Shown: positions 1 to 64,000 of the stretch, one piece after another
How positions within the stretch are numbered: position 1 is the first letter of the stretch
Layout of the letters: every line of letters begins with the position of its first letter
Origin: an uncultured Bryobacterales bacterium
GTDB lineage: Bacteria; Acidobacteriota; Terriglobia; Bryobacterales; UBA6623
Direction of reading: 5' to 3'
NCBI GenBank assembly: GCA_951813065.1
Contig: CATOTH010000008.1
Coordinates: 248,001-312,000 of the forward strand
DNA: 64,000 bases
Notes under the pieces: generated by a model
Database searches by the model: none
What the model saw: the letters and a program-made list of their open reading frames with translations, nothing else
What the model was told of the DNA's origin: nothing
Made by a program: the position numbers and the translations under genes

Positions 1-1052
1 CTCAGCAACTCCACCGCGCTACCGGAGTTGGATGGGCCGGAGGGCAGCACTCCTGCCGAGGGGAGGCCGCCGAGGCCGTCTCCAACGGCTTGGCGGCCGC
101 CGCCTCCCCGGATCAAAGTCTGCAGGGCATCCTCAACCGCTTGACCGGGGCCGGCCGTCAGTTCCAAGGTGCCCAGCTGGCCGGGACCGGGACGGCTGGG
201 CATGCGGGCCTTGGGATCCTCCAATTGCAGCGCAGGCCGTTTGCGCGAAGGGGCCTTCGGCATGGGCAGAAGCCGCGGATCGCGGGACTGGGCCAGCTCG
301 GTGCCTTCCTGGAATTCGCCCGGGTCCGGGCTCTGCGAGACCGGGGCCTCGGCCACCTGCGGTTCTTCTTCCGCCTCAAGGGCAGCGGGTTTCTCGGGCT
401 CCTCGGATTCCGGCGCCTCTACCGGCTGTGACACCTCCGCAACCTCTTCCGGCTCAACCGGAACATCGGGCAACTGTGAGGGCCCCGGCGCCGGCTCCAC
501 GGCCGGCTGGGACAGACCTCTGAAGCCGCCCTCGCCTTCGCCTGAGACATCGGAATCCCCTCGCAGCGGGGGCAAGTCGTCCAAGATCGGAGTGGAGAGG
601 GTGATCTGGATGGAATCCCAGTCTGGCGGCTTGACGGTTTCCAATTGCCTCGTGGCAGGGATGAGCAAGTATGTCATTGCCATTGCATGCAATACGGTTG
701 TCGCGGCCCAAGGATGGATCTTCCGAGAGGCCCACTTGGTTTCAATATCCAGCGGCGTTGAAGAGTCCGCCGGCCAGATGCCGGATCCTGGGGCTCGCCT
801 CAATCGGGCTGTCGCGTCGAAAGTATGAACTAGTAGCTCGGGAGGAGGGGTATTTGACGGGGCAATGCGGGTTGCCTCCGGGTTCTGGCGAAACTGCCAT
901 TCCAGCCTGTGCTGGAAGTCCGCCACTCTCAACCAGATCGGCCGCTCGGACGGAGCCAGCTCGACGGAGCGAACCGCTGACACGCGCCGCCGCAGACTCC
1001 TGCCGTAGTCCTCAAGCAGGAGGAGGATCTCAGAATTGCCTCGGTTGTCCAA
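1..1052 (-). CDS. TonB-like envelope protein, 3' end cut by window edge
   Basis: I read this frame by hand: it is open from a TTG at 1052 to the window edge (about 350 codons). The TTG directly follows the TAA of the upstream oxidoreductase (TAA-TTG), which suggests translational coupling; no clear Shine-Dalgarno is visible. The first ~115 residues look cytoplasmic, followed by one probable membrane segment (WAATTVLHAMAMTYLLIP). A long Pro/Glu/Ala-rich stretch follows (VEPEEVAEVSQPVEAPESEE and on), then a basic Gly/Pro-rich part. One N-terminal anchor plus a Pro/Glu-rich periplasmic linker is the architecture of TonB-type energy transducers. The C-terminal TonB domain would lie outside the window, so the family call is inference. 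Confidence 0.6.
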   Translation of the reverse strand, partial: MDNRGNSEILLLLEDYGRSLRRRVSAVRSVELAPSERPIWLRVADFQHRLEWQFRQNPEATRIAPSNTPPPELLVHTFDATARLRRAPGSGIWPADSSTPLDIETKWASRKIHPWAATTVLHAMAMTYLLIPATRQLETVKPPDWDSIQITLSTPILDDLPPLRGDSDVSGEGEGGFRGLSQPAVEPAPGPSQLPDVPVEPEEVAEVSQPVEAPESEEPEKPAALEAEEEPQVAEAPVSQSPDPGEFQEGTELAQSRDPRLLPMPKAPSRKRPALQLEDPKARMPSRPGPGQLGTLELTAGPGQAVEDALQTLIRGGGGRQAVGDGLGGLPSAGVLPSGPSNSGSAVELL

Positions 1053-2018
1053 TTACTTGCTGGCCGCCACGGTTCTCGCAACCAGGCGTGAGTGCTCCTC
1101 GATGGCCTCCCTTATTCTAATTGCCAGTTCGAGTGCCCGAAGGCCGTCTGGCCCACTTACGCGAGGGATTGACCGGTTCTGAACGCAATCCAGGAAAGCG
1201 TTCAATTGGCGCCGCAGGGGCTCTCCGTCGTCTGGCTGCAACTTCACAAAGCGGAGCCGGTTGCTTTCGTCCAGACCGATGCAGACGCCTTTCCTCTCGA
1301 TATAGTCGATCGAGACGTACTGTCGCGGCTGGAAAAAGCGCAGCTTGCGAATCTTCTCGGTGGAAACCCGGCTCGCCGTGAGATTGGCGACACAGCCGTT
1401 CTTGAATTGGATCCTCGCGTTGGCGATGTCCGTTCGGGACGAAACCACAGACAGGCCGCTGGCGTAAACCTGGTCAACCTCTGATTCCACGAGCGTCCGC
1501 ACGATATCCAAGTCATGGATCATCAGGTCGAGCACGACATCGACATCGAGACTGCGAGGGCTGAACTGGCTTAGCCGATGAATCTCGAAGAAGAGTGGCA
1601 AATGTGCAGCGGTGTACGCTTCCTCGACGATTGGATTGAATCGCTCCAGATGGCCAACCTGAAGGATCCGCTCGGTACGCTGCGCGACGTTGACCAGCTT
1701 CCTGCCTGATTCGACACTTGCAGCGATTGGCTTCTCGACCAGCAGGTCGATCCCACCTTCGAGTAGCGGTACTCCCACGCTGGCGTGGTGTTCCGTTGGC
1801 ACAGCCAAGCTAGCCGCAACAACGCGCCCGGCCAAGGCTTCTGAGTCGGTGAACGCCTCGCAGCCGAACTCGGATGCGACTTGCCTCGCCCGGTTTCCGT
1901 CCTGATCCACGACCGCCACAAGTCGGGCGTTTTCGAGCGATCGGTAGACGCGCGCGTGCTGACGCCCAAACGCGCCGGCGCCGACGACGGCTACGGGAAT
2001 GGGATGAACTGCATTCAC
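1053..2018 (-). CDS. Gfo/Idh/MocA family oxidoreductase (GnnA-like)
   Basis: 321 residues. The N-terminal Rossmann fold carries GAGAFG (13-18), and the family's EKP motif is at 95-97. Residues 122-129 read GHLERFNP, a signature common in the subgroup that includes GnnA, the UDP-GlcNAc 3-dehydrogenase that helps make diamino-sugar lipid A. The C-terminal half is the substrate-binding alpha/beta domain. Family membership is clear; the GnnA-like substrate is inferred from the motif alone, and no lipid A genes are in the window. The gene is fourth in a leftward block and its stop codon abuts the TTG of the TonB-like gene. Confidence 0.85.
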   Translation of the reverse strand: MNAVHPIPVAVVGAGAFGRQHARVYRSLENARLVAVVDQDGNRARQVASEFGCEAFTDSEALAGRVVAASLAVPTEHHASVGVPLLEGGIDLLVEKPIAASVESGRKLVNVAQRTERILQVGHLERFNPIVEEAYTAAHLPLFFEIHRLSQFSPRSLDVDVVLDLMIHDLDIVRTLVESEVDQVYASGLSVVSSRTDIANARIQFKNGCVANLTASRVSTEKIRKLRFFQPRQYVSIDYIERKGVCIGLDESNRLRFVKLQPDDGEPLRRQLNAFLDCVQNRSIPRVSGPDGLRALELAIRIREAIEEHSRLVARTVAASK

Positions 2019-2055
2019 GGTAGGAGCGAGAGCTAGTGGGCCGGCGCAACCGCCT

Positions 2056-3486
2056 CTAGCGGAGGTCGTAGACCACCATTTCCGTCTGGTTGCGGACGAG
2101 CAGCATTCCGTCTGCCATTGCTGGCACGTTCCAGGTTTTCCCGGGAATCGCCTCGAACCGCGCCAACTCCCTGTACTCGTTCGGAGTCGCCCTCACCAGT
2201 GCCAGATCACCTTCCTCGCTGACGATGATCAAGTGCCCGGAGGCGTAAATCAGCTGGCCATAGCGGTAGCGCCCCTGCTTCCAAAGCCGCTCTCCCGTAC
2301 GAACGTCAATCGCGGCTAGGATGCCTTCGTCGAGGCCGTAGACGACTCCATCAACCAGCACGGACGGATTGAACTTGTTCTTCATGTTGCGGTTGAACCA
2401 GACTTCCTTGACAGTGAGCCCGGTGTCGCCGGAAGACACTTCCAGGAGCGTGGCGCCGTGTCCGTAGCCTGATGAAAGGAACACATGGTTCTCATCCACG
2501 ATTAGCGGTTGCGCGCAATTTGCGTCGTAGCTCGTCTTCCAGTCACGGCTCCACAACAGCGATCCGTCCTTGAGGGAAGCTCCCAACACGCGAGTGCCAC
2601 TCACAATCACAAGCTGCCTCTGTCCGGCAAGCGTCGCTACTTGCGGCGAGACGTAGCCCGCCTTGTCATCCAGCGCCGACCAGCGGATTTCTCCTGTGAG
2701 CTTGTCATAAGCGATCACCGACCTGCCCCGTCCGCCGGGGAGCGCGATCAGCATGTCGTCGACGATTAACGGCGCGGCGGCCATGCCCCACGTTAGGTTT
2801 GATGCGCGAGCATCCTTCAAGATGTTCCTGTTCCAAAGGAGCGTGCCGTCACGCGCCCTCAAGCAGACCAGGTCGCCATTCGCGCCAAGAGCATACAGGT
2901 TTCCGTCATCCCAATTGGGGGTCGCGCGTGGACCGTCCCCACCCATGGATTCGCTGAACCGCGATTTCCACGAGTACTCCCAGACCTGTTTCCCGTCCAT
3001 CAGTCCGTAGGCGGCGACCACCTCTCGATCCCGGCGCTGCTCGATAGTGAAGACTAGGGAGTCTGCCACGACCATCGACGCGTACCCGCCGCCTACCTCC
3101 TGCCTCCAAAGCTCAGGCGGACCGTCGGGTGGCCAGTCTGTGTTGATCGGGGTTTGGTCGTAAACCCCGGCCCTTCCGGGGCCGCGATAGTCGATCCAAT
3201 AGTTCTCCCGGCCTGGATCTTCCACGGTGGCGGCTGGCCTTGCCATGGTGCCCGCAGCGGTTTCCAAGTCGTGCCGCGTCGGGTGGGCGTCAGCTGCGAC
3301 TCGCATGCGGTCTTCCTCGATGCGGCGCATGCGGTCTTCTGAATCCACGTGCTCGACGACCAACCGTCTTCCCGATCCGGCCAGGCCGACCGATGCGCCA
3401 GTCCACTGGATGTATCCGTAAAAGGCGACGGCGGTTCCGGCTACGAGGGCCAGGACCACTCCGGCGATCTGCACTGCGAATCTCAT
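2056..3486 (-). CDS. PQQ-binding-like beta-propeller protein
   Basis: 476 residues. An N-terminal membrane anchor or signal (about residues 7-28) is followed by a propeller with repeated PQQ-type blades, seen as repeats of the kind GxLxWxxxL (GTLLWNRN, GEIRWSAL, GSLLWSRDW, GERLWKQG). The fold is shared by BamB and by PQQ-dependent alcohol dehydrogenases. The catalytic residues of the dehydrogenases are not evident and the length is nearer to structural, BamB-like proteins. Probably periplasmic and membrane-tethered; partner unknown. It lies 37 bp upstream of the oxidoreductase and 44 bp downstream of nadE, consistent with an operon. Confidence 0.85.
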   Translation of the reverse strand: MRFAVQIAGVVLALVAGTAVAFYGYIQWTGASVGLAGSGRRLVVEHVDSEDRMRRIEEDRMRVAADAHPTRHDLETAAGTMARPAATVEDPGRENYWIDYRGPGRAGVYDQTPINTDWPPDGPPELWRQEVGGGYASMVVADSLVFTIEQRRDREVVAAYGLMDGKQVWEYSWKSRFSESMGGDGPRATPNWDDGNLYALGANGDLVCLRARDGTLLWNRNILKDARASNLTWGMAAAPLIVDDMLIALPGGRGRSVIAYDKLTGEIRWSALDDKAGYVSPQVATLAGQRQLVIVSGTRVLGASLKDGSLLWSRDWKTSYDANCAQPLIVDENHVFLSSGYGHGATLLEVSSGDTGLTVKEVWFNRNMKNKFNPSVLVDGVVYGLDEGILAAIDVRTGERLWKQGRYRYGQLIYASGHLIIVSEEGDLALVRATPNEYRELARFEAIPGKTWNVPAMADGMLLVRNQTEMVVYDLR

Positions 3487-3530
3487 TCGATGCCTGCCTT
3501 GGCGCGCCGCGACCGACGGCCTTAATTAGC

Positions 3531-5189
3531 CTAGCGGACGAACTGGTGTGCGATCGGGATGCGGCGCCCAAGGCCAAAAGCCTTCGACGTCACACGCAGG
3601 CCCGGGGCTGCCTGCTGGCGCTTGTATTCGTTCCGGTCGACTAGTCTCGCGATGTCTTGGACCAGCTTGACGGGTTGGCCGAGTTGGTCGGCGATCGCGG
3701 AAACCGACAGATTTTCTTCGATATAGAGCCGAAGGATTGGGTCCATTACCTCGTATGGAGGCAGGGAATCGGAATCCTTTTGGTCGGGTCTGAGTTCGGC
3801 CGAGGGCGGCTTGGTCAGCACGGAAGTCGGGATCGCATCAGGATTCCGGCGATTCGCGACGGCCGCCAGCTTGTACGCAAGGATCTTCGGCACGTCGCTG
3901 ATCACCGCCAGCCCGCCGCACATGTCACCGTAGAGCGTGCAGTAACCCACGGCCAGTTCGCTCTTGTTTCCGGTTGTCAGCACTAGCCCGTCGAACTTGT
4001 TCGAGAGGGCCATCAAGATGCCACCGCGGAGTCGGGCTTGCAGGTTTTCTTCCGCCACGTTGGGCTCTGTACCCCTGAAGAGGGGATCCAACTGGTTGAG
4101 GAACGCTCCGAATACCGGCCCGATGCCGATCGTTTCCAGTCGGACGCCCAGGGCTTCGGCCGTGTGGCGGGCGTCAGTCAAGCTGCCTTCTGACGAATAC
4201 GGCCCGGGCATGGCGACCCCCATCACGTTTGCTGCGCCGAGGGCTTCGGTCGCCAGGGCGACTGTCAACGAAGAATCAATCCCGCCGCTGAGGCCGATGA
4301 TTGCGGTGCTGAATCCGCACTTGGTGACGTAGTCGCGCGTGCCCATCACCAACGCGTCGTAGACTGCCTCGACCTCGCGGTCCTCGTCAGAACTTGACCA
4401 GTCGCAGCCGCGTATATCTCCGTCGGACCCCATCGACCAGAACACGAGGTCCTCGCGGAACGAGTCGGCGCGGGCGCGGAGATTCCCACCGGCGTCGAGC
4501 GCGAAACTCGAGCCGTCAAAGACCAGTTGGTCGTTCCCTCCTGCCTGATTGACCAGGACTGTGGAAACCCCGTGGCGCGTCGCGGTCGCTCTGAACATGT
4601 CGAGCCGGAATCCGCGTTTGCCCATGTGGTACGGAGAGGCCGACATGTTGACCAATAGGTCGATCCCCTGGGCCGCCAGTTCCTCCACCGGATCCCGGGC
4701 ATAGCGCGACCGTTCCCAGAATTGTTTGTCGTTCCAGACATCCTCGCAAATGGTGAAGCCGATTCTCGTCCCGGCCAAGTTCCAAACGCGGGGACGCCCA
4801 CCTGACACGAAGTAGCGCGCCTCCTCGAAGACATCGTAGGTGGGGAGAAGGATCTTGCGCTGTCGAAGAACGATTTCGCCGTGTTGGATACAGCCCACAC
4901 AATTTGCCGCCTTGCCCTCTTCGCCAGCGGTGCCGCAGTAGCCCACCGCCAGCGCGGTATCCAGACTCTTGGACTGGTATGCGATCCTCTGCAGTTGGGC
5001 TTCGTTGGCTTCCAGGTAGCCGGCGGTCTGGATCAGATCGAGCGGGGGGTAGCCGCTAATCGCCAACTCTGGGAAGATCGTGAGATCTGCGCCCGCCCGG
5101 CCAGCGGTTTCGGCGCACTCGAGAATACGATCGGTGTTTGCGACGAGGTCCCCGACTGTCGGGTTGGTCTGAGCCAGCGCGAGTTTCAT
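3531..5189 (-). CDS. nadE: Glutamine-dependent NAD+ synthetase
   Basis: 552 residues, usual for the two-domain bacterial enzyme. It converts nicotinic acid adenine dinucleotide to NAD+ with ATP and glutamine. The N-terminal nitrilase-like glutaminase domain (about 1-255) has the Glu-Lys-Cys triad: E41 in FPELAISGYPP, K112 in RKILLPTYD, C148 in FTICEDVW. The C-terminal synthetase domain carries the pyrophosphate loop SGGIDSS (301-307), then TTGNKSE and a GDMCGGL stretch. All key residues are present. It is the only NAD biosynthesis gene in this block; an NAD kinase gene is at 36.5 kb. Confidence 0.97.
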   Translation of the reverse strand: MKLALAQTNPTVGDLVANTDRILECAETAGRAGADLTIFPELAISGYPPLDLIQTAGYLEANEAQLQRIAYQSKSLDTALAVGYCGTAGEEGKAANCVGCIQHGEIVLRQRKILLPTYDVFEEARYFVSGGRPRVWNLAGTRIGFTICEDVWNDKQFWERSRYARDPVEELAAQGIDLLVNMSASPYHMGKRGFRLDMFRATATRHGVSTVLVNQAGGNDQLVFDGSSFALDAGGNLRARADSFREDLVFWSMGSDGDIRGCDWSSSDEDREVEAVYDALVMGTRDYVTKCGFSTAIIGLSGGIDSSLTVALATEALGAANVMGVAMPGPYSSEGSLTDARHTAEALGVRLETIGIGPVFGAFLNQLDPLFRGTEPNVAEENLQARLRGGILMALSNKFDGLVLTTGNKSELAVGYCTLYGDMCGGLAVISDVPKILAYKLAAVANRRNPDAIPTSVLTKPPSAELRPDQKDSDSLPPYEVMDPILRLYIEENLSVSAIADQLGQPVKLVQDIARLVDRNEYKRQQAAPGLRVTSKAFGLGRRIPIAHQFVR

Positions 5190-5280
5190 CGATCCGTGTT
5201 CCCAGTCTACGTTGGGGTTTGCGGAACTTGGGATGGTGGCCGCCTAACGCCCGTGGGCGCAACGGGCTCCTTCGGCGCCC

Positions 5281-6246
5281 TCATTCTCCCGACTGGCTTG
5301 CGATCTGGTTCTCGGCCGCCTTCACCGAGAATCGGCCGGTCTCGCGGACTTGGACCTCCACGGGGTCGCCGGAGGACTGACTCAGGCTGAGGTTGTATTC
5401 AAGGGTCGCGGTTTGGCTCGCTACAAGGAGTCCGTCCGAGTCGAGGAGCGTCTCGACAGAGCCCTGTACGCTCACTCCTGACTGCCCCTCAGGGACCATT
5501 GTCTGCAAGCCATTCGCGGTGGCCAGCAGGTCTGACTCGGCAATCGCTTCGAATTCGCCCGCCAGAGCGACAGGGTCGGTGTGGTAACGACGGGTCAATT
5601 TGAGAGTTTCTGCTGCGTCGGTTCGGCGTTCCAGGATGTCGACCGCATAGAGAGGCAGGGATCCTCCGAATGGCAGGACATGCATGGCTGCCGACGCGAC
5701 GGCCACGCCAGTTTCGAGGCTCCTCCCTGGCAAGGCGCCGTAGATGCGCCTGTACGCATTCTCCTCGGCTCGCTGAATGGACGTGTAGTCCAGCAGGCCC
5801 GTCAACGTCTTTGCCAAAGACTCCGGCAACGTCGCTCGCGTCGCCGCTGGCAGTTGGTCGTATCCGGTGATTCCGACAAGGTTGCCCTCGTCGTCGAGGC
5901 GGTAGTCCAACTCAAGGTTCGACATCGCAGAGAACACCGGACTTGAGACGTTGGACCCGTTCCTCAGCAGCGTGACCGAGAGAATAGTTGTCCGATTAGA
6001 GAACCCCTCCTCCAACCGCTCAACGCGGACGCGGCTGAGCCGCGTCCGACTGTCTGTGACAGTGTCCCGATTGGTGGCGACAACCTGACGCTCGGTTGTC
6101 TCGCTGACGTCGAACACGGCTCCATCCGATGGAGCGTACAGAAGTTCCACGGTCTCCGCCGACAGCGTGCCGGCGAGCCAACTGGCCAAGACCAGGCAGG
6201 TCCCGGGATGAAGAAGCCTAGGTGTCATCCTCCGTGGGCGAGGCAT
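5281..6246 (-). CDS. Secreted protein of unknown function
   Basis: 321 residues, preceded by a signal peptide (basic start MPRPRRMTPR, hydrophobic core, cleavage near TLSA-ET around residue 30). An in-frame ATG at codon 7 is an alternative start. The mature part is rich in beta-strand-like and Thr/Ser/Glu-rich sequence with paired phrases such as LEYNLSLSQ and a repeated pattern of strands, without a motif I recognise. It resembles exported proteins that report mixed lipid- or polymer-binding folds, but I assign no function. It lies 38 bp downstream of the TPR gene and about 90 bp upstream of nadE, in the same orientation. Confidence 0.7.
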   Translation of the reverse strand: MPRPRRMTPRLLHPGTCLVLASWLAGTLSAETVELLYAPSDGAVFDVSETTERQVVATNRDTVTDSRTRLSRVRVERLEEGFSNRTTILSVTLLRNGSNVSSPVFSAMSNLELDYRLDDEGNLVGITGYDQLPAATRATLPESLAKTLTGLLDYTSIQRAEENAYRRIYGALPGRSLETGVAVASAAMHVLPFGGSLPLYAVDILERRTDAAETLKLTRRYHTDPVALAGEFEAIAESDLLATANGLQTMVPEGQSGVSVQGSVETLLDSDGLLVASQTATLEYNLSLSQSSGDPVEVQVRETGRFSVKAAENQIASQSGE

Positions 6247-6283
6247 TCCGCACGACGATGGCCTGGTCGGAAAGCGGGGAGGC

Positions 6284-7501
6284 TTAGAATGTGTGGCCGT
6301 CGTTGAGCGTGAGCCGGAATGGCTCCTTCCTCAAGCCCGCCGCGACGCCGTCGATTGTGAGCATCGAACCCGTGCGGACTCCTGTGCGTCTGCGGTTTTC
6401 TAGCGTCAGGACCACTTCGACGGCTCCGCCCGGCTCACCTGCAAGGTTGATCGTCGCCGGCCGTTCCGGCGGGCTCGCCGACACGACATACAAGCTCATC
6501 TTCGGAGTTAGCGCTCCGTTCAGCTTCTGCCAGGTTGCGTCGCCGGTTGCTCCCGTCAGCGCCGTCTTGAGGTCCTTGTAGACCCAAAGCAACGGCGTTT
6601 CCTTGCGTGACTTCTGTTCCGCCTCGAACGCTCGCTCGGCGTCGGATTTCAGCTCGATGCGCTTCGTGGCCAGGGCGGAAGCCTTGGCCATTTCCTCGAA
6701 CATGGGCCAGTACAGTTCGAAACTCTCCTCGCCGTACTTCTTGATCAGGTTGTCGAGGTAATCTTTCACCTGTGCACGGCCCTCCGCGGGCATAGCGTTT
6801 GGGCCGTCGTAGATTGCCGCGCGGGCAAAGGACGCGAAGGCGAGGTCGTACTTCGAAGCGTCGCCCTGTCCCAGAATGACCTGCCCCAGCCAATAGGAAA
6901 CCTGACCGCGCGACGGGTCGATTTCGAGGACCTTCGTGAACGACTTTTCGGCACCGCTGTTATCTTTCTGCTGCATCTGGCACCACCCGATCGTCAGGTG
7001 TGCCGAGACTTCCGTTAGCGTGCGGGCTTCGTCCCACTGTTCTTGGGTGACCGTGTCAGGCTTGGTGGCAAATTGTGTGGGGATGCCGGAAATCACTTCG
7101 CTCGCGATCTTGCGGGCCTCGGCGATGAATTGGTCGTCGCTCTTGCCCAAGTACGGGCTGTACAGAGTGATTACATATCTCGCGTTGAAATCACTTGGCA
7201 CCTTCCCAAGCAGCTCTTTAGCGGCATCGACTGATTCCGCCATCTTGCCGATCTTCTGGTAGCTGTCGAGATAGAACTTGGTCCGCTCCAGATGGTAGTC
7301 GGTCTCGGGATACTTTTGGGACCATTCGTCCAGAAGAGCCAGCTTATTGGTGGCGTCAGCTTCCCCGAACACCTTGACGATGAGGTCGTACTCTGCCGCG
7401 TCCTTGTACTTCTTCTCCTCCTGGTTCGGAACCGCGACGGCAGCTACCAGTAGAAGCAGGCATGCGGATAGCGCGAAGCGCGTAGCTTTTCTGAGAAACA
7501 T
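6284..7501 (-). CDS. Exported TPR-repeat protein
   Basis: 405 residues from the ATG at 7501, which has a GGAG nine bases upstream; a longer frame reaches 7558 but its extra 19 residues lack a ribosome site. The start choice exposes a clean signal peptide (MFLRKATRFALSACLLLLVA). The mature part has helical, TPR-like repeats: WSQKYPETDY, AKELLGKVPSDFNARY, then GWCQMQQKDNSGAEKSFTKV followed by a repeat starting at EIDPSRGQVSYWLGQV. The last ~90 residues look like a beta domain. It likely acts as a periplasmic scaffold; the partner is not evident. It is the first gene of the leftward block. Confidence 0.8.
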   Translation of the reverse strand: MFLRKATRFALSACLLLLVAAVAVPNQEEKKYKDAAEYDLIVKVFGEADATNKLALLDEWSQKYPETDYHLERTKFYLDSYQKIGKMAESVDAAKELLGKVPSDFNARYVITLYSPYLGKSDDQFIAEARKIASEVISGIPTQFATKPDTVTQEQWDEARTLTEVSAHLTIGWCQMQQKDNSGAEKSFTKVLEIDPSRGQVSYWLGQVILGQGDASKYDLAFASFARAAIYDGPNAMPAEGRAQVKDYLDNLIKKYGEESFELYWPMFEEMAKASALATKRIELKSDAERAFEAEQKSRKETPLLWVYKDLKTALTGATGDATWQKLNGALTPKMSLYVVSASPPERPATINLAGEPGGAVEVVLTLENRRRTGVRTGSMLTIDGVAAGLRKEPFRLTLNDGHTF

Positions 7502-7559
7502 GTTGAACTCCAGGATCGTACAGAGACGACGATAGAGGGAATCATGGCACAACCCCACG

Positions 7560-8700
7560 AACCGCGCAACGACCGCAGCTGATGGAAACGCCGGAGCTAT
7601 ACCGATCTAAGCCGAAATTATACAGTACCCCCGATCCCGATGCAACCCACTCGGACGGCCGTTGATCGGGACTTGGATCGCGAAATTGCCCTGCCATTGC
7701 GCTAAGGACCAGGAGGGACTCTCGAGGCGCCCGCCTCTTCATGACCGGTATCACTCCCGAGCCCGTGGAACGCCGTGGGCGATTCGGGCTCCCTCACAGA
7801 CCCTCTTCCCGGTTCCGCATGTGTCATTCCGACGATGGACTGGACGTCCAAGGTCCGATATCGGAGTGGATCGGGGACGTGCTGCCCACGGCAACCTGCT
7901 TGGTACACCCCGCAGTCAATGCAAAATGATTCCGTTGGGGGGCTGTGGATTCTGAATCCAGCTAGGTGCACCACAGTCACCAGGTCTGCGTCGACTGGCC
8001 GTACCCGTCCTGCCGGGGGTCGGCCCGCCGAGATTGACACTCGGCGACGAGAAACGCGTTGCTCGATTCTCCCTCTGCCTCTTGGTTCCTTTGGGAGCTG
8101 CCCCACCCAAGTGATGTTGGTTTCCACTAGCTCGAAGGCACCCGGAACCCCGCTCATCCACACAACTTATTCGTTGGCTAAGAACGTCACAATTCTGCTG
8201 TTGACTCGTCGCCTCGGCACTGGGCGGAAGATTGCAGCAACGTTGATTGGGTGGGATGTTGATGTTTCTCCGGTGCGCTTGCGAGAGCTGTTCTTTCTGG
8301 GCACACGTCCTTCCCAAGGCAAGGTCTTCTATCTCGGAATTGTAAGGCTTGCGACTGCCAATTCCTTCCGGGTGCCCGTGGCCGTCCGTCGATTCCGATG
8401 CAAGTTTGGGACCAACGACCGAGGTTTCGCGCTTGGATGTAAGGGCTCTCGTGTCGTGGATATCGCGACATGTCAAGCGTTGGGTCATACAGATAATGTG
8501 CTGTGAAAATTCAGACCTTTCCGTTACAAGAAGACTTCCCGAGTTGATTGACATGTGAGCGGCCTCTCTGGTAGAACACAAGGGTGACATTGATCGGGGC
8601 GAATTGCTCGCACGATTGGACTTGTCACACGTCTAGCTAGTCCAAGGAACCGAATGGTCCAGGTTGACAGGTTTTGCGGGCGAGCACTAGTTGAAAGGTA
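7560..8700. other. 1.1-kb intergenic region without a convincing gene
   Basis: Open frames on both strands are long only because of base composition and overlap each other; none has a signal peptide, domain or good ribosome site. I see no tRNA, rRNA or repeat array. A promoter-like sequence lies near its right end and probably serves the small gene at 8711. Confidence 0.5.
8548..8577 (+). promoter_or_regulatory. Possible sigma-70-type promoter
   Basis: TTGACA (8548-8553) and TAGAAC (8572-8577) are separated by 18 bases. The -35 is perfect and the -10 is poor. It lies about 135 bp upstream of the small gene at 8711. Seen in sequence only. Confidence 0.25.
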
Positions 8701-8710
8701 ACCCGTAAAC

Positions 8711-8956
8711 ATGGATATCAATGCTGTCCTCGACGAACTCCATATGGAGCTCAAGCAGTCCAAGGACGCGCTTGCTGGTCTTGAGAATTTTGTCGCTTCG
8801 AAGCCGAGCCTAAGGAAGATCACGGACGGAATCCAGCAAGAACGTGTTCTCATCGAAAACGCGATCCTGGCCCTTGACGCCTTGGCTCGATCAAAAGGCA
8901 AGCGACGGGGTCGCCGCCCCGCTTGGATCGAGGAAGTCAGAAGCTCTAGAAACTAG
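8711..8956 (+). CDS. Small hypothetical helical protein
   Basis: 81 residues. The ATG is preceded by GAAAGG about 10 bases upstream. The sequence is mostly amphipathic helix (LDELHMELKQSKDALAGLE, then QQERVLIENAILALDALARS) and ends in a basic tail (KGKRRGRRP). It fits a small DNA- or RNA-associated helical protein, but I recognise no family. Codon use looks normal for the region and no other gene covers this segment. Confidence 0.6.
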   Translation: MDINAVLDELHMELKQSKDALAGLENFVASKPSLRKITDGIQQERVLIENAILALDALARSKGKRRGRRPAWIEEVRSSRN

Positions 8957-9033
8957 TTGACCGCTCTCCAAGGCGTTTCCAAGTCGCCCCATTCCGGGAT
9001 GGAGGGGTTGCGTAGCCCGCCTTGGGTGCCTCG

Positions 9034-11391
9034 CTAGTACAGCAAGAATTGTTGACGTCGAGCGCGGAACTCGTTCAGCGATTCCACGGAGCCTGCCGTT
9101 GCCGCCATGGCGTCTCGGCCTGCGTTCAGTTCCTCAATGATGGCCCGGCTACCGATCAGCCTTTCCGAGCGACCAAGGTCTACTTTCGAACTGTAGAGTC
9201 GCTTGAGCGCGACGGCAATCGCAAGGCCCAGGCGGGTCGGCTGCAGTGAGTCCCTGTCTGTGATCGTGAATTGGACACCGTCAATGACTGTTCCTTGAAG
9301 CACCGATTCGCGGGGGCGCAGCTTTCTCGGGTACACGCGCACACCCGGAATGGACTCCCGGCGGATGGCATTTGCGAGCGTGTTCCCTTCGGTCCAGGCG
9401 GCTCCAATGAATTGAAACGGCGTGTCCGTGCCTCGGCCGACGGAATAGTCGTCGAGCCACTCAAGCATTGCGATTCCCGGATAGAGCGTCGCCTGGTCTA
9501 GATTGCGAATGTTGGGCGACGGATTCACCCAAGGCAATCCAGTCTCGTCGAACCAGAGGCCGCGTCGCCAGCCCTCCATCTTGACCACTGTCAGGTCCGC
9601 GCCGATCGCCCGCTCCTCGTTGAACATCCGGGCGAGTTCGCCGACCGTCATTCCGTGACGAACGGGAATCCGGTGGTATCCGACGAACGACTCCAGTTCC
9701 GTGTCCAGCACGGGCCCTTCCACGTCTACGCCATTGATTGGATTGGGCCGGTCCAGGACATAGAACGGAACGGCCGCTTCGGCGGCCGCCTCCATGGCGT
9801 ACCCCATCGTAGTGATGTACGTGTAGAACCGGGCGCCGACATCCTGAACATCAAAAACCAGGGCATCCAAGTCGCCGATCAGTTCTAATGGCGGTTTGCG
9901 TCGATCGGACTGGTAGAGGCTGTACACCTTGACGGCTGTTCGCGGGTCAGTGCCGTCAATGATCTCCGGTTGGTCGAGGGCTCCGTCTAGGCCGTGTTCC
10001 GGCGTGAAGATTCGCTTGAGAGTGACGCTCTCGGCTTGCGCCAGGAGGTCGATGTTCCGGCGGCCAAGCCTGTCGATGCCGGTATGGTTCGTGATGAGTG
10101 CGACAGTCTTGCCATTCAAGTGCTGAAAGCCTTCGGCCGAGAGGACGTCTAGCCCCGTTTGTACCTCAGCGTACGGTGCTCTCCGAAGTTGCGATCGTTC
10201 CGCGCGTCGCCCGGACTCGGAGTTCGGGTAGAGTCTGCTGATCCCGGCGGCGGTGATGGAGGCCACGATGCTTCGCAATCGGACCACCGACGTCGCAACC
10301 ACCGGATGAACACGGTTGGTCATCAGCGCCACGAACGAATCACTGACCGGATCAATCCAAAGAGACGGGCCGGTGTAGCCTGTATGCCCGTAGGATTCGG
10401 TTCCGAATAGATCCCCGCGCGGAGTGGCATACCGCGAGTCGATATCCCAGCCAATTCCACGTGCAGAGGTGCCTTCCGGGCTTTGCGGGGTTCTCATTCG
10501 AAGCACGCTGAGCGGACTTAGAATCCGCACACCTTCTAGTTCTCCCCCGTTGAGCATCATGCGCGCGAATCGCGCGACATTCTCTGCTGTAGAGAAGACG
10601 CCAGCATGGCCCGAGACGCCTCCCATCATCCGGGTTGTTGGATCATGAACAACTCCGCGCAAGATTGTACCGTCCGGAAGCTTTTCTGTCGGAGCTATAC
10701 GCTTGTGCAATTCGGGCGGCGGCAGGTACATCGTCTCGTGCATTCCAAGCGGTTGGAAAATTCGTGTTTTCGCGAACTCATCGATCGTCACACCGCTCGT
10801 TCTACGAACGATCTCGGCCAGCAGGATGTAGTTGATATCGCTGTAGATGAACTTAGACCCAGGGCGCTCGATCGGTTGCTCAAGCAATGCCCTGCCGACT
10901 CCAGTTTCGTATCCGCTCCAGGCCGGTTCGAGGTCCAAGCTGGGTCGCAATCCGGAATAATGGGTCAGCAACTGAAGGATGGTTATCCCCGAATTGTCTT
11001 TGAAGTCAGGCAGGTATTCCTGGACTTCGTCGCTCAGCCGGACCAGGCCGGTTTCGACGAGAATCATGATTGCCGGCGCTGTGGCCATCACCTTGGTAAG
11101 GGAAGCGCAATCGAAAATGGTGTCCTGCGTCATGACCTCCCGTTCTGGCTCGAGACTTCGTGCCCCATAGCTGGCGAAATGCAACCGCTGGCCGCGCGAT
11201 TCAATCCATGCGACCGCTCCGGGAGTCAGGCCGTCGGCAATCGCTTCATTAATTGCGGCGTCGAGTTTTTCGGCTCCCGGCCAATCGGCCTGCACTGCGG
11301 GAATGAACGCAAGGGCGGTGATAATACCCAAAGCAGGCCAGTGCAAACGGGGGGGCAGAGCTCCGTTACGAGAAACGAATTGATGCCGCAC
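9034..11391 (-). CDS. Serine beta-lactamase-like hydrolase fused to DUF1343 (NamZ-type) domain
   Basis: 785 residues, with a GTG start and an N-terminal signal (LGIITALAFIPAVQA). Residues about 40-375 form a class C beta-lactamase/DD-peptidase-like domain with SLTK (97-100), a YSDINY motif near 188, and HTGYTG as third motif. From about residue 405 (LDVLSAEGFQ) to the end is a DUF1343 domain, the family that includes NamZ, an exo-N-acetylmuramidase of peptidoglycan recycling. The fusion therefore probably joins a stem-peptide or ester hydrolase to a muramidase acting on cell-wall fragments in the periplasm. Each domain is clear; the combined role is inference. Confidence 0.9.
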   Translation of the reverse strand: MRHQFVSRNGALPPRLHWPALGIITALAFIPAVQADWPGAEKLDAAINEAIADGLTPGAVAWIESRGQRLHFASYGARSLEPEREVMTQDTIFDCASLTKVMATAPAIMILVETGLVRLSDEVQEYLPDFKDNSGITILQLLTHYSGLRPSLDLEPAWSGYETGVGRALLEQPIERPGSKFIYSDINYILLAEIVRRTSGVTIDEFAKTRIFQPLGMHETMYLPPPELHKRIAPTEKLPDGTILRGVVHDPTTRMMGGVSGHAGVFSTAENVARFARMMLNGGELEGVRILSPLSVLRMRTPQSPEGTSARGIGWDIDSRYATPRGDLFGTESYGHTGYTGPSLWIDPVSDSFVALMTNRVHPVVATSVVRLRSIVASITAAGISRLYPNSESGRRAERSQLRRAPYAEVQTGLDVLSAEGFQHLNGKTVALITNHTGIDRLGRRNIDLLAQAESVTLKRIFTPEHGLDGALDQPEIIDGTDPRTAVKVYSLYQSDRRKPPLELIGDLDALVFDVQDVGARFYTYITTMGYAMEAAAEAAVPFYVLDRPNPINGVDVEGPVLDTELESFVGYHRIPVRHGMTVGELARMFNEERAIGADLTVVKMEGWRRGLWFDETGLPWVNPSPNIRNLDQATLYPGIAMLEWLDDYSVGRGTDTPFQFIGAAWTEGNTLANAIRRESIPGVRVYPRKLRPRESVLQGTVIDGVQFTITDRDSLQPTRLGLAIAVALKRLYSSKVDLGRSERLIGSRAIIEELNAGRDAMAATAGSVESLNEFRARRQQFLLY

Positions 11392-11675
11392 GCCACAATC
11401 GTATCAACTGCTGGGAGGACTACATCCCGGACGTTTGCCGGGTTGCTCTAGATCGTGCCGGGCAATCCGTTCAGTCTGCCTCTGTCGCCAAATTCAATCG
11501 GCTTGACAAATCCCGAGTCCCATGGGCAAGTGCGGGCAGCTACTGTCAATGCAGTCCAACGCTCGTGGCATACTGATAGTTTACGTTTCAAAGATGCGTT
11601 TCCGGCTTGGCCGGCGATTCCTCGACTTTCCTTTGAATTCGTCCCTGCGTGTAGCGGGGTGTTCCGACCGAAGCA

Positions 11676-12968
11676 ATGCTAGATCGCGCCTATTTGCGCC
11701 AGAACTTCGAGGAGATCAAGGTCCGGCTTGCCAATCGCGTGGATCCAGGAGTCCTTGAGGAGTTTGCCGAAACCGACTCGAAGCGTCGGGCCGCAGTTAC
11801 CGAAATTCAAGCCCTGCAGGAAAGACGCAACGAGTTGAGTGCTCTGGTCGCCAAGGCCAGGAGGGGCGGCGAGGACGCCCTCGACATTGTCAGGGACGCG
11901 CGCAACGTCCATGCCGAAATCCACGAGCGGGAGGCATCAGTCAACGCGCTTGATGAAGCGATGGATTCGGTCTTGAGCCGAATTCCGAACACGCCGCATG
12001 CGACAGTTCCGCACGGTACCGACGATTCAGCGAATCTCGAAGTAGGGCGCTGGGGCGACAGGCCCGAGTTCTCGTTTCGGCCCAAGCCGCACTGGGATCT
12101 TGGAGTGGATCTCGGCATCGTGGATTTCGAACGGGCAGCCAAGCTGGCGGGCTCCCGCTTTGCCGTGTATGTAGGCGCGGGCGCGAAGCTCGAGCGCGCC
12201 TTGATGAACTTCATGCTGGACAGGCACACGCGCGAGCATGGTTACGCCGAGATTCTGCCACCGTTCGTAGCGAACTCGAAGTGCCTCTATGGCACCGGGC
12301 AGCTTCCGAAGTTCGCGGATGATCTGTTCAAGCTGGAAGGCACAGACTATTGGCTCGTACCGACGGCCGAGGTTCCGCTCACGAACCTGTACGCTGGGGA
12401 GACGCTTTCCGCCGACGACTTGCCGATCCTCCTTACGGGATTCACGCCCTGCTTTCGCAGCGAGGCCGGCTCGTACGGCCGCGACGTGCGCGGCGTGATC
12501 CGCCAACACCAGTTTCAGAAGGTTGAACTCGTCAGGATCGTGACACCGGAGGAGAGCTACGACGCACTGGAGCGGCTGACACTAGACGCCGAAGACATTC
12601 TCCAGAGCTTGGGCCTCCCCTATCGCAAGGTGCTTCTCTCGAGTGGCGACATGGGCTTCAGCGCGGCCAAGACGTATGACCTGGAGGTCTGGCTGCCCGG
12701 CCTAGACGAGTTCAAGGAAATCTCGTCCTGTAGCAACTTCGAGGCGTTTCAGGCGCGCAGGACAGGAATTCGCTATCGGCGGTCGCCTGGCCGCAAGGGC
12801 AAGGCGGAGTTCGTGCACACACTGAACGGAAGCGGTCTGGCGATCGGGCGCACCTGGCTGGCCATCATTGAGAACTACCAGCAGGCCGACGGAGGGGTCT
12901 TGCTGCCGGACGTACTGCAACCGTATCTCCGCGCCGAGCGGATCGCGCCGGGAGGCAGTCTCGTCTGA
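11676..12968 (+). CDS. serS: Seryl-tRNA synthetase
   Basis: 430 residues, normal for bacterial SerRS. It attaches serine to tRNA-Ser in the cytoplasm. The N-terminal coiled-coil tRNA-binding arm spans about residues 25-105. The class II core shows motif 2 (FRSEAGSYGRDVRG, then QFQKVEL) and motif 3 (GSGLAIGRTWLAIIENYQ). The serine-pocket TAEVPL motif is present near residue 228. It stands alone; the next gene is convergent. Confidence 0.97.
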   Translation: MLDRAYLRQNFEEIKVRLANRVDPGVLEEFAETDSKRRAAVTEIQALQERRNELSALVAKARRGGEDALDIVRDARNVHAEIHEREASVNALDEAMDSVLSRIPNTPHATVPHGTDDSANLEVGRWGDRPEFSFRPKPHWDLGVDLGIVDFERAAKLAGSRFAVYVGAGAKLERALMNFMLDRHTREHGYAEILPPFVANSKCLYGTGQLPKFADDLFKLEGTDYWLVPTAEVPLTNLYAGETLSADDLPILLTGFTPCFRSEAGSYGRDVRGVIRQHQFQKVELVRIVTPEESYDALERLTLDAEDILQSLGLPYRKVLLSSGDMGFSAAKTYDLEVWLPGLDEFKEISSCSNFEAFQARRTGIRYRRSPGRKGKAEFVHTLNGSGLAIGRTWLAIIENYQQADGGVLLPDVLQPYLRAERIAPGGSLV

Positions 12969-12992
12969 GGTCCGACCCGGTCCCGGTGGTGA

Positions 12993-13760
12993 TCATTCGT
13001 ACCGGCCCGTCCAATCGTTCCACTTCACACGCCAAACGTCGGAGAAGGCCCTCAACCCGGTCCGAAGAGTCACGGAAGAATCGGCGTTGTTGTTCCACTC
13101 AACCGCGATTTCGGCAACCCTGAATCCCAGCTTCCGAGCGAGATAGAGCTGCTCGACATCGAAACCGAAACCCACCAGGCGCTGTCTGGCGGCGATCTGC
13201 CGCGCTGCTTGGCGGTTGAACAATTTGAAACCGCATTGTGTGTCGGCGATTGGCAGGCCGGTCAGCAAGCGAACGTTCAGGTTGAAGATGCGCCCCAGCG
13301 CTTCTCGGTAAAGCGGTTGATGGTCTCCAATCAGGGAACGGTCCACGGCTCGCGAGCCGATCGCGACGTCGTAACCGCCCTCAGCCGCAGCCCCCATTAG
13401 TCGGTCCAGTTCCTTGATCGGAGTCGAGAGGTCCGCGTCGGAACAAAGCAGCCAGTCGTGGTGAGCCTCTTGCATTGCTCGCTGCACGCTGTAGCCTTTC
13501 CCGCGGTTACTGGGGTTGGAGATCACCCGGAGTTCTCCGCCAACGGCGGAGATTGCCCGGTTCGCTGAAATCGCCGCTTCCGCCGTACCGTCGCGCGACC
13601 CGTCATCGACGACGATTACCTCTACAGGGTCGAAGGACGCAGTCTCCAGATACCGTCCGATCGACCGCAGGGAAGTTGAAATGCGACTCGACTCGTTGTA
13701 GGCGGGGATGACTAGGCTCAACGACGGCACAGCAAAAATAACCCGGAGTAGCTTTGACAA
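12993..13760 (-). CDS. Family 2 glycosyltransferase (polyprenyl-phosphate hexose synthase-like)
   Basis: 255 residues from a TTG at 13760; a GTG at 13730 directly before PSLSLVIPAYNE is an equally good start. The GT-A fold shows LSLVIPAYNE, VIVVDDGSRDGT and the DxD-type SDADLSTP. The C-terminal part (ADTQCGFKLFNR, then GFGFDVEQLYLA) matches DPM/Alg5-like enzymes that load a sugar onto dolichyl- or polyprenyl-phosphate. No C-terminal membrane helices are present. It lies seven bases downstream of the sulfotransferase-like gene, so the two are probably co-transcribed. Confidence 0.9.
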   Translation of the reverse strand: MSKLLRVIFAVPSLSLVIPAYNESSRISTSLRSIGRYLETASFDPVEVIVVDDGSRDGTAEAAISANRAISAVGGELRVISNPSNRGKGYSVQRAMQEAHHDWLLCSDADLSTPIKELDRLMGAAAEGGYDVAIGSRAVDRSLIGDHQPLYREALGRIFNLNVRLLTGLPIADTQCGFKLFNRQAARQIAARQRLVGFGFDVEQLYLARKLGFRVAEIAVEWNNNADSSVTLRTGLRAFSDVWRVKWNDWTGRYE

Positions 13761-13766
13761 CGATGG

Positions 13767-14495
13767 TCAGACTTCGATCGCGGAATCCTTCAGCATGGCG
13801 TAGTACGGGCGGCATTCATCCAAGAGCGGCTTGAGTGTTTCGGGGAATGGCGTACGCTTCGGCTGGTAGGGATGAAAGCCCGTCGAGCGATGCACGTTGG
13901 CGTACCACTTTGGAGCCCAGACGCCGTCGAATCGCTTGGGTCCGGCGGGCCAGCCCAGCATTGCGGTCTCGAAATCAAGACCGACTCCGTCGCAGAGCAG
14001 GGTCAGGCTAAGCCGTGGGTTGAGGAGCAGGTCGCTCGATTCGATGACGACGGGTGTCTGACCCCACTCGCGCAGCATTGAGAGGAGTTCGCATTGCTTG
14101 GCAAGTCCGGTGTCTCGCAGCGTCGGCGTGCCGATCTGCTGTTGCAGTGACGGCAACATCTGCCCGGGATCGCGTGTCAGGAGAATGTTCAGCGTTTGCT
14201 TCATGAAACGCATGTCGAGGTCAACGAGATGGTGGGCCATTTGCTTGAAGAACACGACTGGAGAGCTTCGCGGACCTAGGATCTGCTCCCTCACCACCCG
14301 TTCACCATCCTGGTCCTGAGCAGCCAAGCAAACATCACGCATCGGATGCTGCGCGCCTGTGACTCGGAGGAAGTGGGCGTAGAGTGGCTCATCGACGGCC
14401 TCGGTGTCGCTCCGCTGGCTGAACGAGTACAGCAAGGCGGTCGAGATATTCCGCGGGCCGGACCAGAGACAAATTCGCTTTGTAGGCACGGTCAT
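13767..14495 (-). CDS. Sulfotransferase-like protein
   Basis: 242 residues. The N-terminus ICLWSGPRNISTAL is the P-loop-like 5'-phosphosulfate-binding segment of a bacterial sulfotransferase subgroup, and ILLTRDPGQMLPS resembles the 3'-phosphate-binding strand. The C-terminal region (AMLGWPAGPKRFDGVWA, then WYANVHRSTGF) is typical of the subgroup often annotated as sulfotransferase or mis-annotated as aminotransferase-like. The substrate is unknown. It precedes the glycosyltransferase gene by seven bases, which suggests modification of a glycan or lipid-linked sugar. Confidence 0.75.
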   Translation of the reverse strand: MTVPTKRICLWSGPRNISTALLYSFSQRSDTEAVDEPLYAHFLRVTGAQHPMRDVCLAAQDQDGERVVREQILGPRSSPVVFFKQMAHHLVDLDMRFMKQTLNILLTRDPGQMLPSLQQQIGTPTLRDTGLAKQCELLSMLREWGQTPVVIESSDLLLNPRLSLTLLCDGVGLDFETAMLGWPAGPKRFDGVWAPKWYANVHRSTGFHPYQPKRTPFPETLKPLLDECRPYYAMLKDSAIEV

Positions 14496-14638
14496 TCGAG
14501 TTCACCTCGGCCGAGTTTGCCAGCGCCTTAGCCAAGGCGGATCCGCCTCTCGTCCATTCTGTCACGGAACGGCATCTCCGCTCGTCTGCCAAGCGGGTCG
14601 CCCGACCCGGCCCGGAGGCGCTCTGCCATGATGGATTC

Positions 14639-16525
14639 ATGGCGGCCGTGCAAGACCCGAGCCCCCGGAATCCAATCAAGCCCGGTACGGTCAACGCGCC
14701 TGACTTCCCGGCCGGCTTGAGTTGGCTGAACACGGATGTCCCGCTGTCCATTCGGCAGTTGCGTGGCAAGGTGGTGTTGCTCGACTTCTGGACGTACTGC
14801 TGCATCAATTGCATGCATGTCGTTGAGGACCTGAAGCGGCTCGAACGCAAGTACAGCGACGAACTGGTTGTGATTGGCGTACATTCCGCAAAGTTCGATG
14901 CCGAGAAGGACACCGATCGAATCCGACAGGCTGTCTTGCGGCACGGGATTGAGCACCCCGTGGTCAACGACCGTGACATGCGTGTCTGGCAATCGTACTC
15001 TGTTCGCGCCTGGCCCAGCCTTCTGCTGATTGATCCCCGAGGCAAAGTGTTCGGATCCCACTCCGGCGAACAAGTATATGACCTGTTCGACCAAGTGATT
15101 GCCCAAATGATCGAGCACTATGATGCGCTCGGCGAACTGCGTCGCGGAGCGGTCGAGACCGGGTCAGAAACGAGGCAGGTGCCGGATTCCGTGCTCTCCT
15201 TTCCCGGCAAGGTGCTTGCTGATGCGGAAGGGGACCGGTTGTTCATCGCCGATACCAATCACCACCGCATAGTAGTCGCCTCGCTTGATGACGGTTCGGT
15301 TCTGGACGTCATCGGCAGCGGGATGCCGGGACTCGCGGACGGGGAGGCCCGGGAAGCGAGGTTCTTGCGGCCCCACGGGATGGCACGATCCGGGGACTCG
15401 TTGTTCGTCGCCGACACGGGAAACCACGCGATTCGCCTGGTGGATTTGTCCGGACGCTCGGTGACGACGATAGCTGGAGACGGCCATCAGGACACCGAAT
15501 GGATAGGGTCTCCAGGGCCGTTGGACGGTCGGCGGCTCAACTCCCCTTGGGATCTCGAACTTGCGCACGGTGTGCTGTTTGTTGCCATGGCCGGAAGCCA
15601 CCAGATCTTCGGAATCGATCTCGAGGGAGGCTATATCGCCGTGCACGCCGGGAGCGGCCGGGAAGACCATGTCGACGGCCCGCTGATGGCGGCGGCGCTG
15701 GCTCAACCCAGCGGTTTGGCCACCGATGGCGAGTGCCTCTTCGTTGCCGACAGCGAAATCAGTTCGGTCAGGGCGGTTTCCTTGGACCCGCGGGGAGGCC
15801 ATGTACGCACGGTCGTGGGCCAGGGGCTCTTCGACTTCGGAGACGTCGACGGTGTCGGGGCGGATGTGCGGCTGCAGCATCCGTTGGACGTGGAATTCGT
15901 CGACGGCACGGTTTATGTGGCGGATACGTATAACAACAAGATCAAGGCCATCTCCGTACCGTCCTGCCGGACCGCCACCCTCGCGGGCGGTGGATTGCCT
16001 GGATGCAATGACGGGCCCTCGGCCGATGCCAGATTCAACGAGCCTGGGGGGATCACCCATGCCGGGGGCACACTCTACGTTGCCGACACGAACAATCATT
16101 CGATCCGGGCTGTAGACGTCAAGACCGGAACTGTCTCGGCCTGGCCCCTGCGCGACATCGCCCAGTTGGCCCCCCGCGCCGTCGAGACGACAGAACTCCC
16201 CGAGGCCGCGGTACGCCCTGGACCCGTCGCGATTCGGGTATGCGTCGATCTTCCGGAAGGTCACGTCTTTAGTCCAGATGCGGATTCGGGCATCGCGATC
16301 CGATGCGACGAACGGACGTTCCCAGCGACGTTGCGAGGCGGGGTGGCTGAGGCGGTTTTGGAGCTCGCCTCCAACCAAATGCTGCGCATCGAAACGGTGG
16401 CCTACTATTGCAGCGACCGCAACGGTGCCTGCCTTTGCTATCGGGTCGTGGCGATGCTGCCGCTCCGCGTCGAGCCCAAGGGCAAGAGCGAAGTCGACGT
16501 TCGCCTGCATCCTCTTGCCCAGTGA
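14639..16525 (+). CDS. Thioredoxin-like/NHL-repeat fusion protein
   Basis: 628 residues. Residues about 15-165 form a thioredoxin/TlpA-like domain with LLDFWTYCCINCMHV, where the redox pair is in CCINC, and a cis-Pro loop near VRAWPSLLLID. From about residue 180 to 500 are NHL beta-propeller repeats (FIADTNHHRIVVAS, FVADTGNHAIRLVD, YVADTYNNKIKAIS, YVADTNNHSIRAVD). The last ~100 residues are a beta-rich cap with two extra cysteines near CSDRNGACLCYR. The layout is that of NHLRC2-type proteins. No signal peptide is seen, so it is probably cytoplasmic; the target is unknown. Confidence 0.9.
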   Translation: MAAVQDPSPRNPIKPGTVNAPDFPAGLSWLNTDVPLSIRQLRGKVVLLDFWTYCCINCMHVVEDLKRLERKYSDELVVIGVHSAKFDAEKDTDRIRQAVLRHGIEHPVVNDRDMRVWQSYSVRAWPSLLLIDPRGKVFGSHSGEQVYDLFDQVIAQMIEHYDALGELRRGAVETGSETRQVPDSVLSFPGKVLADAEGDRLFIADTNHHRIVVASLDDGSVLDVIGSGMPGLADGEAREARFLRPHGMARSGDSLFVADTGNHAIRLVDLSGRSVTTIAGDGHQDTEWIGSPGPLDGRRLNSPWDLELAHGVLFVAMAGSHQIFGIDLEGGYIAVHAGSGREDHVDGPLMAAALAQPSGLATDGECLFVADSEISSVRAVSLDPRGGHVRTVVGQGLFDFGDVDGVGADVRLQHPLDVEFVDGTVYVADTYNNKIKAISVPSCRTATLAGGGLPGCNDGPSADARFNEPGGITHAGGTLYVADTNNHSIRAVDVKTGTVSAWPLRDIAQLAPRAVETTELPEAAVRPGPVAIRVCVDLPEGHVFSPDADSGIAIRCDERTFPATLRGGVAEAVLELASNQMLRIETVAYYCSDRNGACLCYRVVAMLPLRVEPKGKSEVDVRLHPLAQ

Positions 16526-16552
16526 TGCCATCCCGTCTGCGTCGGGGACTCG

Positions 16553-16750
16553 CTACTCATCGGTCGGATCGAATGTGCCGATCGGTTCCACGAGACTCAG
16601 GTCGCTGCGGGTTGCTCGCTCGCAGCTTGCGAGCAACCCATCCAAGACCACGGCTATGCGATCAATCTCCTCGTCCGGGATTCCAAAGCCGAACGATGCG
16701 TTGAGGGATCTCCAGTCCCTTGCTGGAGATGATTCGGATTCCGGGGGCAT
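16553..16750 (-). CDS. Possible AtzG/GatC-like small protein
   Basis: 65 residues in the gap between two plus-strand genes. The part from FGFGIPDEEIDRIAVVLDGL to EPIGTFDP resembles AtzG-like/DUF4089 and GatC-type subunits: an amphipathic helix and then an acidic EPxxxFxP-like end. Those proteins partner amidases, but no amidase gene is adjacent. There is no evident ribosome site, so the gene itself is uncertain. Confidence 0.4.
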   Translation of the reverse strand: MPPESESSPARDWRSLNASFGFGIPDEEIDRIAVVLDGLLASCERATRSDLSLVEPIGTFDPTDE

Positions 16751-16799
16751 CGAAGCGTCGAGAGCCTATGTTAGTATCTTGCAATTGGGCGGCCCGAAC

Positions 16800-18563
16800 A
16801 TGCAGGAAACGCTGGCACAACTCTTCAAGAACACAGTCGCGCACGGGAAGCCGGACGCGATTCTCACCAAGGAGTCGGGGGCTTACGCTCCGATTAATTC
16901 CACTGAGTTGGAGCGACGGGTGATTCGCCTACACTCGGCTTTGATCGGGGCAGGCATCAGCAAGGGAGACAAAGTCGCGCTCTTGTCGGAGAACCGCTGG
17001 GAATGGGCCGTTTCCGACTTCGCAATGATGACGGCCGGAATCGTCAGCGTCCCGATCTATCCGACCCTCCCTGCGGAGCAAATCCGTTACCTCCTGGATC
17101 ACTCCGAGTCCAGGGCGGTGCTTTGTTCAACTGCTGAGCAACTCGCCAAGATCCAACAGATCCGAGGCCAGCTACCCGCACTTGGCCTAGTGGCGGTCTT
17201 CGATTCGGTGGAAGGCGAAGGCGTGGTCGGGCTAGGCACCCTGATCGGTGAGGAGGATCCGAACGGCGAGGAGAGAGCGAATTTCGACGCCGCCGTTGAT
17301 TCCGTCGAGCCGGGGAGTTTGGCGAGCATCATTTACACGTCGGGAACGACCGGCGTTCCGAAAGGAGTGATGCTCTCCCACTACAACATGGCGTCCAATA
17401 TCCGGGATTCGTTGATCAAGGTTGGCGTGGAAGACATGGCTCTCTCGTTCCTGCCGCTGTGCCATGTGGCCGAGCGGCTGGCGGACTATGTCTACTTCAA
17501 TTCGGGTGCGACTGTTGCGTACGCCGAGTCGATCGACACGGTCGCAGTGAACATGGGCGAGGTCCGTCCCACCTTCGCGGTAGGCGTACCCCGATTCTTC
17601 GAGAAGGTCTACGGCCGGGTCATGGCAGCGATGGCAGCCGCGCCCACGTTGCGACGCAAGATCTTCGAGTGGGCTGTCAGCGTCGGTACCGCCGCAACGC
17701 CATACCTAGTAGACGGCAAACCCCTGCCGCTGCTGCTGAAGCTCAAGCACCGGCTTGCGGACAAGCTGGTGTTTCACAAGCTTCGAGGACGGCTGGGGGG
17801 GCGTATCAGGATGTTCGTGTCGGGCGCCGCGCCCTTGCCACGCCATCTGGCCGAGTTCTTTTACGCCTTGGGCTTGCCGATCTGCGAAGGCTACGGTCTT
17901 ACGGAGACCTCGCCGCTTGTTTCGATTAACACCCTGGAGGACCTCAAGTTCGGGACGGTCGGCAAAGTCATTCCGAACGTGGAGGTTCGGATCGCCGACG
18001 ACGGTGAGATTCTCGTGCGCGGTCCGAACATCATGCAGGGCTACTACAAGATGGAGCAGCAAACGGCCGACGTGATGGATGGCGAGTGGTTCCACACCGG
18101 TGACATCGGAGAGTTCGATGACGACGGTTTCCTTTCGATAACGGACCGCAAGAAAGACATGTTCAAGACATCTGGCGGCAAGTACATCGTTCCCGCACCC
18201 ATCGAAAACCTCCTGAAGCGGAGTCCATTCATCGAGACTGCCGTGGTCATTGCGGATCAGCGCAACTTCCCCAGCGCGCTGATCGTGCCGGACTTCGCGA
18301 CGCTGCGAGCGTGGGCGGAATCGCAGGGGATTGAGGGTTCGACCAACCAGGAGTATTGCGCCAACGAGCAGGTTGTCGGGCGCGTCATGTCCGAAGTTTC
18401 CGAGCTTTGTAGCGATTTGGCGCAATTCGAACGAATCAAGAAGATCGCCCTGATTGGGAACGACTTCTCGATTGACGGTGGCGAGCTAACGCCCACCATG
18501 AAGGTGCGACGGCGCCAGGTGAACGAGAAGTACAAGGAGCAGATCGAGGAGATCTACACGTAA
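16800..18563 (+). CDS. Long-chain acyl-CoA synthetase (AMP-forming)
   Basis: 587 residues from the ATG at 16800. The frame is open back to 16278 but that part overlaps the thioredoxin-NHL gene. The protein has the ANL superfamily motifs: IIYTSGTTGVPKGVMLSH (A3), YGLTETSP (A5), a GEWFHTGDIGEFDDDG stretch (A7) and a KDMFKTSGGKYIVP hinge. It matches the long FAA1/ACSL-like class and should activate fatty acids as acyl-CoA via acyl-AMP. A 38-bp gap separates it from the POTRA gene downstream, so they may be co-transcribed. Confidence 0.93.
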   Translation: MQETLAQLFKNTVAHGKPDAILTKESGAYAPINSTELERRVIRLHSALIGAGISKGDKVALLSENRWEWAVSDFAMMTAGIVSVPIYPTLPAEQIRYLLDHSESRAVLCSTAEQLAKIQQIRGQLPALGLVAVFDSVEGEGVVGLGTLIGEEDPNGEERANFDAAVDSVEPGSLASIIYTSGTTGVPKGVMLSHYNMASNIRDSLIKVGVEDMALSFLPLCHVAERLADYVYFNSGATVAYAESIDTVAVNMGEVRPTFAVGVPRFFEKVYGRVMAAMAAAPTLRRKIFEWAVSVGTAATPYLVDGKPLPLLLKLKHRLADKLVFHKLRGRLGGRIRMFVSGAAPLPRHLAEFFYALGLPICEGYGLTETSPLVSINTLEDLKFGTVGKVIPNVEVRIADDGEILVRGPNIMQGYYKMEQQTADVMDGEWFHTGDIGEFDDDGFLSITDRKKDMFKTSGGKYIVPAPIENLLKRSPFIETAVVIADQRNFPSALIVPDFATLRAWAESQGIEGSTNQEYCANEQVVGRVMSEVSELCSDLAQFERIKKIALIGNDFSIDGGELTPTMKVRRRQVNEKYKEQIEEIYT

Positions 18564-18604
18564 CGGTGCGCGGTTCCCGCGGGTCTTAGAGAAAGGGGCC
18601 CGGC

Positions 18605-19939
18605 ATGGAGTTGGTTTCATTTCCACGACGATTCGCCGGCCGGACAGTCTTGCTGGCGCTACTGCTCCCGACGCCGTTTCTGGCTCAGGATGCCTTTCCG
18701 CTTCGCGCGGTGGAATTCGAGGGAAACGACCGCTTTGCAGACGAGCACCTAATGCCCGTTACCGGCCTCGAACTCGGACGGCCGGTCACAAAGAAGGACT
18801 TCGAGATCGCCTTGCGTCGACTCAACGAGACCGGCGTCTTCGAGGGGCTGAGGTATCGTTTCGAACCGCAGGGAGACGGCTACAAGCTGACCATCGCGGT
18901 ACAAGAAGTGCCGGAGATCTTTCCGGTTCGCTTTGACGGTTTCGACGTGCCAGCCGAGAGTGTCGAGGAGGTCTTGCGAGAGCGGCTGCCGCTGTTTGTC
19001 GGACTGGTGCCTGCAGGTGGTCCTGCGGTTCGCGTCATGGTCAACGTCCTGCAACGTTGGTGGGCAGAGCGTGGAGGCGAAGAGGAAGTGGTCGCGGACC
19101 TCGTGCCGACCGCCGAGTCGGGATTCGAGATGCTGGTCGGTCCCGAACAGGAGACCAACAACATCGCGTTCGTCCGTTTCGACAACACCGGGGACGTTGA
19201 TGGCCTGGAGTTGCAACGGGTCTTCAGCCAGTCCGCCATCGGTGAACCGTACTCCGAGGCTAGGCTCAAGGAACTGCTGCGCTACAACGCTCGACCCTTC
19301 TACACGGAGCTGGGCTATATGAACGTGTCGTTTTGTCCCTGCGAGACCGTTCCAGACCGAGACTCCGAAGGTCTGATCGTCGATGTGCATGTGGAGCAGG
19401 GCGAAATCTACTTGTTTGGCGAGGTCGCCTGGCCGGATCCGCTTCCCATCGATCCCGAGACCTTACGGAAGGTGAATCAGATCGAGCCGGGCCAAGTCGC
19501 CAACATGAAATCCGCGTACGCCACGATGGCAGAAATCGCCGAGGGCATGCAGCGGCAAGGTTACATGAAGGCCAATGCCGTCTTCGACGAGCGAGTCGAT
19601 CATGATACCCGCCGCGTGCATCTCGACATCGCAATCGACCCGGGATTGCAGTATGTTTTCTCCCGGCTCATCGTCAAGGGCCTGGATATTCTCTCCGAGC
19701 CGACGATTCGGAAGCGGTGGGGCATGGAGCGGGACGCTCCGTTCGACGTCAGGTACCCGGCATACTTTCTCGACCGGGTCAAGGCCGACGCAATGTTCGA
19801 GAACCTGAAACGAACCTCTTGGAGCATCGAGACCGACGATGTCACCGGCCGAGTGGATGTGACACTGTTCTTTTCGGGCCTCGCGGCCGAGATCCCTCGC
19901 GACCCCCGGGACGATGATCTCGGGCCACCATTTGACTAG
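18605..19939 (+). CDS. POTRA-domain exported protein without an evident barrel
   Basis: 444 residues. A signal peptide ends near LAQDAF. The mature part consists of repeated POTRA-like units with the typical helix-strand pattern (residues about 30-110: VEFEGNDRFADEHLMPVTGL; again VRFDNTGDVDGLEL and IVDVHVEQGEIYLFGEVAW). In the last third LIVKGLDILSEPTIRKRWG is a clear POTRA signature. The protein stops after the last POTRA-like unit (LFFSG) and is far too short for the BamA/TamA barrel. It may be a periplasmic assembly factor that partners a barrel elsewhere. Confidence 0.8.
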   Translation: MELVSFPRRFAGRTVLLALLLPTPFLAQDAFPLRAVEFEGNDRFADEHLMPVTGLELGRPVTKKDFEIALRRLNETGVFEGLRYRFEPQGDGYKLTIAVQEVPEIFPVRFDGFDVPAESVEEVLRERLPLFVGLVPAGGPAVRVMVNVLQRWWAERGGEEEVVADLVPTAESGFEMLVGPEQETNNIAFVRFDNTGDVDGLELQRVFSQSAIGEPYSEARLKELLRYNARPFYTELGYMNVSFCPCETVPDRDSEGLIVDVHVEQGEIYLFGEVAWPDPLPIDPETLRKVNQIEPGQVANMKSAYATMAEIAEGMQRQGYMKANAVFDERVDHDTRRVHLDIAIDPGLQYVFSRLIVKGLDILSEPTIRKRWGMERDAPFDVRYPAYFLDRVKADAMFENLKRTSWSIETDDVTGRVDVTLFFSGLAAEIPRDPRDDDLGPPFD

Positions 19940-20889
19940 TTGCGCGCCTTGTACAGAGCGAGTCGGTAGATTACTGCGCGGGTGGGAATGAAGGGGTTGT
20001 AGAGGACAGTTGCCGCCTGCCCCGACCTGAGATCCGGATTGCGCTCCGTGCCCTTCAGGGTTTGACGCTCTCCATTGACGTTGTAGTTCACCCGGAACGA
20101 CCGAACGCCGCCCCGGCGGCGAACATCCGCGGTAAAGCCAGAGACCGGGGTGCCACCCATCACCAGCCGTCGGTGAAACCGGCGCTGCGCCTCAGCGAAG
20201 CCCGCCGCGGCGAGGAGCAGGCCACCGATGAAGAAGACGAAGCGTGTCGACACGGGCGACGTGATCGCGGGCAGGTAGTGGACTTCAGGGTTGGCCGGCA
20301 AATACGTGACCTGCATCGTCTCCCCGTCCTGCAGGGAATCGAAGACCCTGGGTGGCACGGTCCGGCTGATTCGAATCGGAATCCCTGCCTCCGTCGAGAA
20401 TCCATAGCCCACTCGGTAAAGCGTGTTTCCATTGTCAAGGATCCTCGCATCCCGGGAATGCACTGTTGCGGTGGACCCCTCCCCGTCCAATTCCAGCATG
20501 TTCTTCTCGGGCGGGGGAGGGAGCCGCCCAAAATGCTGGTGTGCGAGCGAAGCGAAGACAGCTAGTGTTACCGTCCAGGTGATGACAATCGACTTGCCTC
20601 GTCCGGTGAGCGCGACCCTGCGGGGAACGGGGCCACGCAGTTCCGGCTCAACACGGTCGGAGACACTGCGAGCCTGTTCATCCTCGGCCCGCTCAACTCG
20701 TCGTTGAGGATCGGGCTGGTATGCGTCCAGCCCCCTTCTCAATGCAAGCGAGCCCAGAGCGATCAGCCCAATGCCAGCCCATAGTGTCGCTCCTCCCGCG
20801 GGCAGCGACATCAGGATCGCGAAGCCACCGGAGATCGCCAACGAGGCGCCTGCGGCGAACCATACCTTGCTGGAAGGGCGAACCGACAT
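19936..20889 (-). CDS. DUF3592 membrane protein
   Basis: 317 residues. Two transmembrane segments lie near the start (ASLAISGGFAILMSLPAG and ATLWAGIGLIALGSLAL), with others around residues 102-120 (IVITWTVTLAVFASLAHQ) and 222-240 (FVFFIGGLLLAAAGFAEA). Between them is the DUF3592-type beta domain with the typical VTYLPANPEVHYL phrase, and a second such unit with VLYNPFIPTRAVIYR ends the protein. The function of DUF3592 is unknown. Its stop overlaps the end of the convergent POTRA gene by four bases. Confidence 0.8.
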   Translation of the reverse strand: MSVRPSSKVWFAAGASLAISGGFAILMSLPAGGATLWAGIGLIALGSLALRRGLDAYQPDPQRRVERAEDEQARSVSDRVEPELRGPVPRRVALTGRGKSIVITWTVTLAVFASLAHQHFGRLPPPPEKNMLELDGEGSTATVHSRDARILDNGNTLYRVGYGFSTEAGIPIRISRTVPPRVFDSLQDGETMQVTYLPANPEVHYLPAITSPVSTRFVFFIGGLLLAAAGFAEAQRRFHRRLVMGGTPVSGFTADVRRRGGVRSFRVNYNVNGERQTLKGTERNPDLRSGQAATVLYNPFIPTRAVIYRLALYKARN

Positions 20890-21008
20890 TCTAGGGATTC
20901 AGTGTAGCTATGGGCTGGCGCAGATTCACAGACGGTGTGGATTCCCCGGCCAACCCCGTTTGAGCAAAGCAGACCATCGAAACCCTTCTATGTTGGAATG
21001 GTGGGGCT

Positions 21009-21692
21009 ATGAAGAACTCGGTGCTAAGGCGGCGCACTGTCTGGATCGCAATCGTACTGGCACTGTGTTCCTGGTCTTGGCCAGACGCGAGCCATGCCCA
21101 GGGTGGTCCGGATCGATGGGAAGGGGCGATTCGCGCATTCGAGGAGAGCGACAGGGCGAACCCGCCCCCCGAGGGGGGGATCGTTTTCCTGGGAAGCTCG
21201 AGTTTCCGACGCTGGGACCTGGACGAGTCATTCCCTGGCAGGGGCCTGATCAATCGAGGCTTCGGTGGGTCGCAGATGGCCGATGCGTTGCGGTATCTCG
21301 ACAGAATCGTGTTGCCCCTCAAGCCACGAATCCTCCTGCTGTACGAAGGCGACAACGACCTCGCGAGCGGGAAGAGCCCCGAAACGGTCGCAAGCGAGTT
21401 TCACGAAATGGTTGCTCGGGTTCACGCCGCGCTCCCGGCCACGAAGATCGTGTTTGTAGGCATCAAGCCCAGCATCCGACGCTGGAACCTGATCGGGTCG
21501 ATTCGTGAGGCGAACGCAAGGGTTCGGACGGTTACCGAATCGAGCGAATTGCTAGTGTACATCGATGTTGATGCACCGCTGCTCGGGGACGACGGAGAAC
21601 CCCGGCCCGATCTATTCGTCGAAGATGGGTTGCATCTCAGCGCAGCGGGTTATGCGATCTGGACCGAACTCGTAGCCCCACATCTGGAGTGA
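21009..21692 (+). CDS. SGNH/GDSL-family hydrolase
   Basis: 227 residues with a signal peptide (about residues 10-30, ending SHAQG). Block I is FLGSSSFRRWD, with the nucleophile Ser in GSSS; block II is LINRGFGGSQMADAL; block III is YEGDNDLASG; block V is EDGLHLSAAGYAIW, with the Asp-His pair. All four are intact, so it should be an active exported esterase or deacetylase, perhaps on polysaccharide or peptidoglycan acetyl groups. Its TGA overlaps the priA start (TGATG). Confidence 0.92.
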   Translation: MKNSVLRRRTVWIAIVLALCSWSWPDASHAQGGPDRWEGAIRAFEESDRANPPPEGGIVFLGSSSFRRWDLDESFPGRGLINRGFGGSQMADALRYLDRIVLPLKPRILLLYEGDNDLASGKSPETVASEFHEMVARVHAALPATKIVFVGIKPSIRRWNLIGSIREANARVRTVTESSELLVYIDVDAPLLGDDGEPRPDLFVEDGLHLSAAGYAIWTELVAPHLE

Positions 21693-24112
21693 TGGAGCCG
21701 CGCATCCCGGAAGAATACTGCGAAGCTGCGCTTCCCGTTCCCCTCGCCAAGACGTTCACGTACGCTGTGCCCAGTGGGTTGAGCGGTCGCGTTCAGGCGG
21801 GGTGCCGCGTACAGGCGGAGTTCGGGAATCGCTCGCTCACCGGAATCGTTCTGAGCGTTCACCGTGACAAACCGAGATTCTCGGTTCGCCCCGTCAAGAA
21901 ACTGCTGGACGATACCCCGGCTCTCACCGCCGAATTGATCCAACTCGGATCGTGGGTCGCCGAGTACTATTGCACGCCGATCGGGGAGGTGCTGCGTTCG
22001 ATGCTCCCATTGCGCGGGGAAACGAGGTCGAAACGCATTGTCACGCTCACCCCGGCGGGTCTCAGCGTCGCGGAGGCGTCGCTGGTCCCTGTCGATGTCG
22101 AGGCCCTGGTGCTTGAATCCCTGCGGCGGAAGCCGCTGACTCTCGCGTACTTAGTGCGGAAACATCCAGGGGCGGCGAAAGCGGTCGAACGCTTGCGGGA
22201 GCGTGCCTTGGTTTGTGTCGAAGATGTGGTCGAAGCGCGCGACCCGACCCTGGCCAGAGGCGCGGCGCTCACGGTGCAGATTGCTTCCGGCAGCGTTCTG
22301 ACTGAAAAAGTCTCCAGCACAGAGCAATGGCTACTGGAATTCTTGCGGCGAGATCCAGACAGCCACGATCTTCGGGCCCTGGCCGTGCGCAGAGGCGATG
22401 TGGTCCGCGCTGCCCGGAGGCTTGCAAGGCTCGGCTCGGTGAGGATCGAAGTCACGCGAGCCAAGCGGGAGCCAGCCGAAACTGTCGACCGACTCAAGCT
22501 GAGCCAATCCCAGCGGCGGGCCCTGGATGCGATCGTGGCCGTCCTCCGGCAAGCGCGCTATCAGACATTCCTGCTCCACGGTGTCACAGGCTCCGGCAAG
22601 ACCGAAGTGTACTTGCGAGCGACAGCCGAAGCTCTGGCCCTGGGGCGCAGCACTTTGCTGCTGGTGCCCGAAATTGCACTGACCCCCGCGCTGGCGGCGC
22701 AGTTCTTTGAGCGGTTCGGAGACCGGGTCGCTGTCTTGCACAGCGCGCTCAACGACACGCAACGGTCCGAACAGTGGCGGCGGATCCGTCTTGGCCGCGC
22801 GCGGGTCGTTCTGGGCACTCGCAGTGCCGTGTTCGCACCGGTCGAAGACCTGGGTCTCGTGATCGTTGACGAAGAGCACGATGCTAGCTACAAGCAAGCG
22901 GAAGCCCCGCGATACAACGCCCGCGATGTGGCCATCGTGAGGGGCCGGTCGGCCTGTGCGGCAGTGGTCGTCGGTTCGGCTACGCCGGGCCTCGAGACCC
23001 GCTTCAACGCCGAGGCGGGCAAATACGTGCTGCTGGAAATGCGCACACGCGTCATGGAGCGGCCGCTTCCAGCCGTCCGGACTGTCGACATGCGCCGAGA
23101 GTTTGCCGAGACCGGCGAGGCTCCGCTGTTCTCAAGGGAGCTTGTGACGTCCGTAAGGGACTGCCTCAGCCGTGGCGAGCAGGGGATGATTCTTCTGAAC
23201 CGCCGGGGGTATTCGACCCATGTGCTTTGCCGGTCCTGCGGCGAGAGGGTTGAGTGCCCGAACTGCTCGGTGACCCTGACGTATCACCGAGGAGACAGGC
23301 GCCTGCTTTGCCACTACTGCGACCATGCCGAGCCTGTGCCGACTCGTTGCGCCGGTTGCAGCGGGGACTACTTGCACTTTCATGGCAGTGGATCTGAGAA
23401 GGTTGAAGAGGAGTTGACCAGGCATTTTCCGGAAGCGATGATCGCCCGGTTGGACCGCGACACTGTCAAGGCACGCGACTCGTACGAAACGATTCTGAAT
23501 TCGTTTCGGGAAGGTGCGTGCAATCTACTTGTCGGCACCCAGATGATCGCAAAGGGGCATGACATCCCGAATGTCACCCTAGTGTGCGTCGTTGATGCCG
23601 ACATTGGCTTGGGACGCCCCGATTTCCGGGCAGCGGAAAGGACGTTTCAATTACTGACCCAGGTCGCGGGCAGGGCGGGGCGGGGCGAAAAGCCCGGTGA
23701 AGTACTGATCCAGACGATGAATCCCGAGCACTACGCGATAGCACTCGCTGGCAGCCAGGACTACGAAGCGTTCTACAATCGAGAAACAGGATTTCGCAAG
23801 GCGTTTTGGTACCCGCCATTCACGGCGATGGCCTCCATTCTCGTTCGCAGCCGCGATCTTTCGGCGGCTGTGACGATGGGCACCAGCCTCGGCAAGCACC
23901 TCAGACCCGTTCCCGATGACTTGCGACTGATCGGACCGGCTTCCGCGCCCATGGCGAAGTTGCGCACCGAGCACCGGTTTCAGTTCCTGATAAAGTCCCC
24001 GAATCGAAGAGCGGTGGCTGAAGTGCTGGGAAGGGCGCGCCGCCATGCAGCCGAGCAGAAATGGCCTGCCACTGCCTTGATCATTGACGTCGATCCCGTC
24101 GACTTCCTCTAG
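21692..24112 (+). CDS. priA: Primosomal protein N' (replication restart helicase)
   Basis: 806 residues from the ATG at 21692; a GTG three bases upstream is possible. The N-terminal DNA 3'-end-binding domain is residues about 1-110. The SF2 helicase core has Walker A GVTGSGKTEVYLR and the DEEH box VDEEHDASYKQ. The zinc-binding region (CRSCGERVECPNC, CHYCDH, CAGCSG) is inserted in the helicase, and motif V/VI residues (QVAGRAGRG) follow. It reloads the replisome at collapsed forks. It is the last gene before the IS1595 insertion and ends about 100 bp upstream of it. Confidence 0.97.
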   Translation: MEPRIPEEYCEAALPVPLAKTFTYAVPSGLSGRVQAGCRVQAEFGNRSLTGIVLSVHRDKPRFSVRPVKKLLDDTPALTAELIQLGSWVAEYYCTPIGEVLRSMLPLRGETRSKRIVTLTPAGLSVAEASLVPVDVEALVLESLRRKPLTLAYLVRKHPGAAKAVERLRERALVCVEDVVEARDPTLARGAALTVQIASGSVLTEKVSSTEQWLLEFLRRDPDSHDLRALAVRRGDVVRAARRLARLGSVRIEVTRAKREPAETVDRLKLSQSQRRALDAIVAVLRQARYQTFLLHGVTGSGKTEVYLRATAEALALGRSTLLLVPEIALTPALAAQFFERFGDRVAVLHSALNDTQRSEQWRRIRLGRARVVLGTRSAVFAPVEDLGLVIVDEEHDASYKQAEAPRYNARDVAIVRGRSACAAVVVGSATPGLETRFNAEAGKYVLLEMRTRVMERPLPAVRTVDMRREFAETGEAPLFSRELVTSVRDCLSRGEQGMILLNRRGYSTHVLCRSCGERVECPNCSVTLTYHRGDRRLLCHYCDHAEPVPTRCAGCSGDYLHFHGSGSEKVEEELTRHFPEAMIARLDRDTVKARDSYETILNSFREGACNLLVGTQMIAKGHDIPNVTLVCVVDADIGLGRPDFRAAERTFQLLTQVAGRAGRGEKPGEVLIQTMNPEHYAIALAGSQDYEAFYNRETGFRKAFWYPPFTAMASILVRSRDLSAAVTMGTSLGKHLRPVPDDLRLIGPASAPMAKLRTEHRFQFLIKSPNRRAVAEVLGRARRHAAEQKWPATALIIDVDPVDFL

Positions 24113-24211
24113 CCACTGGTTATCTCTTGTGGCGGAATGCTGCGCTCCCATGAATGACTCGCTCGGTTTCCGTCCCCGACCGAGGCGTCGTGTCCGCTCG
24201 TCGATGTTCGA

Positions 24212-24219
24212 GATCTATT
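24212..24219 (+). repeat. Target-site duplication of the IS1595 element, left copy
   Basis: GATCTATT directly abuts the left inverted repeat and is repeated exactly at 26734-26741. Eight bases is the duplication size known for the IS1595 family. Confidence 0.9.
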
Positions 24220-24257
24220 CGTAATTATGCACTTTACACAAGATAGCGAGGGTGATA
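24220..24257 (+). repeat. IS1595-element left terminal inverted repeat
   Basis: 38 bp, beginning CGTAATTATGCACTTTACAC. It matches the right repeat at 36 of 38 positions. Confidence 0.92.
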
Positions 24258-24267
24258 CCGTGGCTGG

Positions 24268-24633
24268 ATGCCTATACAGACCGGGAAGATTCTTCGATGT
24301 ATTGCGGCTGCCGTTGGAGCGATAGGCATGGGATTCCTGATTGAGCCCTGGTTTGCCCTAGGTCATTGGACTTGGGGCGTAGTATCGGCCATTGGGTGGA
24401 TTATCTTTGCGCTGACTTTCACGCGCAAGAGGCATTGGTCTTGGGCTGCACACATTGGCTTCAATCTGTGGATTAGCGTCCGCTACTCATTCGATGCAGA
24501 AAAGCGGGACCGGATGAAGTACTCCAGGGCATTCCGCAAACGGGTCGAGCAGAACCGGAGGGCGAGACTTCCGCGCCCCCCGGGTGAACCACCTCATTTC
24601 CCAGCCAGACCGCAAAAGCGAAAGAGGCGTTGA
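24268..24633 (+). CDS. IS1595 passenger: small membrane protein
   Basis: 121 residues, starting 10 bases inside the left inverted repeat. Two or three hydrophobic segments are visible: about 12-30 (AAAVGAIGMGFLIEPWFAL), 36-50 (WGVVSAIGWIIFALTF) and a Trp-rich one near 58-72 (WSWAAHIGFNLWISVRY). A strongly basic tail follows (about 85-121, ending RPQKRKRR). I recognise no family. Its stop is five bases from the convergent neighbour's stop. Confidence 0.55.
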   Translation: MPIQTGKILRCIAAAVGAIGMGFLIEPWFALGHWTWGVVSAIGWIIFALTFTRKRHWSWAAHIGFNLWISVRYSFDAEKRDRMKYSRAFRKRVEQNRRARLPRPPGEPPHFPARPQKRKRR

Positions 24634-24638
24634 AGTGG

Positions 24639-25037
24639 TTAATGCCCTAGAGTGCTTCCGTCGAAGAACATCGGACTGGGCTGGTAATTCAGCGTTGCAT
24701 CGCCAGAGACAATGGGGAGAGGGTATAGGCAGCCGTTTTCTGCATCATCTCCGCAGTTGTCATAGACGCGGTAGGTCTTGCCGGTGTCAGTATTGTACAG
24801 CCAGGTTGATCCCCTCACTGGCCATCCTGTCAGCCCAGTCGACCCCGTCAGAATATCGGAACCGCCGCTACCGCCGGATCCACCAGTTCCAGCAACGTTC
24901 CCCCCGAACATTTGCCAAGGGCCGTCACTCGACTCACTCTCAGTTTGGCTCTGTGCGTTCACTGAGATTCCACCAGCGGCAATCCACCCTATGCAGATAA
25001 GTACAGCTGCCACAGCAATAAGCTTTGATGATTTCAT
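24639..25037 (-). CDS. IS1595 passenger: secreted protein
   Basis: 132 residues. A clear signal peptide (MKSSKLIAVAAVLICIGWIA, cleavage near VNAQ-SQ) is followed by a Ser/Gly-rich linker (GGNVAGTGGSGGSGGS) and a C-terminal domain with paired cysteines (NCGDDAENGC). Function unknown. Exported cargo inside an insertion sequence is unusual. Confidence 0.6.
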   Translation of the reverse strand: MKSSKLIAVAAVLICIGWIAAGGISVNAQSQTESESSDGPWQMFGGNVAGTGGSGGSGGSDILTGSTGLTGWPVRGSTWLYNTDTGKTYRVYDNCGDDAENGCLYPLPIVSGDATLNYQPSPMFFDGSTLGH

Positions 25038-25270
25038 GTTGTCTTCCTACCCTTCAATTGACTCTGTAAGGACCGTCGAGGGTGCCGGGCCTTACAACCG
25101 TCATTCAGAGATGAGAGACGTCCTGAGTATTCGCCGCAGAATCAGGGAGCTACCCCGATTCCAGATACACGGCTCTTGTATTCTTCAGGGGACCCGACTC
25201 GCGGGATCCCTGAACAACGGTTGCGGAGGACACCCTATCAATTGCTACAGTGCAACGTCAAGTATCCTGA

Positions 25271-25579
25271 CTACTCAATTGGAAAGCAGACCCCCATGCC
25301 AGTCAGAGCCTTTCGGTCAGCAGCGATTTCGTTCCGCAGGTCCCATATCTTGCACACAAGGTCAAATACTTCGTCATGCGGGGAGTGCTCTGGAACCAGA
25401 TTCGGATTATGCCTCGGAGGGGCTTGAAACTCAGGAATGTTCCTCAACAGCGTGGCTACCGCCTCCAGATTCTCAGCGATTCGAGCTGCCTTGGTTTCCA
25501 TGCAGCAGAGAGTTTTCTTTTTCTCTTGATATTGAATCAACGTCCCCCCGACTAGTGATTCCTGTTCTTGATGGGACAC
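25271..25579 (-). CDS. IS1595 passenger: small helical protein
   Basis: 102 residues with amphipathic helices (AARIAENLEAVATLLRNIP and later VFDLVCKIWDLRNEIAADRK). It ends about 230 bp from the secreted-protein gene and lies 26 bp beyond the transposase stop, so it may be transcribed with the transposase. I recognise no family. Confidence 0.45.
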   Translation of the reverse strand: MSHQEQESLVGGTLIQYQEKKKTLCCMETKAARIAENLEAVATLLRNIPEFQAPPRHNPNLVPEHSPHDEVFDLVCKIWDLRNEIAADRKALTGMGVCFPIE

Positions 25580-25605
25580 GACTGCTACTTCCGATTATAG
25601 CCCGG

Positions 25606-26526
25606 TCAAGCGGACTTGCCGCCAACCAGTTCGCGATACTTCACTGGCTTGGTGTTCAGGATGCGCTTGAGCGTGTCGCGGAACATGTACGGGTTGTTGC
25701 GGTTATTGAAGCGCCACTCCATTTCCTCGATGTAGCGGTCCAGGTGCCGGACGCTGATATGGTGGAACGCGCCGACGATCGATCGCTTGAAGAGCGACCA
25801 CACGCCCTCGATGCCGTTGGTGTGGACATCCCCGACGACCCATTCTTCTTTGGAGTGGTTCACTGTTTCGTGGCGCGTGTCGTCGTCCGCGATTCCAAGG
25901 TATCCCTTCAACTCATCCGTGTAGATCGCCTCGGCCTCGTCCTTGACGTTTCTGTTGATGAACGAGTGGAGCGTCTTCTTGGTCGTGTCGGGGATCCGCT
26001 CGAGACGGACCTTGCCGCCGCGCTGGAGGGCGCCCGCCACCAGGGTCTTGTTCTTGCGGTATCCGCGGCCCACGTTCTTGCGCTTTCCGCCCATCAGGGT
26101 TTCGTCAACCTCGATGACACCGACAAGGGTAGGACCCTCGAAGGGGTCATTGCCCATCGCTTCGCGGATACGGTGGCACAGGTACCAGGCCGTGCGATAG
26201 GAGCCGAGGCCGAGAGTGCGCATCATCTGGTTCGCGGAGATTGCCTTCTTGGACTCCAGCATCAGGTAAATGGCGATGAGCCACTTGCGCAGCGGCAAGT
26301 GCGAATCGTGCATGATGGTGCCAGAGGTAACGCTGAACTGGTAGCGGCAAGCAAAGCAGTCGAACTGCGGCCTGGAACGCAGTTCCGCAACGCGATCGCA
26401 TCCGCACTCGGGGCAGACCACTTTGCCCTTTGGCCAGCGCAGGGATTCGAGGTAGTCACGGCATTTGTCCTCGGATCCGAACTTGTCCATCAGATGAATG
26501 AGGTTGAGAGAATTGGTGTCAGTCAT
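25606..26526 (-). CDS. IS1595-family transposase
   Basis: 306 residues from the ATG at 26526; the frame continues to 26634 but lacks a better start. The N-terminal zinc ribbon is CPECGCDRVAEL followed by CFACRYQFSVTSGTIMHD. The ISXO2-like DDE catalytic core follows: VIEVDETLMGGKRKNVG (first Asp), IYTDELKGY (second Asp) and NGIEGVWSLFKRSIVGAFHHIS (the final N/E region). All motifs are intact, so the element should be active. It moves the element by cut-and-paste. Confidence 0.95.
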   Translation of the reverse strand: MTDTNSLNLIHLMDKFGSEDKCRDYLESLRWPKGKVVCPECGCDRVAELRSRPQFDCFACRYQFSVTSGTIMHDSHLPLRKWLIAIYLMLESKKAISANQMMRTLGLGSYRTAWYLCHRIREAMGNDPFEGPTLVGVIEVDETLMGGKRKNVGRGYRKNKTLVAGALQRGGKVRLERIPDTTKKTLHSFINRNVKDEAEAIYTDELKGYLGIADDDTRHETVNHSKEEWVVGDVHTNGIEGVWSLFKRSIVGAFHHISVRHLDRYIEEMEWRFNNRNNPYMFRDTLKRILNTKPVKYRELVGGKSA

Positions 26527-26695
26527 GAAGAACTCCAAGCGGAAACGCACCTTGCCGCGCAACATAGCCGAGAAGACCGACTCCGAGGCTATGGAGCGGA
26601 TTTTCGGGAAGCGCGTAAAGCGAGAACTGGACAAGGTCGCTCACGCCCAGAAAGGCGTTGCAAGGAAAGGTGTTTCCGGCCATCTAAGGCCATGA

Positions 26696-26733
26696 TATCA
26701 CCCTCGATATCTTGTGTAAAGTGCATAATTAAG
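26696..26733 (-). repeat. IS1595-element right terminal inverted repeat
   Basis: Its reverse complement begins CTTAATTATGCACTTTACAC and pairs with the left end, with two mismatches over 38 positions. Confidence 0.92.
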
Positions 26734-26741
26734 GATCTATT
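26734..26741 (+). repeat. Target-site duplication of the IS1595 element, right copy
   Basis: GATCTATT, an exact copy of 24212-24219. It lies seven bases from the mltG stop. Confidence 0.9.
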
Positions 26742-26747
26742 GCATGG

Positions 26748-27758
26748 TCAGCGGGCACTCGAGCGGTTGGCCTGTTCATAGAGCCGCAAGTCGCGCACGG
26801 CCCTGTTATGGTCCCGAAGCGTCGCCGAGAATGTGTGACCCGTTCGTGGTCCCGGAGCGGCGACGAAGAACAGGTAGTCGCTCCTGGAAGGACAAAAGGC
26901 GGCTTTGAGCGACTCCAGTCCTGGATTTGCGATGGGGCCCGGAGGAAGGCCTTCGTGGACATACGTGTTGTAGATGTGCGGATCGGTGAGATCGGATAGA
27001 TAGATCCGGCCGCGGAACCTGCCCTCCAGGAGCAATCCGTAGATGATTGTCGGATCGCATTGCATCAGCATTCCACGCTGCATGCGGTTGTGAAAGACGG
27101 AGGACACCAGGGCCCGCTCCCCCTTGTCCCCGGTTTCCTTTTCGATCATGGAGGCCAGGATTAGGCCGTCCCAGTCATCAATGGCGATGGAACGCTGGGA
27201 ACGAGCCCTATCCAGCGCACGCCGAAACGAAGCGACCATGGCACCGATGAGATCTTGCACCGTGGAAGTCTTCGCCAATTGGTAGGTGTCAGGGAACAGG
27301 CAGCCTTCGAGGGTCTCCGCTTGGGGCAAAATGTCCTTCACCATCGTCGGATCTGCCGTGAGAGCGAGAAACTCCTCCCGAGTCGCCAGCCCGGTGGATG
27401 CGACTACCTCGGCTGTGTCGAAGCGGTTCAGTCCCTCGCGAATCGTCAAGGGATACAGGCGAACAGACCCAGACTCCAGAATGTCGATCACTTCCGAGGC
27501 CTTCAGCGGCCGCTCGAAGAGATACTCCCCCGCCTGTAGCGTTGCGTCACGGTTCCAGGCGCGTTCCCACAGGAAAGCCCACTTGGACGGAATGACGCCT
27601 CGAGATCGCAGAGCCTCGGCAATCTCTTGGGATGTCGCGCCCCGTGGGACGTCAATAACCACCGGTTCGGAGAACGGCTCGTGTGCGTGTTCTCCCTTGC
27701 AACCCGCCCAGAGGGTAATCGCGAGAACCGCACAGGCGCTACGCCTTACTTGCTGCAA
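26748..27758 (-). CDS. mltG: Endolytic peptidoglycan transglycosylase MltG
   Basis: 336 residues from a TTG start. A signal or lipoprotein-type leader (CAVLAITLWAGCKGE) is followed by a LysM-like region (about 30-95: VPRGATSQEIAEALRSRGVI) and the YceG catalytic domain. The catalytic Glu is in LASMIEKETGDKG, and the substrate-binding QCDPTIIYGL and NTYVHEGLPPGPIANPG motifs are present. It cuts nascent glycan strands to end their growth. It overlaps ruvX by 20 bp, so the two are translationally coupled. Confidence 0.95.
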   Translation of the reverse strand: MQQVRRSACAVLAITLWAGCKGEHAHEPFSEPVVIDVPRGATSQEIAEALRSRGVIPSKWAFLWERAWNRDATLQAGEYLFERPLKASEVIDILESGSVRLYPLTIREGLNRFDTAEVVASTGLATREEFLALTADPTMVKDILPQAETLEGCLFPDTYQLAKTSTVQDLIGAMVASFRRALDRARSQRSIAIDDWDGLILASMIEKETGDKGERALVSSVFHNRMQRGMLMQCDPTIIYGLLLEGRFRGRIYLSDLTDPHIYNTYVHEGLPPGPIANPGLESLKAAFCPSRSDYLFFVAAPGPRTGHTFSATLRDHNRAVRDLRLYEQANRSSAR

Positions 27759-28140
27759 GGTAGCTCTCCAACAGGAGGATCGCAGCCATGCGATCGGTTG
27801 CGCCGCGATCGCGTGAGGAGGCCGGGATCAGCTCCTCGGCCGTCCAACTCGTGAGTCGTTCGTCCCAGAGGCGCACACTGACCCCGGCATGCTTCGACAA
27901 GCGCCGCGCAAAGCGGCTCGCGTGCCTGGACGACGTGCTTTCCGTGCCATCGAGGTGCAGCGGATTTCCGACGACGACGGTTTCGATTCCACGGTCCCGA
28001 ATCACCCCTGTCAGTGCGTCAAGGTCCCGCTGGATGTTCCTGCGCTCGAGCGTGGGCAAGCCGTGGGCGGCGATGCCCAGTTCGTCGCTCACGGCGATCC
28101 CGATTCGTCGCGTCCCCCAGTCCAGGGCCATCACACGCAT
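27739..28140 (-). CDS. ruvX: Holliday junction resolvase RuvX/YqgF
   Basis: 133 residues from the ATG at 28140; a TTG lies one codon earlier. The RNase H-like fold has the first acidic strand in ALDWGTRRIGIAVSD, then VVGNPLHLDGTESTSS and the second acidic site in LWDERLTSWTAEE. It is implicated in resolving junctions or in 16S rRNA processing. It lies 17 bp downstream of the sulfatase gene and overlaps mltG, so sulfatase-ruvX-mltG form one run. Confidence 0.93.
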   Translation of the reverse strand: MRVMALDWGTRRIGIAVSDELGIAAHGLPTLERRNIQRDLDALTGVIRDRGIETVVVGNPLHLDGTESTSSRHASRFARRLSKHAGVSVRLWDERLTSWTAEELIPASSRDRGATDRMAAILLLESYLAASKA

Positions 28141-28156
28141 CAATCTTGGTCCCCTT

Positions 28157-29581
28157 CTAGTTGGTGGTCCCGGGCGCCCTGGGTTGCCTCCTGCGCATGT
28201 CTTCGATGGTCACATCCCATGGCTGGGCCGGCAACGGATCGTACTGGGGCCGTGCGTCTCGTTCCGGTAGGGACTCCGCAACCGCGCGCAGCTTCTTCAG
28301 CGCCGCCACATGGTGTGGCGACGAACTGTGCAAGAGATTGTTCGTTTCATCCGGGTCCTCCTGCAGATCGTGCAAGCTCTGCACCGCCCCGTGATGCACC
28401 TGGATCTTGTAGCGTTTGTCGCGGATGCTGCGAGGCGCGTAGTCGAGAACACCCCGAACGCCTCGCTCGTCGAGGAGTCCCGCCCCGGCTCCCATCGCCA
28501 GGATCCACTGTCTCGGGCCCGTCTGATCCTTCCCCAGCACCACGCTTGCAATGGACTTGCCATCCAGTTCCACACCTTCGGGCAAGGGGGCCCCGCTCAA
28601 TTCGCAGAACGTTGGCAGGAGATCGGAAAAGTCCGTCAATGCGTCGGTCTCGACACTCGCCGGGACCAGGCCCGGGCCGTTCACGATGAACGGCGCACGG
28701 GGCCCGTTCTCTGTCAACCGCCCCTTGCCGCCTTGCACGGGGCGACCGTTCAGGCTGCCTCGGATACCACGCGAGGTCCCGTTGTCAGTCGTGAAGAAGA
28801 CGATCGTGTTTTCGCGCACTCCGGCGTCGTCGAATGCCTTGATCAGCTGTCCGACAAGGTAGTCGGTGTACCGGACCATCGCCTTGTGCTTCTCCAGCGC
28901 GGTCTCCGCGAACGGTTCATGGGGAGTTGGAACCAGCGGCCCGTGTGTCAGGGCGAGCGGATAGTACAGCAGCATGGGCCGTTCGCGATTTCGATGGACG
29001 AAGTCGACGAGGAAGTCATTGAAGATGTCCGGGCCGAATTGGCCTTCGTACGTCCTGCTCTTCTCCTTGTTCGTATATACGTAGGGATCCCAGTACCGCA
29101 CGTTGCTCGGAGGGTTGTCTCCCTCCCCGCCCGTCCACATGCTCCATTCGTCGAAACCGTGGCGGTTAAGGATATCCGGTTGGACGCGGAAATCGTTGAC
29201 CTGCCACTTGCCCGCAATCGCGGTAGCGTAACCGACTTCCCGCAAGAGCCTCGCGAACGAGACATTGTGCGTGGGGTCGAAATGGAAGCCCGCGCCCCAG
29301 CGGGGCACGTCCCAGTGATTGGTCCAGCCGTGCCTGAATGGATAGCGGCCGGTCAGCAGCGTGATGCGTGTGGGAGTGCACTGCGGCATCGAGTAGGCGT
29401 TGTGGAACACCATCCCGCCCTCGGCAAGCTTGTCGATATTGGGCGTCTCAATGCCCTCGCCGCCATAGCTCGAGATCCACTCCGGCCCGAGATCGTCGGC
29501 CATGATCAGGACCAGGTTGGGAGGGGCCGCCCAAACGCAGGCAGCGATCAGGACGGGAGCGACTCTCAGCAAATACCGCAT
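28157..29581 (-). CDS. Secreted type I sulfatase
   Basis: 474 residues from the ATG at 29581, which exposes a signal peptide (LLRVAPVLIAACVWA); a much longer frame upstream runs against the divergent gene and is not coding. The active-site signature CTPTRITLLTGRYP supplies the Cys that becomes formylglycine. Metal ligands appear in LIMADDLG and FFTTDNGTSRG. The family hydrolyses sulfate esters of polysaccharides in the periplasm or outside. The maturation enzyme (FGE) is not in this window. The gene diverges from the YjhG-like dehydratase, with 131 bp between starts. Confidence 0.93.
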   Translation of the reverse strand: MRYLLRVAPVLIAACVWAAPPNLVLIMADDLGPEWISSYGGEGIETPNIDKLAEGGMVFHNAYSMPQCTPTRITLLTGRYPFRHGWTNHWDVPRWGAGFHFDPTHNVSFARLLREVGYATAIAGKWQVNDFRVQPDILNRHGFDEWSMWTGGEGDNPPSNVRYWDPYVYTNKEKSRTYEGQFGPDIFNDFLVDFVHRNRERPMLLYYPLALTHGPLVPTPHEPFAETALEKHKAMVRYTDYLVGQLIKAFDDAGVRENTIVFFTTDNGTSRGIRGSLNGRPVQGGKGRLTENGPRAPFIVNGPGLVPASVETDALTDFSDLLPTFCELSGAPLPEGVELDGKSIASVVLGKDQTGPRQWILAMGAGAGLLDERGVRGVLDYAPRSIRDKRYKIQVHHGAVQSLHDLQEDPDETNNLLHSSSPHHVAALKKLRAVAESLPERDARPQYDPLPAQPWDVTIEDMRRRQPRAPGTTN

Positions 29582-29712
29582 TCCATAAGCGTAGTATGTT
29601 GCAGCCAGTCGGTCGATCGCCGTGGATCGAAAAATCGGTTCGGGTGGGGCGTTGATCGGCAGAGTTCCGCGTGACATGCCCGCCGGAGTCGGATGGGCCA
29701 AACTGATAGAGC

Positions 29713-31668
29713 ATGGACGGCTTGTTCGCTTCGGAAGACACGTCAATCTACGACATCCAATCCTCCGCTGAAGGTCCCGCGGGGCAGCTTCCGCTGACGC
29801 CTGCGATGCTCCGCACGCAGCCGAGCGGAAACATATTCGGCTGGACACAGGATGCCGGAATGGGCTGGAATCCGGCGCATCTGGGCCGAGACGAGTATCT
29901 GATCCTGAGCACGCAAGGGGGCATTCGTGCTGAAGACGGATCACCGGTTGCACTCGGGTATCACACCGGGCACTTCGAGGTCGGGCTGTTGATGCGTGAG
30001 GCCGCATTCGAATTGCGCGATCGCGGAGCCATCCCGTTCGCCGGCTTTTGCAGCGACCCCTGCGATGGCCGCACCCAGGGAACGCCGGGCATGATGGATT
30101 CGCTCCCCTATCGCAACGACGCCGCGCAAGTCCTGCGGCGGCTGATCCGTTCCTTGCCCACCCGCCGAGGAGTGCTGGGGGTAGCGACTTGTGACAAGGG
30201 TCTTCCCGCAATGATGATGGCGCTAGCGTCGATGCACGACTTGCCATCCGTGCTTGTTCCAGGCGGGGTCACCCTGCCGTCAAGGACGGGAGAGGACGCT
30301 GGCAAGGTCCAGTCGATCGGCGCGCGATTCACCCACGGCGAACTCTCTCTCGAAGATGCCCGGGAATTCGGTTGCAAGGCCTGCGGGTCCCCGGGCGGCG
30401 GGTGCCAGTTCCTCGGCACTGCCGCGACGGCCCAGGTCGTTGCGGAGGCGCTCGGGCTCGCGCTGCCGCATACGGCGCTCGCGCCGTCCGGTCAGCAAGT
30501 TTGGAAGGACGCGGCGCGACGGTCTGCCCGAGCTGTCTTGGCGCAGCATCGCGCGGGCCTCTCGACGAAGGATATTCTCACGGAAGGCTCGTTCCGCAAC
30601 GCGATGGTTGTCCATGCCGCTTTCGGGGGCTCGACGAACCTGCTCCTGCATCTGCCTGCGATCGCATACTGCGCGGGTATTCCACGCCCTGGCGTCGACG
30701 ATTGGGCCGCCGTGAACTGTCAGGTCCTTCGATTGGTGGATGTGCTCCCGAACGGACCGGTCGGTCACACGACCGTGCGGGTCTTCCTCGCGGGGGGCGT
30801 ACCCGAGGTCATGCTTCATCTCCGCGACATGGGCTTGCTTGATCTCGACGCACTGACCGCTGCTGGCATCCGACTGGGAGAGGTTCTCGACCAGTGGGCG
30901 GATAGCGAGCGCCGCACCGTATTTCGGGATCGGCTCCGGCAGCTCGACGGCGTGGATCCGGACGAGGTGATCTTCGCTCCGGGTCCTGCCAAGCGACGCG
31001 GGCTGACCAGCACAATTACGTTCTGCCACGGCAACCTTGCGCCGGAGGGCTCGGTAGTGAAGAGCACGGCAATCGATCCCACTGTGATCGATTCTGACGG
31101 CGTGTACCGCAAGCAGGGCACGGCCAGGGTATTCACCCGGGAAGCGGACGCGATCGCGGCGCTCAAGGTGGGAGCAGTTCACCCTGGTGACATCATGGCG
31201 CTGATTTGCTGTGGACCGCTTGGTTCCGGCATGGAGGAGATCTACCAGATCACCTCGGCCCTCAAGCATCTCTCGTATGGCCGCGAGATCGCCGTCGTCA
31301 CGGATGCGCGCTTTTCGGGAGTCTCGACCGGCGCCTGCATCGGACATGTCGGTCCGGAGGCGCTCGCGGGGGGACCGATTGGCAAGCTGATTGACGGAGA
31401 CGTGCTGAAGATCGAAATCGACTGCAATCGGCTCCAGGGAGCTGTGGACCTGGTCGGCGAGAAAGGCCGTTCCTGCGGTGCGGCGGAGGGCAGTCGGATC
31501 CTAGCGGAGCGAGATCTCCGAGAGGATCTGTCGCCGCATCCCGACCTCCCGAATGACACCCGTCTGTGGGCGGCCCTGCAGGCCCGCAGCGGCGGGACCT
31601 GGAAGGGATGTGTGTACGACGTGGACGCGATCGTCGAGGCGCTCGGCGGTCGACCTAAGGGCGGATGA
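29713..31668 (+). CDS. YjhG/YagF-family sugar-acid dehydratase (probable xylonate dehydratase)
   Basis: 651 residues, the length typical of YjhG/YagF. The IlvD/Edd family [Fe-S] enzyme has VSDP-like [36 protein letters not shown] and [14 protein letters not shown], whose cysteines bind the cluster. The [19 protein letters not shown] and GTGMEE-like ([17 protein letters not shown]) blocks match E. coli YjhG closely. Proteins of this group dehydrate D-xylonate to 2-keto-3-deoxy-xylonate. Its 3' end overlaps the convergent mandelate-racemase gene by 14 bp. The substrate is inferred from family. Confidence 0.9.
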
Positions 31669-33019
31669 TCGAACCGTCGCGCCTGCGCGTCGTGCCCCAG
31701 TGATAGTCGAACGGCGTTTCGTAACGGGAGTCGACGTCATACCTCGCGGCGAGTTGCTCGTCGATTTCCATTCCCCATCCCGGGGATTCGTTCGGAAAGA
31801 AGAACCCATTCTCAAGCCGCGGGCAGCCCTGGAAAACCTCGTGGACGGAGTCCGGCCAGGTACGCGCTTCCTGAATGCCAAAGTTATAGCAACTCACATC
31901 CAGGGCGATGTTGGCGAGATGTCCTACAGGAGAAGTGTCGCCAGGCCCGTGCCAGGCCGTGCGCACGCCGAACCACTCGCAGAGGGCTGCAAGCTTGCGA
32001 GCTGGAGTCAACCCGCCGATCTGGGAGATGTGGACCCGGATGAAGTCGATCAGGCGTTCAGCGATGAGCCCGGTGAACTCGTGGGGCGAGTTGAACAGTT
32101 CACCCATTGCGATCGCTGTTGTTGTCTGCGACCGCATGTGCCGAAAATACCCGATCTGCTCGGGGGAGAGCGGATCCTCGATAAAGAACGGACGGTATTC
32201 CTCGACACGCTTGAGCAGCCACATCGCCTGTGCATTGCTGATGCGCTCGTGGACATCATGCAGGAGTTCGATCTGCTCGCCGATGTTCGTGCGCATGTGC
32301 TCAAAGAGCTTGGGAACGCTGAGCAGGTACGGTGTCGGCTCGAACATGCGCTCCTGGTGCGGCCCGCCGGACGGTGCGCCAAGGAATCCTCCAGGACTGC
32401 CGCCGCTGGATCGCGCTCCGTAATTTGCGTTGCCCTGGATTCCGACCTGGATCCGGATGTGGCGCACGCCCTCTTCCATGTAGCCGCGCGCTTGGTCCTC
32501 GACATCCTCCATGCTGGATCCTGACGCGTGGCGGTACACGTCGGCACCGTTGCGCGCCTTGCCCCCGAGCAGGGCGTAGACCGGCATGTTGGCGCGTTTC
32601 CCCTTGATATCCCAGAGCGCCTGGTCCACACCGCTCATCGCGTTGTAGAGCACCGGACCGTTCCGCCAATACGAACTGACGTACATCGTCTGCCAGATAT
32701 CTTCGATATGGTCCGGATTCTTGCCCTTGAGAAAAGGCCGCAGGAACTCGTCCACGGCCGTGACGACGGCTTTGGCCCGTTGGGTGAAGGTAGCGCAGCC
32801 ATAGCCGTGCAGGCCGGGCTCGTCCGTTTCGACCTTGACGATTACCGTCCGGGGAAGACCCGGAGGTGCCGTCAGGATCGCCTTGACGTCGGTGATCCGG
32901 AGTTCTGGCAGGCCGCGCTTGGCTTGGCTTTCCTGGGCTGCGGCCGAGGGGAGGGACGGTGTCGCTAGGGATGCTAGCCCGGCGCCGCCGAGCAAATTGA
33001 GTGCATTGCGTCGTTGCAT
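31655..33019 (-). CDS. Enolase-superfamily dehydratase (RspA/mannonate dehydratase-like), exported
   Basis: 454 residues. The start [22 protein letters not shown] is Tat-like. The mandelate racemase/muconate lactonizing fold follows, with metal ligands in [10 protein letters not shown] (D), [10 protein letters not shown] (E) and [11 protein letters not shown] (E), and the catalytic His in [15 protein letters not shown]. This motif set marks the ManD/RspA group of D-mannonate or D-gluconate dehydratases. A Tat-type leader is unusual for such a catabolic enzyme. It pairs convergently with the YjhG-like gene and sits among sulfatases. Confidence 0.88.
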
Positions 33020-33117
33020 GATGGCGACCCTATGGTCACCAATTCAGACTGGGCTTGCAACCGCGGAAACGAAGGGGTCAGGCTGGAGGAGCGGAACGGC
33101 CCAGACCCGTTCGCGAG

Positions 33118-33194
33118 TGGCAGGCGCGCCAGGACTCGAACCTGGGACCCTCTGCTTAGAAGGCAGATGCTCTATCCAGCTGAGCTACGCGCCC
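33118..33194 (-). tRNA. tRNA-Arg(TCT)
   Basis: 77 nt including an encoded CCA (33118-33120). The acceptor stem GGGCGCG pairs with CGCGCCT (one G-T wobble), the D arm includes AGCTCAGCTGGATAGAGC, the anticodon loop CTTCTAA holds TCT, and the T arm is CCAGGTTCGAGTCCTGG. All arms pair. It lies between the dehydratase start and a sulfatase stop. Confidence 0.97.
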
Positions 33195-33298
33195 GCAGCA
33201 CTCTTATCGTAGGTCAAGCTCGACCCTGAGGTCGCAGTCCCACTCTTGTCGGCAAGGCGACAAGAGGTACCCGCTCGAGCCGGCCAATGTCGGGTGTT

Positions 33299-34723
33299 TC
33301 ACCTCGGGGGACGTGGCTGCCATGTCGGATGTCTCACATGGGCTTGCGCCATGATTTCCTTGATCTCGCTGATGATGCTGGGATGGTTTCGGGCCACGTT
33401 GTACCTCTCGAGGAGGTCCCTGGAGACGTCGTACAACTCGATCGAGCCGCTCAGCATTGGCTTTCGCACCCCCTTCCACTGGCGCAGCCTGACGGCCTGC
33501 GACGAGCCGCCCTCGTAAAACTCCCAGTAAAGGTACGGATGCTCTTGCTGTCTCTCCGGTTCGCCGAGCAAGGTCGGGGCAAAGCTGACGGAGTCCGTGC
33601 CCGCGGGCACCTCGCCGCCGGCCAGTTCAGCGGTCGTGGCCATGAGGTCCCCAAAGTACCCGACATGGTCTGACACTTGGCCCGGTCGGATCGTTCCCGG
33701 CCACCAAGCCAGGAACGGCACTCGGATACCACCTTCGTATAGATCTCTCTTGATCCCGCGCAAACCGCCCGAAGGATTGAATCGAAGCAGGTCGTGCCCC
33801 GCTTCGTTATGCGGCCCGTTGTCGGACGAGAACATCACGAGGGTCTTCTCGTCGAGGTCAAGTTCCGTCAGCTTGTCCAGTAACGTGCCGATGTCTCTGT
33901 CCATGCGCGTGATCATGGCAGCCTGCCCCTTGTCCGGGTTCGGCCAATCCTCTTCAGCGTAGATTCCGTAGTCGGGTACTTCGGCACCATCGCCGGTGCC
34001 TCGCGTGCCCTCGTTGTTGGCGTGAGGGATGGTGAGTGCGATGTAGAGAAAGAACGGCGTCTCCCCGCGATCCGCGATCCATTTGATTGCCTCCTGCATG
34101 ATCAAGTCATGGGAGTACTCGTTTCGTTCGGTGGCCCAGCCTCCGCGAAACCCGCCGTAGACCCGGTCCAGGCGCCGCACCGTGTTCCGCAACGGGACCT
34201 TGACGAGGTCCCGCCACAGGAATTCGGGGAAGTAGTTGTGTGCGTGGACCTGGTTGAGATAACCGAAGAAGGTGTCGAAGCCCTGCTTGAGCGGATGTCC
34301 CTCGTTCTCGACCTCACCGAGCCCCCATTTGCCGAACAGGGCTGTTTCGTAGCCCGCTGATCCGGCGACTTCGGCAACCGTAACGTCGATGTCGCGTAAG
34401 GATTGGGGCGACATGTCTGGTCCCGAGGCGTTGCCGCGGACGTGAGTGTGTCCCATGTGCTGCCCCGTCATCAGGACGCTACGCGACGGGGCGCAGACCG
34501 TCGAGCCGGCGTAGAACTGCGTGAACCGCAGGCCGTCCGCAGCCATGCCGTCCAGCCGGGGAGTACGAATCACGGATTGGCCATACGATCCAAGATCCCC
34601 GTATCCGAGGTCGTCGGCCAGGATGAAGACCACGTTCGGACGATCCGCCCCTGACGAGAGTTGCGCTGAAGAAAATAGGAGGACGATCGCGGCAATTGCC
34701 GCACGGCGAGCGGTTGATTGCAT
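33299..34723 (-). CDS. Secreted type I sulfatase (arylsulfatase-like)
   Basis: 474 residues from the ATG at 34723, with GGGGA upstream and a signal peptide ([18 protein letters not shown]); the longer frame to 35152 overlaps the divergent surE. The signature [13 protein letters not shown] holds the formylglycine Cys. Metal sites are in [13 protein letters not shown] and [14 protein letters not shown]; a [15 protein letters not shown] stretch is the conserved family region. It is the same length as the sulfatase at 28157 but in a different subgroup. It diverges from surE with about 140 bp between starts. Confidence 0.94.
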
Positions 34724-34861
34724 GGAATCCCCAAGCGTACCCGATTTCTGTTTCGCTGGACGAACCCCGACAGTGTGGGCAAGCAACCTCGGCGACGAGC
34801 GCATGGGGCGAGGCCGGACCCGGACTCCCGTCAGCAGTGCCTCTGCAAGAATGGTCGTTCG

Positions 34862-35569
34862 ATGCCTGCGAACAAGCCACTGCGGTTCTTGGTCACGAAT
34901 GACGATGGAATAGACTCGCCGGGCTTGGCTGCTCTGGAGGCTGCGCTGCCGGACAGTGCCGAGTCGATCGTTGTTGCCCCGGCGGAGGAGCAATCCGGGT
35001 GCAGCCACCAGGTCACCACTGCCCAGGGATTCCGGGCGATGCGCTGCGGTGAAGGTCGCTTCGCCGTGAACGCTTCTCCAGCTGACTGCATCCGGATTGC
35101 GGTGCACTCCTTCCGGACGAGTTTCGATTGGGTGCTCGCCGGAATCAACCACGGTGCGAATCTAGGCGCTGATATCTACTATTCGGGGACCGTGGCCGCA
35201 GCCAGAGAGGCGGCGCTGCACGGTATTCCGGCGATTGCGCTGTCGCACTACCGCAATCGTGTACTGAGCCCGCAAGACTGGCGCCGGGCGACCAGTTGGG
35301 CCAGGCGTCTCATTCCGCGTCTGATCGATCGGCCCCTCAACCAAGGCGAGTACTGGAACGTCAATCTGCCGAGCCTGGCCCCGGGTCCGGCCGATCCTGA
35401 AATGGTCGATTGCGAGGTGGACACCAGCCCGCTCCCCTTGGTGTTCGCAGTCGATGGCGACTGCTACCACTATGCCGGCCGGTACCACCGCCGAGGTCGG
35501 CAAGGCGGCCGCGACGTCGAGATCTGTTTCGGCGGCAAGATCGCGGTTTCGCTCCTGACGCTGCCGTAG
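34862..35569 (+). CDS. surE: 5'/3'-nucleotidase SurE
   Basis: 235 residues from the ATG at 34862 ([16 protein letters not shown]), preferred over the frame start at 34718 because family members begin just before FLVTNDDG. The metal-binding Asp pair is in [10 protein letters not shown]; Ser and Asn ligands follow in SGCSHQ and [21 protein letters not shown]. It is a cytoplasmic metal-dependent phosphatase of nucleoside monophosphates. It is divergent from the upstream sulfatase. Confidence 0.95.
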
Positions 35570-35707
35570 TCAGTCGTGGCGGAGAATCGAACAGGATTCG
35601 GCGGCCACGGTCTGTCCACACGAGTGCATTCCAGGTCGCAGACGGTCTGCGGCCTCCGGCCGGATCGTCCCGGCGGGTCACCATGAGACAATACCGACTG
35701 AATCGCT

Positions 35708-36463
35708 TTGACGCGCGGACGGCTGGACCAACTCCTTGTCGAGCGGGGCTTCGTCGAGTCCCGGCGGAAGGCGCAGGCCATGATCATGGCGGGCGAAGTA
35801 TTGATCGACGGGCAGAAGGCCAGCAAGCCCGGCAGGCAAACTCCATCGAGCGCCACAATCCGGCTTGTTCGGCAGCGGCCACGCTTCGTCAGCCGCGCCG
35901 GGCAGAAACTTGAAGCGGCGATCGACCGGTTCGGGATCGATGTGCGCGGTGCGGTATGTCTTGACATTGGAGCCTCTACCGGAGGGTTCACGGATTGCCT
36001 CCTGCAGCACGGCGCCCTGCGTGTCCACGCCGTGGACGTTGGTCTCGGCCAGCTGGACTGGAGATTGCGGCAGGACAAACGGGTGATCGTCCGCGAGAAA
36101 CTGAACGCGCGCTACTTGGCGGCGGAGGATCTCGGCGAGTCTGTCAGCTTCGTTGCGTGCGACGTGAGTTTCATTTCCGTCGCGAGGATTCTGCCGCGCC
36201 TGATTCACGTGCTCGAACCTGGCGCGGGGGCCGTGATCCTCGCCAAGCCTCAATTCGAAGTCGGAAAGGGCGAGGTCGGCAAGGGAGGGATCGTGCGGGA
36301 TCCTGACAAGCACCGGCAGGTTGTCACCAGGGTGGGCGAGGCGATGACGGCGATCGGTTTCGGAGCCGTGGATTGGATTCCGAGCCCGGTCAGCGGCGCT
36401 GGCGGGAACCGGGAGTTCTTGATGTACGGGGCGGGGTGGGCCCCGACGGACGGCGAGTCATGA
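35708..36463 (+). CDS. tlyA: TlyA-family rRNA methyltransferase/hemolysin A
   Basis: 251 residues from a TTG start, before RLDQLLVERGF. An N-terminal S4 RNA-binding domain (residues about 4-60) precedes an FtsJ-like methyltransferase domain with the SAM motif VCLDIGASTGGFTDCLL, then AVDVGLGQLDW and the catalytic-region sequence VILAKPQFEVGKGEVGKGG. TlyA 2'-O-methylates 16S and 23S rRNA. Its stop overlaps the nadK start (ATGA). Confidence 0.93.
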   Translation: MTRGRLDQLLVERGFVESRRKAQAMIMAGEVLIDGQKASKPGRQTPSSATIRLVRQRPRFVSRAGQKLEAAIDRFGIDVRGAVCLDIGASTGGFTDCLLQHGALRVHAVDVGLGQLDWRLRQDKRVIVREKLNARYLAAEDLGESVSFVACDVSFISVARILPRLIHVLEPGAGAVILAKPQFEVGKGEVGKGGIVRDPDKHRQVVTRVGEAMTAIGFGAVDWIPSPVSGAGGNREFLMYGAGWAPTDGES

Positions 36464-37320
36464 CTGTTCGCCGGATCGGGATCGTCAGCAAGCCGGGCCG
36501 GGACGATATTCCGGATCTTCTCAGGATCGTCCGGGACTGGTGCGCCGCGCGCGGAATCGAGTGCGTCCTGGACCCCTCTTCGGCGGCGTACATGGGAGCC
36601 CCGGTCGCGGTGAATCGGGAGGATCTGCCCTCGGGTTGCGACCTGCTGGTCGTGCTGGGTGGTGACGGCACACTGCTCTCGGCTGCCCGGGCCGTGGGGG
36701 ATCGCCAGACACCGCTGCTTGCCGTGAATCTCGGGGGCCTGGGATTCATGATGACTACCGGGCCGGACGAACTCTCCGCCGCGCTCGACCTCGTTGCCAA
36801 ATCGGCCCATCAACTGGATTCTCGGATGGTCCTTGAAGCGCACCTTGAGCGCAAAGGGCAACCCTCCGAGCGCTTCTTCGCGCTGAACGATGTCGTCGTG
36901 GCGAACGGAGCGGTTGCCAGGCTGCTGCACCTGGAGGCATTCACCAACGGCGAGTACATTTGCGGCTACAGGTCTGACGGGCTCATTCTCTCGACCCCGA
37001 CGGGTTCCACCGCGTATTCGCTGTCTGCCGGGGGCCCGGTCATGGCACCAGACGTCGGCGCTATCAGCATCACCCCTATTTGCCCTCACACGCTATCGAA
37101 TCGATCCGTAGTCCTGCCGGCTACCGCGACTGTCGAAATCCTGGTGGAAGGGGGCGAGGAGTCCAGCTATCTCAGCGTGGACGGCCAGGTTGGCCGGAGC
37201 CTTCAAGCCGGCGACCGCATTCGCGCCTGGAGGGCGAGTCACACCATCGACATCGTTCACACCACGAGCATGCGGTTCTTCACCGTATTGCGCAACAAGA
37301 TGGGGTGGGGGGATCTCTAG
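36460..37320 (+). CDS. nadK: NAD kinase
   Basis: 286 residues from the ATG at 36460, overlapping the tlyA stop as ATGA; an in-frame extension to 36373 lies inside tlyA and is not used. Motifs are GGDG in VVLGGDGTLLSAAR, GFMMT, ALNDVVVANG (the usual NE is ND here) and STPTGSTAYSLSAGGP. It phosphorylates NAD+ to NADP+. tlyA-nadK adjacency is common in bacteria. Confidence 0.96.
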   Translation: MTVRRIGIVSKPGRDDIPDLLRIVRDWCAARGIECVLDPSSAAYMGAPVAVNREDLPSGCDLLVVLGGDGTLLSAARAVGDRQTPLLAVNLGGLGFMMTTGPDELSAALDLVAKSAHQLDSRMVLEAHLERKGQPSERFFALNDVVVANGAVARLLHLEAFTNGEYICGYRSDGLILSTPTGSTAYSLSAGGPVMAPDVGAISITPICPHTLSNRSVVLPATATVEILVEGGEESSYLSVDGQVGRSLQAGDRIRAWRASHTIDIVHTTSMRFFTVLRNKMGWGDL

Positions 37321-37345
37321 GCCGCCGTTCCTGCCACGAGCGGGA

Positions 37346-38578
37346 TTACCAGTCCAGCAGTGGCAGCGCGGCGAAGAACACGAGTCCCGCTCCAAGAGCG
37401 ATGTTGATCCACAACGGGTTGCGGCCGGCGCGACCAATCCACGAGGATCGATTGTTCAGAATGAGCAACGTGAGGGCGAGCACGGGCAGGAAGAGCGCGC
37501 CGAGCACGCCGTACGTCAGCTGGATCTGCCGCACCGGAGCTTGTAGCAGGAACAGCGGAACGATTGCCACGAGCACGACATACAAGCGATAGGGCTTGGA
37601 CTTGGAGAGATCGCCGTTCGATCCCCTCCAAATGCGCACGAAGTCGGCGAACATGTACGGAATGCTCTGCCACACGCCGAGCAGGCTAGAAAAGACGGCG
37701 CCCCAAAAGCCGACGAGGAACACCCACTTGCCAACCGGACCGACCGCGACGGCGAGGCGATCTGCCATCTGGGTAGCGAGCGCCGCGCCGCTGCCGGCGA
37801 CTTCGATCTGCGAGCCGATGATGATCACGCAGAAACCGAAAACAGCGGTCACTCCGTTCCCGACCGCAAGATCGATCCGGCACGGCCCCAGCATGGACAG
37901 GCCGCTACGGTCCTGCTCTTTGATCCAATAGCCATACGAGAGCAGGGTCACAGTGCCGCCCACTCCGCCGAGCACTGCAACGACCCACGAGCCACCTCCC
38001 GGCGGCACGGACGGCACAAGTCCGGCCGCGATTTCCGCCAGCGGAGGGGCGATCAGTGCCGTCGTACCCACGACTGTGACGAACATGAGGCCGATCAGAG
38101 CCGACATCGTCGATTCGAATGCCCTGAAACTGCCGCGAAGCACGATCGCCATTCCGGCGAGAGAATGGATGATCGCCCAAATGGTGACCGAGCTCTCGGT
38201 TGGCCCCAGTGGGAGCAACGCTGTTCCTGCAACGCCGCAGGCATTGGCGAGGGCGCGTCCGACGATGATGGTGAATAGCGTCAGGTAAGCCGCGAAACCC
38301 CAGCGGATCCAGCCTCCCAGCTTGGCGTTCCAGCCCTCAAGCAGGGTCGTTCCCGTTGCCAGTTGCCAGCGAGCCACGCCTTCGCTGAGCACGAATTTGA
38401 GGAAACAGCCCGCGATGACTGCCCAAAGCACCGTCGTGCCGAGTTCGGTGCCGGCCAGAGTCCCGGTCATCAGATCGCCGGCTCCGACACCGGTCGCGGC
38501 CATCATGAGTCCTGGCGCGATCAGTCGAAACCAGCCAAGCTGGCGGTGGGGCCGCTCCGTGTCCGTTTCCACCGGCAT
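37346..38578 (-). CDS. Nramp-family divalent metal transporter
   Basis: 410 residues from the ATG at 38578, rather than the one at 38623. About ten hydrophobic segments are spread along the chain. In the first helix APGLMMAATGVGAGDLMTGT replaces the usual DPGN/GD signature, so metal-binding residues differ from manganese-selective members. The sixth-helix region reads KFVLSEGVARWQLATG. A later segment (LLSYGYWIKEQDRSG) is also conserved. It is an inner-membrane importer by family; substrate unclear. It is divergent from the sulfatase at 38696. Confidence 0.8.
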   Translation of the reverse strand: MPVETDTERPHRQLGWFRLIAPGLMMAATGVGAGDLMTGTLAGTELGTTVLWAVIAGCFLKFVLSEGVARWQLATGTTLLEGWNAKLGGWIRWGFAAYLTLFTIIVGRALANACGVAGTALLPLGPTESSVTIWAIIHSLAGMAIVLRGSFRAFESTMSALIGLMFVTVVGTTALIAPPLAEIAAGLVPSVPPGGGSWVVAVLGGVGGTVTLLSYGYWIKEQDRSGLSMLGPCRIDLAVGNGVTAVFGFCVIIIGSQIEVAGSGAALATQMADRLAVAVGPVGKWVFLVGFWGAVFSSLLGVWQSIPYMFADFVRIWRGSNGDLSKSKPYRLYVVLVAIVPLFLLQAPVRQIQLTYGVLGALFLPVLALTLLILNNRSSWIGRAGRNPLWINIALGAGLVFFAALPLLDW

Positions 38579-38695
38579 AGAGTACCGCGAACGTGGGAAA
38601 TCGCAAACTGCGGACGGTCTCACCGTCGTCAGGCGGGCGGCTATTCATCGGAGCGAGGTTTCCGAGGGATGTGAGAGGATGGGGCGCGACTAACC

Positions 38696-40213
38696 ATGAG
38701 CCATCCGATTTCGAGGCGTTCCTTCCTGACCGGCGCAGCGGCCACCGCGGGAGCCTTGTCGTGCTCTTCGGAACCGGATCAATCCGCTTCGGTGACAAAC
38801 ATCGTGCTATGCATGGGAGACGACCACGGCTGGCACGAGACCGGCTACAACGGCCATCCCCATGTGCGGACACCTGTGCTGGACGACATGGCTTCGACCG
38901 GGTTGCGATTGGATCGTTTCTACGCCGCGGCACCGGTATGCTCGCCGACTCGGGCGAGCGTGATGACCGGTCGCCATCCGAATCGCACCGGGACGTTCTC
39001 GGCGAACTGGTCGATCCGGCCGCAGGAGATCACGATCGCGCAGATCCTGAAGGATGCCGGCTATGCTTGCGGTCACTTCGGCAAGTGGCACCTCGGGCCC
39101 GTCAAGGCTGATTCTCCAACGAGCCCGGGTGCCATGGGATTCGAGGAATGGCTCTCGCATGACAACTTCTTCGAGATGGATCCATACCTGTCGCACAATG
39201 GTGGGCCGCCGGAGAAATACGAAGGCGAGAGCTCGAAGATCATTGTTGATGCAGCGAGGCATTTCATTTCGACAGCGCGCGCGGCCGGCCGTCCATTCTT
39301 CGTAGTGATCTGGTTCGGTTCGCCGCACGAGCCCTACAGCGGTCTCGAGTCCGATCTGGAAGCATACAGCGACCTACCGCCGGTGTTGCAGGAGAGCTCC
39401 ACGGGGATCACATCAATGGAGACCGGCCTGCGGACGGAGGTGCGCCTGGATCGGGTGCTGCAGGCACGGTTTGCCGAGATTACAGCCATGGACCGCGCCA
39501 TAGGCGAGTTGCGTGAGCACCTCTCCGACGAAGGTGTCAGGCAAGACACGCTGCTTTGGTACTGCAGCGACAACGGAGCGCCGTCGGAGAGCCGATTCGA
39601 GTCGCCCATGCGGGCGCAAAAGGGGCAGGTGTACGAGGGTGGCGTACGCGTGCCTGCGGTGATTGATTGGCCAAGGCGATTCCCTGAACCCCGCAGCACA
39701 TCGGTTCATGGGGTGACCAGCGACATTCTGCCCACGCTGTGCGACCTAACCGGACAGGACCTGCCGAACCGTCCGTTGGACGGCATCAGCCTGGTGCCGG
39801 TGTTTGGCGGATCCATGGACGATAGGCCCGAGCCAATCTGCTTCTGGAGCTTCAGCAGGAACCCGGAACACGGCACTGAGCCCTATATCGATCCTGACCT
39901 GCAGGCCGGCACCACCCCGTTGGTCAAGTACATGGACGGCCGCTTGACGCGCAATTTCAGGAACTTCCACCATCCTGAGATCGAAGAGGGAGACTTTGAT
40001 GGCCGTCGGGCAATCCTCGACACGCGTTACAAGCTCGTCATTGAAGGCGAGGGCGAGGGCTCCGGACCGGAACTCTTCGACATCCGCGCCGATCCAGCTG
40101 AGAGCAACAACCTTGCCAGCAGCGAACCGGAGGAGGTCGACCGACTTGAACAGGAACTGCGGCAATGGCAGCAGTCCGTATTGGAGAGCCTGACGGGCGC
40201 CGACTACTCCTGA
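38696..40213 (+). CDS. Exported type I sulfatase with Tat/lipoprotein leader
   Basis: 505 residues. The leader ISRRSFLTGAAATAGALSCS combines a Tat twin-Arg motif with a lipobox-like LSC, so it is probably a Tat-exported lipoprotein. The signature CSPTRASVMTGRHPNRTG supplies the formylglycine Cys. Metal sites are in CMGDDHGWHETG and WYCSDNGAPSES. The C-terminal part (ELFDIRADPAESNNLASS) is typical of the family. It belongs to a third subgroup, unlike the two other sulfatases. Confidence 0.94.
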   Translation: MSHPISRRSFLTGAAATAGALSCSSEPDQSASVTNIVLCMGDDHGWHETGYNGHPHVRTPVLDDMASTGLRLDRFYAAAPVCSPTRASVMTGRHPNRTGTFSANWSIRPQEITIAQILKDAGYACGHFGKWHLGPVKADSPTSPGAMGFEEWLSHDNFFEMDPYLSHNGGPPEKYEGESSKIIVDAARHFISTARAAGRPFFVVIWFGSPHEPYSGLESDLEAYSDLPPVLQESSTGITSMETGLRTEVRLDRVLQARFAEITAMDRAIGELREHLSDEGVRQDTLLWYCSDNGAPSESRFESPMRAQKGQVYEGGVRVPAVIDWPRRFPEPRSTSVHGVTSDILPTLCDLTGQDLPNRPLDGISLVPVFGGSMDDRPEPICFWSFSRNPEHGTEPYIDPDLQAGTTPLVKYMDGRLTRNFRNFHHPEIEEGDFDGRRAILDTRYKLVIEGEGEGSGPELFDIRADPAESNNLASSEPEEVDRLEQELRQWQQSVLESLTGADYS

Positions 40214-41128
40214 CGTCGTGTCACCGGAGGCATTCAGGGAATCATGAGGAATGGTCACAAGGATCTATTCCCCTAGCAACCTGGAAATCGGCATCTAACT
40301 GCCTTTCTTGCATGCACTTAGGACAGCAAATGCAGCCCCATTCGTTGATTTCCAGCGAACTCTGGGCTCGAGCCTCGAGGGCCTTCTTGCACTCCTAAGG
40401 TGGCGGACACGCGTTCTCGATGGTGTGTTTCAGGTCGGCAAAGCGACACGACGCATGGGTGTCAGATGCTGGACAAACAGCCCCTCCGTACAGATTCAAT
40501 GGAACCCAATTCGTAGTGCATGAAACTGACGAGCCAGATGGTATCGTCGCCCTCCTTGAGGCCGAGCCGCCGGCCGGACATGAGGGTTGAGACGCAGGCC
40601 TTCTTGCGATGCATACAGATGGGCCCGCATGAAATCGCCAAGAGCTTCTCGTCCTGGAAGGGGTAGGCTTCTCTGGCAGGCCTTGGCAGAGGGTGTGTAG
40701 CGTTCGCCTCGGCGCTACATCGCGGGTGGTTGTCAGGGCCGCTTGGTGTTGAATTCCCACACGAAGGCATCGAAGCGGCCCTGCTGCTACGGGATTCGGC
40801 TGCGCATTCAAGAAGCAGACCTGTTTCGAGTGAAAGGCGATCTGCACCTCGCCGACGCTTGCAGGACGCATTGTCTTGCGGGCAGTGCACATGATACGGC
40901 ACGGGGGCCCCGTGCGGTCTTGGGCCGAGGTGGAGTCCCGCGGTAGCCCCAGTGTCTTCATCGGTCGCAATCTCGACCGCGGGATGCTATTGGCGGGCCT
41001 GCGTTCCTGGATCGCCTTGCCAGCCCGCTCCGAATAGTGGCCGCTCGCCGGATGATACTGTCCGCTGGCAAGAAAGCTGTCGGCCGGGTCGGTCTCACAG
41101 GGTATCGTGATGTGAGTGTGCAGTCTTG
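40214..41128. other. 0.9-kb gene-poor region with a decayed transposase
   Basis: Apart from the IS481 remnant (40462-40960) I see no supported gene, RNA or repeat. Confidence 0.5.
40462..40960 (-). pseudogene. IS481-family transposase remnant
   Basis: C-terminal part of a rve-type transposase in two frames. The first frame reads GRFDAFVWEFNTKRP and then hits a stop. After a frame change the second reads AEANATHPLPRPAREAYPFQ, then ISCGPICMHRKKACVSTLMS and DDTIWLVSFMHYELG, which match the IS481 C-terminus motif by motif. A further upstream trace is ARKTMRPASVGEVQ. Frameshifts and stops show it is inactive. Confidence 0.7.
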
Positions 41129-41575
41129 ATGCGAGTGTGCAACGGTGGTCGGTACGACCCGATCGAGCGTCGGGACGGAATAGGCGTCGTGATCGATCGC
41201 GCCGGGGTGGCGCTGTCGGTATGCTGTGGGCTGCACTGCATCGTCACGCCGCTGTTGTTAGGAGTGGCGGTGGGCTTGCCGTTCGGCTGGCTGCTTGAAG
41301 AGTCGACGGAAGCGTTGCTGCTGACTGCCGCGGTCGGGACGGCCGCTCTGAGCCTCGGACCCAGCTACTGGCGACGGCATCGCCGAAAGCGTTGTCTCGG
41401 CCTGTTCGCCACCGGAGCGATATTGTTCGCTCTGGCCAAGCTCGGGCCCGTGGGTGAGGCATTGGAGCCGCTGACGGTCGCCTCTGGATCTGCGTTGATC
41501 GCCACAGCACACCTCGTCAACCTTCGTCTCTGCCGGCAGTGTGGGCTTTGCGAAGCCGAGGAGCCTTCCACATGA
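41129..41575 (+). CDS. MerC-domain membrane protein
   Basis: 148 residues from the ATG at 41129; a GTG at 41189 just before IDRAGVALSV is equally plausible and gives the usual MerC start. The first helix holds CCGLHCIVTPLLLG, the Cys-pair/His signature of MerC, and three more hydrophobic segments follow. A Cys-rich tail (CRQCGLCEAEE) ends the protein. MerC proteins import metal ions (classically mercury); next to a ZnuD-like receptor zinc is likelier. The stop overlaps the next gene (ATGA). Confidence 0.85.
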   Translation: MRVCNGGRYDPIERRDGIGVVIDRAGVALSVCCGLHCIVTPLLLGVAVGLPFGWLLEESTEALLLTAAVGTAALSLGPSYWRRHRRKRCLGLFATGAILFALAKLGPVGEALEPLTVASGSALIATAHLVNLRLCRQCGLCEAEEPST

Positions 41576-41835
41576 TGCGTCGATTGCTCCTGCTTCTGCT
41601 GGCTCTGGGGCTGTGGCAGATCGCTTACACCCAGGTCCATTGCGCCTTCGAGCCACCGGATTGCCAGGAAGGCTCGTGCGAGCTCTGCCACGTCGCCGAT
41701 ATCGCGCCGCTGGTCTCTGGCTTCTCGCTGCTGTACTCGGCGCCACCCACTCCGCGCGCCACCGTAAAGCCGGGCCAAGGCGCGACCGTCCTGCCGCTCT
41801 TGAGGCACAATCGCGGCCGCGCCCCTCCCCGCTGA
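41572..41835 (+). CDS. Small exported Cys-containing protein
   Basis: 87 residues. The start overlaps the MerC stop by four bases. A signal-like segment (MMRRLLLLLLALGLWQIAYT) is followed by CAFEPPDCQEGSCELCHVAD, with four cysteines and a His, then a Ser/Pro region and a basic C-terminus. It resembles small periplasmic metal-binding or chaperone proteins found next to metal transporters; no named family. Position between MerC and the receptor suggests it shares their job. Confidence 0.65.
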   Translation: MMRRLLLLLLALGLWQIAYTQVHCAFEPPDCQEGSCELCHVADIAPLVSGFSLLYSAPPTPRATVKPGQGATVLPLLRHNRGRAPPR

Positions 41836-41918
41836 ACCTCGTCCAGTTGCTTCAACCGGCTCCGCGATTGCGCGCGCCGGTCGGTAGGTTTGTGAGCGAG
41901 TGAAAGGGGAGATTTCCA

Positions 41919-44282
41919 ATGAAACGAATGCTTTGCGCCGTCGTGGCGGCGCTGCTCGCGGTATCCGCGATCCACGGCGAGGAAACCGCCGCTATCGAAG
42001 GCCAAGTGTTGCTGGCGCAGACGGGTGGACCCGTCGCCGGGGCGACCGTCATTCTCCTCGAAACGGGGGCTTCGACGACCGCCGATCGACAAGGGGAGTT
42101 CCAGTTCAAGGGGGTGCGGCCCGGCCGATACCATCTACACGCCCACCTCGAAAGCGCCTTGCAGGGCGTCTCCGGAGCGATCGAGGTCGCTCCGGAAGGG
42201 ACGGTTCGGGTGGAGTTGCTGTTGTCGTTCTCGACGCAGAAGACGCAAATCACCGTCAGTGCGGCGGGGCGGCCCGAGTCCGCCTTCGACGCCTTCCAAT
42301 CGACGCACTCGCTGACCTCAATTGAGCTGGCTCGCGCAGAGAACATCGCCGCCGGCCTAGGCGAAGTGCTCGGCAATCAAATGGGCACGGGCATCGCCCA
42401 ACGGGGGTTCGGGCCGGGCTCATCACGCCCACTGATTCGCGGCTTCGACGGCGACCGGGTTCTGATCATGGCCGACGGGCTAAGGACGGGTTCCATTTCG
42501 GCGACCTCTGGCGACCACGCCGAGACGTTCAATCCGTTGGCGTTCGACAGGCTCGAAGTGGTGAAAGGCCCCGCGACCTTGCTCTACGGCAGTAACGCCG
42601 TTGGAGGGGTCGTGAACGCCGTCAGCAGCCATGCGGGCTTCATCTCGCATCCGGACGGCCTGCAGGGCTACATCCAGGGTTCCGCCGGCACGGGCAACGC
42701 CTTGGCGGGAGGGTCGGCCGGCTTCGATTACGCCCGCGGCCCCTGGCGGGCGTGGGGCGGGGGGAATGGCCTACGTAGCGGAGATTACTCAACGCCCACG
42801 GGAGCAGTCGAGAATTCCCGGACCCGGTCCACGAACGGCTATGGCGGCCTTGGCTGGTTTGGCGAGCGAGGCTTCGTCAGCGTCGGTATTCGCGCCAACG
42901 ACGCCAAGTACGGAGTTCCCTTCGCCGGCGAGTTCCACGGCCATCACCATCACGAAGAAGAAGACGAGGAAGATCACGTCGGGGAGGAAGAGGAGGACGA
43001 GCACGAGGAGCTTCGCATCGATCTCGCCATGCGCCAACAGGCCTATCAGGTCAACTGGGGGCTACGAAGTCTCGGACCAGCGCTCGAGAGCTTCGTGATG
43101 AAGCTGAGCTACGGGACCTATCGACACGACGAGATCGAATTCGAAGGCGACGAACGCCGCATCGGCACGACCTTCGACAACGATCAGTTCGTCTATCGAG
43201 GCGTCTTCGAACAGGAAAAACGTGGACCGTTGACGGGTCGTTTCGGGTTTTGGGGCATGGAGCGCGACTACTCGGCGGCGGGCGAGGAGGCGCTTTCGCC
43301 GCCGATCGATCAGCAGTCGTTCGCCCTGTTCGCGCTTGAAGAGTTCGATTTCGAGCGGGTCAAGCTTCAGTTCGGCGGCCGCCTGGAAACTTCCCGCTAC
43401 GATCCGGCGTTCGCCGAGCGTGCCCACGGCCATGACGATCACTCAGAAGAAGGCGAAGAACATCACGTCGGAGAGGAAGAGGAGGACGAGCACCACGAAG
43501 AACTCCCGGACGCGATTCGCCGCCGCTTCACGGGCGCTTCGGCGGCTGCGGGCGTCCACGCCGACCTGTGGCGGGGCGGAGCCTTCGTCGCCAACTATTC
43601 CCACTCCTACCGCGCCCCGGCGCTCGAGGAGCTCTACAACCTCGGCCCGCATGTCGGCACGTTGATCTTCGAGGTGGGCAACCCCGGCCTCCAAGCCGAG
43701 CGCAGCAATGGCATCGACCTATCCCTGAGGCAACAAGCCGAACGAGTCAATGGAGAGGTCAACCTTTTCTACTACGATTTCCAAAACTTCGTCTTCCCGT
43801 TCGCAACGGGCGAGGAGGAGGACGGGCTGCCGGTGGTCAACTTCGTGCAGCGCGACAGCCGCTTCACCGGTGCCGAAGCCCGGCTCGGTATCGGCTTGCA
43901 TCAAGCCTTGCGGCTCAATCTCGGGATGGATTTCGTGGACGCGCGGGCGACGCTCACGCGCACCCCGCTGCCGCGCATCCCACCGCTACGGGGCCGCGTC
44001 GGGATCGAGTACCGGCGCCAAGGCTTCAGCATTCGGCCCGAGCTCGTGCTGGCGAACCGGCAGAGCGAGACATTTGACCTGGAGACGCCAACGGCCGGAT
44101 ATGCGGTTGTCGACCTGCGAGCGTCGTACACGATCCCGACGCGCGGCGCGGTTCACCAGCTCTCGGCCAACGTGTTCAACATCGGCGACCAGCTCTATCG
44201 CAACCACTCGTCATTCATCAAGGACCTCGCCCCGGAGATCGGGCGTGGTGTTCGTTTCAGCTACATGGTGCGCTTCTTCTAG
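41919..44282 (+). CDS. TonB-dependent receptor, ZnuD-like, with two His/Glu-rich loops
   Basis: 787 residues with a good ribosome site (GGGGAGA). A signal peptide ends near IHGEE. A carboxypeptidase-like beta-sandwich (about 25-100) is followed by the plug domain (RPLIRGFDGDRVLIMADGLR, LEVVKGPATLLYGSNAVGGV) and a barrel ending in FSYMVRFF. Two loops at about residues 344-368 and 504-528 are packed with His, Asp and Glu and share HVGEEEEDEH. ZnuD of Neisseria imports zinc through a His-rich loop, so zinc is the likely substrate (inference). It closes the MerC operon. Confidence 0.93.
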   Translation: MKRMLCAVVAALLAVSAIHGEETAAIEGQVLLAQTGGPVAGATVILLETGASTTADRQGEFQFKGVRPGRYHLHAHLESALQGVSGAIEVAPEGTVRVELLLSFSTQKTQITVSAAGRPESAFDAFQSTHSLTSIELARAENIAAGLGEVLGNQMGTGIAQRGFGPGSSRPLIRGFDGDRVLIMADGLRTGSISATSGDHAETFNPLAFDRLEVVKGPATLLYGSNAVGGVVNAVSSHAGFISHPDGLQGYIQGSAGTGNALAGGSAGFDYARGPWRAWGGGNGLRSGDYSTPTGAVENSRTRSTNGYGGLGWFGERGFVSVGIRANDAKYGVPFAGEFHGHHHHEEEDEEDHVGEEEEDEHEELRIDLAMRQQAYQVNWGLRSLGPALESFVMKLSYGTYRHDEIEFEGDERRIGTTFDNDQFVYRGVFEQEKRGPLTGRFGFWGMERDYSAAGEEALSPPIDQQSFALFALEEFDFERVKLQFGGRLETSRYDPAFAERAHGHDDHSEEGEEHHVGEEEEDEHHEELPDAIRRRFTGASAAAGVHADLWRGGAFVANYSHSYRAPALEELYNLGPHVGTLIFEVGNPGLQAERSNGIDLSLRQQAERVNGEVNLFYYDFQNFVFPFATGEEEDGLPVVNFVQRDSRFTGAEARLGIGLHQALRLNLGMDFVDARATLTRTPLPRIPPLRGRVGIEYRRQGFSIRPELVLANRQSETFDLETPTAGYAVVDLRASYTIPTRGAVHQLSANVFNIGDQLYRNHSSFIKDLAPEIGRGVRFSYMVRFF

Positions 44283-44295
44283 AGGGGTCGATGGC

Positions 44296-44328
44296 GAATC
44301 GAGCTCGATCGAGAATCGAGCTCGATTC
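44296..44328. terminator. 14-bp inverted repeat after the receptor gene
   Basis: GAATCGAGCTCGAT (44296-44309) is repeated inverted as ATCGAGCTCGATTC (44315-44328) with a 5-base loop. It starts 14 bp after the receptor stop. There is no T tract, so it may be a terminator stem or a protein-binding palindrome. Confidence 0.5.
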
Positions 44329-44329
44329 A

Positions 44330-45190
44330 ATCTGATTCGCCGGCCAATCGATATCCGTGCCAGGCCTGCCGGCACTCGCGGCCGCGTGCCTGCTGAAGGG
44401 ATTGTCGGTCCGAGAGTGCCGAACCCACCGGCATATCCACGGCCTGTAGAACCTGTACTGGGCGAGGCAAACGGATAGCATGTATCGTCCCCGAAGCACT
44501 TTATCGGCACGGCGTGGAAGGCGGAATGAGTCCGGCAGTTCACGGACAATGCTACTGGGCGCAGAAAGTCGCTAGCGGCCATTCGAAGTGGCGTTGTCCC
44601 GAATTGGTTCAGTGTGGTCCCAGTATGGTCTTGCACTAGCTCAGAGACGCGTTTAACTCATTTGTAACCAATGACATGAATGGATTCTCAAGAGTCCGTA
44701 AGACGTTTGTTCGTGGGTTCGATTCCCTTGCCTCCATAATTCTTATGTAACCAATTGTAGTACTTGTACTTATATAGGAATTCAAGATTCGATTATCGCT
44801 TAAGATACCACCTTGAATATCGAGAAAGCGCCAGCTCTTGCGGGCGAGACCGCGCTGACTTCCTGATTCCGCTCAGCAGATGACGGGCGAGAGCAGCGAC
44901 CGATACATTCTCTCGAGAGCCTGATCCTTCACGCAGAGCGAAGTTTCCATGAGACTGGCCGTGTTGTCAATTGTGGCTGCAGCTCGGTGGATGGAGCAGT
45001 ACCGTCAGTCACGGCAACCCGTCGTCCAGCCACGCCGTTTCTTATCATCTGTGTTGACATCTCCTTGGCGCGGGACATATGACTCACTCCCCGTTCGTTC
45101 GCCACTGCCGTTCGTCAGTGACATGGAAACACGGATTAACCTTTCAGAGAAGCGCGAACCTAGGCCATTCCGTCTGTCCTGGAAACCCTC
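44330..45190. other. Gene-free stretch containing a tRNA-3'-end-like sequence
   Basis: I find no supported gene. The only notable feature is the tRNA-like T-arm and acceptor end at 44710-44736. Base composition from about 44650 to 44830 is more AT-rich than the flanks. Confidence 0.5.
44710..44736 (+). repeat. tRNA-3'-end-like sequence, candidate left attachment site
   Basis: The T-arm-like core TTCGTGGGTTCGATTCCC (44710-44727) is exactly repeated at 58233-58250. It is followed by TTGCCTCCA, which resembles a tRNA acceptor end. No complete tRNA can be folded upstream. Such 3'-end copies typically mark integration sites. Confidence 0.5.
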
Positions 45191-45965
45191 ATGCTTCTCC
45201 TATCGTGGAACGTCAACTTTCGCCGGCCCGGCTATCACATTGCGAAGATCGAAGCAAAGGAATCGGAAATTGTCACCTTGCAGGAAGTCAAGGTCAGGTT
45301 TGCGAAGGACTGGGCCAAACGCCTCAATGACATTGGTTTTGGCCACCACTATGTGAGCGGCGAGGACGTCTGGAGCAGCAAGGTCGTCCCGGACCTTTTT
45401 ACCTGTGCCTCATCGCGAGTCGCTGGGAAGTAACGCCCGACGACATCGGCCGGCAACGCAGCCCAACTTTTCCGGAATTGCTGGGGCGAGCCACAGTCTC
45501 TGTGCCCGGCAAGGGGATTTCGACGTCTTCACAGCACACATCCTCACCGGTGACGGGAATGGCCGGAAGAAGATCGACACCTTTCAGGTTCTCGTGGCGG
45601 AGCTTCGCGGAGTGAACGATTCGCCGCGTGTTCGCACCGGCGTCTTCAACGAGCCGAAGCGGTTCGAAGACTCAGGACAGATCGTAACTGTTCAAGAGTA
45701 CGAGGATGGATGTTGGCGTGACCGGTTCGCCGCCAAGCGCCCGCGCTTCGAGTGGATCAACGGCGTGCTTTCGGTCCTCGGCGGCGTGTCACACCACGGT
45801 CTGCGGGACGCCTAGCGTGACCTGCACGGCTATGAGAGATTCACCCCCGTCACGCTCTACACCTCACACGGCAACCGGAGATATTTCGACCATACCCTCG
45901 TCTCAAGACATTTCGAAGTCTTGTCCATTCACTCGGCACCACGACCGCAGGTGGGGATGGCGCAG
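45191..45965 (+). pseudogene. Endonuclease/exonuclease/phosphatase-family gene, frameshifted
   Basis: Homology runs through several frames. The first frame (45191-45433) reads MLLLSWNVN, VTLQEVKVR and DIGFGHHYVSG. A second frame (45405-45815) reads VFTAHILTGDGNGRKKIDTF and EPKRFEDSGQ, then ERPR-like KRPRFEWINGVLSVLGGVSH, and meets TAG. The same frame continues as LHGYERFTPVTLY and FDHTLVSRHFEV. Intact relatives read these blocks in one frame (LSWNVN, then TGDFNEP, then a C-terminal SDHS), so this copy is dead. An IS4-type element lies just downstream. Confidence 0.75.
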
Positions 45966-46009
45966 CTATGACCGCGTTGTCAGCCGCGCGGGTGCGAAGG
46001 ACGGCAGCA

Positions 46010-46017
46010 CCCGCACC
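46010..46017 (+). repeat. Target-site duplication of the IS4-type element, left copy
   Basis: CCCGCACC, matching 48434-48441 exactly and abutting the left end CTGCCG. Confidence 0.65.
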
Positions 46018-48433
46018 CTGCCGTTTACACACAAATCATGGTGATCGCATCTTCTGATACAGTTTGCTGGCTTTATTCAGGCGACGAGCGCGTTCGATGG
46101 CTTGCCTAATTGCCGCCAGGCGTATGTAGCCTTCCCACATGACCTTGTGGCCCGGGTGGGCATAGCGCTTGCGTTTGAAGTTGAGATACCCGCCCAGCAT
46201 CGCCAGTGTCAGCACCGCCCGTCCGAGATTGTCCGGCGGTGCTTGCCGACGATCCTTGGCGAAATCCTCCAACGCCGCGATCTCGATCTCCGAGAAGAAC
46301 GTCTCCGGCGGCAGTTCCGGCGTGTCCCGCCCCATCAGCGTCATCGCCGCCAGACGCCACGCGATCACCGCGTTGATCGTCACCGCCCGCTCGATCCGCT
46401 CCCCCCGCCGATGCCCCAGGTACTCCACCTTGCAGCCCGACTTCAGCACCCGGTGCCAGTCCTCGATCCGCCACCGCAGCCGGTACCACTCCAGCATCCG
46501 CTCCGCGTCCTGCCGCGTCTGTACCGGCAAACTCGTCAGCAGGAACCACTCCAGCCGTGCCACCCCCTCCGGCGCGTTCTCCTCCCGCACGTGCACCACG
46601 TTCAGCGGCACCGCGGCCCCCTGCCGGTCCGGATCCCGCAACTGCACCGCCTGCCATCTCAGATCCACCTCCGCCACGCGTTCCTCGCGCGCCGGCCGGC
46701 CCGGCTGCCCGCGGCTCGACCGCCGCGCGCTCTGCCGCGCCACGTGAATCTCCAAACGCCCCTGCGCGGCCTCCTGCCGCACCGCCTCGAACAGCTTCGG
46801 CACCCCCTTGCCCAACACCCGGTCGTGCTGCGCCCGCACCAGCAGGTCCACCGTCCCCAACCGCCGCTGCTCGGCGAAGATCGCGTACACGTCCCCTTCC
46901 CGGTCCAGCACCGCTACCGGCCGCACCCCTTGTAACTGCTCCGCCAGTTCCGCACACTCCCGCAACCCCCGGATCCAGCGCATCGTCTTGCGCTCCTCCA
47001 GCGGCTTGCCCTGCTCCGCCTGCCCGTCCGGGGCCTCGTACTGGATCTGCGGCACCCCCAACGGGATCCCCTCCCCGTTGACCACCAGCGTCGAGTGCAT
47101 GTGGATCCCCAGCGTCCCCGCCGAGCCCTTGTTCTTGCTGATCAGGCCCAGTCCCACGCAGCCCGGATGCTCCGCGAAATTCAGGTCCGTCCCGTCCTGG
47201 ATGCACAGCACTGCCGACTGGCCCTGCATGCGCTGCAGCGTGCGCTCCCGGTGCGGCGCCAGGATGTGCTCCGGCGTCACCTCCGAATCCGCCGGCTGGT
47301 CGATCATCCGGTAGTAGCCCCGCACTGCCGCCAAGTCCTTCTGCGCCGCTCCGGGAAACGACTTGGTGGGCGCTGCCGCCTGGATCTCCACGCTCTGCAC
47401 CAGCCTCCGAGTCAAGCGTACATCGCCCAGCGGCGCGGTCCCGAACTCGTTGTGCGCCCACTCGCCGGAGGCCAGGCCCGCCCCCAGTGCCAGCGCCGGC
47501 ACGCCCGGCGCTGGCAGGCCCAGTTGCGCGCGCCAGTTGCGCGCCAGCGGATACAGCCAGATGGCCTTCACGTCCACCTGCGTGCCGGCGGCCGCCAAGC
47601 GGCCCCGCCCGGCGGTCACGCCGATGCGCTGCCAGTTGGCGGCCGCCAGCGAGGTGCCCGCTTGGTCTTGAGAGACAAAGGTTTCCACCAGCAGGGGGCG
47701 GTAGCCGTAGCGCCGCAGGCAGTCGTCGGGCAGCCGGCGCAGGGCCAGCGAGAGGGCCTTGGAGGCGAGATTGCGGCAGGCGGCGGAGGGTCGGATCAGG
47801 AAGCGGCTCAGGCCGAGCACGCGATGCAGGTGGCGCGAGCGGGTGGCGGGGTCCCAGCCGATGAAGGCGTCGCGGGCGGCCAGCGTGAGAGCGGCCGCGG
47901 CAAAGCCGAGCGCACCGAGCACGCCATGTTCGCAGACCAGCAGGTAGCGCAACTGGGCCCCGGCGTGGAGGACAGCTCCGCGGGGATGCTCGCGGGCGAT
48001 GAGTTCGTTCCAGACGCGGCGCTGGTGCTCGTCGCGGACCGCGACGAGTTGCAGGTCGCGCACCCGGTCGACCCGGGCGGGCAGGCCGACGGGCGGGGGC
48101 ACGGGACGGTCCAGGCGGCGCGGGCGGCCACGCTGGCGGTTGTGCCGGGGCGCGGGCAAGTCGATCTGGCGGGCGGCTGCGAGAGCGCGCAAGGCCTGCA
48201 TGCAACTGGCGACCTGCGGCTTGCCGTGGGCATCGAGGAATCCGAACCGGGCGCAGACCTGCCGGCCAATTTCGGTGCGGCTGGCGTCGCCCGCGTCGGC
48301 CACGAGTTTGCGGACCTGGATCAGCGCAGGGCCCCGCGCCAATGTGGTCGGGATCCGATGTTGCTCATACATGCTCCAGAAATGGCACAGAGCGATGTCA
48401 AAAGTCAAGTGTCAACTTGTGTGGCATCGGCAG
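46018..48433. mobile_element. IS4/Tn5-type insertion sequence with DruA-fused transposase (2,416 bp)
   Basis: The ends are CTGCCG at the left (46018) and its complement CGGCAG at the right (48428-48433). Beyond these six bases the ends match imperfectly, about 15 of the first 19 positions. An exact 8-bp direct repeat, CCCGCACC, flanks it at 46010-46017 and 48434-48441. IS4 relatives usually give 9-12 bp, so the precise ends could be off by a base. The transposase fills the element. Confidence 0.75.
46036..48372 (-). CDS. Tn5-like transposase with N-terminal DruA-like (DUF4338) domain
   Basis: 778 residues from the ATG at 48372, which has GGAG six bases upstream; a TTG at 48408 is the longer option. 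Residues about 90-300 show the DUF4338/DruA pattern (ELIAREHPRGAV, LRYLLVCEHGVLGALGFAAA, RDAFIGWDPATR, YGYRPLLVETFV, AAANWQRIGVTAGRGRL). The rest is a Tn5-type transposase: EWAHNEFGTAPLGDVRLTRR, CIQDGTDLNF (first Asp), AVLDREGDVYAIFAEQ (second Asp), LEWYRLRWRIEDWHRVLKSG (Glu). All three catalytic acids are present. DruA is the hallmark protein of Druantia defence, but DUF4338 domains are also fused to transposases. Confidence 0.9.
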   Translation of the reverse strand: MYEQHRIPTTLARGPALIQVRKLVADAGDASRTEIGRQVCARFGFLDAHGKPQVASCMQALRALAAARQIDLPAPRHNRQRGRPRRLDRPVPPPVGLPARVDRVRDLQLVAVRDEHQRRVWNELIAREHPRGAVLHAGAQLRYLLVCEHGVLGALGFAAAALTLAARDAFIGWDPATRSRHLHRVLGLSRFLIRPSAACRNLASKALSLALRRLPDDCLRRYGYRPLLVETFVSQDQAGTSLAAANWQRIGVTAGRGRLAAAGTQVDVKAIWLYPLARNWRAQLGLPAPGVPALALGAGLASGEWAHNEFGTAPLGDVRLTRRLVQSVEIQAAAPTKSFPGAAQKDLAAVRGYYRMIDQPADSEVTPEHILAPHRERTLQRMQGQSAVLCIQDGTDLNFAEHPGCVGLGLISKNKGSAGTLGIHMHSTLVVNGEGIPLGVPQIQYEAPDGQAEQGKPLEERKTMRWIRGLRECAELAEQLQGVRPVAVLDREGDVYAIFAEQRRLGTVDLLVRAQHDRVLGKGVPKLFEAVRQEAAQGRLEIHVARQSARRSSRGQPGRPAREERVAEVDLRWQAVQLRDPDRQGAAVPLNVVHVREENAPEGVARLEWFLLTSLPVQTRQDAERMLEWYRLRWRIEDWHRVLKSGCKVEYLGHRRGERIERAVTINAVIAWRLAAMTLMGRDTPELPPETFFSEIEIAALEDFAKDRRQAPPDNLGRAVLTLAMLGGYLNFKRKRYAHPGHKVMWEGYIRLAAIRQAIERARRLNKASKLYQKMRSP

Positions 48434-48441
48434 CCCGCACC
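48434..48441 (+). repeat. Target-site duplication of the IS4-type element, right copy
   Basis: CCCGCACC, matching 46010-46017 exactly and abutting the right end CGGCAG. Confidence 0.65.
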
Positions 48442-48539
48442 TTGGCCGACACAAGCGTCCGCGCGACTGCGGACGTCGGTGCGGGGCCTCCTTGTCTCCG
48501 CCCCCTCGGGTGAGCAACCTCTGCCTATCAAGCTATTAG

Positions 48540-48993
48540 GCGTCCACCAACACGAGGCCACTCCAAAGTGAAGATCGACAGGCTGCGCCACCCCCAAAAA
48601 GTGCAGGCCGCAGTTGCGCAGCTTGACCCCCGTCGAGATGATGATCTCGTCGCGCGCGAGGCGCATCTTCTCAAGGACCTTCGCGTTGACGATCGTGCGG
48701 CGGGCGTTCCGCCGGTCCTTCGACTTCCCGCCGGTGGCGTGGACGGGAACGATTTGGCCGTCCGCTTTGGAGACGAAGCGCTGGATGACGTAGCGGTCGT
48801 CCTCAAGAGCGCCGCCGACGAAGCGGGTCAAGAAAGTTTGCGCGTCGCCGCGCGGGTTAGGGTCGCCTCCGTCGTGCCGTGCTCCGTCGACGGGCGGGAA
48901 CGGCGGCAGCAACCCTCTCCGAGCCGCTGGCCGCCGCACCCGCTTCCGGCCAAACCTCCTCTCTCGACGGCGCGGGGCTATTGGGGGAAGCAT
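48540..48993 (-). other. Unidentified coding remnant
   Basis: One minus-strand frame (48412-48993) contains a protein-like core: LTRFVGGALEDDRYVIQRFV, then RRTIVNAKVLEKMRLARDEI and VKLRNCGLHFLG. The start is not family-like and the end runs into the IS4-type element, so it may be the broken relic of a gene. I recognise no family. Confidence 0.35.
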
Positions 48994-49177
48994 CTACGTG
49001 GCGGTCGCATTGACGCCTATACGCATACGGAGAGGCGGCGCACGATCGCTGCCAATGTTCATCAGCAGGCTGGCGCCTGCACGAAGCAAGACCATCGGAA
49101 GCAGCGAGGGCCGATTGACAAAGGTCGTACTTACCACTCTAGAATACGTATGGCGATAGGTGTTCGCGGGTTCAGAA

Positions 49178-49476
49178 TTGCAGACGTTTAAGACCAAGGC
49201 GTTCGCCCGTTTCGGCGATCGCGAGGGACTGGAGGACTCCACGCTGTGCGAGGCTGTCCTCCGCGCGGAGGGGCTTGGGTGGATGCCGATTTGAGCGGCG
49301 GAGTCATCAAGCAGCGCATTGCCCGCAAGGGTGGCGGCCGGTCCGGCGGGTTCCGCACCATCGCGCTGTTTCGGCGGGCCGAGCTTGCGTTCTTCGTGTA
49401 CGGAATCGCGAAAAGCGGCCGAGAGAATCTGCGCCGGGACGAACTGGAGACGTTCCGGCTGCTGGCCGACGAGTAA
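49178..49476 (+). pseudogene. HigB/RelE-type toxin, frameshifted and truncated
   Basis: From a TTG at 49178 the frame reads LQTFKTKAFARFGDREGLED and then TLCEAVLRAEGLGW before an early stop. After a one-base shift near 49260 the other frame reads VDADLSGGVIKQRIARKG, SGGFRTIALFRR, AFFVYGIAKS and stops at TAA (49474). Further in frame is LALDGTGLSAAQAV, so the TAA is also a lesion. Intact relatives of this HigB/DUF1044-type toxin are read in one frame. Confidence 0.7.
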
Positions 49477-49543
49477 CTGGCGCTGGACGGGACAGGCCTC
49501 TCGGCGGCGCAGGCAGTTGGAGCGATAGTCAAGATGAAATGGG

Positions 49544-49861
49544 ATGACCAAGCGATACAACAGTGAGGTGCTGGCGGCAGGGCATGAGGCGGCGCTGGGA
49601 CTCGCCGGGGCCGGTTTCATGTCGAAGCGGACCATGCGGGCGTTCGACGAGATGTGCCTCACGCCGGTCAAGGAGATGGCGCCAGAGGATATACGCGCTT
49701 TTCGGCTTCGCGAGAACGCGAGTCAGGCGGTGTTCGCGTGCCATCTCAACGTGACGTCGGGGCTGGTGAGCCAGTGGGAGCGCGGCGAGAAGCGGCCGCG
49801 CGGCGCATCACTGAAGATCCTGACGCTCGTAGCAAAGAACGGCCTGGGCGCAGTAGCGTGA
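49544..49861 (+). CDS. HigA-like helix-turn-helix antitoxin
   Basis: 105 residues. The C-terminal XRE-type helix-turn-helix (about residues 45-100) reads APEDIRAFRLRENASQAVFA and then LNVTSGLVSQWERGEKRPRG. This is the NadS/HigA layout in which an N-terminal segment precedes the helix-turn-helix. It follows the broken HigB by about 70 bp in the usual toxin-first order and is intact, so it may persist as a DNA-binding regulator. Confidence 0.85.
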   Translation: MTKRYNSEVLAAGHEAALGLAGAGFMSKRTMRAFDEMCLTPVKEMAPEDIRAFRLRENASQAVFACHLNVTSGLVSQWERGEKRPRGASLKILTLVAKNGLGAVA

Positions 49862-50136
49862 CAGCGCGCATCATCACTACATCGTGCCGCATCATGTTGG
49901 GACGCCGCAGAGTGTGGGTCCAGCGCGATCTTCCCTCCATCACGGTCACCCAGATGAGCCTCGACCTCGCGGGCAAGCCGAACGTGCGTGTCATCCTTAA
50001 GCGGATCTGCGAGGAGGGCTGCGACGAAGCAGAGAAAGGGAACTAGGTCGCAAAGTGTCGACGTTGGGAGCGAGCAAGATCGGAACAAATATCGGGAACG
50101 GATCGCCGATGATGGGCTTGATGCGGGAGCAAACCC

Positions 50137-51171
50137 ATGTCTCTGAATGAAAACTTACAAAGGGCTAGGCGGGAAAAGAACGACGAGTTCTACACGCAGC
50201 TTTCCGACATCGAGAACGAGCTCCGCCACTACATCGGGCACTTCTCCGGCAAGGTTGTGTATTGCAATTGCGACGACCCCCGCGTCTCCAACTTCTTTCA
50301 TTACTTTTCGTATAACTTCGAGCGCTTGGGCCTGAAAAAGCTCATCACCGCGTGCTACAGGAACCAGCAATTCGACATGTTCAGCCGTCACGATTCGGAG
50401 CGGGCAATATGGCTCGAATACAAGAGAAACGCGAAGGGCAGCAGGGTGCCCGACGTTGGGGATATTGGAATCCGTGAGTTTAAATGGGACGGGGATTTCC
50501 GCAGCGCAGAATGCATCGAGCTTCTGAAGCAGGCGGACATCGTGGTGACCAATCCGCCGTTTTCGCTTTTCCGAGAATACGTCGCCCAACTGGTGCAGTA
50601 CGGCAAGAAGTTCCTGATTATCGGGGGCCAGAACGCAATCACCTATAAGGAGATTTTCCGACTAATCAAAGAAAACCGGGTATGGCTTGGGTATGGCTTC
50701 AGGAATGGAGACGCATATTTCAAGGTGGCAGACGTTGAACGCTATGAACGGAAGTCGTACTTCGACCCAGCAACCGGACTCGTCAAATTCCGAAATGTCT
50801 GCTGGTTCACAAATCTTGACCATGCCAAGCGCCATGAGGAATTGATTCTCTACAAGCGGTACTCGCCCGAGGAATACCCGGCCTACGACAACTACGATGC
50901 GATCAATGTGGACAAGATTGCCGAAATCCCGATGGACTGGGACGGGGCGATGGGGGTACCGATCACATTTCTGGACAAGCACAACCCGGAACAGTTCCAA
51001 GTCTTGGGAATAACAGACAGGGACAACAACTCCGGCCTGAAGACCAGAGAGTATACGTCGGCAGATGTGCCCAACCCAAGCGATCTGAATAGAAGGGGTG
51101 TTATAAGGGTTGGGGGCGAGTATAAGCCCACCTATGTACGCCTTCTGGTTAGAAGAGTGCCGTCGCAATGA
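50137..51171 (+). CDS. EcoRI-type adenine-specific DNA methyltransferase
   Basis: 344 residues. The MT_EcoRI family shows NDEFYTQLSDIENELRHY (15-32), the SAM-side YCNCDDPR (42-49) and catalytic NPPF (139-142, in IVVTNPPFSLFREYV), then YGKKFLIIGGQNA and GYGFRNGD. It methylates the amino group of adenine in a short target. Unlike EcoRI, the partner here is a DUF262-HNH protein, whose start overlaps this stop as ATGA. The methylase should protect host DNA. Motifs are all intact. Confidence 0.92.
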   Translation: MSLNENLQRARREKNDEFYTQLSDIENELRHYIGHFSGKVVYCNCDDPRVSNFFHYFSYNFERLGLKKLITACYRNQQFDMFSRHDSERAIWLEYKRNAKGSRVPDVGDIGIREFKWDGDFRSAECIELLKQADIVVTNPPFSLFREYVAQLVQYGKKFLIIGGQNAITYKEIFRLIKENRVWLGYGFRNGDAYFKVADVERYERKSYFDPATGLVKFRNVCWFTNLDHAKRHEELILYKRYSPEEYPAYDNYDAINVDKIAEIPMDWDGAMGVPITFLDKHNPEQFQVLGITDRDNNSGLKTREYTSADVPNPSDLNRRGVIRVGGEYKPTYVRLLVRRVPSQ

Positions 51172-52262
51172 ACATTGACCTGAAGAAAATCACAGTCCGA
51201 GACCTTGTGGACGAGTACCATGACGACGGCGAAGGCGGCGTGCGTGGCTACGGCGGAAAGCTCGACATCCGCCCACCGTTTCAGCGCGAGTTCGTCTATA
51301 GAGACAAGCAGCGCGATGCAGTGATCGAGACGATCAACAAGGGCTTTCCGCTCAATGTGATGTATTGGGCCGTGCGCCAGGACGGAACGTATGAGGTCAT
51401 CGATGGCCAGCAGCGCACGATCTCAGCCGCGCAGTACGTGGAAGGCGACTATTCCCTTGACGGGCGGTATTTCCACAACCTGCAAGACGACGAGCAGGAG
51501 AGGATTCTCAATTACCCGTTGCAAGTTTATGTCTGTGAGGGGAGCGCCAGCGAGAAGCTGGATTGGTTCAGGATCATCAATATCGCGGGCGAAAGACTGA
51601 CCCGCCAGGAGCTGCGGAACGCTGTCTATGCTGGCCCGTGGGTGTCCGACGCAAAGCGGTATTTCAGCCGGAAGGGGGCTGCGTGCCCGGCTTACGCAAT
51701 CGGCCGTCGGTATTTGAATGGGAGGACGGAACGCCAAGAGTACCTCGAAACCGCAATCCAATGGATCAAGGACGAAGGCAAAACGGTCGAGGAGTACATG
51801 GCCACGCATCAGCACGACAAGACCGCAACGGCATTGTGGAGTCACTTCCAGTCTGTAATCAACCGGGTGGAAGCGGTTTTTCCCAAGTACCGCAAGCAAA
51901 TGAAAGGAGTGGATTGGGGCGGGCTTTACGGGCAACTCAAGGACGAGAGCCTAGATCCCGAAGGACTTGAAGCCGACGCTGTCCGCCTGATGATCGACGA
52001 CGATGTGACGAAGAAGGCGGGCATCTACCCATATCTCCTTACTGGCGAGGAAAAGCATCTCAATATCCGGGCCTTCTCCGATGCCATGAAGCAGAAGGCG
52101 TTCGAGATTCATAACGGTAATTGCAGGTCATGCGCGAAGGCGTTTGAGATGTCGGAAATGGAGGCCGACCACATCACCCCGTGGTCCGAGGGTGGCAAGA
52201 CAATCGAACAGAACTGTCAAATGCTGTGTAAGCATTGCAATCGCAGGAAATCCAACAAGTGA
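51168..52262 (+). CDS. DUF262-HNH nuclease, likely restriction partner
   Basis: 364 residues, overlapping the methyltransferase by four bases. The N-terminal DUF262 (ParB-fold) domain has PFQREFVY (37-44) and the DGQQR nucleotide-binding motif (79-83), followed by a helical middle. The C-terminal HNH domain (about 319-364) holds CRSCAKAFEMSEMEADHITP and EQNCQMLCKHCNRRKSN, with two Cys pairs and the catalytic His. DUF262-HNH proteins include GmrSD-, SspE- and BrxU-like nucleases that cut modified or unmodified DNA. Pairing with an EcoRI-type methylase suggests cleavage of unmethylated DNA (inference). Confidence 0.88.
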   Translation: MNIDLKKITVRDLVDEYHDDGEGGVRGYGGKLDIRPPFQREFVYRDKQRDAVIETINKGFPLNVMYWAVRQDGTYEVIDGQQRTISAAQYVEGDYSLDGRYFHNLQDDEQERILNYPLQVYVCEGSASEKLDWFRIINIAGERLTRQELRNAVYAGPWVSDAKRYFSRKGAACPAYAIGRRYLNGRTERQEYLETAIQWIKDEGKTVEEYMATHQHDKTATALWSHFQSVINRVEAVFPKYRKQMKGVDWGGLYGQLKDESLDPEGLEADAVRLMIDDDVTKKAGIYPYLLTGEEKHLNIRAFSDAMKQKAFEIHNGNCRSCAKAFEMSEMEADHITPWSEGGKTIEQNCQMLCKHCNRRKSNK

Positions 52263-52294
52263 GCACACAGGGGTAGGAGAAGACAGGCCGCAAC

Positions 52295-52684
52295 CTAGTG
52301 TGTATCCCGGTAATAACGTTTAACATTGGGAGGGGTCTCGGGCTCCCTGCTGCTCCAGAGGCTCTCGCGCCCGCTGGATCTTGGCCAGCATCTCCTTCCC
52401 GTCCGGACGGTCGCTTCCGGAATCGAGCGCTTGGTGCCACGGCCGGGCTGGTCGGCCAGGCCGGCCAGCCCCTCCCGATCGAACCGCTGCGACCATTTGT
52501 GGACGCAGGGGACGCTCACGCCGAGTTGGCGGGCCGCTTGGCGTAGCGAACAGCCGTCGGCCCGCAACAGCACGATGCGCGCCCGCAGGCAGTCCCTCTG
52601 GGACGTGGTCGGCGCCCGCACGCGCTGCTCCAGCACCCGCCGCTCCTCGGCTGTCAGTTCGACCACTGCAACAGGCTTGGCCAT
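52295..52684 (-). pseudogene. IS630-family transposase N-terminal fragment
   Basis: From the ATG at 52684, VVELTAEERRVLEQRVRAP followed by RARIVLLRADGCSLRQAARQ and LGVSVPCVHKWSQRFDREGL is the helix-turn-helix start of an IS630 transposase (GLADQPGRGTKRS next). Homology breaks after SIPEATV, and the catalytic DDE domain is missing. The upstream leader with AAAATTTTTCAC may be the original IS end. Confidence 0.8.
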
Positions 52685-52834
52685 GCCGAATTCCCTTACG
52701 AGGGAGTCTAGCAAAGGGTGGCCTATTGTGAAAAATTTTGCCGGGAGAAACACTAGAATCTGAGAAAGGCCGCCCGGAGGTCGAGATCATCAGGCCGGAA
52801 CATCAGTCAAGCGTTGCCGATTTGGAGGAGGACA

Positions 52835-52927
52835 ATGCACATTGACGCTACATTTGAGGTGGCGGATCAGGCAATGACCAAGGCGGTTCGGGTCAAGTAC
52901 GTCGAGTGCGCCAAATCTCGCGGCTAG
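52835..52927 (+). CDS. Very short ORF with strong ribosome site
   Basis: 30 codons behind GGAGGAGGAC. It reads MHIDATFEVADQAMTKAVRV and then ends. It may be the start of a gene truncated by rearrangement. No family. Confidence 0.25.
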   Translation: MHIDATFEVADQAMTKAVRVKYVECAKSRG

Positions 52928-52947
52928 ATTCGACACTTCACTATATA

Positions 52948-53160
52948 CTACCCATCCATGCCCGGTCCCAGGACGTGATCCAAGGTTACGCCGCCGCTCA
53001 GATAGTCGCCCACCAGATGGTCGCGACCCATGTCATAGTCAGGGCTCCGAAAGCTTCGCCATGCCTTGAGCCGGGAAGGGAAGCACGCCCAGTCATCCAA
53101 CTGTTGTTTAAGGGGAATCTGCAGCTCTTCTCTTATCTTGGCCGTCAATGCCTCGACCAA
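52948..53160 (-). CDS. Possible small third gene downstream of the STAND gene
   Basis: 70 residues from a TTG at 53160; the frame is open further up, to the 3' end of the STAND gene (ITPEPTAKEDLLAYHRG just before the start). Text: VEALTAKIREELQIPLKQQL and LKAWRSFRSPDYDMGRDHLV. It looks protein-like, but I recognise no family. It could be a separate gene, or the original C-terminus of the STAND protein lost by a frameshift near 53230. Confidence 0.35.
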   Translation of the reverse strand: MVEALTAKIREELQIPLKQQLDDWACFPSRLKAWRSFRSPDYDMGRDHLVGDYLSGGVTLDHVLGPGMDG

Positions 53161-53227
53161 GCCTCTGTGATAGGCAAGAAGATCTTCCTTCGCGGTTGGC
53201 TCGGGTGTGATGGTCGTTTGCGTACAG

Positions 53228-56200
53228 CTATTCCCTTGAGTGTATGTGGGGGGCTAGGCCTTGAAGACTAACCTCCCGGACGATCCCCCCAATCTTTGGA
53301 ACCAACACTTCCATCTCAACGGCCCCCTCAAGAACCTGCCCAAGTAGCGCCAACAGCAATTCGCCCAAGAGCAAGTGGACATCGGACAGCGCGTGTTCAG
53401 CGGGAAGCCACGGTACCGGAAAGTCCTCTGCGCATGCGACCAAGATGGAGGCTTGATTGCTGTCTGGCCCACCTGCAGACTCAGCGACCAAGAACCCCTT
53501 CGGCAGATCGCCGGGGTTGGGGAGTTTCACTGCTACTTGAGCCTCGAGTTGTTTCCGATTCGAAATGGTAATGACGGCTTCTCCCCGTGGTATGTGCTCA
53601 ACGTCCACCAACCGTTGCCGGATGACGCGGTCTAGACTCGATAGCAATAGCGCCACAACCGTAGTCGTGATGGCTGTTCTCGGGTTGTCGTCCAACTGTA
53701 CAAGCGAGACTACGACACCGTCAGCAATCCCCAGTCGAATCGTCCAGTGGCCACTCCCGTCAAGCTGAGGTTTGAAATAGATCCGGGCTGACGAGGCTGA
53801 AATCCGTTCTGCTACATCAGTGACATCGCCTAGGGTCAGCTCTTTGCTAGATTGTGCTAACAGGATTGCTGCTGCTGCCGCTAGTCGCCCGGTCGTTATC
53901 GACTCAGACTCCGGAGGGACTACGGCGTTCGTCAATTGGAGAACAATCCGGCGTTCGACCACCGGAGGAACGTCTGCGAGCAGATCCGCCACCGAAAGCG
54001 CGACTGTCGGCACGATCCGCTCGATCCGTTTGATGGTGTCTGCCATTCTCGCCACAGCGCGATAAAGCGTACTGAGAGGGCTGATATCCTCGCCGGTCCG
54101 CGTCGAGTTTGGCAAGAACACTCCACGCAACAGCTGGGTTTTGAGGTCAGGATTCTTCAACGATGTACACAAATGCAATGCGTCTGAAGCCAGAGAGACA
54201 AAGTACGATCCGCCGGGTCGAATCGCCGATATTGCTGTTACAGCGGCTGTATAAGCGCTGATGGCTTCGGCGTGATCTCGTTGACCGGTCAGCGCAACAG
54301 CCCGCTCCTCCTCGGCTCGTGCGATCAAGATGTGATCGCCAACCAGGCGTGCAAGTGTGACGGCATGCTGTGCATGATGGAGTGCGTCACCATACTCTTC
54401 ACGCTGATTGTGAACTGAGGCGATTAGCTCGTTCGCGGCGGACTCGGCATCGCGAAGACCGCCCGCCACGGCCGCGCTGTCGGACGCGTGGTATTCGATA
54501 AGGGCCTTGTCCAGCTCGCCTTTATCCCGTAAGACGTTGCCAAGTGTGACCCTATTGATCGCAATGACATGAAGATCGTCTAGTTGCTCTCCGATTTGGA
54601 TCGCTTCGTGAGCGAACTCTGCTGCACGGACTGTATCACCTGATTCACGATAGTGCCTAGTGAGGTAGTTGCAAAGGGCGGCGCGTTCTCTCGGGTGCTC
54701 TTCAGGGGCCAACTCCTCTTGGAGTTCTTGAGCAAGAGCCGCAGCCTCCTCTTCTAGACCTCCAATACCACTCAGCGCAGCCAGGAGGTTCAGGCTGGCA
54801 ACCCTCTTCCCGACTTGGTCTCCGAGATCACTGAACACTCTCAAGGCTTCACGCGACACGCTGGCAGCAGACCGAAAGTCTCTTCCAGAGATATACTCCG
54901 CTGCCAATAGTGTCCCTGAACGTGCTGCATTAAAGATGTCCCCATTCTCAGCAAACATGTTGCGTAGCGAAGCAAGTTCGGCAATGCGTTCGGTACGTGG
55001 TCTGTCACCAATGTCGAGCACAGCCTCCATCTCCCTCAGCCAGACGAAACACGCCGGCTCGTTCAGCCGGTTAGCAGTTTCCCGGGCCTGCTCAAGTGCT
55101 TGAACTACACCATCACTGGCACCTGTTTGCTTGAGGGCATATGCCAGTGCCAACAGTGCTTGCAACCGCTCTTCGTGGCCCCCCCTATCCAGAGCGAGTT
55201 CTGCCTGCCGACGGAACACGGGAATAGCGAGCGCCCCGCCTCCCATTAACACTGCTTGCCCAGCAGACCGCTCTAGTATGCGGTCCGCATGGCGGCGTTC
55301 GTTAGCCTCAGAATAGACATGAAACGCTGCTAAGTAGCGTTCAGAATCTTCGAAGAACTGTCCAAGGCGGCTTGCAAAGAACGCCAAGCGGTCTGGAGAT
55401 TGGTTTAACTGATCCAGAATCGTTGCTCGAAGATGCTCATGCACAAGCATTATCTGGCCCCTCACTTGCCGTAACAGCCCACTGGCAATCGACACTTGCT
55501 CGGCAACAGACTCTGGTCCTTCCTCTCCATCCAAAAGCGTGTGCAGGTTTCCTAGCGAGATTGGCCGAGGTGATAGCGCCAGATAGAACGTGATTTCCTT
55601 GGCCCGAGGCGGCAAGGATTGGATGGCGCGGATTTCAAGCTCGCGAAGGCTGAGTTCGGCGGATGCCCCTTCACCGAGTGCAAAAAAACGCAAATAGAGC
55701 GGACTCCCGCCGCTTCGAGCTATGAGATCGGCAAGCTCGCCAGGACCGGGACGCCTCCCTCTAAGAGTGGTGACCCATCTGACGGTTTCTTCGCTCGTCA
55801 AGGGTGGCAATTCGAAACGCTGGTTCGAAGGAACGCTGAGACGTGGTCCTGAGGTCACAACCAGGTGGCGACCCCGTCCGGGCGCTTCCCAGAAAACTTG
55901 CGGGTCAGACGCGCCGTCGACCACGAGTACTACCTCTGGAATTTCGTCCCAATTCCTTAGAATCTCACTGATGGCGCCCTGCTCTGTCGTCAGAGTAACG
56001 GCTGGCCGTCCTAGCCGTGCTCTGATCGCGTTGGCGGCTCGAGCCAAGAGATCCAAGCGGCTCAGCCCCTGACCATCAACAAAGATCCATCCATTCTCCA
56101 CGGACAGTTGGGCGAGCAATATCGTTTTGCCGCCACCAATCGGTGCGGTGACAACGATACGGCCACATTCATTCAAGGTGTCGATCAATGCACTCTCAAC

Positions 56201-56770
56201 ATGCGGCCGACGGAGACGGTGGACTGGAGTGGGAACAAGAGATTCGAGCACCTCCTCGGGTTTCGGTGCGTCAAAGGAGAACAAAGCTTGATCGGAAAAG
56301 CGATTGCTGATCACTGCGGTCAGGTCGTTTCGTACTCGATCCCTGAGCTGCTCTGAGTCTGAATAAAACGCGACAGTTATGCCGGAGTTCATGGCTTTAT
56401 CGACTAGGTCTTGAAGCCTCGTATCCCTACAAGAAGGAGATTGGTATACGTAGACTAGACGGTCAACACCTCCAGTTTCCGCTATCTGAAACTCGTCTTC
56501 GACTCCCGAGATTTTCATTCCTGGCGCGATCCATCCGTAAGACTCTTTGTAGATCCCGACGAAAATCTGTGACTCTTCAAGTCGCGACTTATAGAGGTCG
56601 CGTGGAGGATGTGGCCGTGCGCCGATATCCTCGAACAGGATAGGGACGTGGTTGATTGATAGGACCGCGTCTCGGGCTGCTGCACGCTCGGCTGCGCATT
56701 CCGTAATGGTCGAACTGACGAATACGCGAAGGCGATCAACTGTCAACGATGTCACGATGAAGCGCTCCAT
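53228..56770 (-). CDS. DUF4062-STAND NTPase-TPR protein, probable defence protein
   Basis: 1,180 residues. Residues about 12-100 are DUF4062 (RLRVFVSSTITECAAERAAA, then KSRLEESQIFVGIYKESYGW), a TIR-like Rossmann domain. A STAND-type NTPase follows: Walker A APIGGGKT (209-216), Walker B VVLVVDG (280-286), HLVVTSGPR (302-310) and the SGGSPLY (353-359) motif that matches the STAND GxPL box. From about 500 to 860 are TPR-like helical repeats (ALLALAYALKQTGASDGVVQ, NRVTLGNVLRDKGELDKALI). The last ~300 residues are unassigned. STAND proteins of this layout sense a ligand and trigger an effector. It overlaps the upstream gene by 19 bp. Confidence 0.8.
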   Translation of the reverse strand: MERFIVTSLTVDRLRVFVSSTITECAAERAAARDAVLSINHVPILFEDIGARPHPPRDLYKSRLEESQIFVGIYKESYGWIAPGMKISGVEDEFQIAETGGVDRLVYVYQSPSCRDTRLQDLVDKAMNSGITVAFYSDSEQLRDRVRNDLTAVISNRFSDQALFSFDAPKPEEVLESLVPTPVHRLRRPHVESALIDTLNECGRIVVTAPIGGGKTILLAQLSVENGWIFVDGQGLSRLDLLARAANAIRARLGRPAVTLTTEQGAISEILRNWDEIPEVVLVVDGASDPQVFWEAPGRGRHLVVTSGPRLSVPSNQRFELPPLTSEETVRWVTTLRGRRPGPGELADLIARSGGSPLYLRFFALGEGASAELSLRELEIRAIQSLPPRAKEITFYLALSPRPISLGNLHTLLDGEEGPESVAEQVSIASGLLRQVRGQIMLVHEHLRATILDQLNQSPDRLAFFASRLGQFFEDSERYLAAFHVYSEANERRHADRILERSAGQAVLMGGGALAIPVFRRQAELALDRGGHEERLQALLALAYALKQTGASDGVVQALEQARETANRLNEPACFVWLREMEAVLDIGDRPRTERIAELASLRNMFAENGDIFNAARSGTLLAAEYISGRDFRSAASVSREALRVFSDLGDQVGKRVASLNLLAALSGIGGLEEEAAALAQELQEELAPEEHPRERAALCNYLTRHYRESGDTVRAAEFAHEAIQIGEQLDDLHVIAINRVTLGNVLRDKGELDKALIEYHASDSAAVAGGLRDAESAANELIASVHNQREEYGDALHHAQHAVTLARLVGDHILIARAEEERAVALTGQRDHAEAISAYTAAVTAISAIRPGGSYFVSLASDALHLCTSLKNPDLKTQLLRGVFLPNSTRTGEDISPLSTLYRAVARMADTIKRIERIVPTVALSVADLLADVPPVVERRIVLQLTNAVVPPESESITTGRLAAAAAILLAQSSKELTLGDVTDVAERISASSARIYFKPQLDGSGHWTIRLGIADGVVVSLVQLDDNPRTAITTTVVALLLSSLDRVIRQRLVDVEHIPRGEAVITISNRKQLEAQVAVKLPNPGDLPKGFLVAESAGGPDSNQASILVACAEDFPVPWLPAEHALSDVHLLLGELLLALLGQVLEGAVEMEVLVPKIGGIVREVSLQGLAPHIHSRE

Positions 56771-57915
56771 TCCGCTGGAGGATCGACCGCCGTGTCAGCC
56801 TCAAGAGCAGACAAAGATCTTAGAGCTGCTTGGAGACCTGCGAGATTCGCGCGTCTCTTCTTTGCGAGATGTCGAAGCAACACGTTGCCGTCTGCGACAA
56901 CCTGCGTGCTGACATCTTCGGTTGAATACGCTGGGAGTTCTCCACCGTCCGCAAGTTCGTATCGTGTCCGTATTGCTTGGATGATGCCGTTTTCTGCCTC
57001 GCGAGCACTCAGCCCGGCAAAGTGAGCACCTCGACCCATCTCAGCACTGAGCACGAGATTGCAAAGAGCTTGCTCAATTTGCCAAGGCCTGACCCCGTAT
57101 TCGGCCAAGCCTCGCATCAGGCGTTGCACGGACGACTCTCGACGCATCCTCTCGAGCGTCACAGGAAAGTGTTGCGCGAGTGCCCTAGTGCGCTGTTTGG
57201 CAATTCCGTCTGGCTCAAGTTTCGGGGGTCCTGTGGGCGATTCTGGCTCGTTCCCGGATTCGGCGCGTAGTGCAAGCCACGCCATTGAATTGGGCGTCGC
57301 CTCATCCTCGTCAACGAAAGTGACCTCGAATTTCTGCAAGGGCTTTAGACTGGGTATCGGGCGAACGTCTGGCGACGATCGAGGGGTCAATACGCTCCTG
57401 GGGCCCACATACGTCACGCCATCTAGCAAGAAGGGAGCGATGGGCGCAGAACAGTACTTTCGGAAAGCCTGTAGAAGCGGGTTAATCGAATCAATCGGCT
57501 TGATCCAGGTAGGTCCCAACACGAACGCTCTATGGGCGCGGTCAAATCCAAGACAGCGCCGCTGGAGACGCGAGTACTCAGGTGAGATCGCGAGCAGATA
57601 CCCTCCGTTCTTCCGGAACACGAAACTCATAGCAACAGAGTCGGGGTCGGTCATCTGACTCCAAGCGCTGAACTCTTCGAAAGCCTTGACGAGTTCGTTC
57701 CCGCGCTGGGCAACAAGGGAGATTACCGGTACTTCCTTGTCGAGTGTTCCCGACCAAGCGCTACCGTATGCGATCGCGTCGACCACAGCTGCATTTAGGT
57801 GCCCAATGAAATCCACTGAAGCAATCGCCGCCACGTATGGCAGGCATCCATAGTCGAATCCTCTCGGCCTCAACTTGAAATCCGGGCCACGAGAAGTTCG
57901 TCTCCGCCGCTTCAT
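56752..57915 (-). CDS. Unknown protein in operon with the STAND gene
   Basis: 387 residues from the ATG at 57915 (GGGACTC upstream); the frame continues to 57975 with ATGs at 57927 and 57975. I recognise no domain. An N-terminal part (FDYGCLPYVAAIASVDFIGH through AVVDAIAYGSAW) could be an alpha/beta domain. The middle is Pro/Glu-rich (PESPTGPPKLEPDG), and the C-terminus is helical (RRESSVQRLMRGLAEYGVRP). The overlap with the STAND gene shows translation coupling. It could be a sensor, effector or regulator; its function cannot be told from sequence. Confidence 0.7.
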   Translation of the reverse strand: MKRRRRTSRGPDFKLRPRGFDYGCLPYVAAIASVDFIGHLNAAVVDAIAYGSAWSGTLDKEVPVISLVAQRGNELVKAFEEFSAWSQMTDPDSVAMSFVFRKNGGYLLAISPEYSRLQRRCLGFDRAHRAFVLGPTWIKPIDSINPLLQAFRKYCSAPIAPFLLDGVTYVGPRSVLTPRSSPDVRPIPSLKPLQKFEVTFVDEDEATPNSMAWLALRAESGNEPESPTGPPKLEPDGIAKQRTRALAQHFPVTLERMRRESSVQRLMRGLAEYGVRPWQIEQALCNLVLSAEMGRGAHFAGLSAREAENGIIQAIRTRYELADGGELPAYSTEDVSTQVVADGNVLLRHLAKKRRANLAGLQAALRSLSALEADTAVDPPAEWSASS

Positions 57916-58338
57916 GAGTCCCACCATAGGACACTTGCCGGAAACACCCTCAGTTGCTCTGCTCGGTGGGCTCAAGAAAGACTCTAGTCACCAGATCCCA
58001 AACACCTAGTCCGTTGACCTCAGGTCGTCTCAAGATAGAGCTCTTCTCTTTCGGTCAAGTAGGAAGGACTTCGGGACTTCGGAATCGTCGAAGCTTGTAT
58101 TCGCTTAGCATAGGTCAAGCACGGAGTGGCAGCATGGGTCCCTGACTGGATCCCGCATTGGAAGAAGATGCCATTAACGATCGGGGAATCAGTAGATTAC
58201 GATGATTTGCCAGATGATCTGCAAAACTCTTATTCGTGGGTTCGATTCCCACGAGAGCCTCCATCGCTAAGTCGACTGTGCCCAATGCCGAGAGGTTCCT
58301 GCCACCTCCATATTGTCAATACTCCTTATGATTCCCAT
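57916..58338. other. Gap with tRNA-like remnant
   Basis: No gene is evident. The right tRNA-like sequence lies here (58214-58263). Confidence 0.5.
58214..58263 (+). repeat. tRNA-Cys-like 3' half, candidate right attachment site
   Basis: The loop CTGCAAA holds GCA, the tRNA-Cys anticodon, and is followed by the T arm GTGGGTTCGATTCCCAC and the end GAGAGCCTCCA. The T arm pairs perfectly. The anticodon stem is mismatched and the matching 5' half (GGCTCTC) is not found upstream, so this is a 3' half. The core at 58233-58250 equals that at 44710-44727. Confidence 0.55.
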
Positions 58339-59100
58339 TCAGTATGCCCATGGCCCCCTGGTGAAGATGCCGCCGTCGACCATCAGGGTCTGGCCCGAAA
58401 TGAAATCGGCAGCGTCCGTGCAGATGAAGGCCACGGCCTCTGCGACATCGTCCGGATAGCCCACGCGCCCCATCGGGGTCAGACGCGCCCACTGGCCAGC
58501 GTAGTCCTCGGCCTCTCGTTCCGTCCTCTCGATCAGGATTGCACCGGGGGCGACGCAATTCACGGTGATGCCGTGCTCTCCCAACTCGGCGGCGGCGACC
58601 TTGGTGAGCTGTTCGATCCCGCCCTTGCTGGCCGTGTAGCTGACGAGGTTCGGAAAAGCAAACTTGTTGCAACCCGAACCGATATTCACGATGCGTCCTC
58701 CGCCGTGCTTCTTCATATGCCGCCCGGCGAGCTGCGTGCAGAGGAAGCAGCCCTTGAGGTTTGTGTCGATCACCTTGTCCCAGTCTTCCTCCGACAATTC
58801 CAACAGCGGCGCCCAAACCTGCGTCCCGGCATTGTTCACGAGGATGTCGAGGTGGCGGAACTTCCCCAGGACGGTCTCGAACATATCCCGTACCGGGCCC
58901 GCCTTGCCAACATCCGCGCGAACCGTGATTGTCTGCCGACCCTGAGCCCGGATCGCTGCCGCGACATCGTCCGCGCCCGGTTTGTCCGAGTTGTAGTGCA
59001 CGGCAACGTCGCAGCCGAGTCTTGCGAGCTTGATTGCGATACCGCGCCCAATTCCTTTACTCGACCCGGTGACAAGAGCGGCTTTTCCTGAGAGGTCCAT
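58339..59100 (-). CDS. SDR-family oxidoreductase (FabG/glucose dehydrogenase-like)
   Basis: 253 residues from the ATG at 59100. The classical short-chain dehydrogenase has the NAD(P) loop GSSKGIGRG near residue 12, NNAG, the catalytic Ser in NIGSGC and the YTASKGG (Tyr-x3-Lys) motif. VTVNCVAPGAI-like text (ITVNCVAPGAILIERT) and the C-terminal DAADFISGQTLMVDGGIF are typical. Substrate unknown. It sits just outside the tRNA-like repeat and is probably backbone. Confidence 0.93.
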   Translation of the reverse strand: MDLSGKAALVTGSSKGIGRGIAIKLARLGCDVAVHYNSDKPGADDVAAAIRAQGRQTITVRADVGKAGPVRDMFETVLGKFRHLDILVNNAGTQVWAPLLELSEEDWDKVIDTNLKGCFLCTQLAGRHMKKHGGGRIVNIGSGCNKFAFPNLVSYTASKGGIEQLTKVAAAELGEHGITVNCVAPGAILIERTEREAEDYAGQWARLTPMGRVGYPDDVAEAVAFICTDAADFISGQTLMVDGGIFTRGPWAY

Positions 59101-59612
59101 GGTGTGCCTTGGAGTGTACTGTGGATTACCCGTGCGCTCCAAGCACACCCATGATGCGGCGGCACACGCCCGGACCAATACGGCGAGTCGGTTCTTGGCT
59201 TGGAGCCCTGGGAGCGCAGCTTGGGCGAGAGCAGCCCCGATTCTGTTCCTGACATCGCCCGTGTTCCAAGAGTGCCCGCTTCAGGCGCCCGCCGGAACCA
59301 CTGATCTTCAGTAACCCATTGAATTATATGTAACTATACGGTCCTTCTGAGGTTAGTTACCACTAGAATTACCACTTCTTGTTTTGGCTAAACGCGAGGT
59401 CTTGCGGGCTGTGGCGTCGTGGTCACCGCGCAGTGGCGATCGCCTCAAGGGGCTCCGAGGGGCGATTTGTCGCCAGTTTAACGAGTGCCAAACGAGAGGC
59501 GGCAGCAGAGGCAAGGTAGCCGTCTCTAGGTAAGAAGTGCTGTCATCCTGAATTCATTCGACACGCTCTGTCGGAGTCTGTTCCGTCGAGAATTCTGGAA
59601 CCAGTGCTCAAA
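59101..59612. other. 0.5-kb intergenic stretch
   Basis: No gene, RNA or repeat recognised. It includes an AT-richer segment at about 59315-59400. Confidence 0.5.
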
Positions 59613-60098
59613 TTATCCGGCCATGATCCATGAAGCGACAAGAAACCACGACAAACAAGTCAATGCGATGGCTGCGTGATTCGAGAACAAATCGGCCTCC
59701 TTCCGCACAAGAGAAAAGCCTCTGTTTCCAGCTATCTTCAAATTCTTTGCATCATGGCCGCTCACCGCTGGATCCTGCTCGATCACTCCGTCTTCCTTCA
59801 AACGGTTTTACCTCAAGCCATACCAGTACAGATGAGTCAAGATTACCGCTACGCCAAGGACGATCACTCCGCGATCTCCTGAGGGTCTTACCCCGAACAC
59901 GCTGATTTCGTGCGGGTCGGCACCCGCAAGTCCAGCGACGACCACAACTCCCGCGAGCGCAATGATGTTCCGCCTGCACGCTCTGGCCCCGCCCGGCTCC
60001 AACAGCTTCTCGGTGGTGTGCCTCGCGTATCGCTGCTTCTGGGGCGAATACCCCCGCGTTAGGCCAAGCGACAGAAACAGGAAATAGCGAACGTTCAC
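59613..60098 (-). pseudogene. Two-helix membrane protein interrupted by an in-frame TAA
   Basis: From a GTG at 60098 (AAAGG upstream) the frame reads VRYFLFLSLGLTRGYSPQKQ, then IIALAGVVVVAGLAGADP and GVIVLGVAVILTHLYWYGLR and meets TAA at 59808-59810. The same frame continues without shift as NRLKEDGVIEQDP to a hydrophobic end (AAIALTCLSWFLVASWIMAG). The downstream half looks like the natural rest of the protein. A nonsense mutation is the simplest reading. Confidence 0.5.
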
Positions 60099-60404
60099 TT
60101 GGTATTGTCCCTTTCTTGACAGTTCTGCGCTCGTCAAGCTAGTACTCACCGACGCCTCGAAGGTAAGTGCCGTCATCCTTCCATATCGGATATCCGCTGG
60201 CCAGCCGATCACTCGGTCACTCGACCACAAGTCGAATGATGGAATCGGCCAACAGACTAGTCGGCAAACTCGTGATCCCTGCGAATGCCAGCGGTATGTG
60301 TCCTAACTGCAAGCGGGTCGAAGGCGATCAGCGCTAGCGGCTACCTGTACTTCCTGCTGGATTACTGGGGGCCTGTGGTTTCGTAGATGCGAGAGAGGTT
60401 GAGA

Positions 60405-60650
60405 ATGGAAGCCAGAATCCGCCGTCGCCGAGAGGTTGAGCGGCTCACTCGATTGAGCACGGCGAGCATCTATCGTCAGATGCAGATGGGAACGTTCCCG
60501 ATGCCATTGAAGCTGCAGCAGACACGAGATGGTGGCGGCGCCGCCTGTGGGGCGCCATGGACCGAATCTGGCGCCCCTATAGAATTAGGTGCTACCCCCA
60601 CCAGCTCTGCGCCGATTCCGGCAGCGGCCACTCCAGCTTGTTCCGACTAG
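60405..60650 (+). pseudogene. AlpA-like transcription regulator, truncated
   Basis: From the ATG at 60405 (GAGAGG upstream) EARIRRRREVERLTRLSTAS followed by IYRQMQMGTFPMPLKLQ is the AlpA/excisionase-type helix-turn-helix of prophages and islands. After this the expected GxRAVGW end is absent and replaced by unrelated sequence, so it is broken. It marks the left edge of the mobile-element cluster. Confidence 0.6.
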
Positions 60651-60749
60651 ACCGCGGCCACTAGCACCTCTTCCGAACGCTCTCTTGCTGCTGACCCGAA
60701 ACACCATGTTCGCAACCCGACGAACGCAGGGTGAGCCGGGAGTTTGCGG

Positions 60750-61231
60750 TCACCTGGGCGCTGGGGTTTGGGGGACCAGTTCGTAGCCTAGGGTTTCGGC
60801 CGCCCTCCTCATGCCCGCGATGCGCTTGTGTCGGAATTGCAACTTGTAGGCCTGCTCACAGATATCGGCGTAGTCTTGGCTCCAGCGCAGCATGCGATAG
60901 ACTAACTGCGCCAGCTTGCCGGCCGTCGCGAAGGCGGCCACTCGACAGCCCTTGCGACAGGCGATCCGCCGGAGGGTGGCTCCCAGCGCGCTGTGCGATC
61001 GCTGCAGGGCGACCGCTGCCATCCGCAACGCGGCCGCGAATCGGCTGGAAGCCAGCCCGCCGCTCTTCTTGCGGGCAGAGGCTTGCCCCCCGAAACGGCG
61101 GTGCGCGGGGCCAGTCTCCGCCAAGCCACGAAATGGCGCTCGCTGGGGAAGGCCGCCAGGTTGAGGCCCACCTCGGTGAGGACCGTCCGCGCCGTGCCCA
61201 CGCTGATCCCGTCGATCCGCGTCAGGTCCAC
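60750..61231 (-). pseudogene. IS110-family transposase C-terminal remnant
   Basis: The first frame reads IDGISVGTARTVLTEVGLNL then FPSERHFVAWRRLAPRT (the Transposase_20 core). After a frameshift another frame gives GATLRRIACRKGCRVAAFAT, AGKLAQLVYRMLRWSQDYAD and ETLGYELVPQ, the IS110 C-terminus. The N-terminal catalytic part is missing. Confidence 0.75.
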
Positions 61232-61257
61232 CTCGGCAAGGCTCCACAGATCGTCGC

Positions 61258-61581
61258 TCAGTCCCCGCTCGCCACGCCCGCGGATTGAGCTACGGCATCA
61301 CCTCGCTGTCGGAGCAGGCCGCATCCGCTCAGGAACTGCTGGCGTTGCAGCGCGGTCACTGGCAGGTGGAGAGCGCCAACCACTATCGCCGCGACGTCTC
61401 CCTGGGAGAGGACACTAGCCGTATCCGCACGGGTCACGGTCCGTCCAACTCCGCGGCACTGAACAATTTGGCGCTGGCGCTGCTGTTGTCGCAGCGGCCA
61501 GACGACACGGTGCCGAACGCGCAAACGTACTACGCGGGCAACCGTGACGAGGCGCTGCAACTGCTGTTGCATCCCGGTTAG
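61258..61581 (+). pseudogene. ISAs1-family transposase C-terminal fragment
   Basis: The frame reads SYGITSLSEQAASAQELL, then QRGHWQVESANHYRRDVS and GEDTSRIRTGHGPSNSAALN, the typical C-terminus of ISAs1-type transposases (RGHW-x-xEN...DVT-x-xED). No upstream catalytic part is present. Confidence 0.7.
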
Positions 61582-62060
61582 CGCGGATTCCGCTCCGCAG
61601 CCCCGGAGTCAGGTCCGTCACGGTATGGCGGACGGCTCCCTGCGCCTCGTGGCGGCTGCCGGTGCTCCCAACTCGGCGCCGCCCACCCCCCCAGCGCTCT
61701 CAGCAGCGCAACAAGACCCGCTTCTCCGCGGCGATCCGCCACAGTTTCCGTATCCCAACGGCAGATTTTCCACCATATCCCCATCCCACCAATTACGAAT
61801 CAGCGGTGCGGAGGTACGCCGAGCCTGGGTGTGGACGTGGCACTCGCCGCAAACTCGGCTGGTAGCGCCCACGGCCCTTGGCGCATGGCCAATAGCCCCG
61901 CTCTCCACCGCGCCCTCCCGAACGCCTACTTCGCCTCGTTGGGCCTGCCACGGCTCCAGGTTCGGGGATAGCTTAACCGGTCGTACCGCCGTATACGGAC
62001 CCGTATGTACGGTGGTGTGGGAGGGGTGGAGCCGCGAGGCTCCCCCTATCCCGACTGCTG
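61582..62060. other. Non-coding stretch with intron-like hairpins
   Basis: No gene is supported. It ends with the two hairpins listed next. Confidence 0.4.
61984..62052 (+). ncRNA. Possible group II intron 3' end (domain V/VI-like hairpins)
   Basis: The first hairpin pairs ACCGCCGTATACG with CGTATGTACGGTGGT (with bulges) around GACC. A second is GGAGCCGCGAGGCTCC followed by CCCTATCCC. They lie directly upstream of the istB fragment and resemble the last two domains of a bacterial group II intron. No reverse transcriptase gene is nearby, so this would be a relic. The identification rests on my memory of such sequences. Confidence 0.3.
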
Positions 62061-62381
62061 ACCCATCCGGCGCTGTTGCTCGTCGACGAGATCGGCTACC
62101 TGCCCGTCACCCGCGACGGTGCTGTGCTGTTCTTCCAACTGATCAACGCGCGCCACGAGCAGGCCTCAACGGTGCTGACCTCCAACAAGGGCTTCGAAGA
62201 ATGGGGCGCGGTGCTCGGGGACGACGTCATGGCAGCCGCCCTGATCGACCGCCTGCTGCACCACTGCCACATCGTAAACATTCGCGGCAACAGCCACCGG
62301 ATGCGGGCCCATCAGGATCTGTGGCGTTCCATGCAACGAGCGGACGGCGACGCAAGTCCGGCCTCTGGGAGGGGAACATGA
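62055..62381 (+). pseudogene. IS21-family helper ATPase IstB, C-terminal fragment
   Basis: The frame reads LLTHPALLLVDEIGYLPVTR, then FFQLINARHEQASTVLTSNK and IDRLLHHCHIVNIRGNSH, the Walker B and C-terminal part of IstB. The N-terminal Walker A half is missing; the upstream sequence is replaced by the hairpin region. Confidence 0.85.
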
Positions 62382-62505
62382 CGGTTGCCGCACTGCTTGA
62401 GGCGGCCGGCTCTGGTCGCTCCGATCCCTCCGCCGGCCGCCTCAAGCCCTATCGCTACGAAGAGGGGAAGCCTGCCAAAGCCGCGGTGGATCTCCCCTCA
62501 GATGT

Positions 62506-62548
62506 GTGCAATTTTCGTTTGTCAGAAGTGCGCAATTTTCGCTTGACA
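62506..62548 (+). repeat. Tandem IS21-type terminal repeats
   Basis: Two 19-bp copies, GTGCAATTTTCGTTTGTCA (62506-62524) and GCGCAATTTTCGCTTGACA (62530-62548), differ at three positions and are 24 bp apart. IS21 ends carry such repeated transposase-binding sites; this is the right end of the istB-bearing element. Confidence 0.7.
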
Positions 62549-62559
62549 TTGACAGCGCT

Positions 62560-62859
62560 TTGAAGGTAGGCGGTAACTCGGACGTCCGGAGACGGAGCGG
62601 CACGAGTAGCGTTGCGAGGATCGCCGTTGCAGGCTAAGAACCGCTACACCCCAATCCTAACTTGGCGACGAGGGACACGGCAAGCCAGTGGAAGACAATG
62701 GTCGGTTCTCCACAGGTGCTGCTCGTGAGTCCCGACTCCGGCGCGCGGCCTCGCTTTCCCGGCGATGTCCTAGGCGTTGGCACCGGGACCTGTGGGGCTT
62801 CGCCACACGGATTCTTAGGATTCTCGATGGTCTGTCAATGCCAAACGCTACTTCAACCC
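62560..62859. other. Intergenic stretch
   Basis: I see no gene or repeat here. Confidence 0.5.
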
Positions 62860-64000
62860 CTACAAACTTGGGCTACTCTCTTCGATACTAGCCCCTACCG
62901 ACAGTAGGTCGTCACGAACCAAGAAGCGCTTTCGCTCCCCTTCTGATGGTAGGAAACAAGCCTCAATGTCGCTTGGGATCGGAATGTAGACTTGGTTTGC
63001 CAAAAAGATCGTGCAACTCGCGAATCGCCCGCCGCCCGGTTCTGTCGAGATCAACTTCCTCGACTCAAGGTCGTAATACAGCCCATATTCCTCAGACCGA
63101 TGGGCAAAAATGAACAAGACCCGTTGCCCACCCCAAACGATCGACGTCGTGTGAGGCTGAAGGAAGAATTCGGCCCTGTCCTCCCTCGCCTTCCTTCCTA
63201 GCGCAAGAAAGCACCTATACCCCGCCAATCCGGGCTCACCTACCGGAATCGTTAACAGCTTCGCAGTGCACGATATGTCAGACCGAACGATCGCCGATAG
63301 TGCTTCGAATCCGAACTCCTCTTCAGTTCCATTCTCGGCGAGAATGGCCTGATTCGCTGCCACATCTGGAAGTACGTCCTCCATGTTCGCTGCGGAGCTT
63401 GAGTCCAGCACTTGTACATCTCGACGAGAAACGGCCATCGTCTTCTCGATGGCCTCGGCGACACCCATGCGGTCGTTCCTAACGTCCTCCCAGAAAGCTA
63501 GTTCAGGGAATTCCTGAATGTCGTCTCCCTCGTACTCGAACGCCTCTCGTCGCCTGCGGATCATCTGCAAGAACGCTTCCGTTCCTTGGGTCTGGCTGTT
63601 CGGCACATACCGTGAGATTCGCGGAAACACAATGTTCCTTACGAAGTCGCCGACCATCGGGCCAAACGCGGAATACTCGTTCTCGTAAAGGCCAACAATC
63701 ACCTCGATCGCACTCAAGCTCCGCTCAACGGTGATCACCACGTCACCATCGGATCTTTCTGCAAACACCGGGACCCTGTGAGTGACTCGACCGAATCGCA
63801 ATTCAGTCGGCAACAGATAATCGTTTCGAAGGATGGCACTGATTCTGTACAAGATCGCGTGCTCGGCCGCCGTGTAGCCTGAACTGGGCAGAGTTTCTGT
63901 CACCTGCGGCTCATCCGACACCGGCGTAACGTGGTCCTTACAGAATCTCTCGATATACTCTCGCTCGCATCGACGCCGCGGATCGTAACGCGCGAATAGT
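62860..64000 (-). CDS. Unknown large protein, 5' end beyond window
   Basis: A GTG at 63921 gives 353 residues, but the same frame stays open to the window edge (FARYDPRRRCEREYIERFCK precedes it), so the true start is probably outside. The sequence is mixed alpha/beta: EHAILYRISAILRNDYLLP, FAERSDGDVVITVERSLSA, then an acidic stretch (REAFEYEGDDIQEFPELAFW). The C-terminal half is beta-rich (FLANQVYIPIPSDIEACFLP). I recognise no family. Confidence 0.6.
   Translation of the reverse strand, partial: LFARYDPRRRCEREYIERFCKDHVTPVSDEPQVTETLPSSGYTAAEHAILYRISAILRNDYLLPTELRFGRVTHRVPVFAERSDGDVVITVERSLSAIEVIVGLYENEYSAFGPMVGDFVRNIVFPRISRYVPNSQTQGTEAFLQMIRRRREAFEYEGDDIQEFPELAFWEDVRNDRMGVAEAIEKTMAVSRRDVQVLDSSSAANMEDVLPDVAANQAILAENGTEEEFGFEALSAIVRSDISCTAKLLTIPVGEPGLAGYRCFLALGRKAREDRAEFFLQPHTTSIVWGGQRVLFIFAHRSEEYGLYYDLESRKLISTEPGGGRFASCTIFLANQVYIPIPSDIEACFLPSEGERKRFLVRDDLLSVGASIEESSPSL

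Follow-up and report, generated by a model that had tools for sequence, protein, structure and literature searches.

Which of two adjoining gene products reads the DNA when an EcoRI-family adenine methylase is encoded directly before a nuclease unrelated to R.EcoRI? The question is raised by a gene pair, here called M (methylase) and R (nuclease), in a 64,000-nucleotide stretch of DNA from an uncultured Bryobacterales bacterium (the window). An earlier note, made from the letters alone, had described an EcoRI-type methylase gene overlapping a DUF262-HNH nuclease gene; both open reading frames were found where it had placed them, sharing an ATGA at 51168-51171, and Pfam confirmed both family assignments. 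The pair is a widespread and little-described bacterial DNA-defence pair, and it places the textbook EcoRI methylase within a family that is usually partnered with a nuclease of another type. No paper linking DUF262-HNH proteins to EcoRI-family methylases was found in the open-licence literature. The features of the pair are as follows.

50137..51171, + strand: M, EcoRI-family adenine-N6 DNA methylase, 344 aa (PF13651, PADLOC, identity to M.EcoRI)
50551..50562, + strand: NPPF catalytic motif of M, aa 139-142 (sequence, family alignments)
50692..50802, + strand: V1, first hypervariable segment of M, aa 186-222, putative target-recognition segment (conservation profile, alleles, DNA mosaic)
51007..51132, + strand: V2, second hypervariable segment of M, aa 291-332, putative target-recognition segment (conservation profile, alleles, spare cassettes)
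51168..51171, + strand: ATGA overlap of the M stop and the R start (sequence; a -4 overlap also in relatives)
51168..52262, + strand: R, DUF262 (GmrSD_N)-HNH nuclease, 364 aa (PF03235, PF01844, PADLOC)
51267..51629, + strand: DUF262/ParB-like domain of R, aa 34-154 (Pfam, predicted fold)
51402..51416, + strand: DGQQR motif of R, aa 79-83, nucleotide-hydrolysis signature of DUF262 (sequence, alignments)
52122..52259, + strand: HNH nuclease domain of R, aa 319-364 (PF01844, E=5.9e-14; match to 4h9d)

Domains of the methylase and the nuclease

The methylase matches the EcoRI_methylase family of Pfam (PF13651) over aa 6-340 (E=1.9e-135), with a score of 452 bits against a cut-off of 26.4 and model positions 1-344 of 345 covered. 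It is 52% identical to M.EcoRI, whose gene neighbours that of R.EcoRI on an E. coli plasmid, and its NPPF motif is intact and, in the family alignments, invariant or nearly so. A sequence search matched no solved structure to M, and a fold search with the predicted model returned no solved methylase at E<=0.001. PADLOC assigns M to MTase_II (7e-119) and R, over its full length, to REase_II (PDLC03418, 7e-139); thus, both proteins are already catalogued as Type II parts.

The N-terminal domain of R is a GmrSD_N domain (PF03235, E=3.1e-18, 67 bits against a cut-off of 33.2). Its DGQQR motif is invariant in alignments of the R family, which suggests that R uses an NTP. The function of this motif has been established for GmrSD, BrxU and DndI (PMC4619093, PMC8565348, PMC11662687), and in BrxU and DndI it is the nucleotide-hydrolysis motif (PMC8565348, PMC11662687). 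In the HNH domain, residues D334-H335, N349 and N358 are intact and invariant or nearly so. DUF262 and HNH are the only Pfam family matches of R, and no helicase motif was found among them. The architecture had been likened to that of GmrSD, SspE and BrxU, a comparison that holds for DUF262 only in part of the protein: the C-terminus is an ordinary HNH domain (PF01844) with no match to DUF1524/GmrSD_C (PF07510) at E<=0.1, and R is tied to a methylase. Clear sequence matches of R in the structure database are to HNH nucleases only. The predicted structure (pLDDT 87, pTM 0.61) resembles the N-domains of ParB/Noc, BrxU and a Geobacter HNH nickase, with modest scores throughout. One full copy of R is present in its own genome.

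Pairing of the two genes across genomes and plasmids

A scan of one genome per species with R gave 192 relatives, of which the best 80 (56-88% identical) were kept; these are spread over very many phyla. Together with L004, a full-length relative from the window's phylum, and the window itself, they make a set of 82 loci. Of the 82, a set that includes the best 80 of 192, 78 have a methylase gene, or the 3' part of one, upstream in the same orientation; in the other four the contig ends less than 500 bp upstream, and one of these (L085) still shows methylase C-termini. The gap between M and R is 16 bp or less in 65 of the 78 loci, and 22 of the 78 have the same -4 ATGA overlap, an arrangement that would couple the translation of M and R. 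The pairing is far beyond chance, and the adjacency is seen across many phyla, on plasmids and in a few phages. That M and R form one functional unit, as the earlier note had argued from the overlap, is thus borne out by the conserved pairing, and the best reading of the unit is that M would mark self DNA and R would cut. A conserved third subunit was considered and rejected, the genes found between M and R in about 12 loci being varied. On plasmid pK205-4b-C of Enterococcus dispar (L106), M and R are separated by optrA, an oxazolidinone resistance gene.

The conserved adjacency that the same note had proposed to look for was found both in these 78 of 82 genomic loci and on plasmids, in 41 of 60 records. 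In these 60 plasmid records with a methylase, which were not de-duplicated and in which partnership was scored per record, the partner was DUF262-HNH in 41, R.EcoRI in 14, both in none and neither in five. Therefore, DUF262-HNH is the usual partner and R.EcoRI belongs to one side-clade, so that the pairing is not the unusual one it had been taken for. In the methylase tree, the R.EcoRI-partnered methylases form one group amid those partnered with DUF262-HNH (SH-aLRT 100 on all columns and 90 on core columns alone).

Several related loci depart from the plain pair. A suspected fusion of M and R in L. plantarum proved to be something else: the plasmid gene in question (L102:2180-4282), annotated only as dcm, encodes an EcoRI-family methylase fused to a C5-cytosine methylase, without R. 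Three genomes of one genus in the window's phylum carry stop-bearing fragments 65-69% identical to R (L005, L006 and L009, in G108, G117 and G160), which by their sequence are remnants of lost R copies. Mycobacterium phages Norz, Marchy and Hami1 (H87-H89) encode an EcoRI-family methylase 55.7% identical to that of the window, and no nuclease turned up in these phages when R was the query; it is possible that these methylases serve as self-protection against such systems.

Exchangeable segments and the reading of DNA

In the conservation profile of methylases partnered with DUF262-HNH, the lowest values fall in V1 and V2, whereas the same segments are conserved (0.65-1.0) in R.EcoRI-partnered methylases; a third stretch, at about aa 72-117, is variable in both partner groups. 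Clustering, with thresholds of our own choice, gave 14 allele types of V1 and 32 of V2. These types recur among otherwise divergent methylases. For example, Bifidobacterium and the Moraxella plasmid pSKB0120-6, whose methylase is only 43% identical to that of the window, have the same V1 type as the window. The two segments combine nearly freely (53 V1xV2 combinations among 71 loci), and on the R tree, which has few strongly supported (starred) branches, V1 changed at least 35 times and V2 at least 53 times. M.EcoRI itself represents one V1 type and one V2 type, each also found separately beside DUF262-HNH nucleases (V1 in L029 and L105; V2 in L038, L043, L049 and L065). Further, in L030 and L085 the body of M is followed, before R, by extra V2 cassettes in tandem, and one extra cassette from each was confirmed as a PF13651 C-terminus. 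In L050 (2891-4984), two tandem methylase genes that differ in V1 but agree in V2 type precede a single R; this could reflect an asymmetric site needing two methylases.

This allelic behaviour, the R.EcoRI-partnered control group and a cross-link of Tyr204 in M.EcoRI, a residue within V1 that we take to contact DNA, point indirectly to V1 and V2 as the putative target-reading parts of M. Both segments of the window methylase fall into allele types other than those of M.EcoRI, and it is therefore unlikely to read GAATTC.

The nuclease stays nearly constant while these segments are exchanged. Most of the loci compared come from metagenome-assembled genomes (MAGs). Among 20 phylogenetically independent pairs of loci with R at least 80% identical, V1 and/or V2 differ in all 20 (the V1 type in 14, the V2 type in 19). 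In the R.EcoRI group, V1 and V2 were both kept in 15 of 15 comparisons, which are pairwise and mutually non-independent, at methylase-core identities of 66-90%. The R of the window is 85-87% identical to those of L014, L016, L017 and L018, yet V1 is different in each; its V2 type is shared, among the sister loci compared, with L016, L017 and L020 only. The sharpest case is that of L023 and L024, two loci in one Bacteroidota MAG. Their R proteins are 97% identical (10 of 359 residues differ, eight of these within the first 16 residues, next to M), and their M segments have been exchanged (V1 22% identical, V2 11%). At the DNA level the two loci are mosaic, in that an identity of about 0.95 drops to roughly 0.4 within V1 and roughly 0.5 or below within V2, and recovers to about 0.98 in R.

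No segment of R was found that strongly tracks the V1 or V2 type, and when R identity was regressed on core identity, the sharing of V2 had no effect. Pairs with the same V1 have an R slightly more similar than core distance predicts (+0.033, null SD 0.008), an excess spread diffusely over R; a weak contribution of R to specificity may therefore exist. Near-identical Rs are paired with methylases whose putative target-reading segments differ, and so R is unlikely to recognise a site by itself.

In orthodox Type II systems the nuclease and the methylase read the site independently, R.EcoRI being an enzyme that reads its site itself (PMC4081073); a methylase reader is thus not exchangeable under a constant nuclease. 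We accordingly lean, on the V1/V2 pattern, the fold resemblance of R and its DGQQR motif, towards a two-gene restriction-modification system whose methylase would carry the sequence specificity for both activities. M would methylate adenine in a target picked by the exchangeable V1 and V2. R would consist of a ParB/Srx-like NTP-binding domain and an HNH nuclease, with no site preference of its own. M bound at an unmethylated target would bring R there or activate it, and R would then cut foreign DNA using NTP. R would thus need M for recognition, and cleavage would be NTP-dependent and blocked by methylation. Such a system would be compact, at about 710 residues in total, and its specificity may change through two short segments of one protein. 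The natural pairs of loci with near-identical R and different segments make the question of the DNA reader directly testable, and the catalogue of V1 and V2 alleles could be developed into a code from which to predict recognition sites.

A bolder version of this proposal, which we regard as possible but doubtful, makes the pair a distinct class of restriction system. Here, the two exchangeable half-readers of a small methylase would serve to load a ParB-like, nucleotide-gated DUF262-HNH clamp onto unmethylated sites, from which it would slide and cut; the spare cassettes of some loci would switch specificity, and R.EcoRI would be an autonomous enzyme that took the place of this ancestral nuclease late on. 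The clamp step draws only on the weak resemblance of the predicted fold to ParB/Noc, and the methylase tree is unrooted, so that the direction of replacement between R.EcoRI and DUF262-HNH is not readable from it.

Other explanations place the reading of DNA elsewhere. R might act without a complex with M, its DUF262 domain sensing, whatever the surrounding sequence, whether the N6-methyl mark is present or absent and switching R accordingly, much as in SspE and DndI. These two proteins share DUF262 and HNH with R, and likewise couple a DUF262 NTPase domain and an HNH nuclease to a DNA-marking module; their NTPase is stimulated by the phosphorothioate mark (PMC11662687). Such sensing would also explain why R need not follow V1 and V2. 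We nevertheless consider it unlikely, since a sequence-free reading of absent methylation would require some other signal as well, no source of which is seen here, and R lacks the C-terminal DUF1524 of SspE and DndI, in which the mark (phosphorothioate rather than N6-methyladenine) and the marking genes are also different.

Similarly, R and M might recognise the same site independently, as orthodox Type II enzymes, with the variation of V1 and V2 leaving specificity unchanged. The adjoining genes, the simple two-gene M-R operon layout and the PADLOC model that calls full-length R a Type II restriction enzyme all agree with this. The improbability of the explanation, which we rate as considerable, comes from the fixity of V1 and V2 only beside the self-reading R.EcoRI, from near-identical Rs paired with different V1 and V2, from the want of any R segment strongly tracking their type and from an NTPase motif that is unusual for such enzymes. 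The EcoRI system differs from the present pair also in its unrelated PD-(D/E)XK nuclease (PF02963 rather than DUF262-HNH), in its gene order (R-M rather than M-R) and in its V1 and V2, which are fixed there and exchanged here.

That R is a Type IV nuclease cutting modified phage DNA, with the methylase a mere passenger, is very improbable: the DUF262 enzymes GmrSD and BrxU do act on modified cytosine DNA (PMC4619093, PMC8565348) and the fold of R weakly matches BrxU, but the same methylase family stands in the same order at near-zero spacing in most of the 78 loci, 41 of 60 plasmid methylases have DUF262-HNH and none has both nucleases, and R has no DUF1524 domain. R shares with GmrSD and BrxU a DUF262 domain with DGQQR and a His-Me finger nuclease; it is short (364 aa), lacks GmrSD_C/DUF1524 and has a methylase next to it in 78 of 82 loci, whereas GmrSD has no cognate methylase. 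R thus departs from Type IV GmrSD in two defining features, and this sequence analysis gave no sign that R depends on modified DNA in the manner of GmrSD or BrxU.

The methylase-directed system that we favour has a parallel among Type III enzymes. In Type III Mod/Res systems the methylase reads the site for both activities, and here a methylase with exchangeable, putatively target-reading segments stands beside a conserved, NTP-linked nuclease, an analogy by which the pair would work like Mod/Res. However, Res is an SF2 helicase-nuclease and Mod belongs to another methylase family, and there is no helicase here. In BREX, the methylase PglX (BrxX) senses unmethylated sites, and its target-recognition domain sets both methylation and defence (PMC11842806); BREX differs in being a multi-protein complex with a much larger methylase and no DUF262-HNH partner gene of this kind. 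In Helicobacter pylori, target-recognition alleles are known to move from gene to gene through recombination in the conserved sequence that flanks them (PMC3983042), a process described there for the S genes of Type I and the Mod genes of Type III systems and not for EcoRI-family methylases.

Site depletion and neighbouring genes

Avoidance of GAATTC was tried as a clue to specificity and set aside: among pooled relatives it ranks only 8th of 64 palindromes (O/E 0.73), its 2208 occurrences in the window's own genome have no matched controls and are uninformative for specificity, and its avoidance has little bearing in any case because V1 and V2 differ from those of M.EcoRI. In the pooled loci L013-L092 the 6-base palindrome with the strongest depletion is CTCGAG (O/E 0.45, with no control genomes compared), which also tops the depletion list within the window.

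The region 46036-48408 (- strand) encodes a 790-aa protein with an N-terminal DruA domain (PF14236) and a Tn5-type DDE transposase. Immediately before the pair, 49246-49861 (+ strand) holds a RelE-family toxin fragment (PF06296), covering profile positions 35-98 of 120 with the N-terminal part missing from the reading frame, followed by a helix-turn-helix (HTH) protein of phrog_2104; the two make up a toxin-antitoxin module that may be degraded. Directly downstream of R, a short reading frame with transposase-type HTH domains (52295-52753, - strand) is probably an insertion-sequence remnant. Further on, 53228-57975 (- strand) encodes a 1180-aa protein with DUF4062, AAA-like and TPR domains, whose gene overlaps that of a 407-aa protein without a family match; this gene pair is perhaps another defence unit.

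What the first reader, a model, noticed from the sequence alone, without database searches (positions are those of the whole stretch)
53228..57915. Two-gene operon: unknown protein plus DUF4062-STAND-TPR protein in a defence-like island
The 1,180-residue protein joins a DUF4062 Rossmann domain to a STAND NTPase (Walker A 209-216, Walker B 280-286, SGGSPLY 353-359) and TPR repeats, with an unassigned ~300-residue C-terminus. STAND proteins with sensor repeats include anti-phage Avs-type systems. The partner, translationally coupled by a 19-bp overlap, has no recognisable domain. The pair sits next to a restriction-like module between tRNA-like repeats.
Basis: partly seen in the sequence, partly recalled or inferred. 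Interest (0 to 1): 0.78.

Follow-up and report, generated by a model that had tools for sequence, protein, structure and literature searches.

The report
NLR-like NADase gene with orphan partner
A soil-type bacterium carries a two-gene, probably anti-phage alarm: a large NLR-like protein with an intact predicted NAD-destroying domain, and a tightly coupled partner protein that matches no known family; in both genomes where the region can be read through, the two genes sit side by side.

Summary
Two minus-strand ORFs overlap by 19 bp: a 387-residue orphan (56752-57915) and an 1180-residue DUF4062-STAND-TPR protein (53228-56770). Both are real genes: a genome of another family in the same order carries full-length homologues of both, adjacent and closely coupled (33-35% and 28-31% identity). 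DUF4062 was reported in a May 2026 preprint to be a TIR-like NADase that kills phage-infected cells (Swarozyc). The window protein keeps the catalytic glutamate (E93, equal to KpSwz E97), a column invariant in all natural DUF4062 domains aligned here. Between the two homologues the DUF4062 domain is best conserved (52%) and the C-terminal region worst (21%), as expected for a fixed effector and a changing sensor. The partner matches nothing in Pfam, NCBIfam, PADLOC, PHROGs or PDB sequences. It was found in only three genomes; it adjoins the STAND gene in both where that can be read, and lies near none of 20 other DUF4062 genes. The island also holds a type II restriction system between two tRNA-Cys-derived fragments. 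Most likely an NLR-like abortive-infection NADase with an obligate partner of unknown fold: a new variant of a known kind. Phage defence itself is untested.

The parts
56752..57915 (-). Partner gene P0002, 387 aa, orphan family; ATG start matches the start and length of the G209 homologue (also 387 aa)
   Evidence: no family hits
53228..56770 (-). DUF4062-STAND-TPR-CTD protein P0001, 1180 aa
56752..56770 (-). 19-bp overlap of partner stop and STAND start (translational coupling inferred)
   Evidence: in G209 a GTG start lies 1 nt after the partner's stop (TGAAGTG)
56480..56728 (-). DUF4062 TIR-like domain, residues 15-97
   Evidence: Pfam PF13271 E=6e-20; PDB KpSwz 10wc E=0.0028
56492..56494 (-). 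Predicted catalytic Glu93 (aligned with KpSwz E97)
56123..56146 (-). Walker A, residues 209-216 APIGGGKT
   Evidence: canonical GDAGSGKT in the G209 homologue
55913..55933 (-). Walker B core, residues 280-286 (VVLVVDG, followed by ASD)
   Evidence: IDGLD in the G209 homologue
55694..55714 (-). STAND GxP-type motif SGGSPLY, residues 353-359
   Evidence: SNGNPLL in the G209 homologue
54191..54970 (-). TPR region, about residues 601-860
   Evidence: Pfam TPR_12, TPR_MalT; all-helical in a low-confidence model
53231..54163 (-). C-terminal region, residues 870-1180, fastest-diverging, no family
   Evidence: 21% identity to G209 against 52% in DUF4062; no match in ORFs of 20 other DUF4062 loci
58216..58263 (+). 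tRNA-Cys 3' fragment, 42 of 48 bases identical to the genome's tRNA-Cys, about 300 bp upstream of the partner gene
44691..44736 (+). Second, more decayed tRNA-Cys 3' fragment; with the first it brackets about 13.5 kb
50137..52262 (+). Type II R-M genes: EcoRI-type methylase (50137-51171) and GmrSD_N-HNH REase (51168-52262), preceded by a small HTH gene (49544-49861)

Best explanation
The pair is an NLR-like abortive-infection system. The 1180-residue protein is a switch. Its N-terminal TIR-like DUF4062 domain is an NAD+ hydrolase held inactive, the STAND NTPase is the ATP-driven oligomerisation module, and the TPR plus C-terminal region, acting with the partner, reads an infection signal, most likely a phage protein. 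Signal binding releases the NTPase, protomers oligomerise, DUF4062 domains are brought together, NAD+ is depleted and the infected cell stops before phage release. The co-translated partner is a dedicated subunit of this switch, and I commit to sensor or adaptor (about 55%) over inhibitor (about 30%) or accessory enzyme (about 15%). Shown here: the gene pair and its conservation, domain order, intact catalytic and P-loop residues, the conservation gradient, and the island context. Reported by others for relatives: NADase activity and phage defence of DUF4062, and C-terminal sensing by STAND NADases. Inferred: oligomerisation, NAD+ depletion by this protein, phage as trigger, and the partner's role.
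For: DUF4062 domain. DUF4062 is a TIR-like NADase with anti-phage action that needs E97 of KpSwz and is triggered by a phage portal (PMC13174449). P0001 aligns with the KpSwz PDB chain, and P0001 E93 falls on the position that reads A in that construct (reported as E97A) and E in a wild-type Vibrio relative. This column is Glu in all 22 natural sequences covering it, while neighbouring E91 varies. Identity to the homologue along the chain is 52, 34, 22, 32 and 21% from effector to C-terminus. The full pair is conserved in G209. The partner and the C-terminal region are absent near 20 other DUF4062 genes of the order. The neighbours are a type II R-M system and tRNA-Cys-derived fragments. Avs5 (SIR2-STAND with TPR or Sel1 repeats) works in this way, through NAD+ depletion after sensing a phage protein (PMC12931631).
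Against: I found no phage or biochemical data for bacterial DUF4062-STAND proteins; the five tested Swarozyc proteins share similar C-terminal auxiliary domains that are not STAND modules in KpSwz, and of four human DUF4062-NACHT proteins only TEP1 was an active NADase. The G209 pair is not in an obvious defence island. The partner's fold is unknown: the AlphaFold model has mean pLDDT 36 and that of P0001 39. Only two complete pairs are known. A neutral relaxation of the C-terminus would also give the identity gradient.
Confidence: 0.68

Rival explanations
1. The partner is an inhibitor (antitoxin-like guard) that keeps the NADase silent; phage interference with the partner releases it.
For: The partner is encoded first and tightly coupled, as is common for antitoxins; it is conserved with the toxic-looking protein in 2 of 2 readable loci.
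Against: STAND proteins are normally self-inhibited by their own NTPase and repeats (general knowledge; PMC12931631 proposes this for Avs5), so a separate inhibitor is not required. The partner is large for an antitoxin.
Confidence: 0.2
2. The protein is a signalling or transcription-regulation STAND (MalT/AfsR-like) and DUF4062 is only an interaction domain; no immune role.
For: The TPR region resembles MalT-like and AfsR TPRs (E=4.2e-5 and 2.9e-6). Human NWD1, NWD2 and NPHP3 carry DUF4062-NACHT without detectable NADase activity. The G209 locus is not defence-like.
Against: No DNA-binding domain was found. The catalytic Glu is conserved. Distribution is extremely sparse (2 of 257 genomes of the order, 0 of 10 congeners), unlike a housekeeping regulator.
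Confidence: 0.15
3. The STAND protein works alone and the partner is an unrelated gene that happens to be coupled.
For: Only two complete loci are known. KpSwz acts as a single protein.
Against: The pair is kept in the same order and tight spacing at about 30-35% identity, in different surroundings in two families of the order. The partner was found nowhere without it where the neighbourhood is readable.
Confidence: 0.1

Closest known systems
Swarozyc (KpSwz; DUF4062 TIR-like NADase anti-phage system, PMC13174449; PDB 10wc, 11cq, 11cv)
   Same: DUF4062 effector domain with the catalytic Glu at the same aligned position (E93 = E97); found in defence islands.
   Different: KpSwz is one protein of about 330 aa with a helical stalk and a portal-binding HTH/winged auxiliary domain. 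Here the effector is joined to a STAND NTPase, TPRs and a new C-terminal region, and has a partner protein.
Avs5 (SIR2-STAND with TPR/Sel1-type C-terminal repeats, PMC12931631)
   Same: N-terminal NADase-type effector, central STAND NTPase, C-terminal repeat sensor region.
   Different: Effector is SIR2, not DUF4062; NTPase is nSTAND3, not detected here; no dedicated partner protein is described in the passages I read.
Eukaryotic TEP1 / NWD1 / NPHP3 (DUF4062-NACHT proteins, PMC13174449)
   Same: DUF4062 next to a STAND-class NTPase; TEP1 is an active NADase.
   Different: WD40 repeats in several of them rather than TPR plus a new C-terminal region; no partner of this family; TEP1 acts inside the vault.

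Membership tests
DUF4062 (PF13271) TIR-like domain family | Match above the curated cut-off | tested here: met
   71.7 bits against cut-off 24.7; G209 homologue 69.6 bits
DUF4062 (PF13271) TIR-like domain family | Catalytic glutamate (KpSwz E97) | tested here: met
   E93; column is Glu in 22 of 22 natural sequences that cover it, Ala only in the PDB construct
DUF4062 (PF13271) TIR-like domain family | NAD+ hydrolysis | not testable with these tools
   Needs an enzyme assay
Swarozyc | Short protein with stalk and portal-binding auxiliary domain after DUF4062 | tested here: not met
   PDB KpSwz match covers only residues 13-114; NTPase and TPR follow instead
STAND NTPase | P-loop, Walker B, GxP-type motif in order after the effector | tested here: met
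   Residues 209-216, 280-286, 353-359, matched in the homologue by GDAGSGKT, IDGLD and SNGNPLL; only weak Pfam AAA_22 support, E=0.0044, below its cut-off
Avs (AVAST) systems | Match to a catalogued Avs profile | tested here: not met
   Only a generic TPR model in PADLOC-DB for P0001; homologue also a weak PDC-S68 match, E=4.9e-4
Avs (AVAST) systems | Activation by a conserved phage protein | not testable with these tools
   Needs phage challenge and co-expression
Known partner or accessory protein families | Any profile match of the 387-aa partner | tested here: not met
   No hit for P0002 in Pfam, NCBIfam, PADLOC or PHROGs, nor significant PDB sequence match

The most novel reading that the evidence does not exclude
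The orphan protein founds a new class of obligate NLR partner: a separately encoded co-sensor (or guard) that a DUF4062-STAND NADase needs to recognise phage, so that recognition is divided between two co-translated proteins, with a C-terminal region that occurs only with this partner.
Probability: 0.4. Interest if true: 0.72.

Novelty: new variant of a known kind. Interest (0 to 1): 0.52.

Why it matters
DUF4062 has only just been reported as an NADase, and bacterial DUF4062-STAND proteins are, as far as I could find, untested. They have the same order of parts as TEP1 of the human vault (DUF4062, then a STAND-class NTPase, then repeats), so a small, testable bacterial operon of this architecture could show how a STAND module switches a DUF4062 NADase. 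The orphan partner is a concrete new protein family with a two-gene test.

Tried and rejected
Structure prediction: rejected as evidence, mean pLDDT 36 for the partner and 39 for the STAND protein, so no fold search was run. Search for the partner in viral contigs, phages and plasmids: nothing; STAND protein in viral contigs: nothing. Partner related to the unnamed ORF at 62860-63921: rejected; that ORF is the C-terminal part of a 781-aa HSP90-like ATPase. E91 as catalytic residue: rejected, the column varies. Clean empty site in congeners: not found; homology ends just behind the TonB-type gene at 44310 in seven relatives, and none of the fetched downstream stretches matches the rest of contig 8 as fetched, so the island's right border is undetermined. 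STAND homologue in the Polyangiaceae genome: none found, but the contig ends inside the partner gene, so this is uninformative.

Full report
Observation. The two minus-strand ORFs exist as described: 56752-57915 (387 aa, P0002) and 53228-56770 (1180 aa, P0001), overlapping by 19 bp. P0001 has DUF4062 at residues 15-97 (E=6e-20), TPR repeats, and weak AAA_22 support over the P-loop. The P-loop APIGGGKT (209-216), VVLVVDG (280-286) and SGGSPLY (353-359) are in place. The G209 homologue has the more canonical GDAGSGKT and IDGLD at the same points. P0002 matches no family.

They are real, paired genes. In 257 genomes of the order, P0002 has one relative outside the window's genome (G209, another family; E=3e-47) and P0001 one full-length relative, and these are neighbours in the same order. 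The G209 partner is also 387 aa. There the STAND frame can start with GTG one base after the partner's stop, so close coupling is kept although the exact junction differs. A third partner relative lies in a Polyangiaceae MAG, but its contig ends inside the gene, so the neighbour cannot be read. The partner was not found otherwise in 396 genomes of the phylum, 399 of the class and 379 of the other phylum (overlapping samples), nor in plasmids, phages or viral contigs. It was also not near 20 other DUF4062 genes of the order. So the pair is rare, scattered and, where readable, always together (2 of 2). That is a small number.

What the effector is. A May 2026 preprint (PMC13174449) reports that DUF4062 is a TIR-like NADase. 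A Klebsiella protein, KpSwz ('Swarozyc'), depletes NAD+ on sensing a phage portal and needs E97; human TEP1 is an active NADase too. KpSwz is in the PDB, and P0001 residues 13-114 align with it. P0001 E93 aligns with an alanine in that PDB sequence. The paper describes the solved construct as E97A, and a wild-type Vibrio relative has TEKEF at that place, so the alanine is taken to be the mutated catalytic residue. In an alignment of 24 DUF4062 domains this column is Glu in all 22 natural sequences that cover it, while the neighbouring E91 column varies. The active site of P0001 is therefore predicted intact.

How it is built. Identity between P0001 and its homologue is 52% in DUF4062, 34% in the NTPase region, 22% in the stretch 421-600, 32% in the TPRs and 21% in the last 310 residues. 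The C-terminal region has no relative in the ORFs around 20 other DUF4062 genes. This is what an effector of fixed chemistry and a changing recognition part would show; relaxed constraint would show it too. The partner has conserved blocks (RPI, FPVTLER, WQIEQAxCNL) and a divergent C-terminal 90 residues.

Mechanism. I propose autoinhibited STAND, signal recognition by TPR/C-terminal region and partner, ATP-driven assembly, clustering of DUF4062, NAD+ loss and abortive infection. Precedents: KpSwz for the effector, Avs5 (SIR2-STAND with TPR/Sel1 repeats sensing a phage protein and depleting NAD+, PMC12931631) for the architecture. Only anatomy and conservation are shown here; the activity steps are inferred. 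The partner's role is open: co-sensor, inhibitor, or accessory enzyme.

Context. Two stretches derive from the 3' half of tRNA-Cys: 58216-58263 (42 of 48 identical) and 44691-44736 (local scores 38 and 26.5; next unrelated stretch 16). They bracket a type II R-M system (EcoRI-type methylase, GmrSD_N-HNH nuclease), an IS and the pair. Beyond the window lie a two-gene HSP90-like ATPase plus calcineurin-like phosphoesterase operon and a tyrosine integrase split by a frameshift. Synteny with seven congeners stops at 44310. All this fits a mobile, defence-carrying region at tRNA-Cys-derived sites, but its right border and an empty site were not found. The G209 pair is not in such a region.

Membership and novelty. 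It is a DUF4062 protein and a STAND protein by tested features. It is not Swarozyc as described (no short stalk/auxiliary architecture) and has no catalogued Avs profile, though it probably works like an Avs-type NADase. The partner family is, within everything searched, undescribed. I file it as a new variant of a known kind. Limits: two complete pairs only, no usable structure model, one preprint for the effector's chemistry.

Noticed in passing
window 46018-48433 (ORF 46036-48408, -): A multicopy insertion sequence whose 790-aa transposase joins a DruA domain (PF14236, E=3.7e-29) to Tn5/IS4-type transposase domains. Five near-identical full copies in the genome share ends CTGCCG...CGGCAG and are flanked by what read as 8-bp target duplications, so this 'Druantia' domain is here part of a recently active IS.
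   Followed up: partly
window 62860-64000 and beyond (L005:10861-14684, -): Two-gene operon with 4-bp overlap: 781-aa HSP90-like ATPase (HATPase_c_3) and 493-aa calcineurin-like phosphoesterase with weak TPRs (weak PDC-S60 match, E=2e-5); a possible further defence pair.
   Followed up: partly
L005:15368-16590 (contig 8, about 3.4 kb right of the window): Tyrosine integrase (Arm-DNA-bind_3, Phage_int_M, Phage_integrase) split over two frames, apparently inactivated.
   Followed up: no
L041 and L040 (contig 11, 55846 and 49080): A tRNA-Cys copy identical to the contig-7 copy except for its altered 5' end, and another 3' fragment 6.8 kb away: tRNA-Cys seems to be a repeated integration target in this genome.
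   Followed up: no
window 49544-52262 (+): Ordinary-looking type II R-M system with a small HTH gene that weakly resembles R-M control proteins, an EcoRI-type methylase and an unusual GmrSD_N-HNH restriction enzyme.
   Followed up: partly
window 61984-62055 (+): Group II intron domain (Rfam RF00029, 42.8 bits, just above gathering score) in a region with IS-like debris.
   Followed up: no
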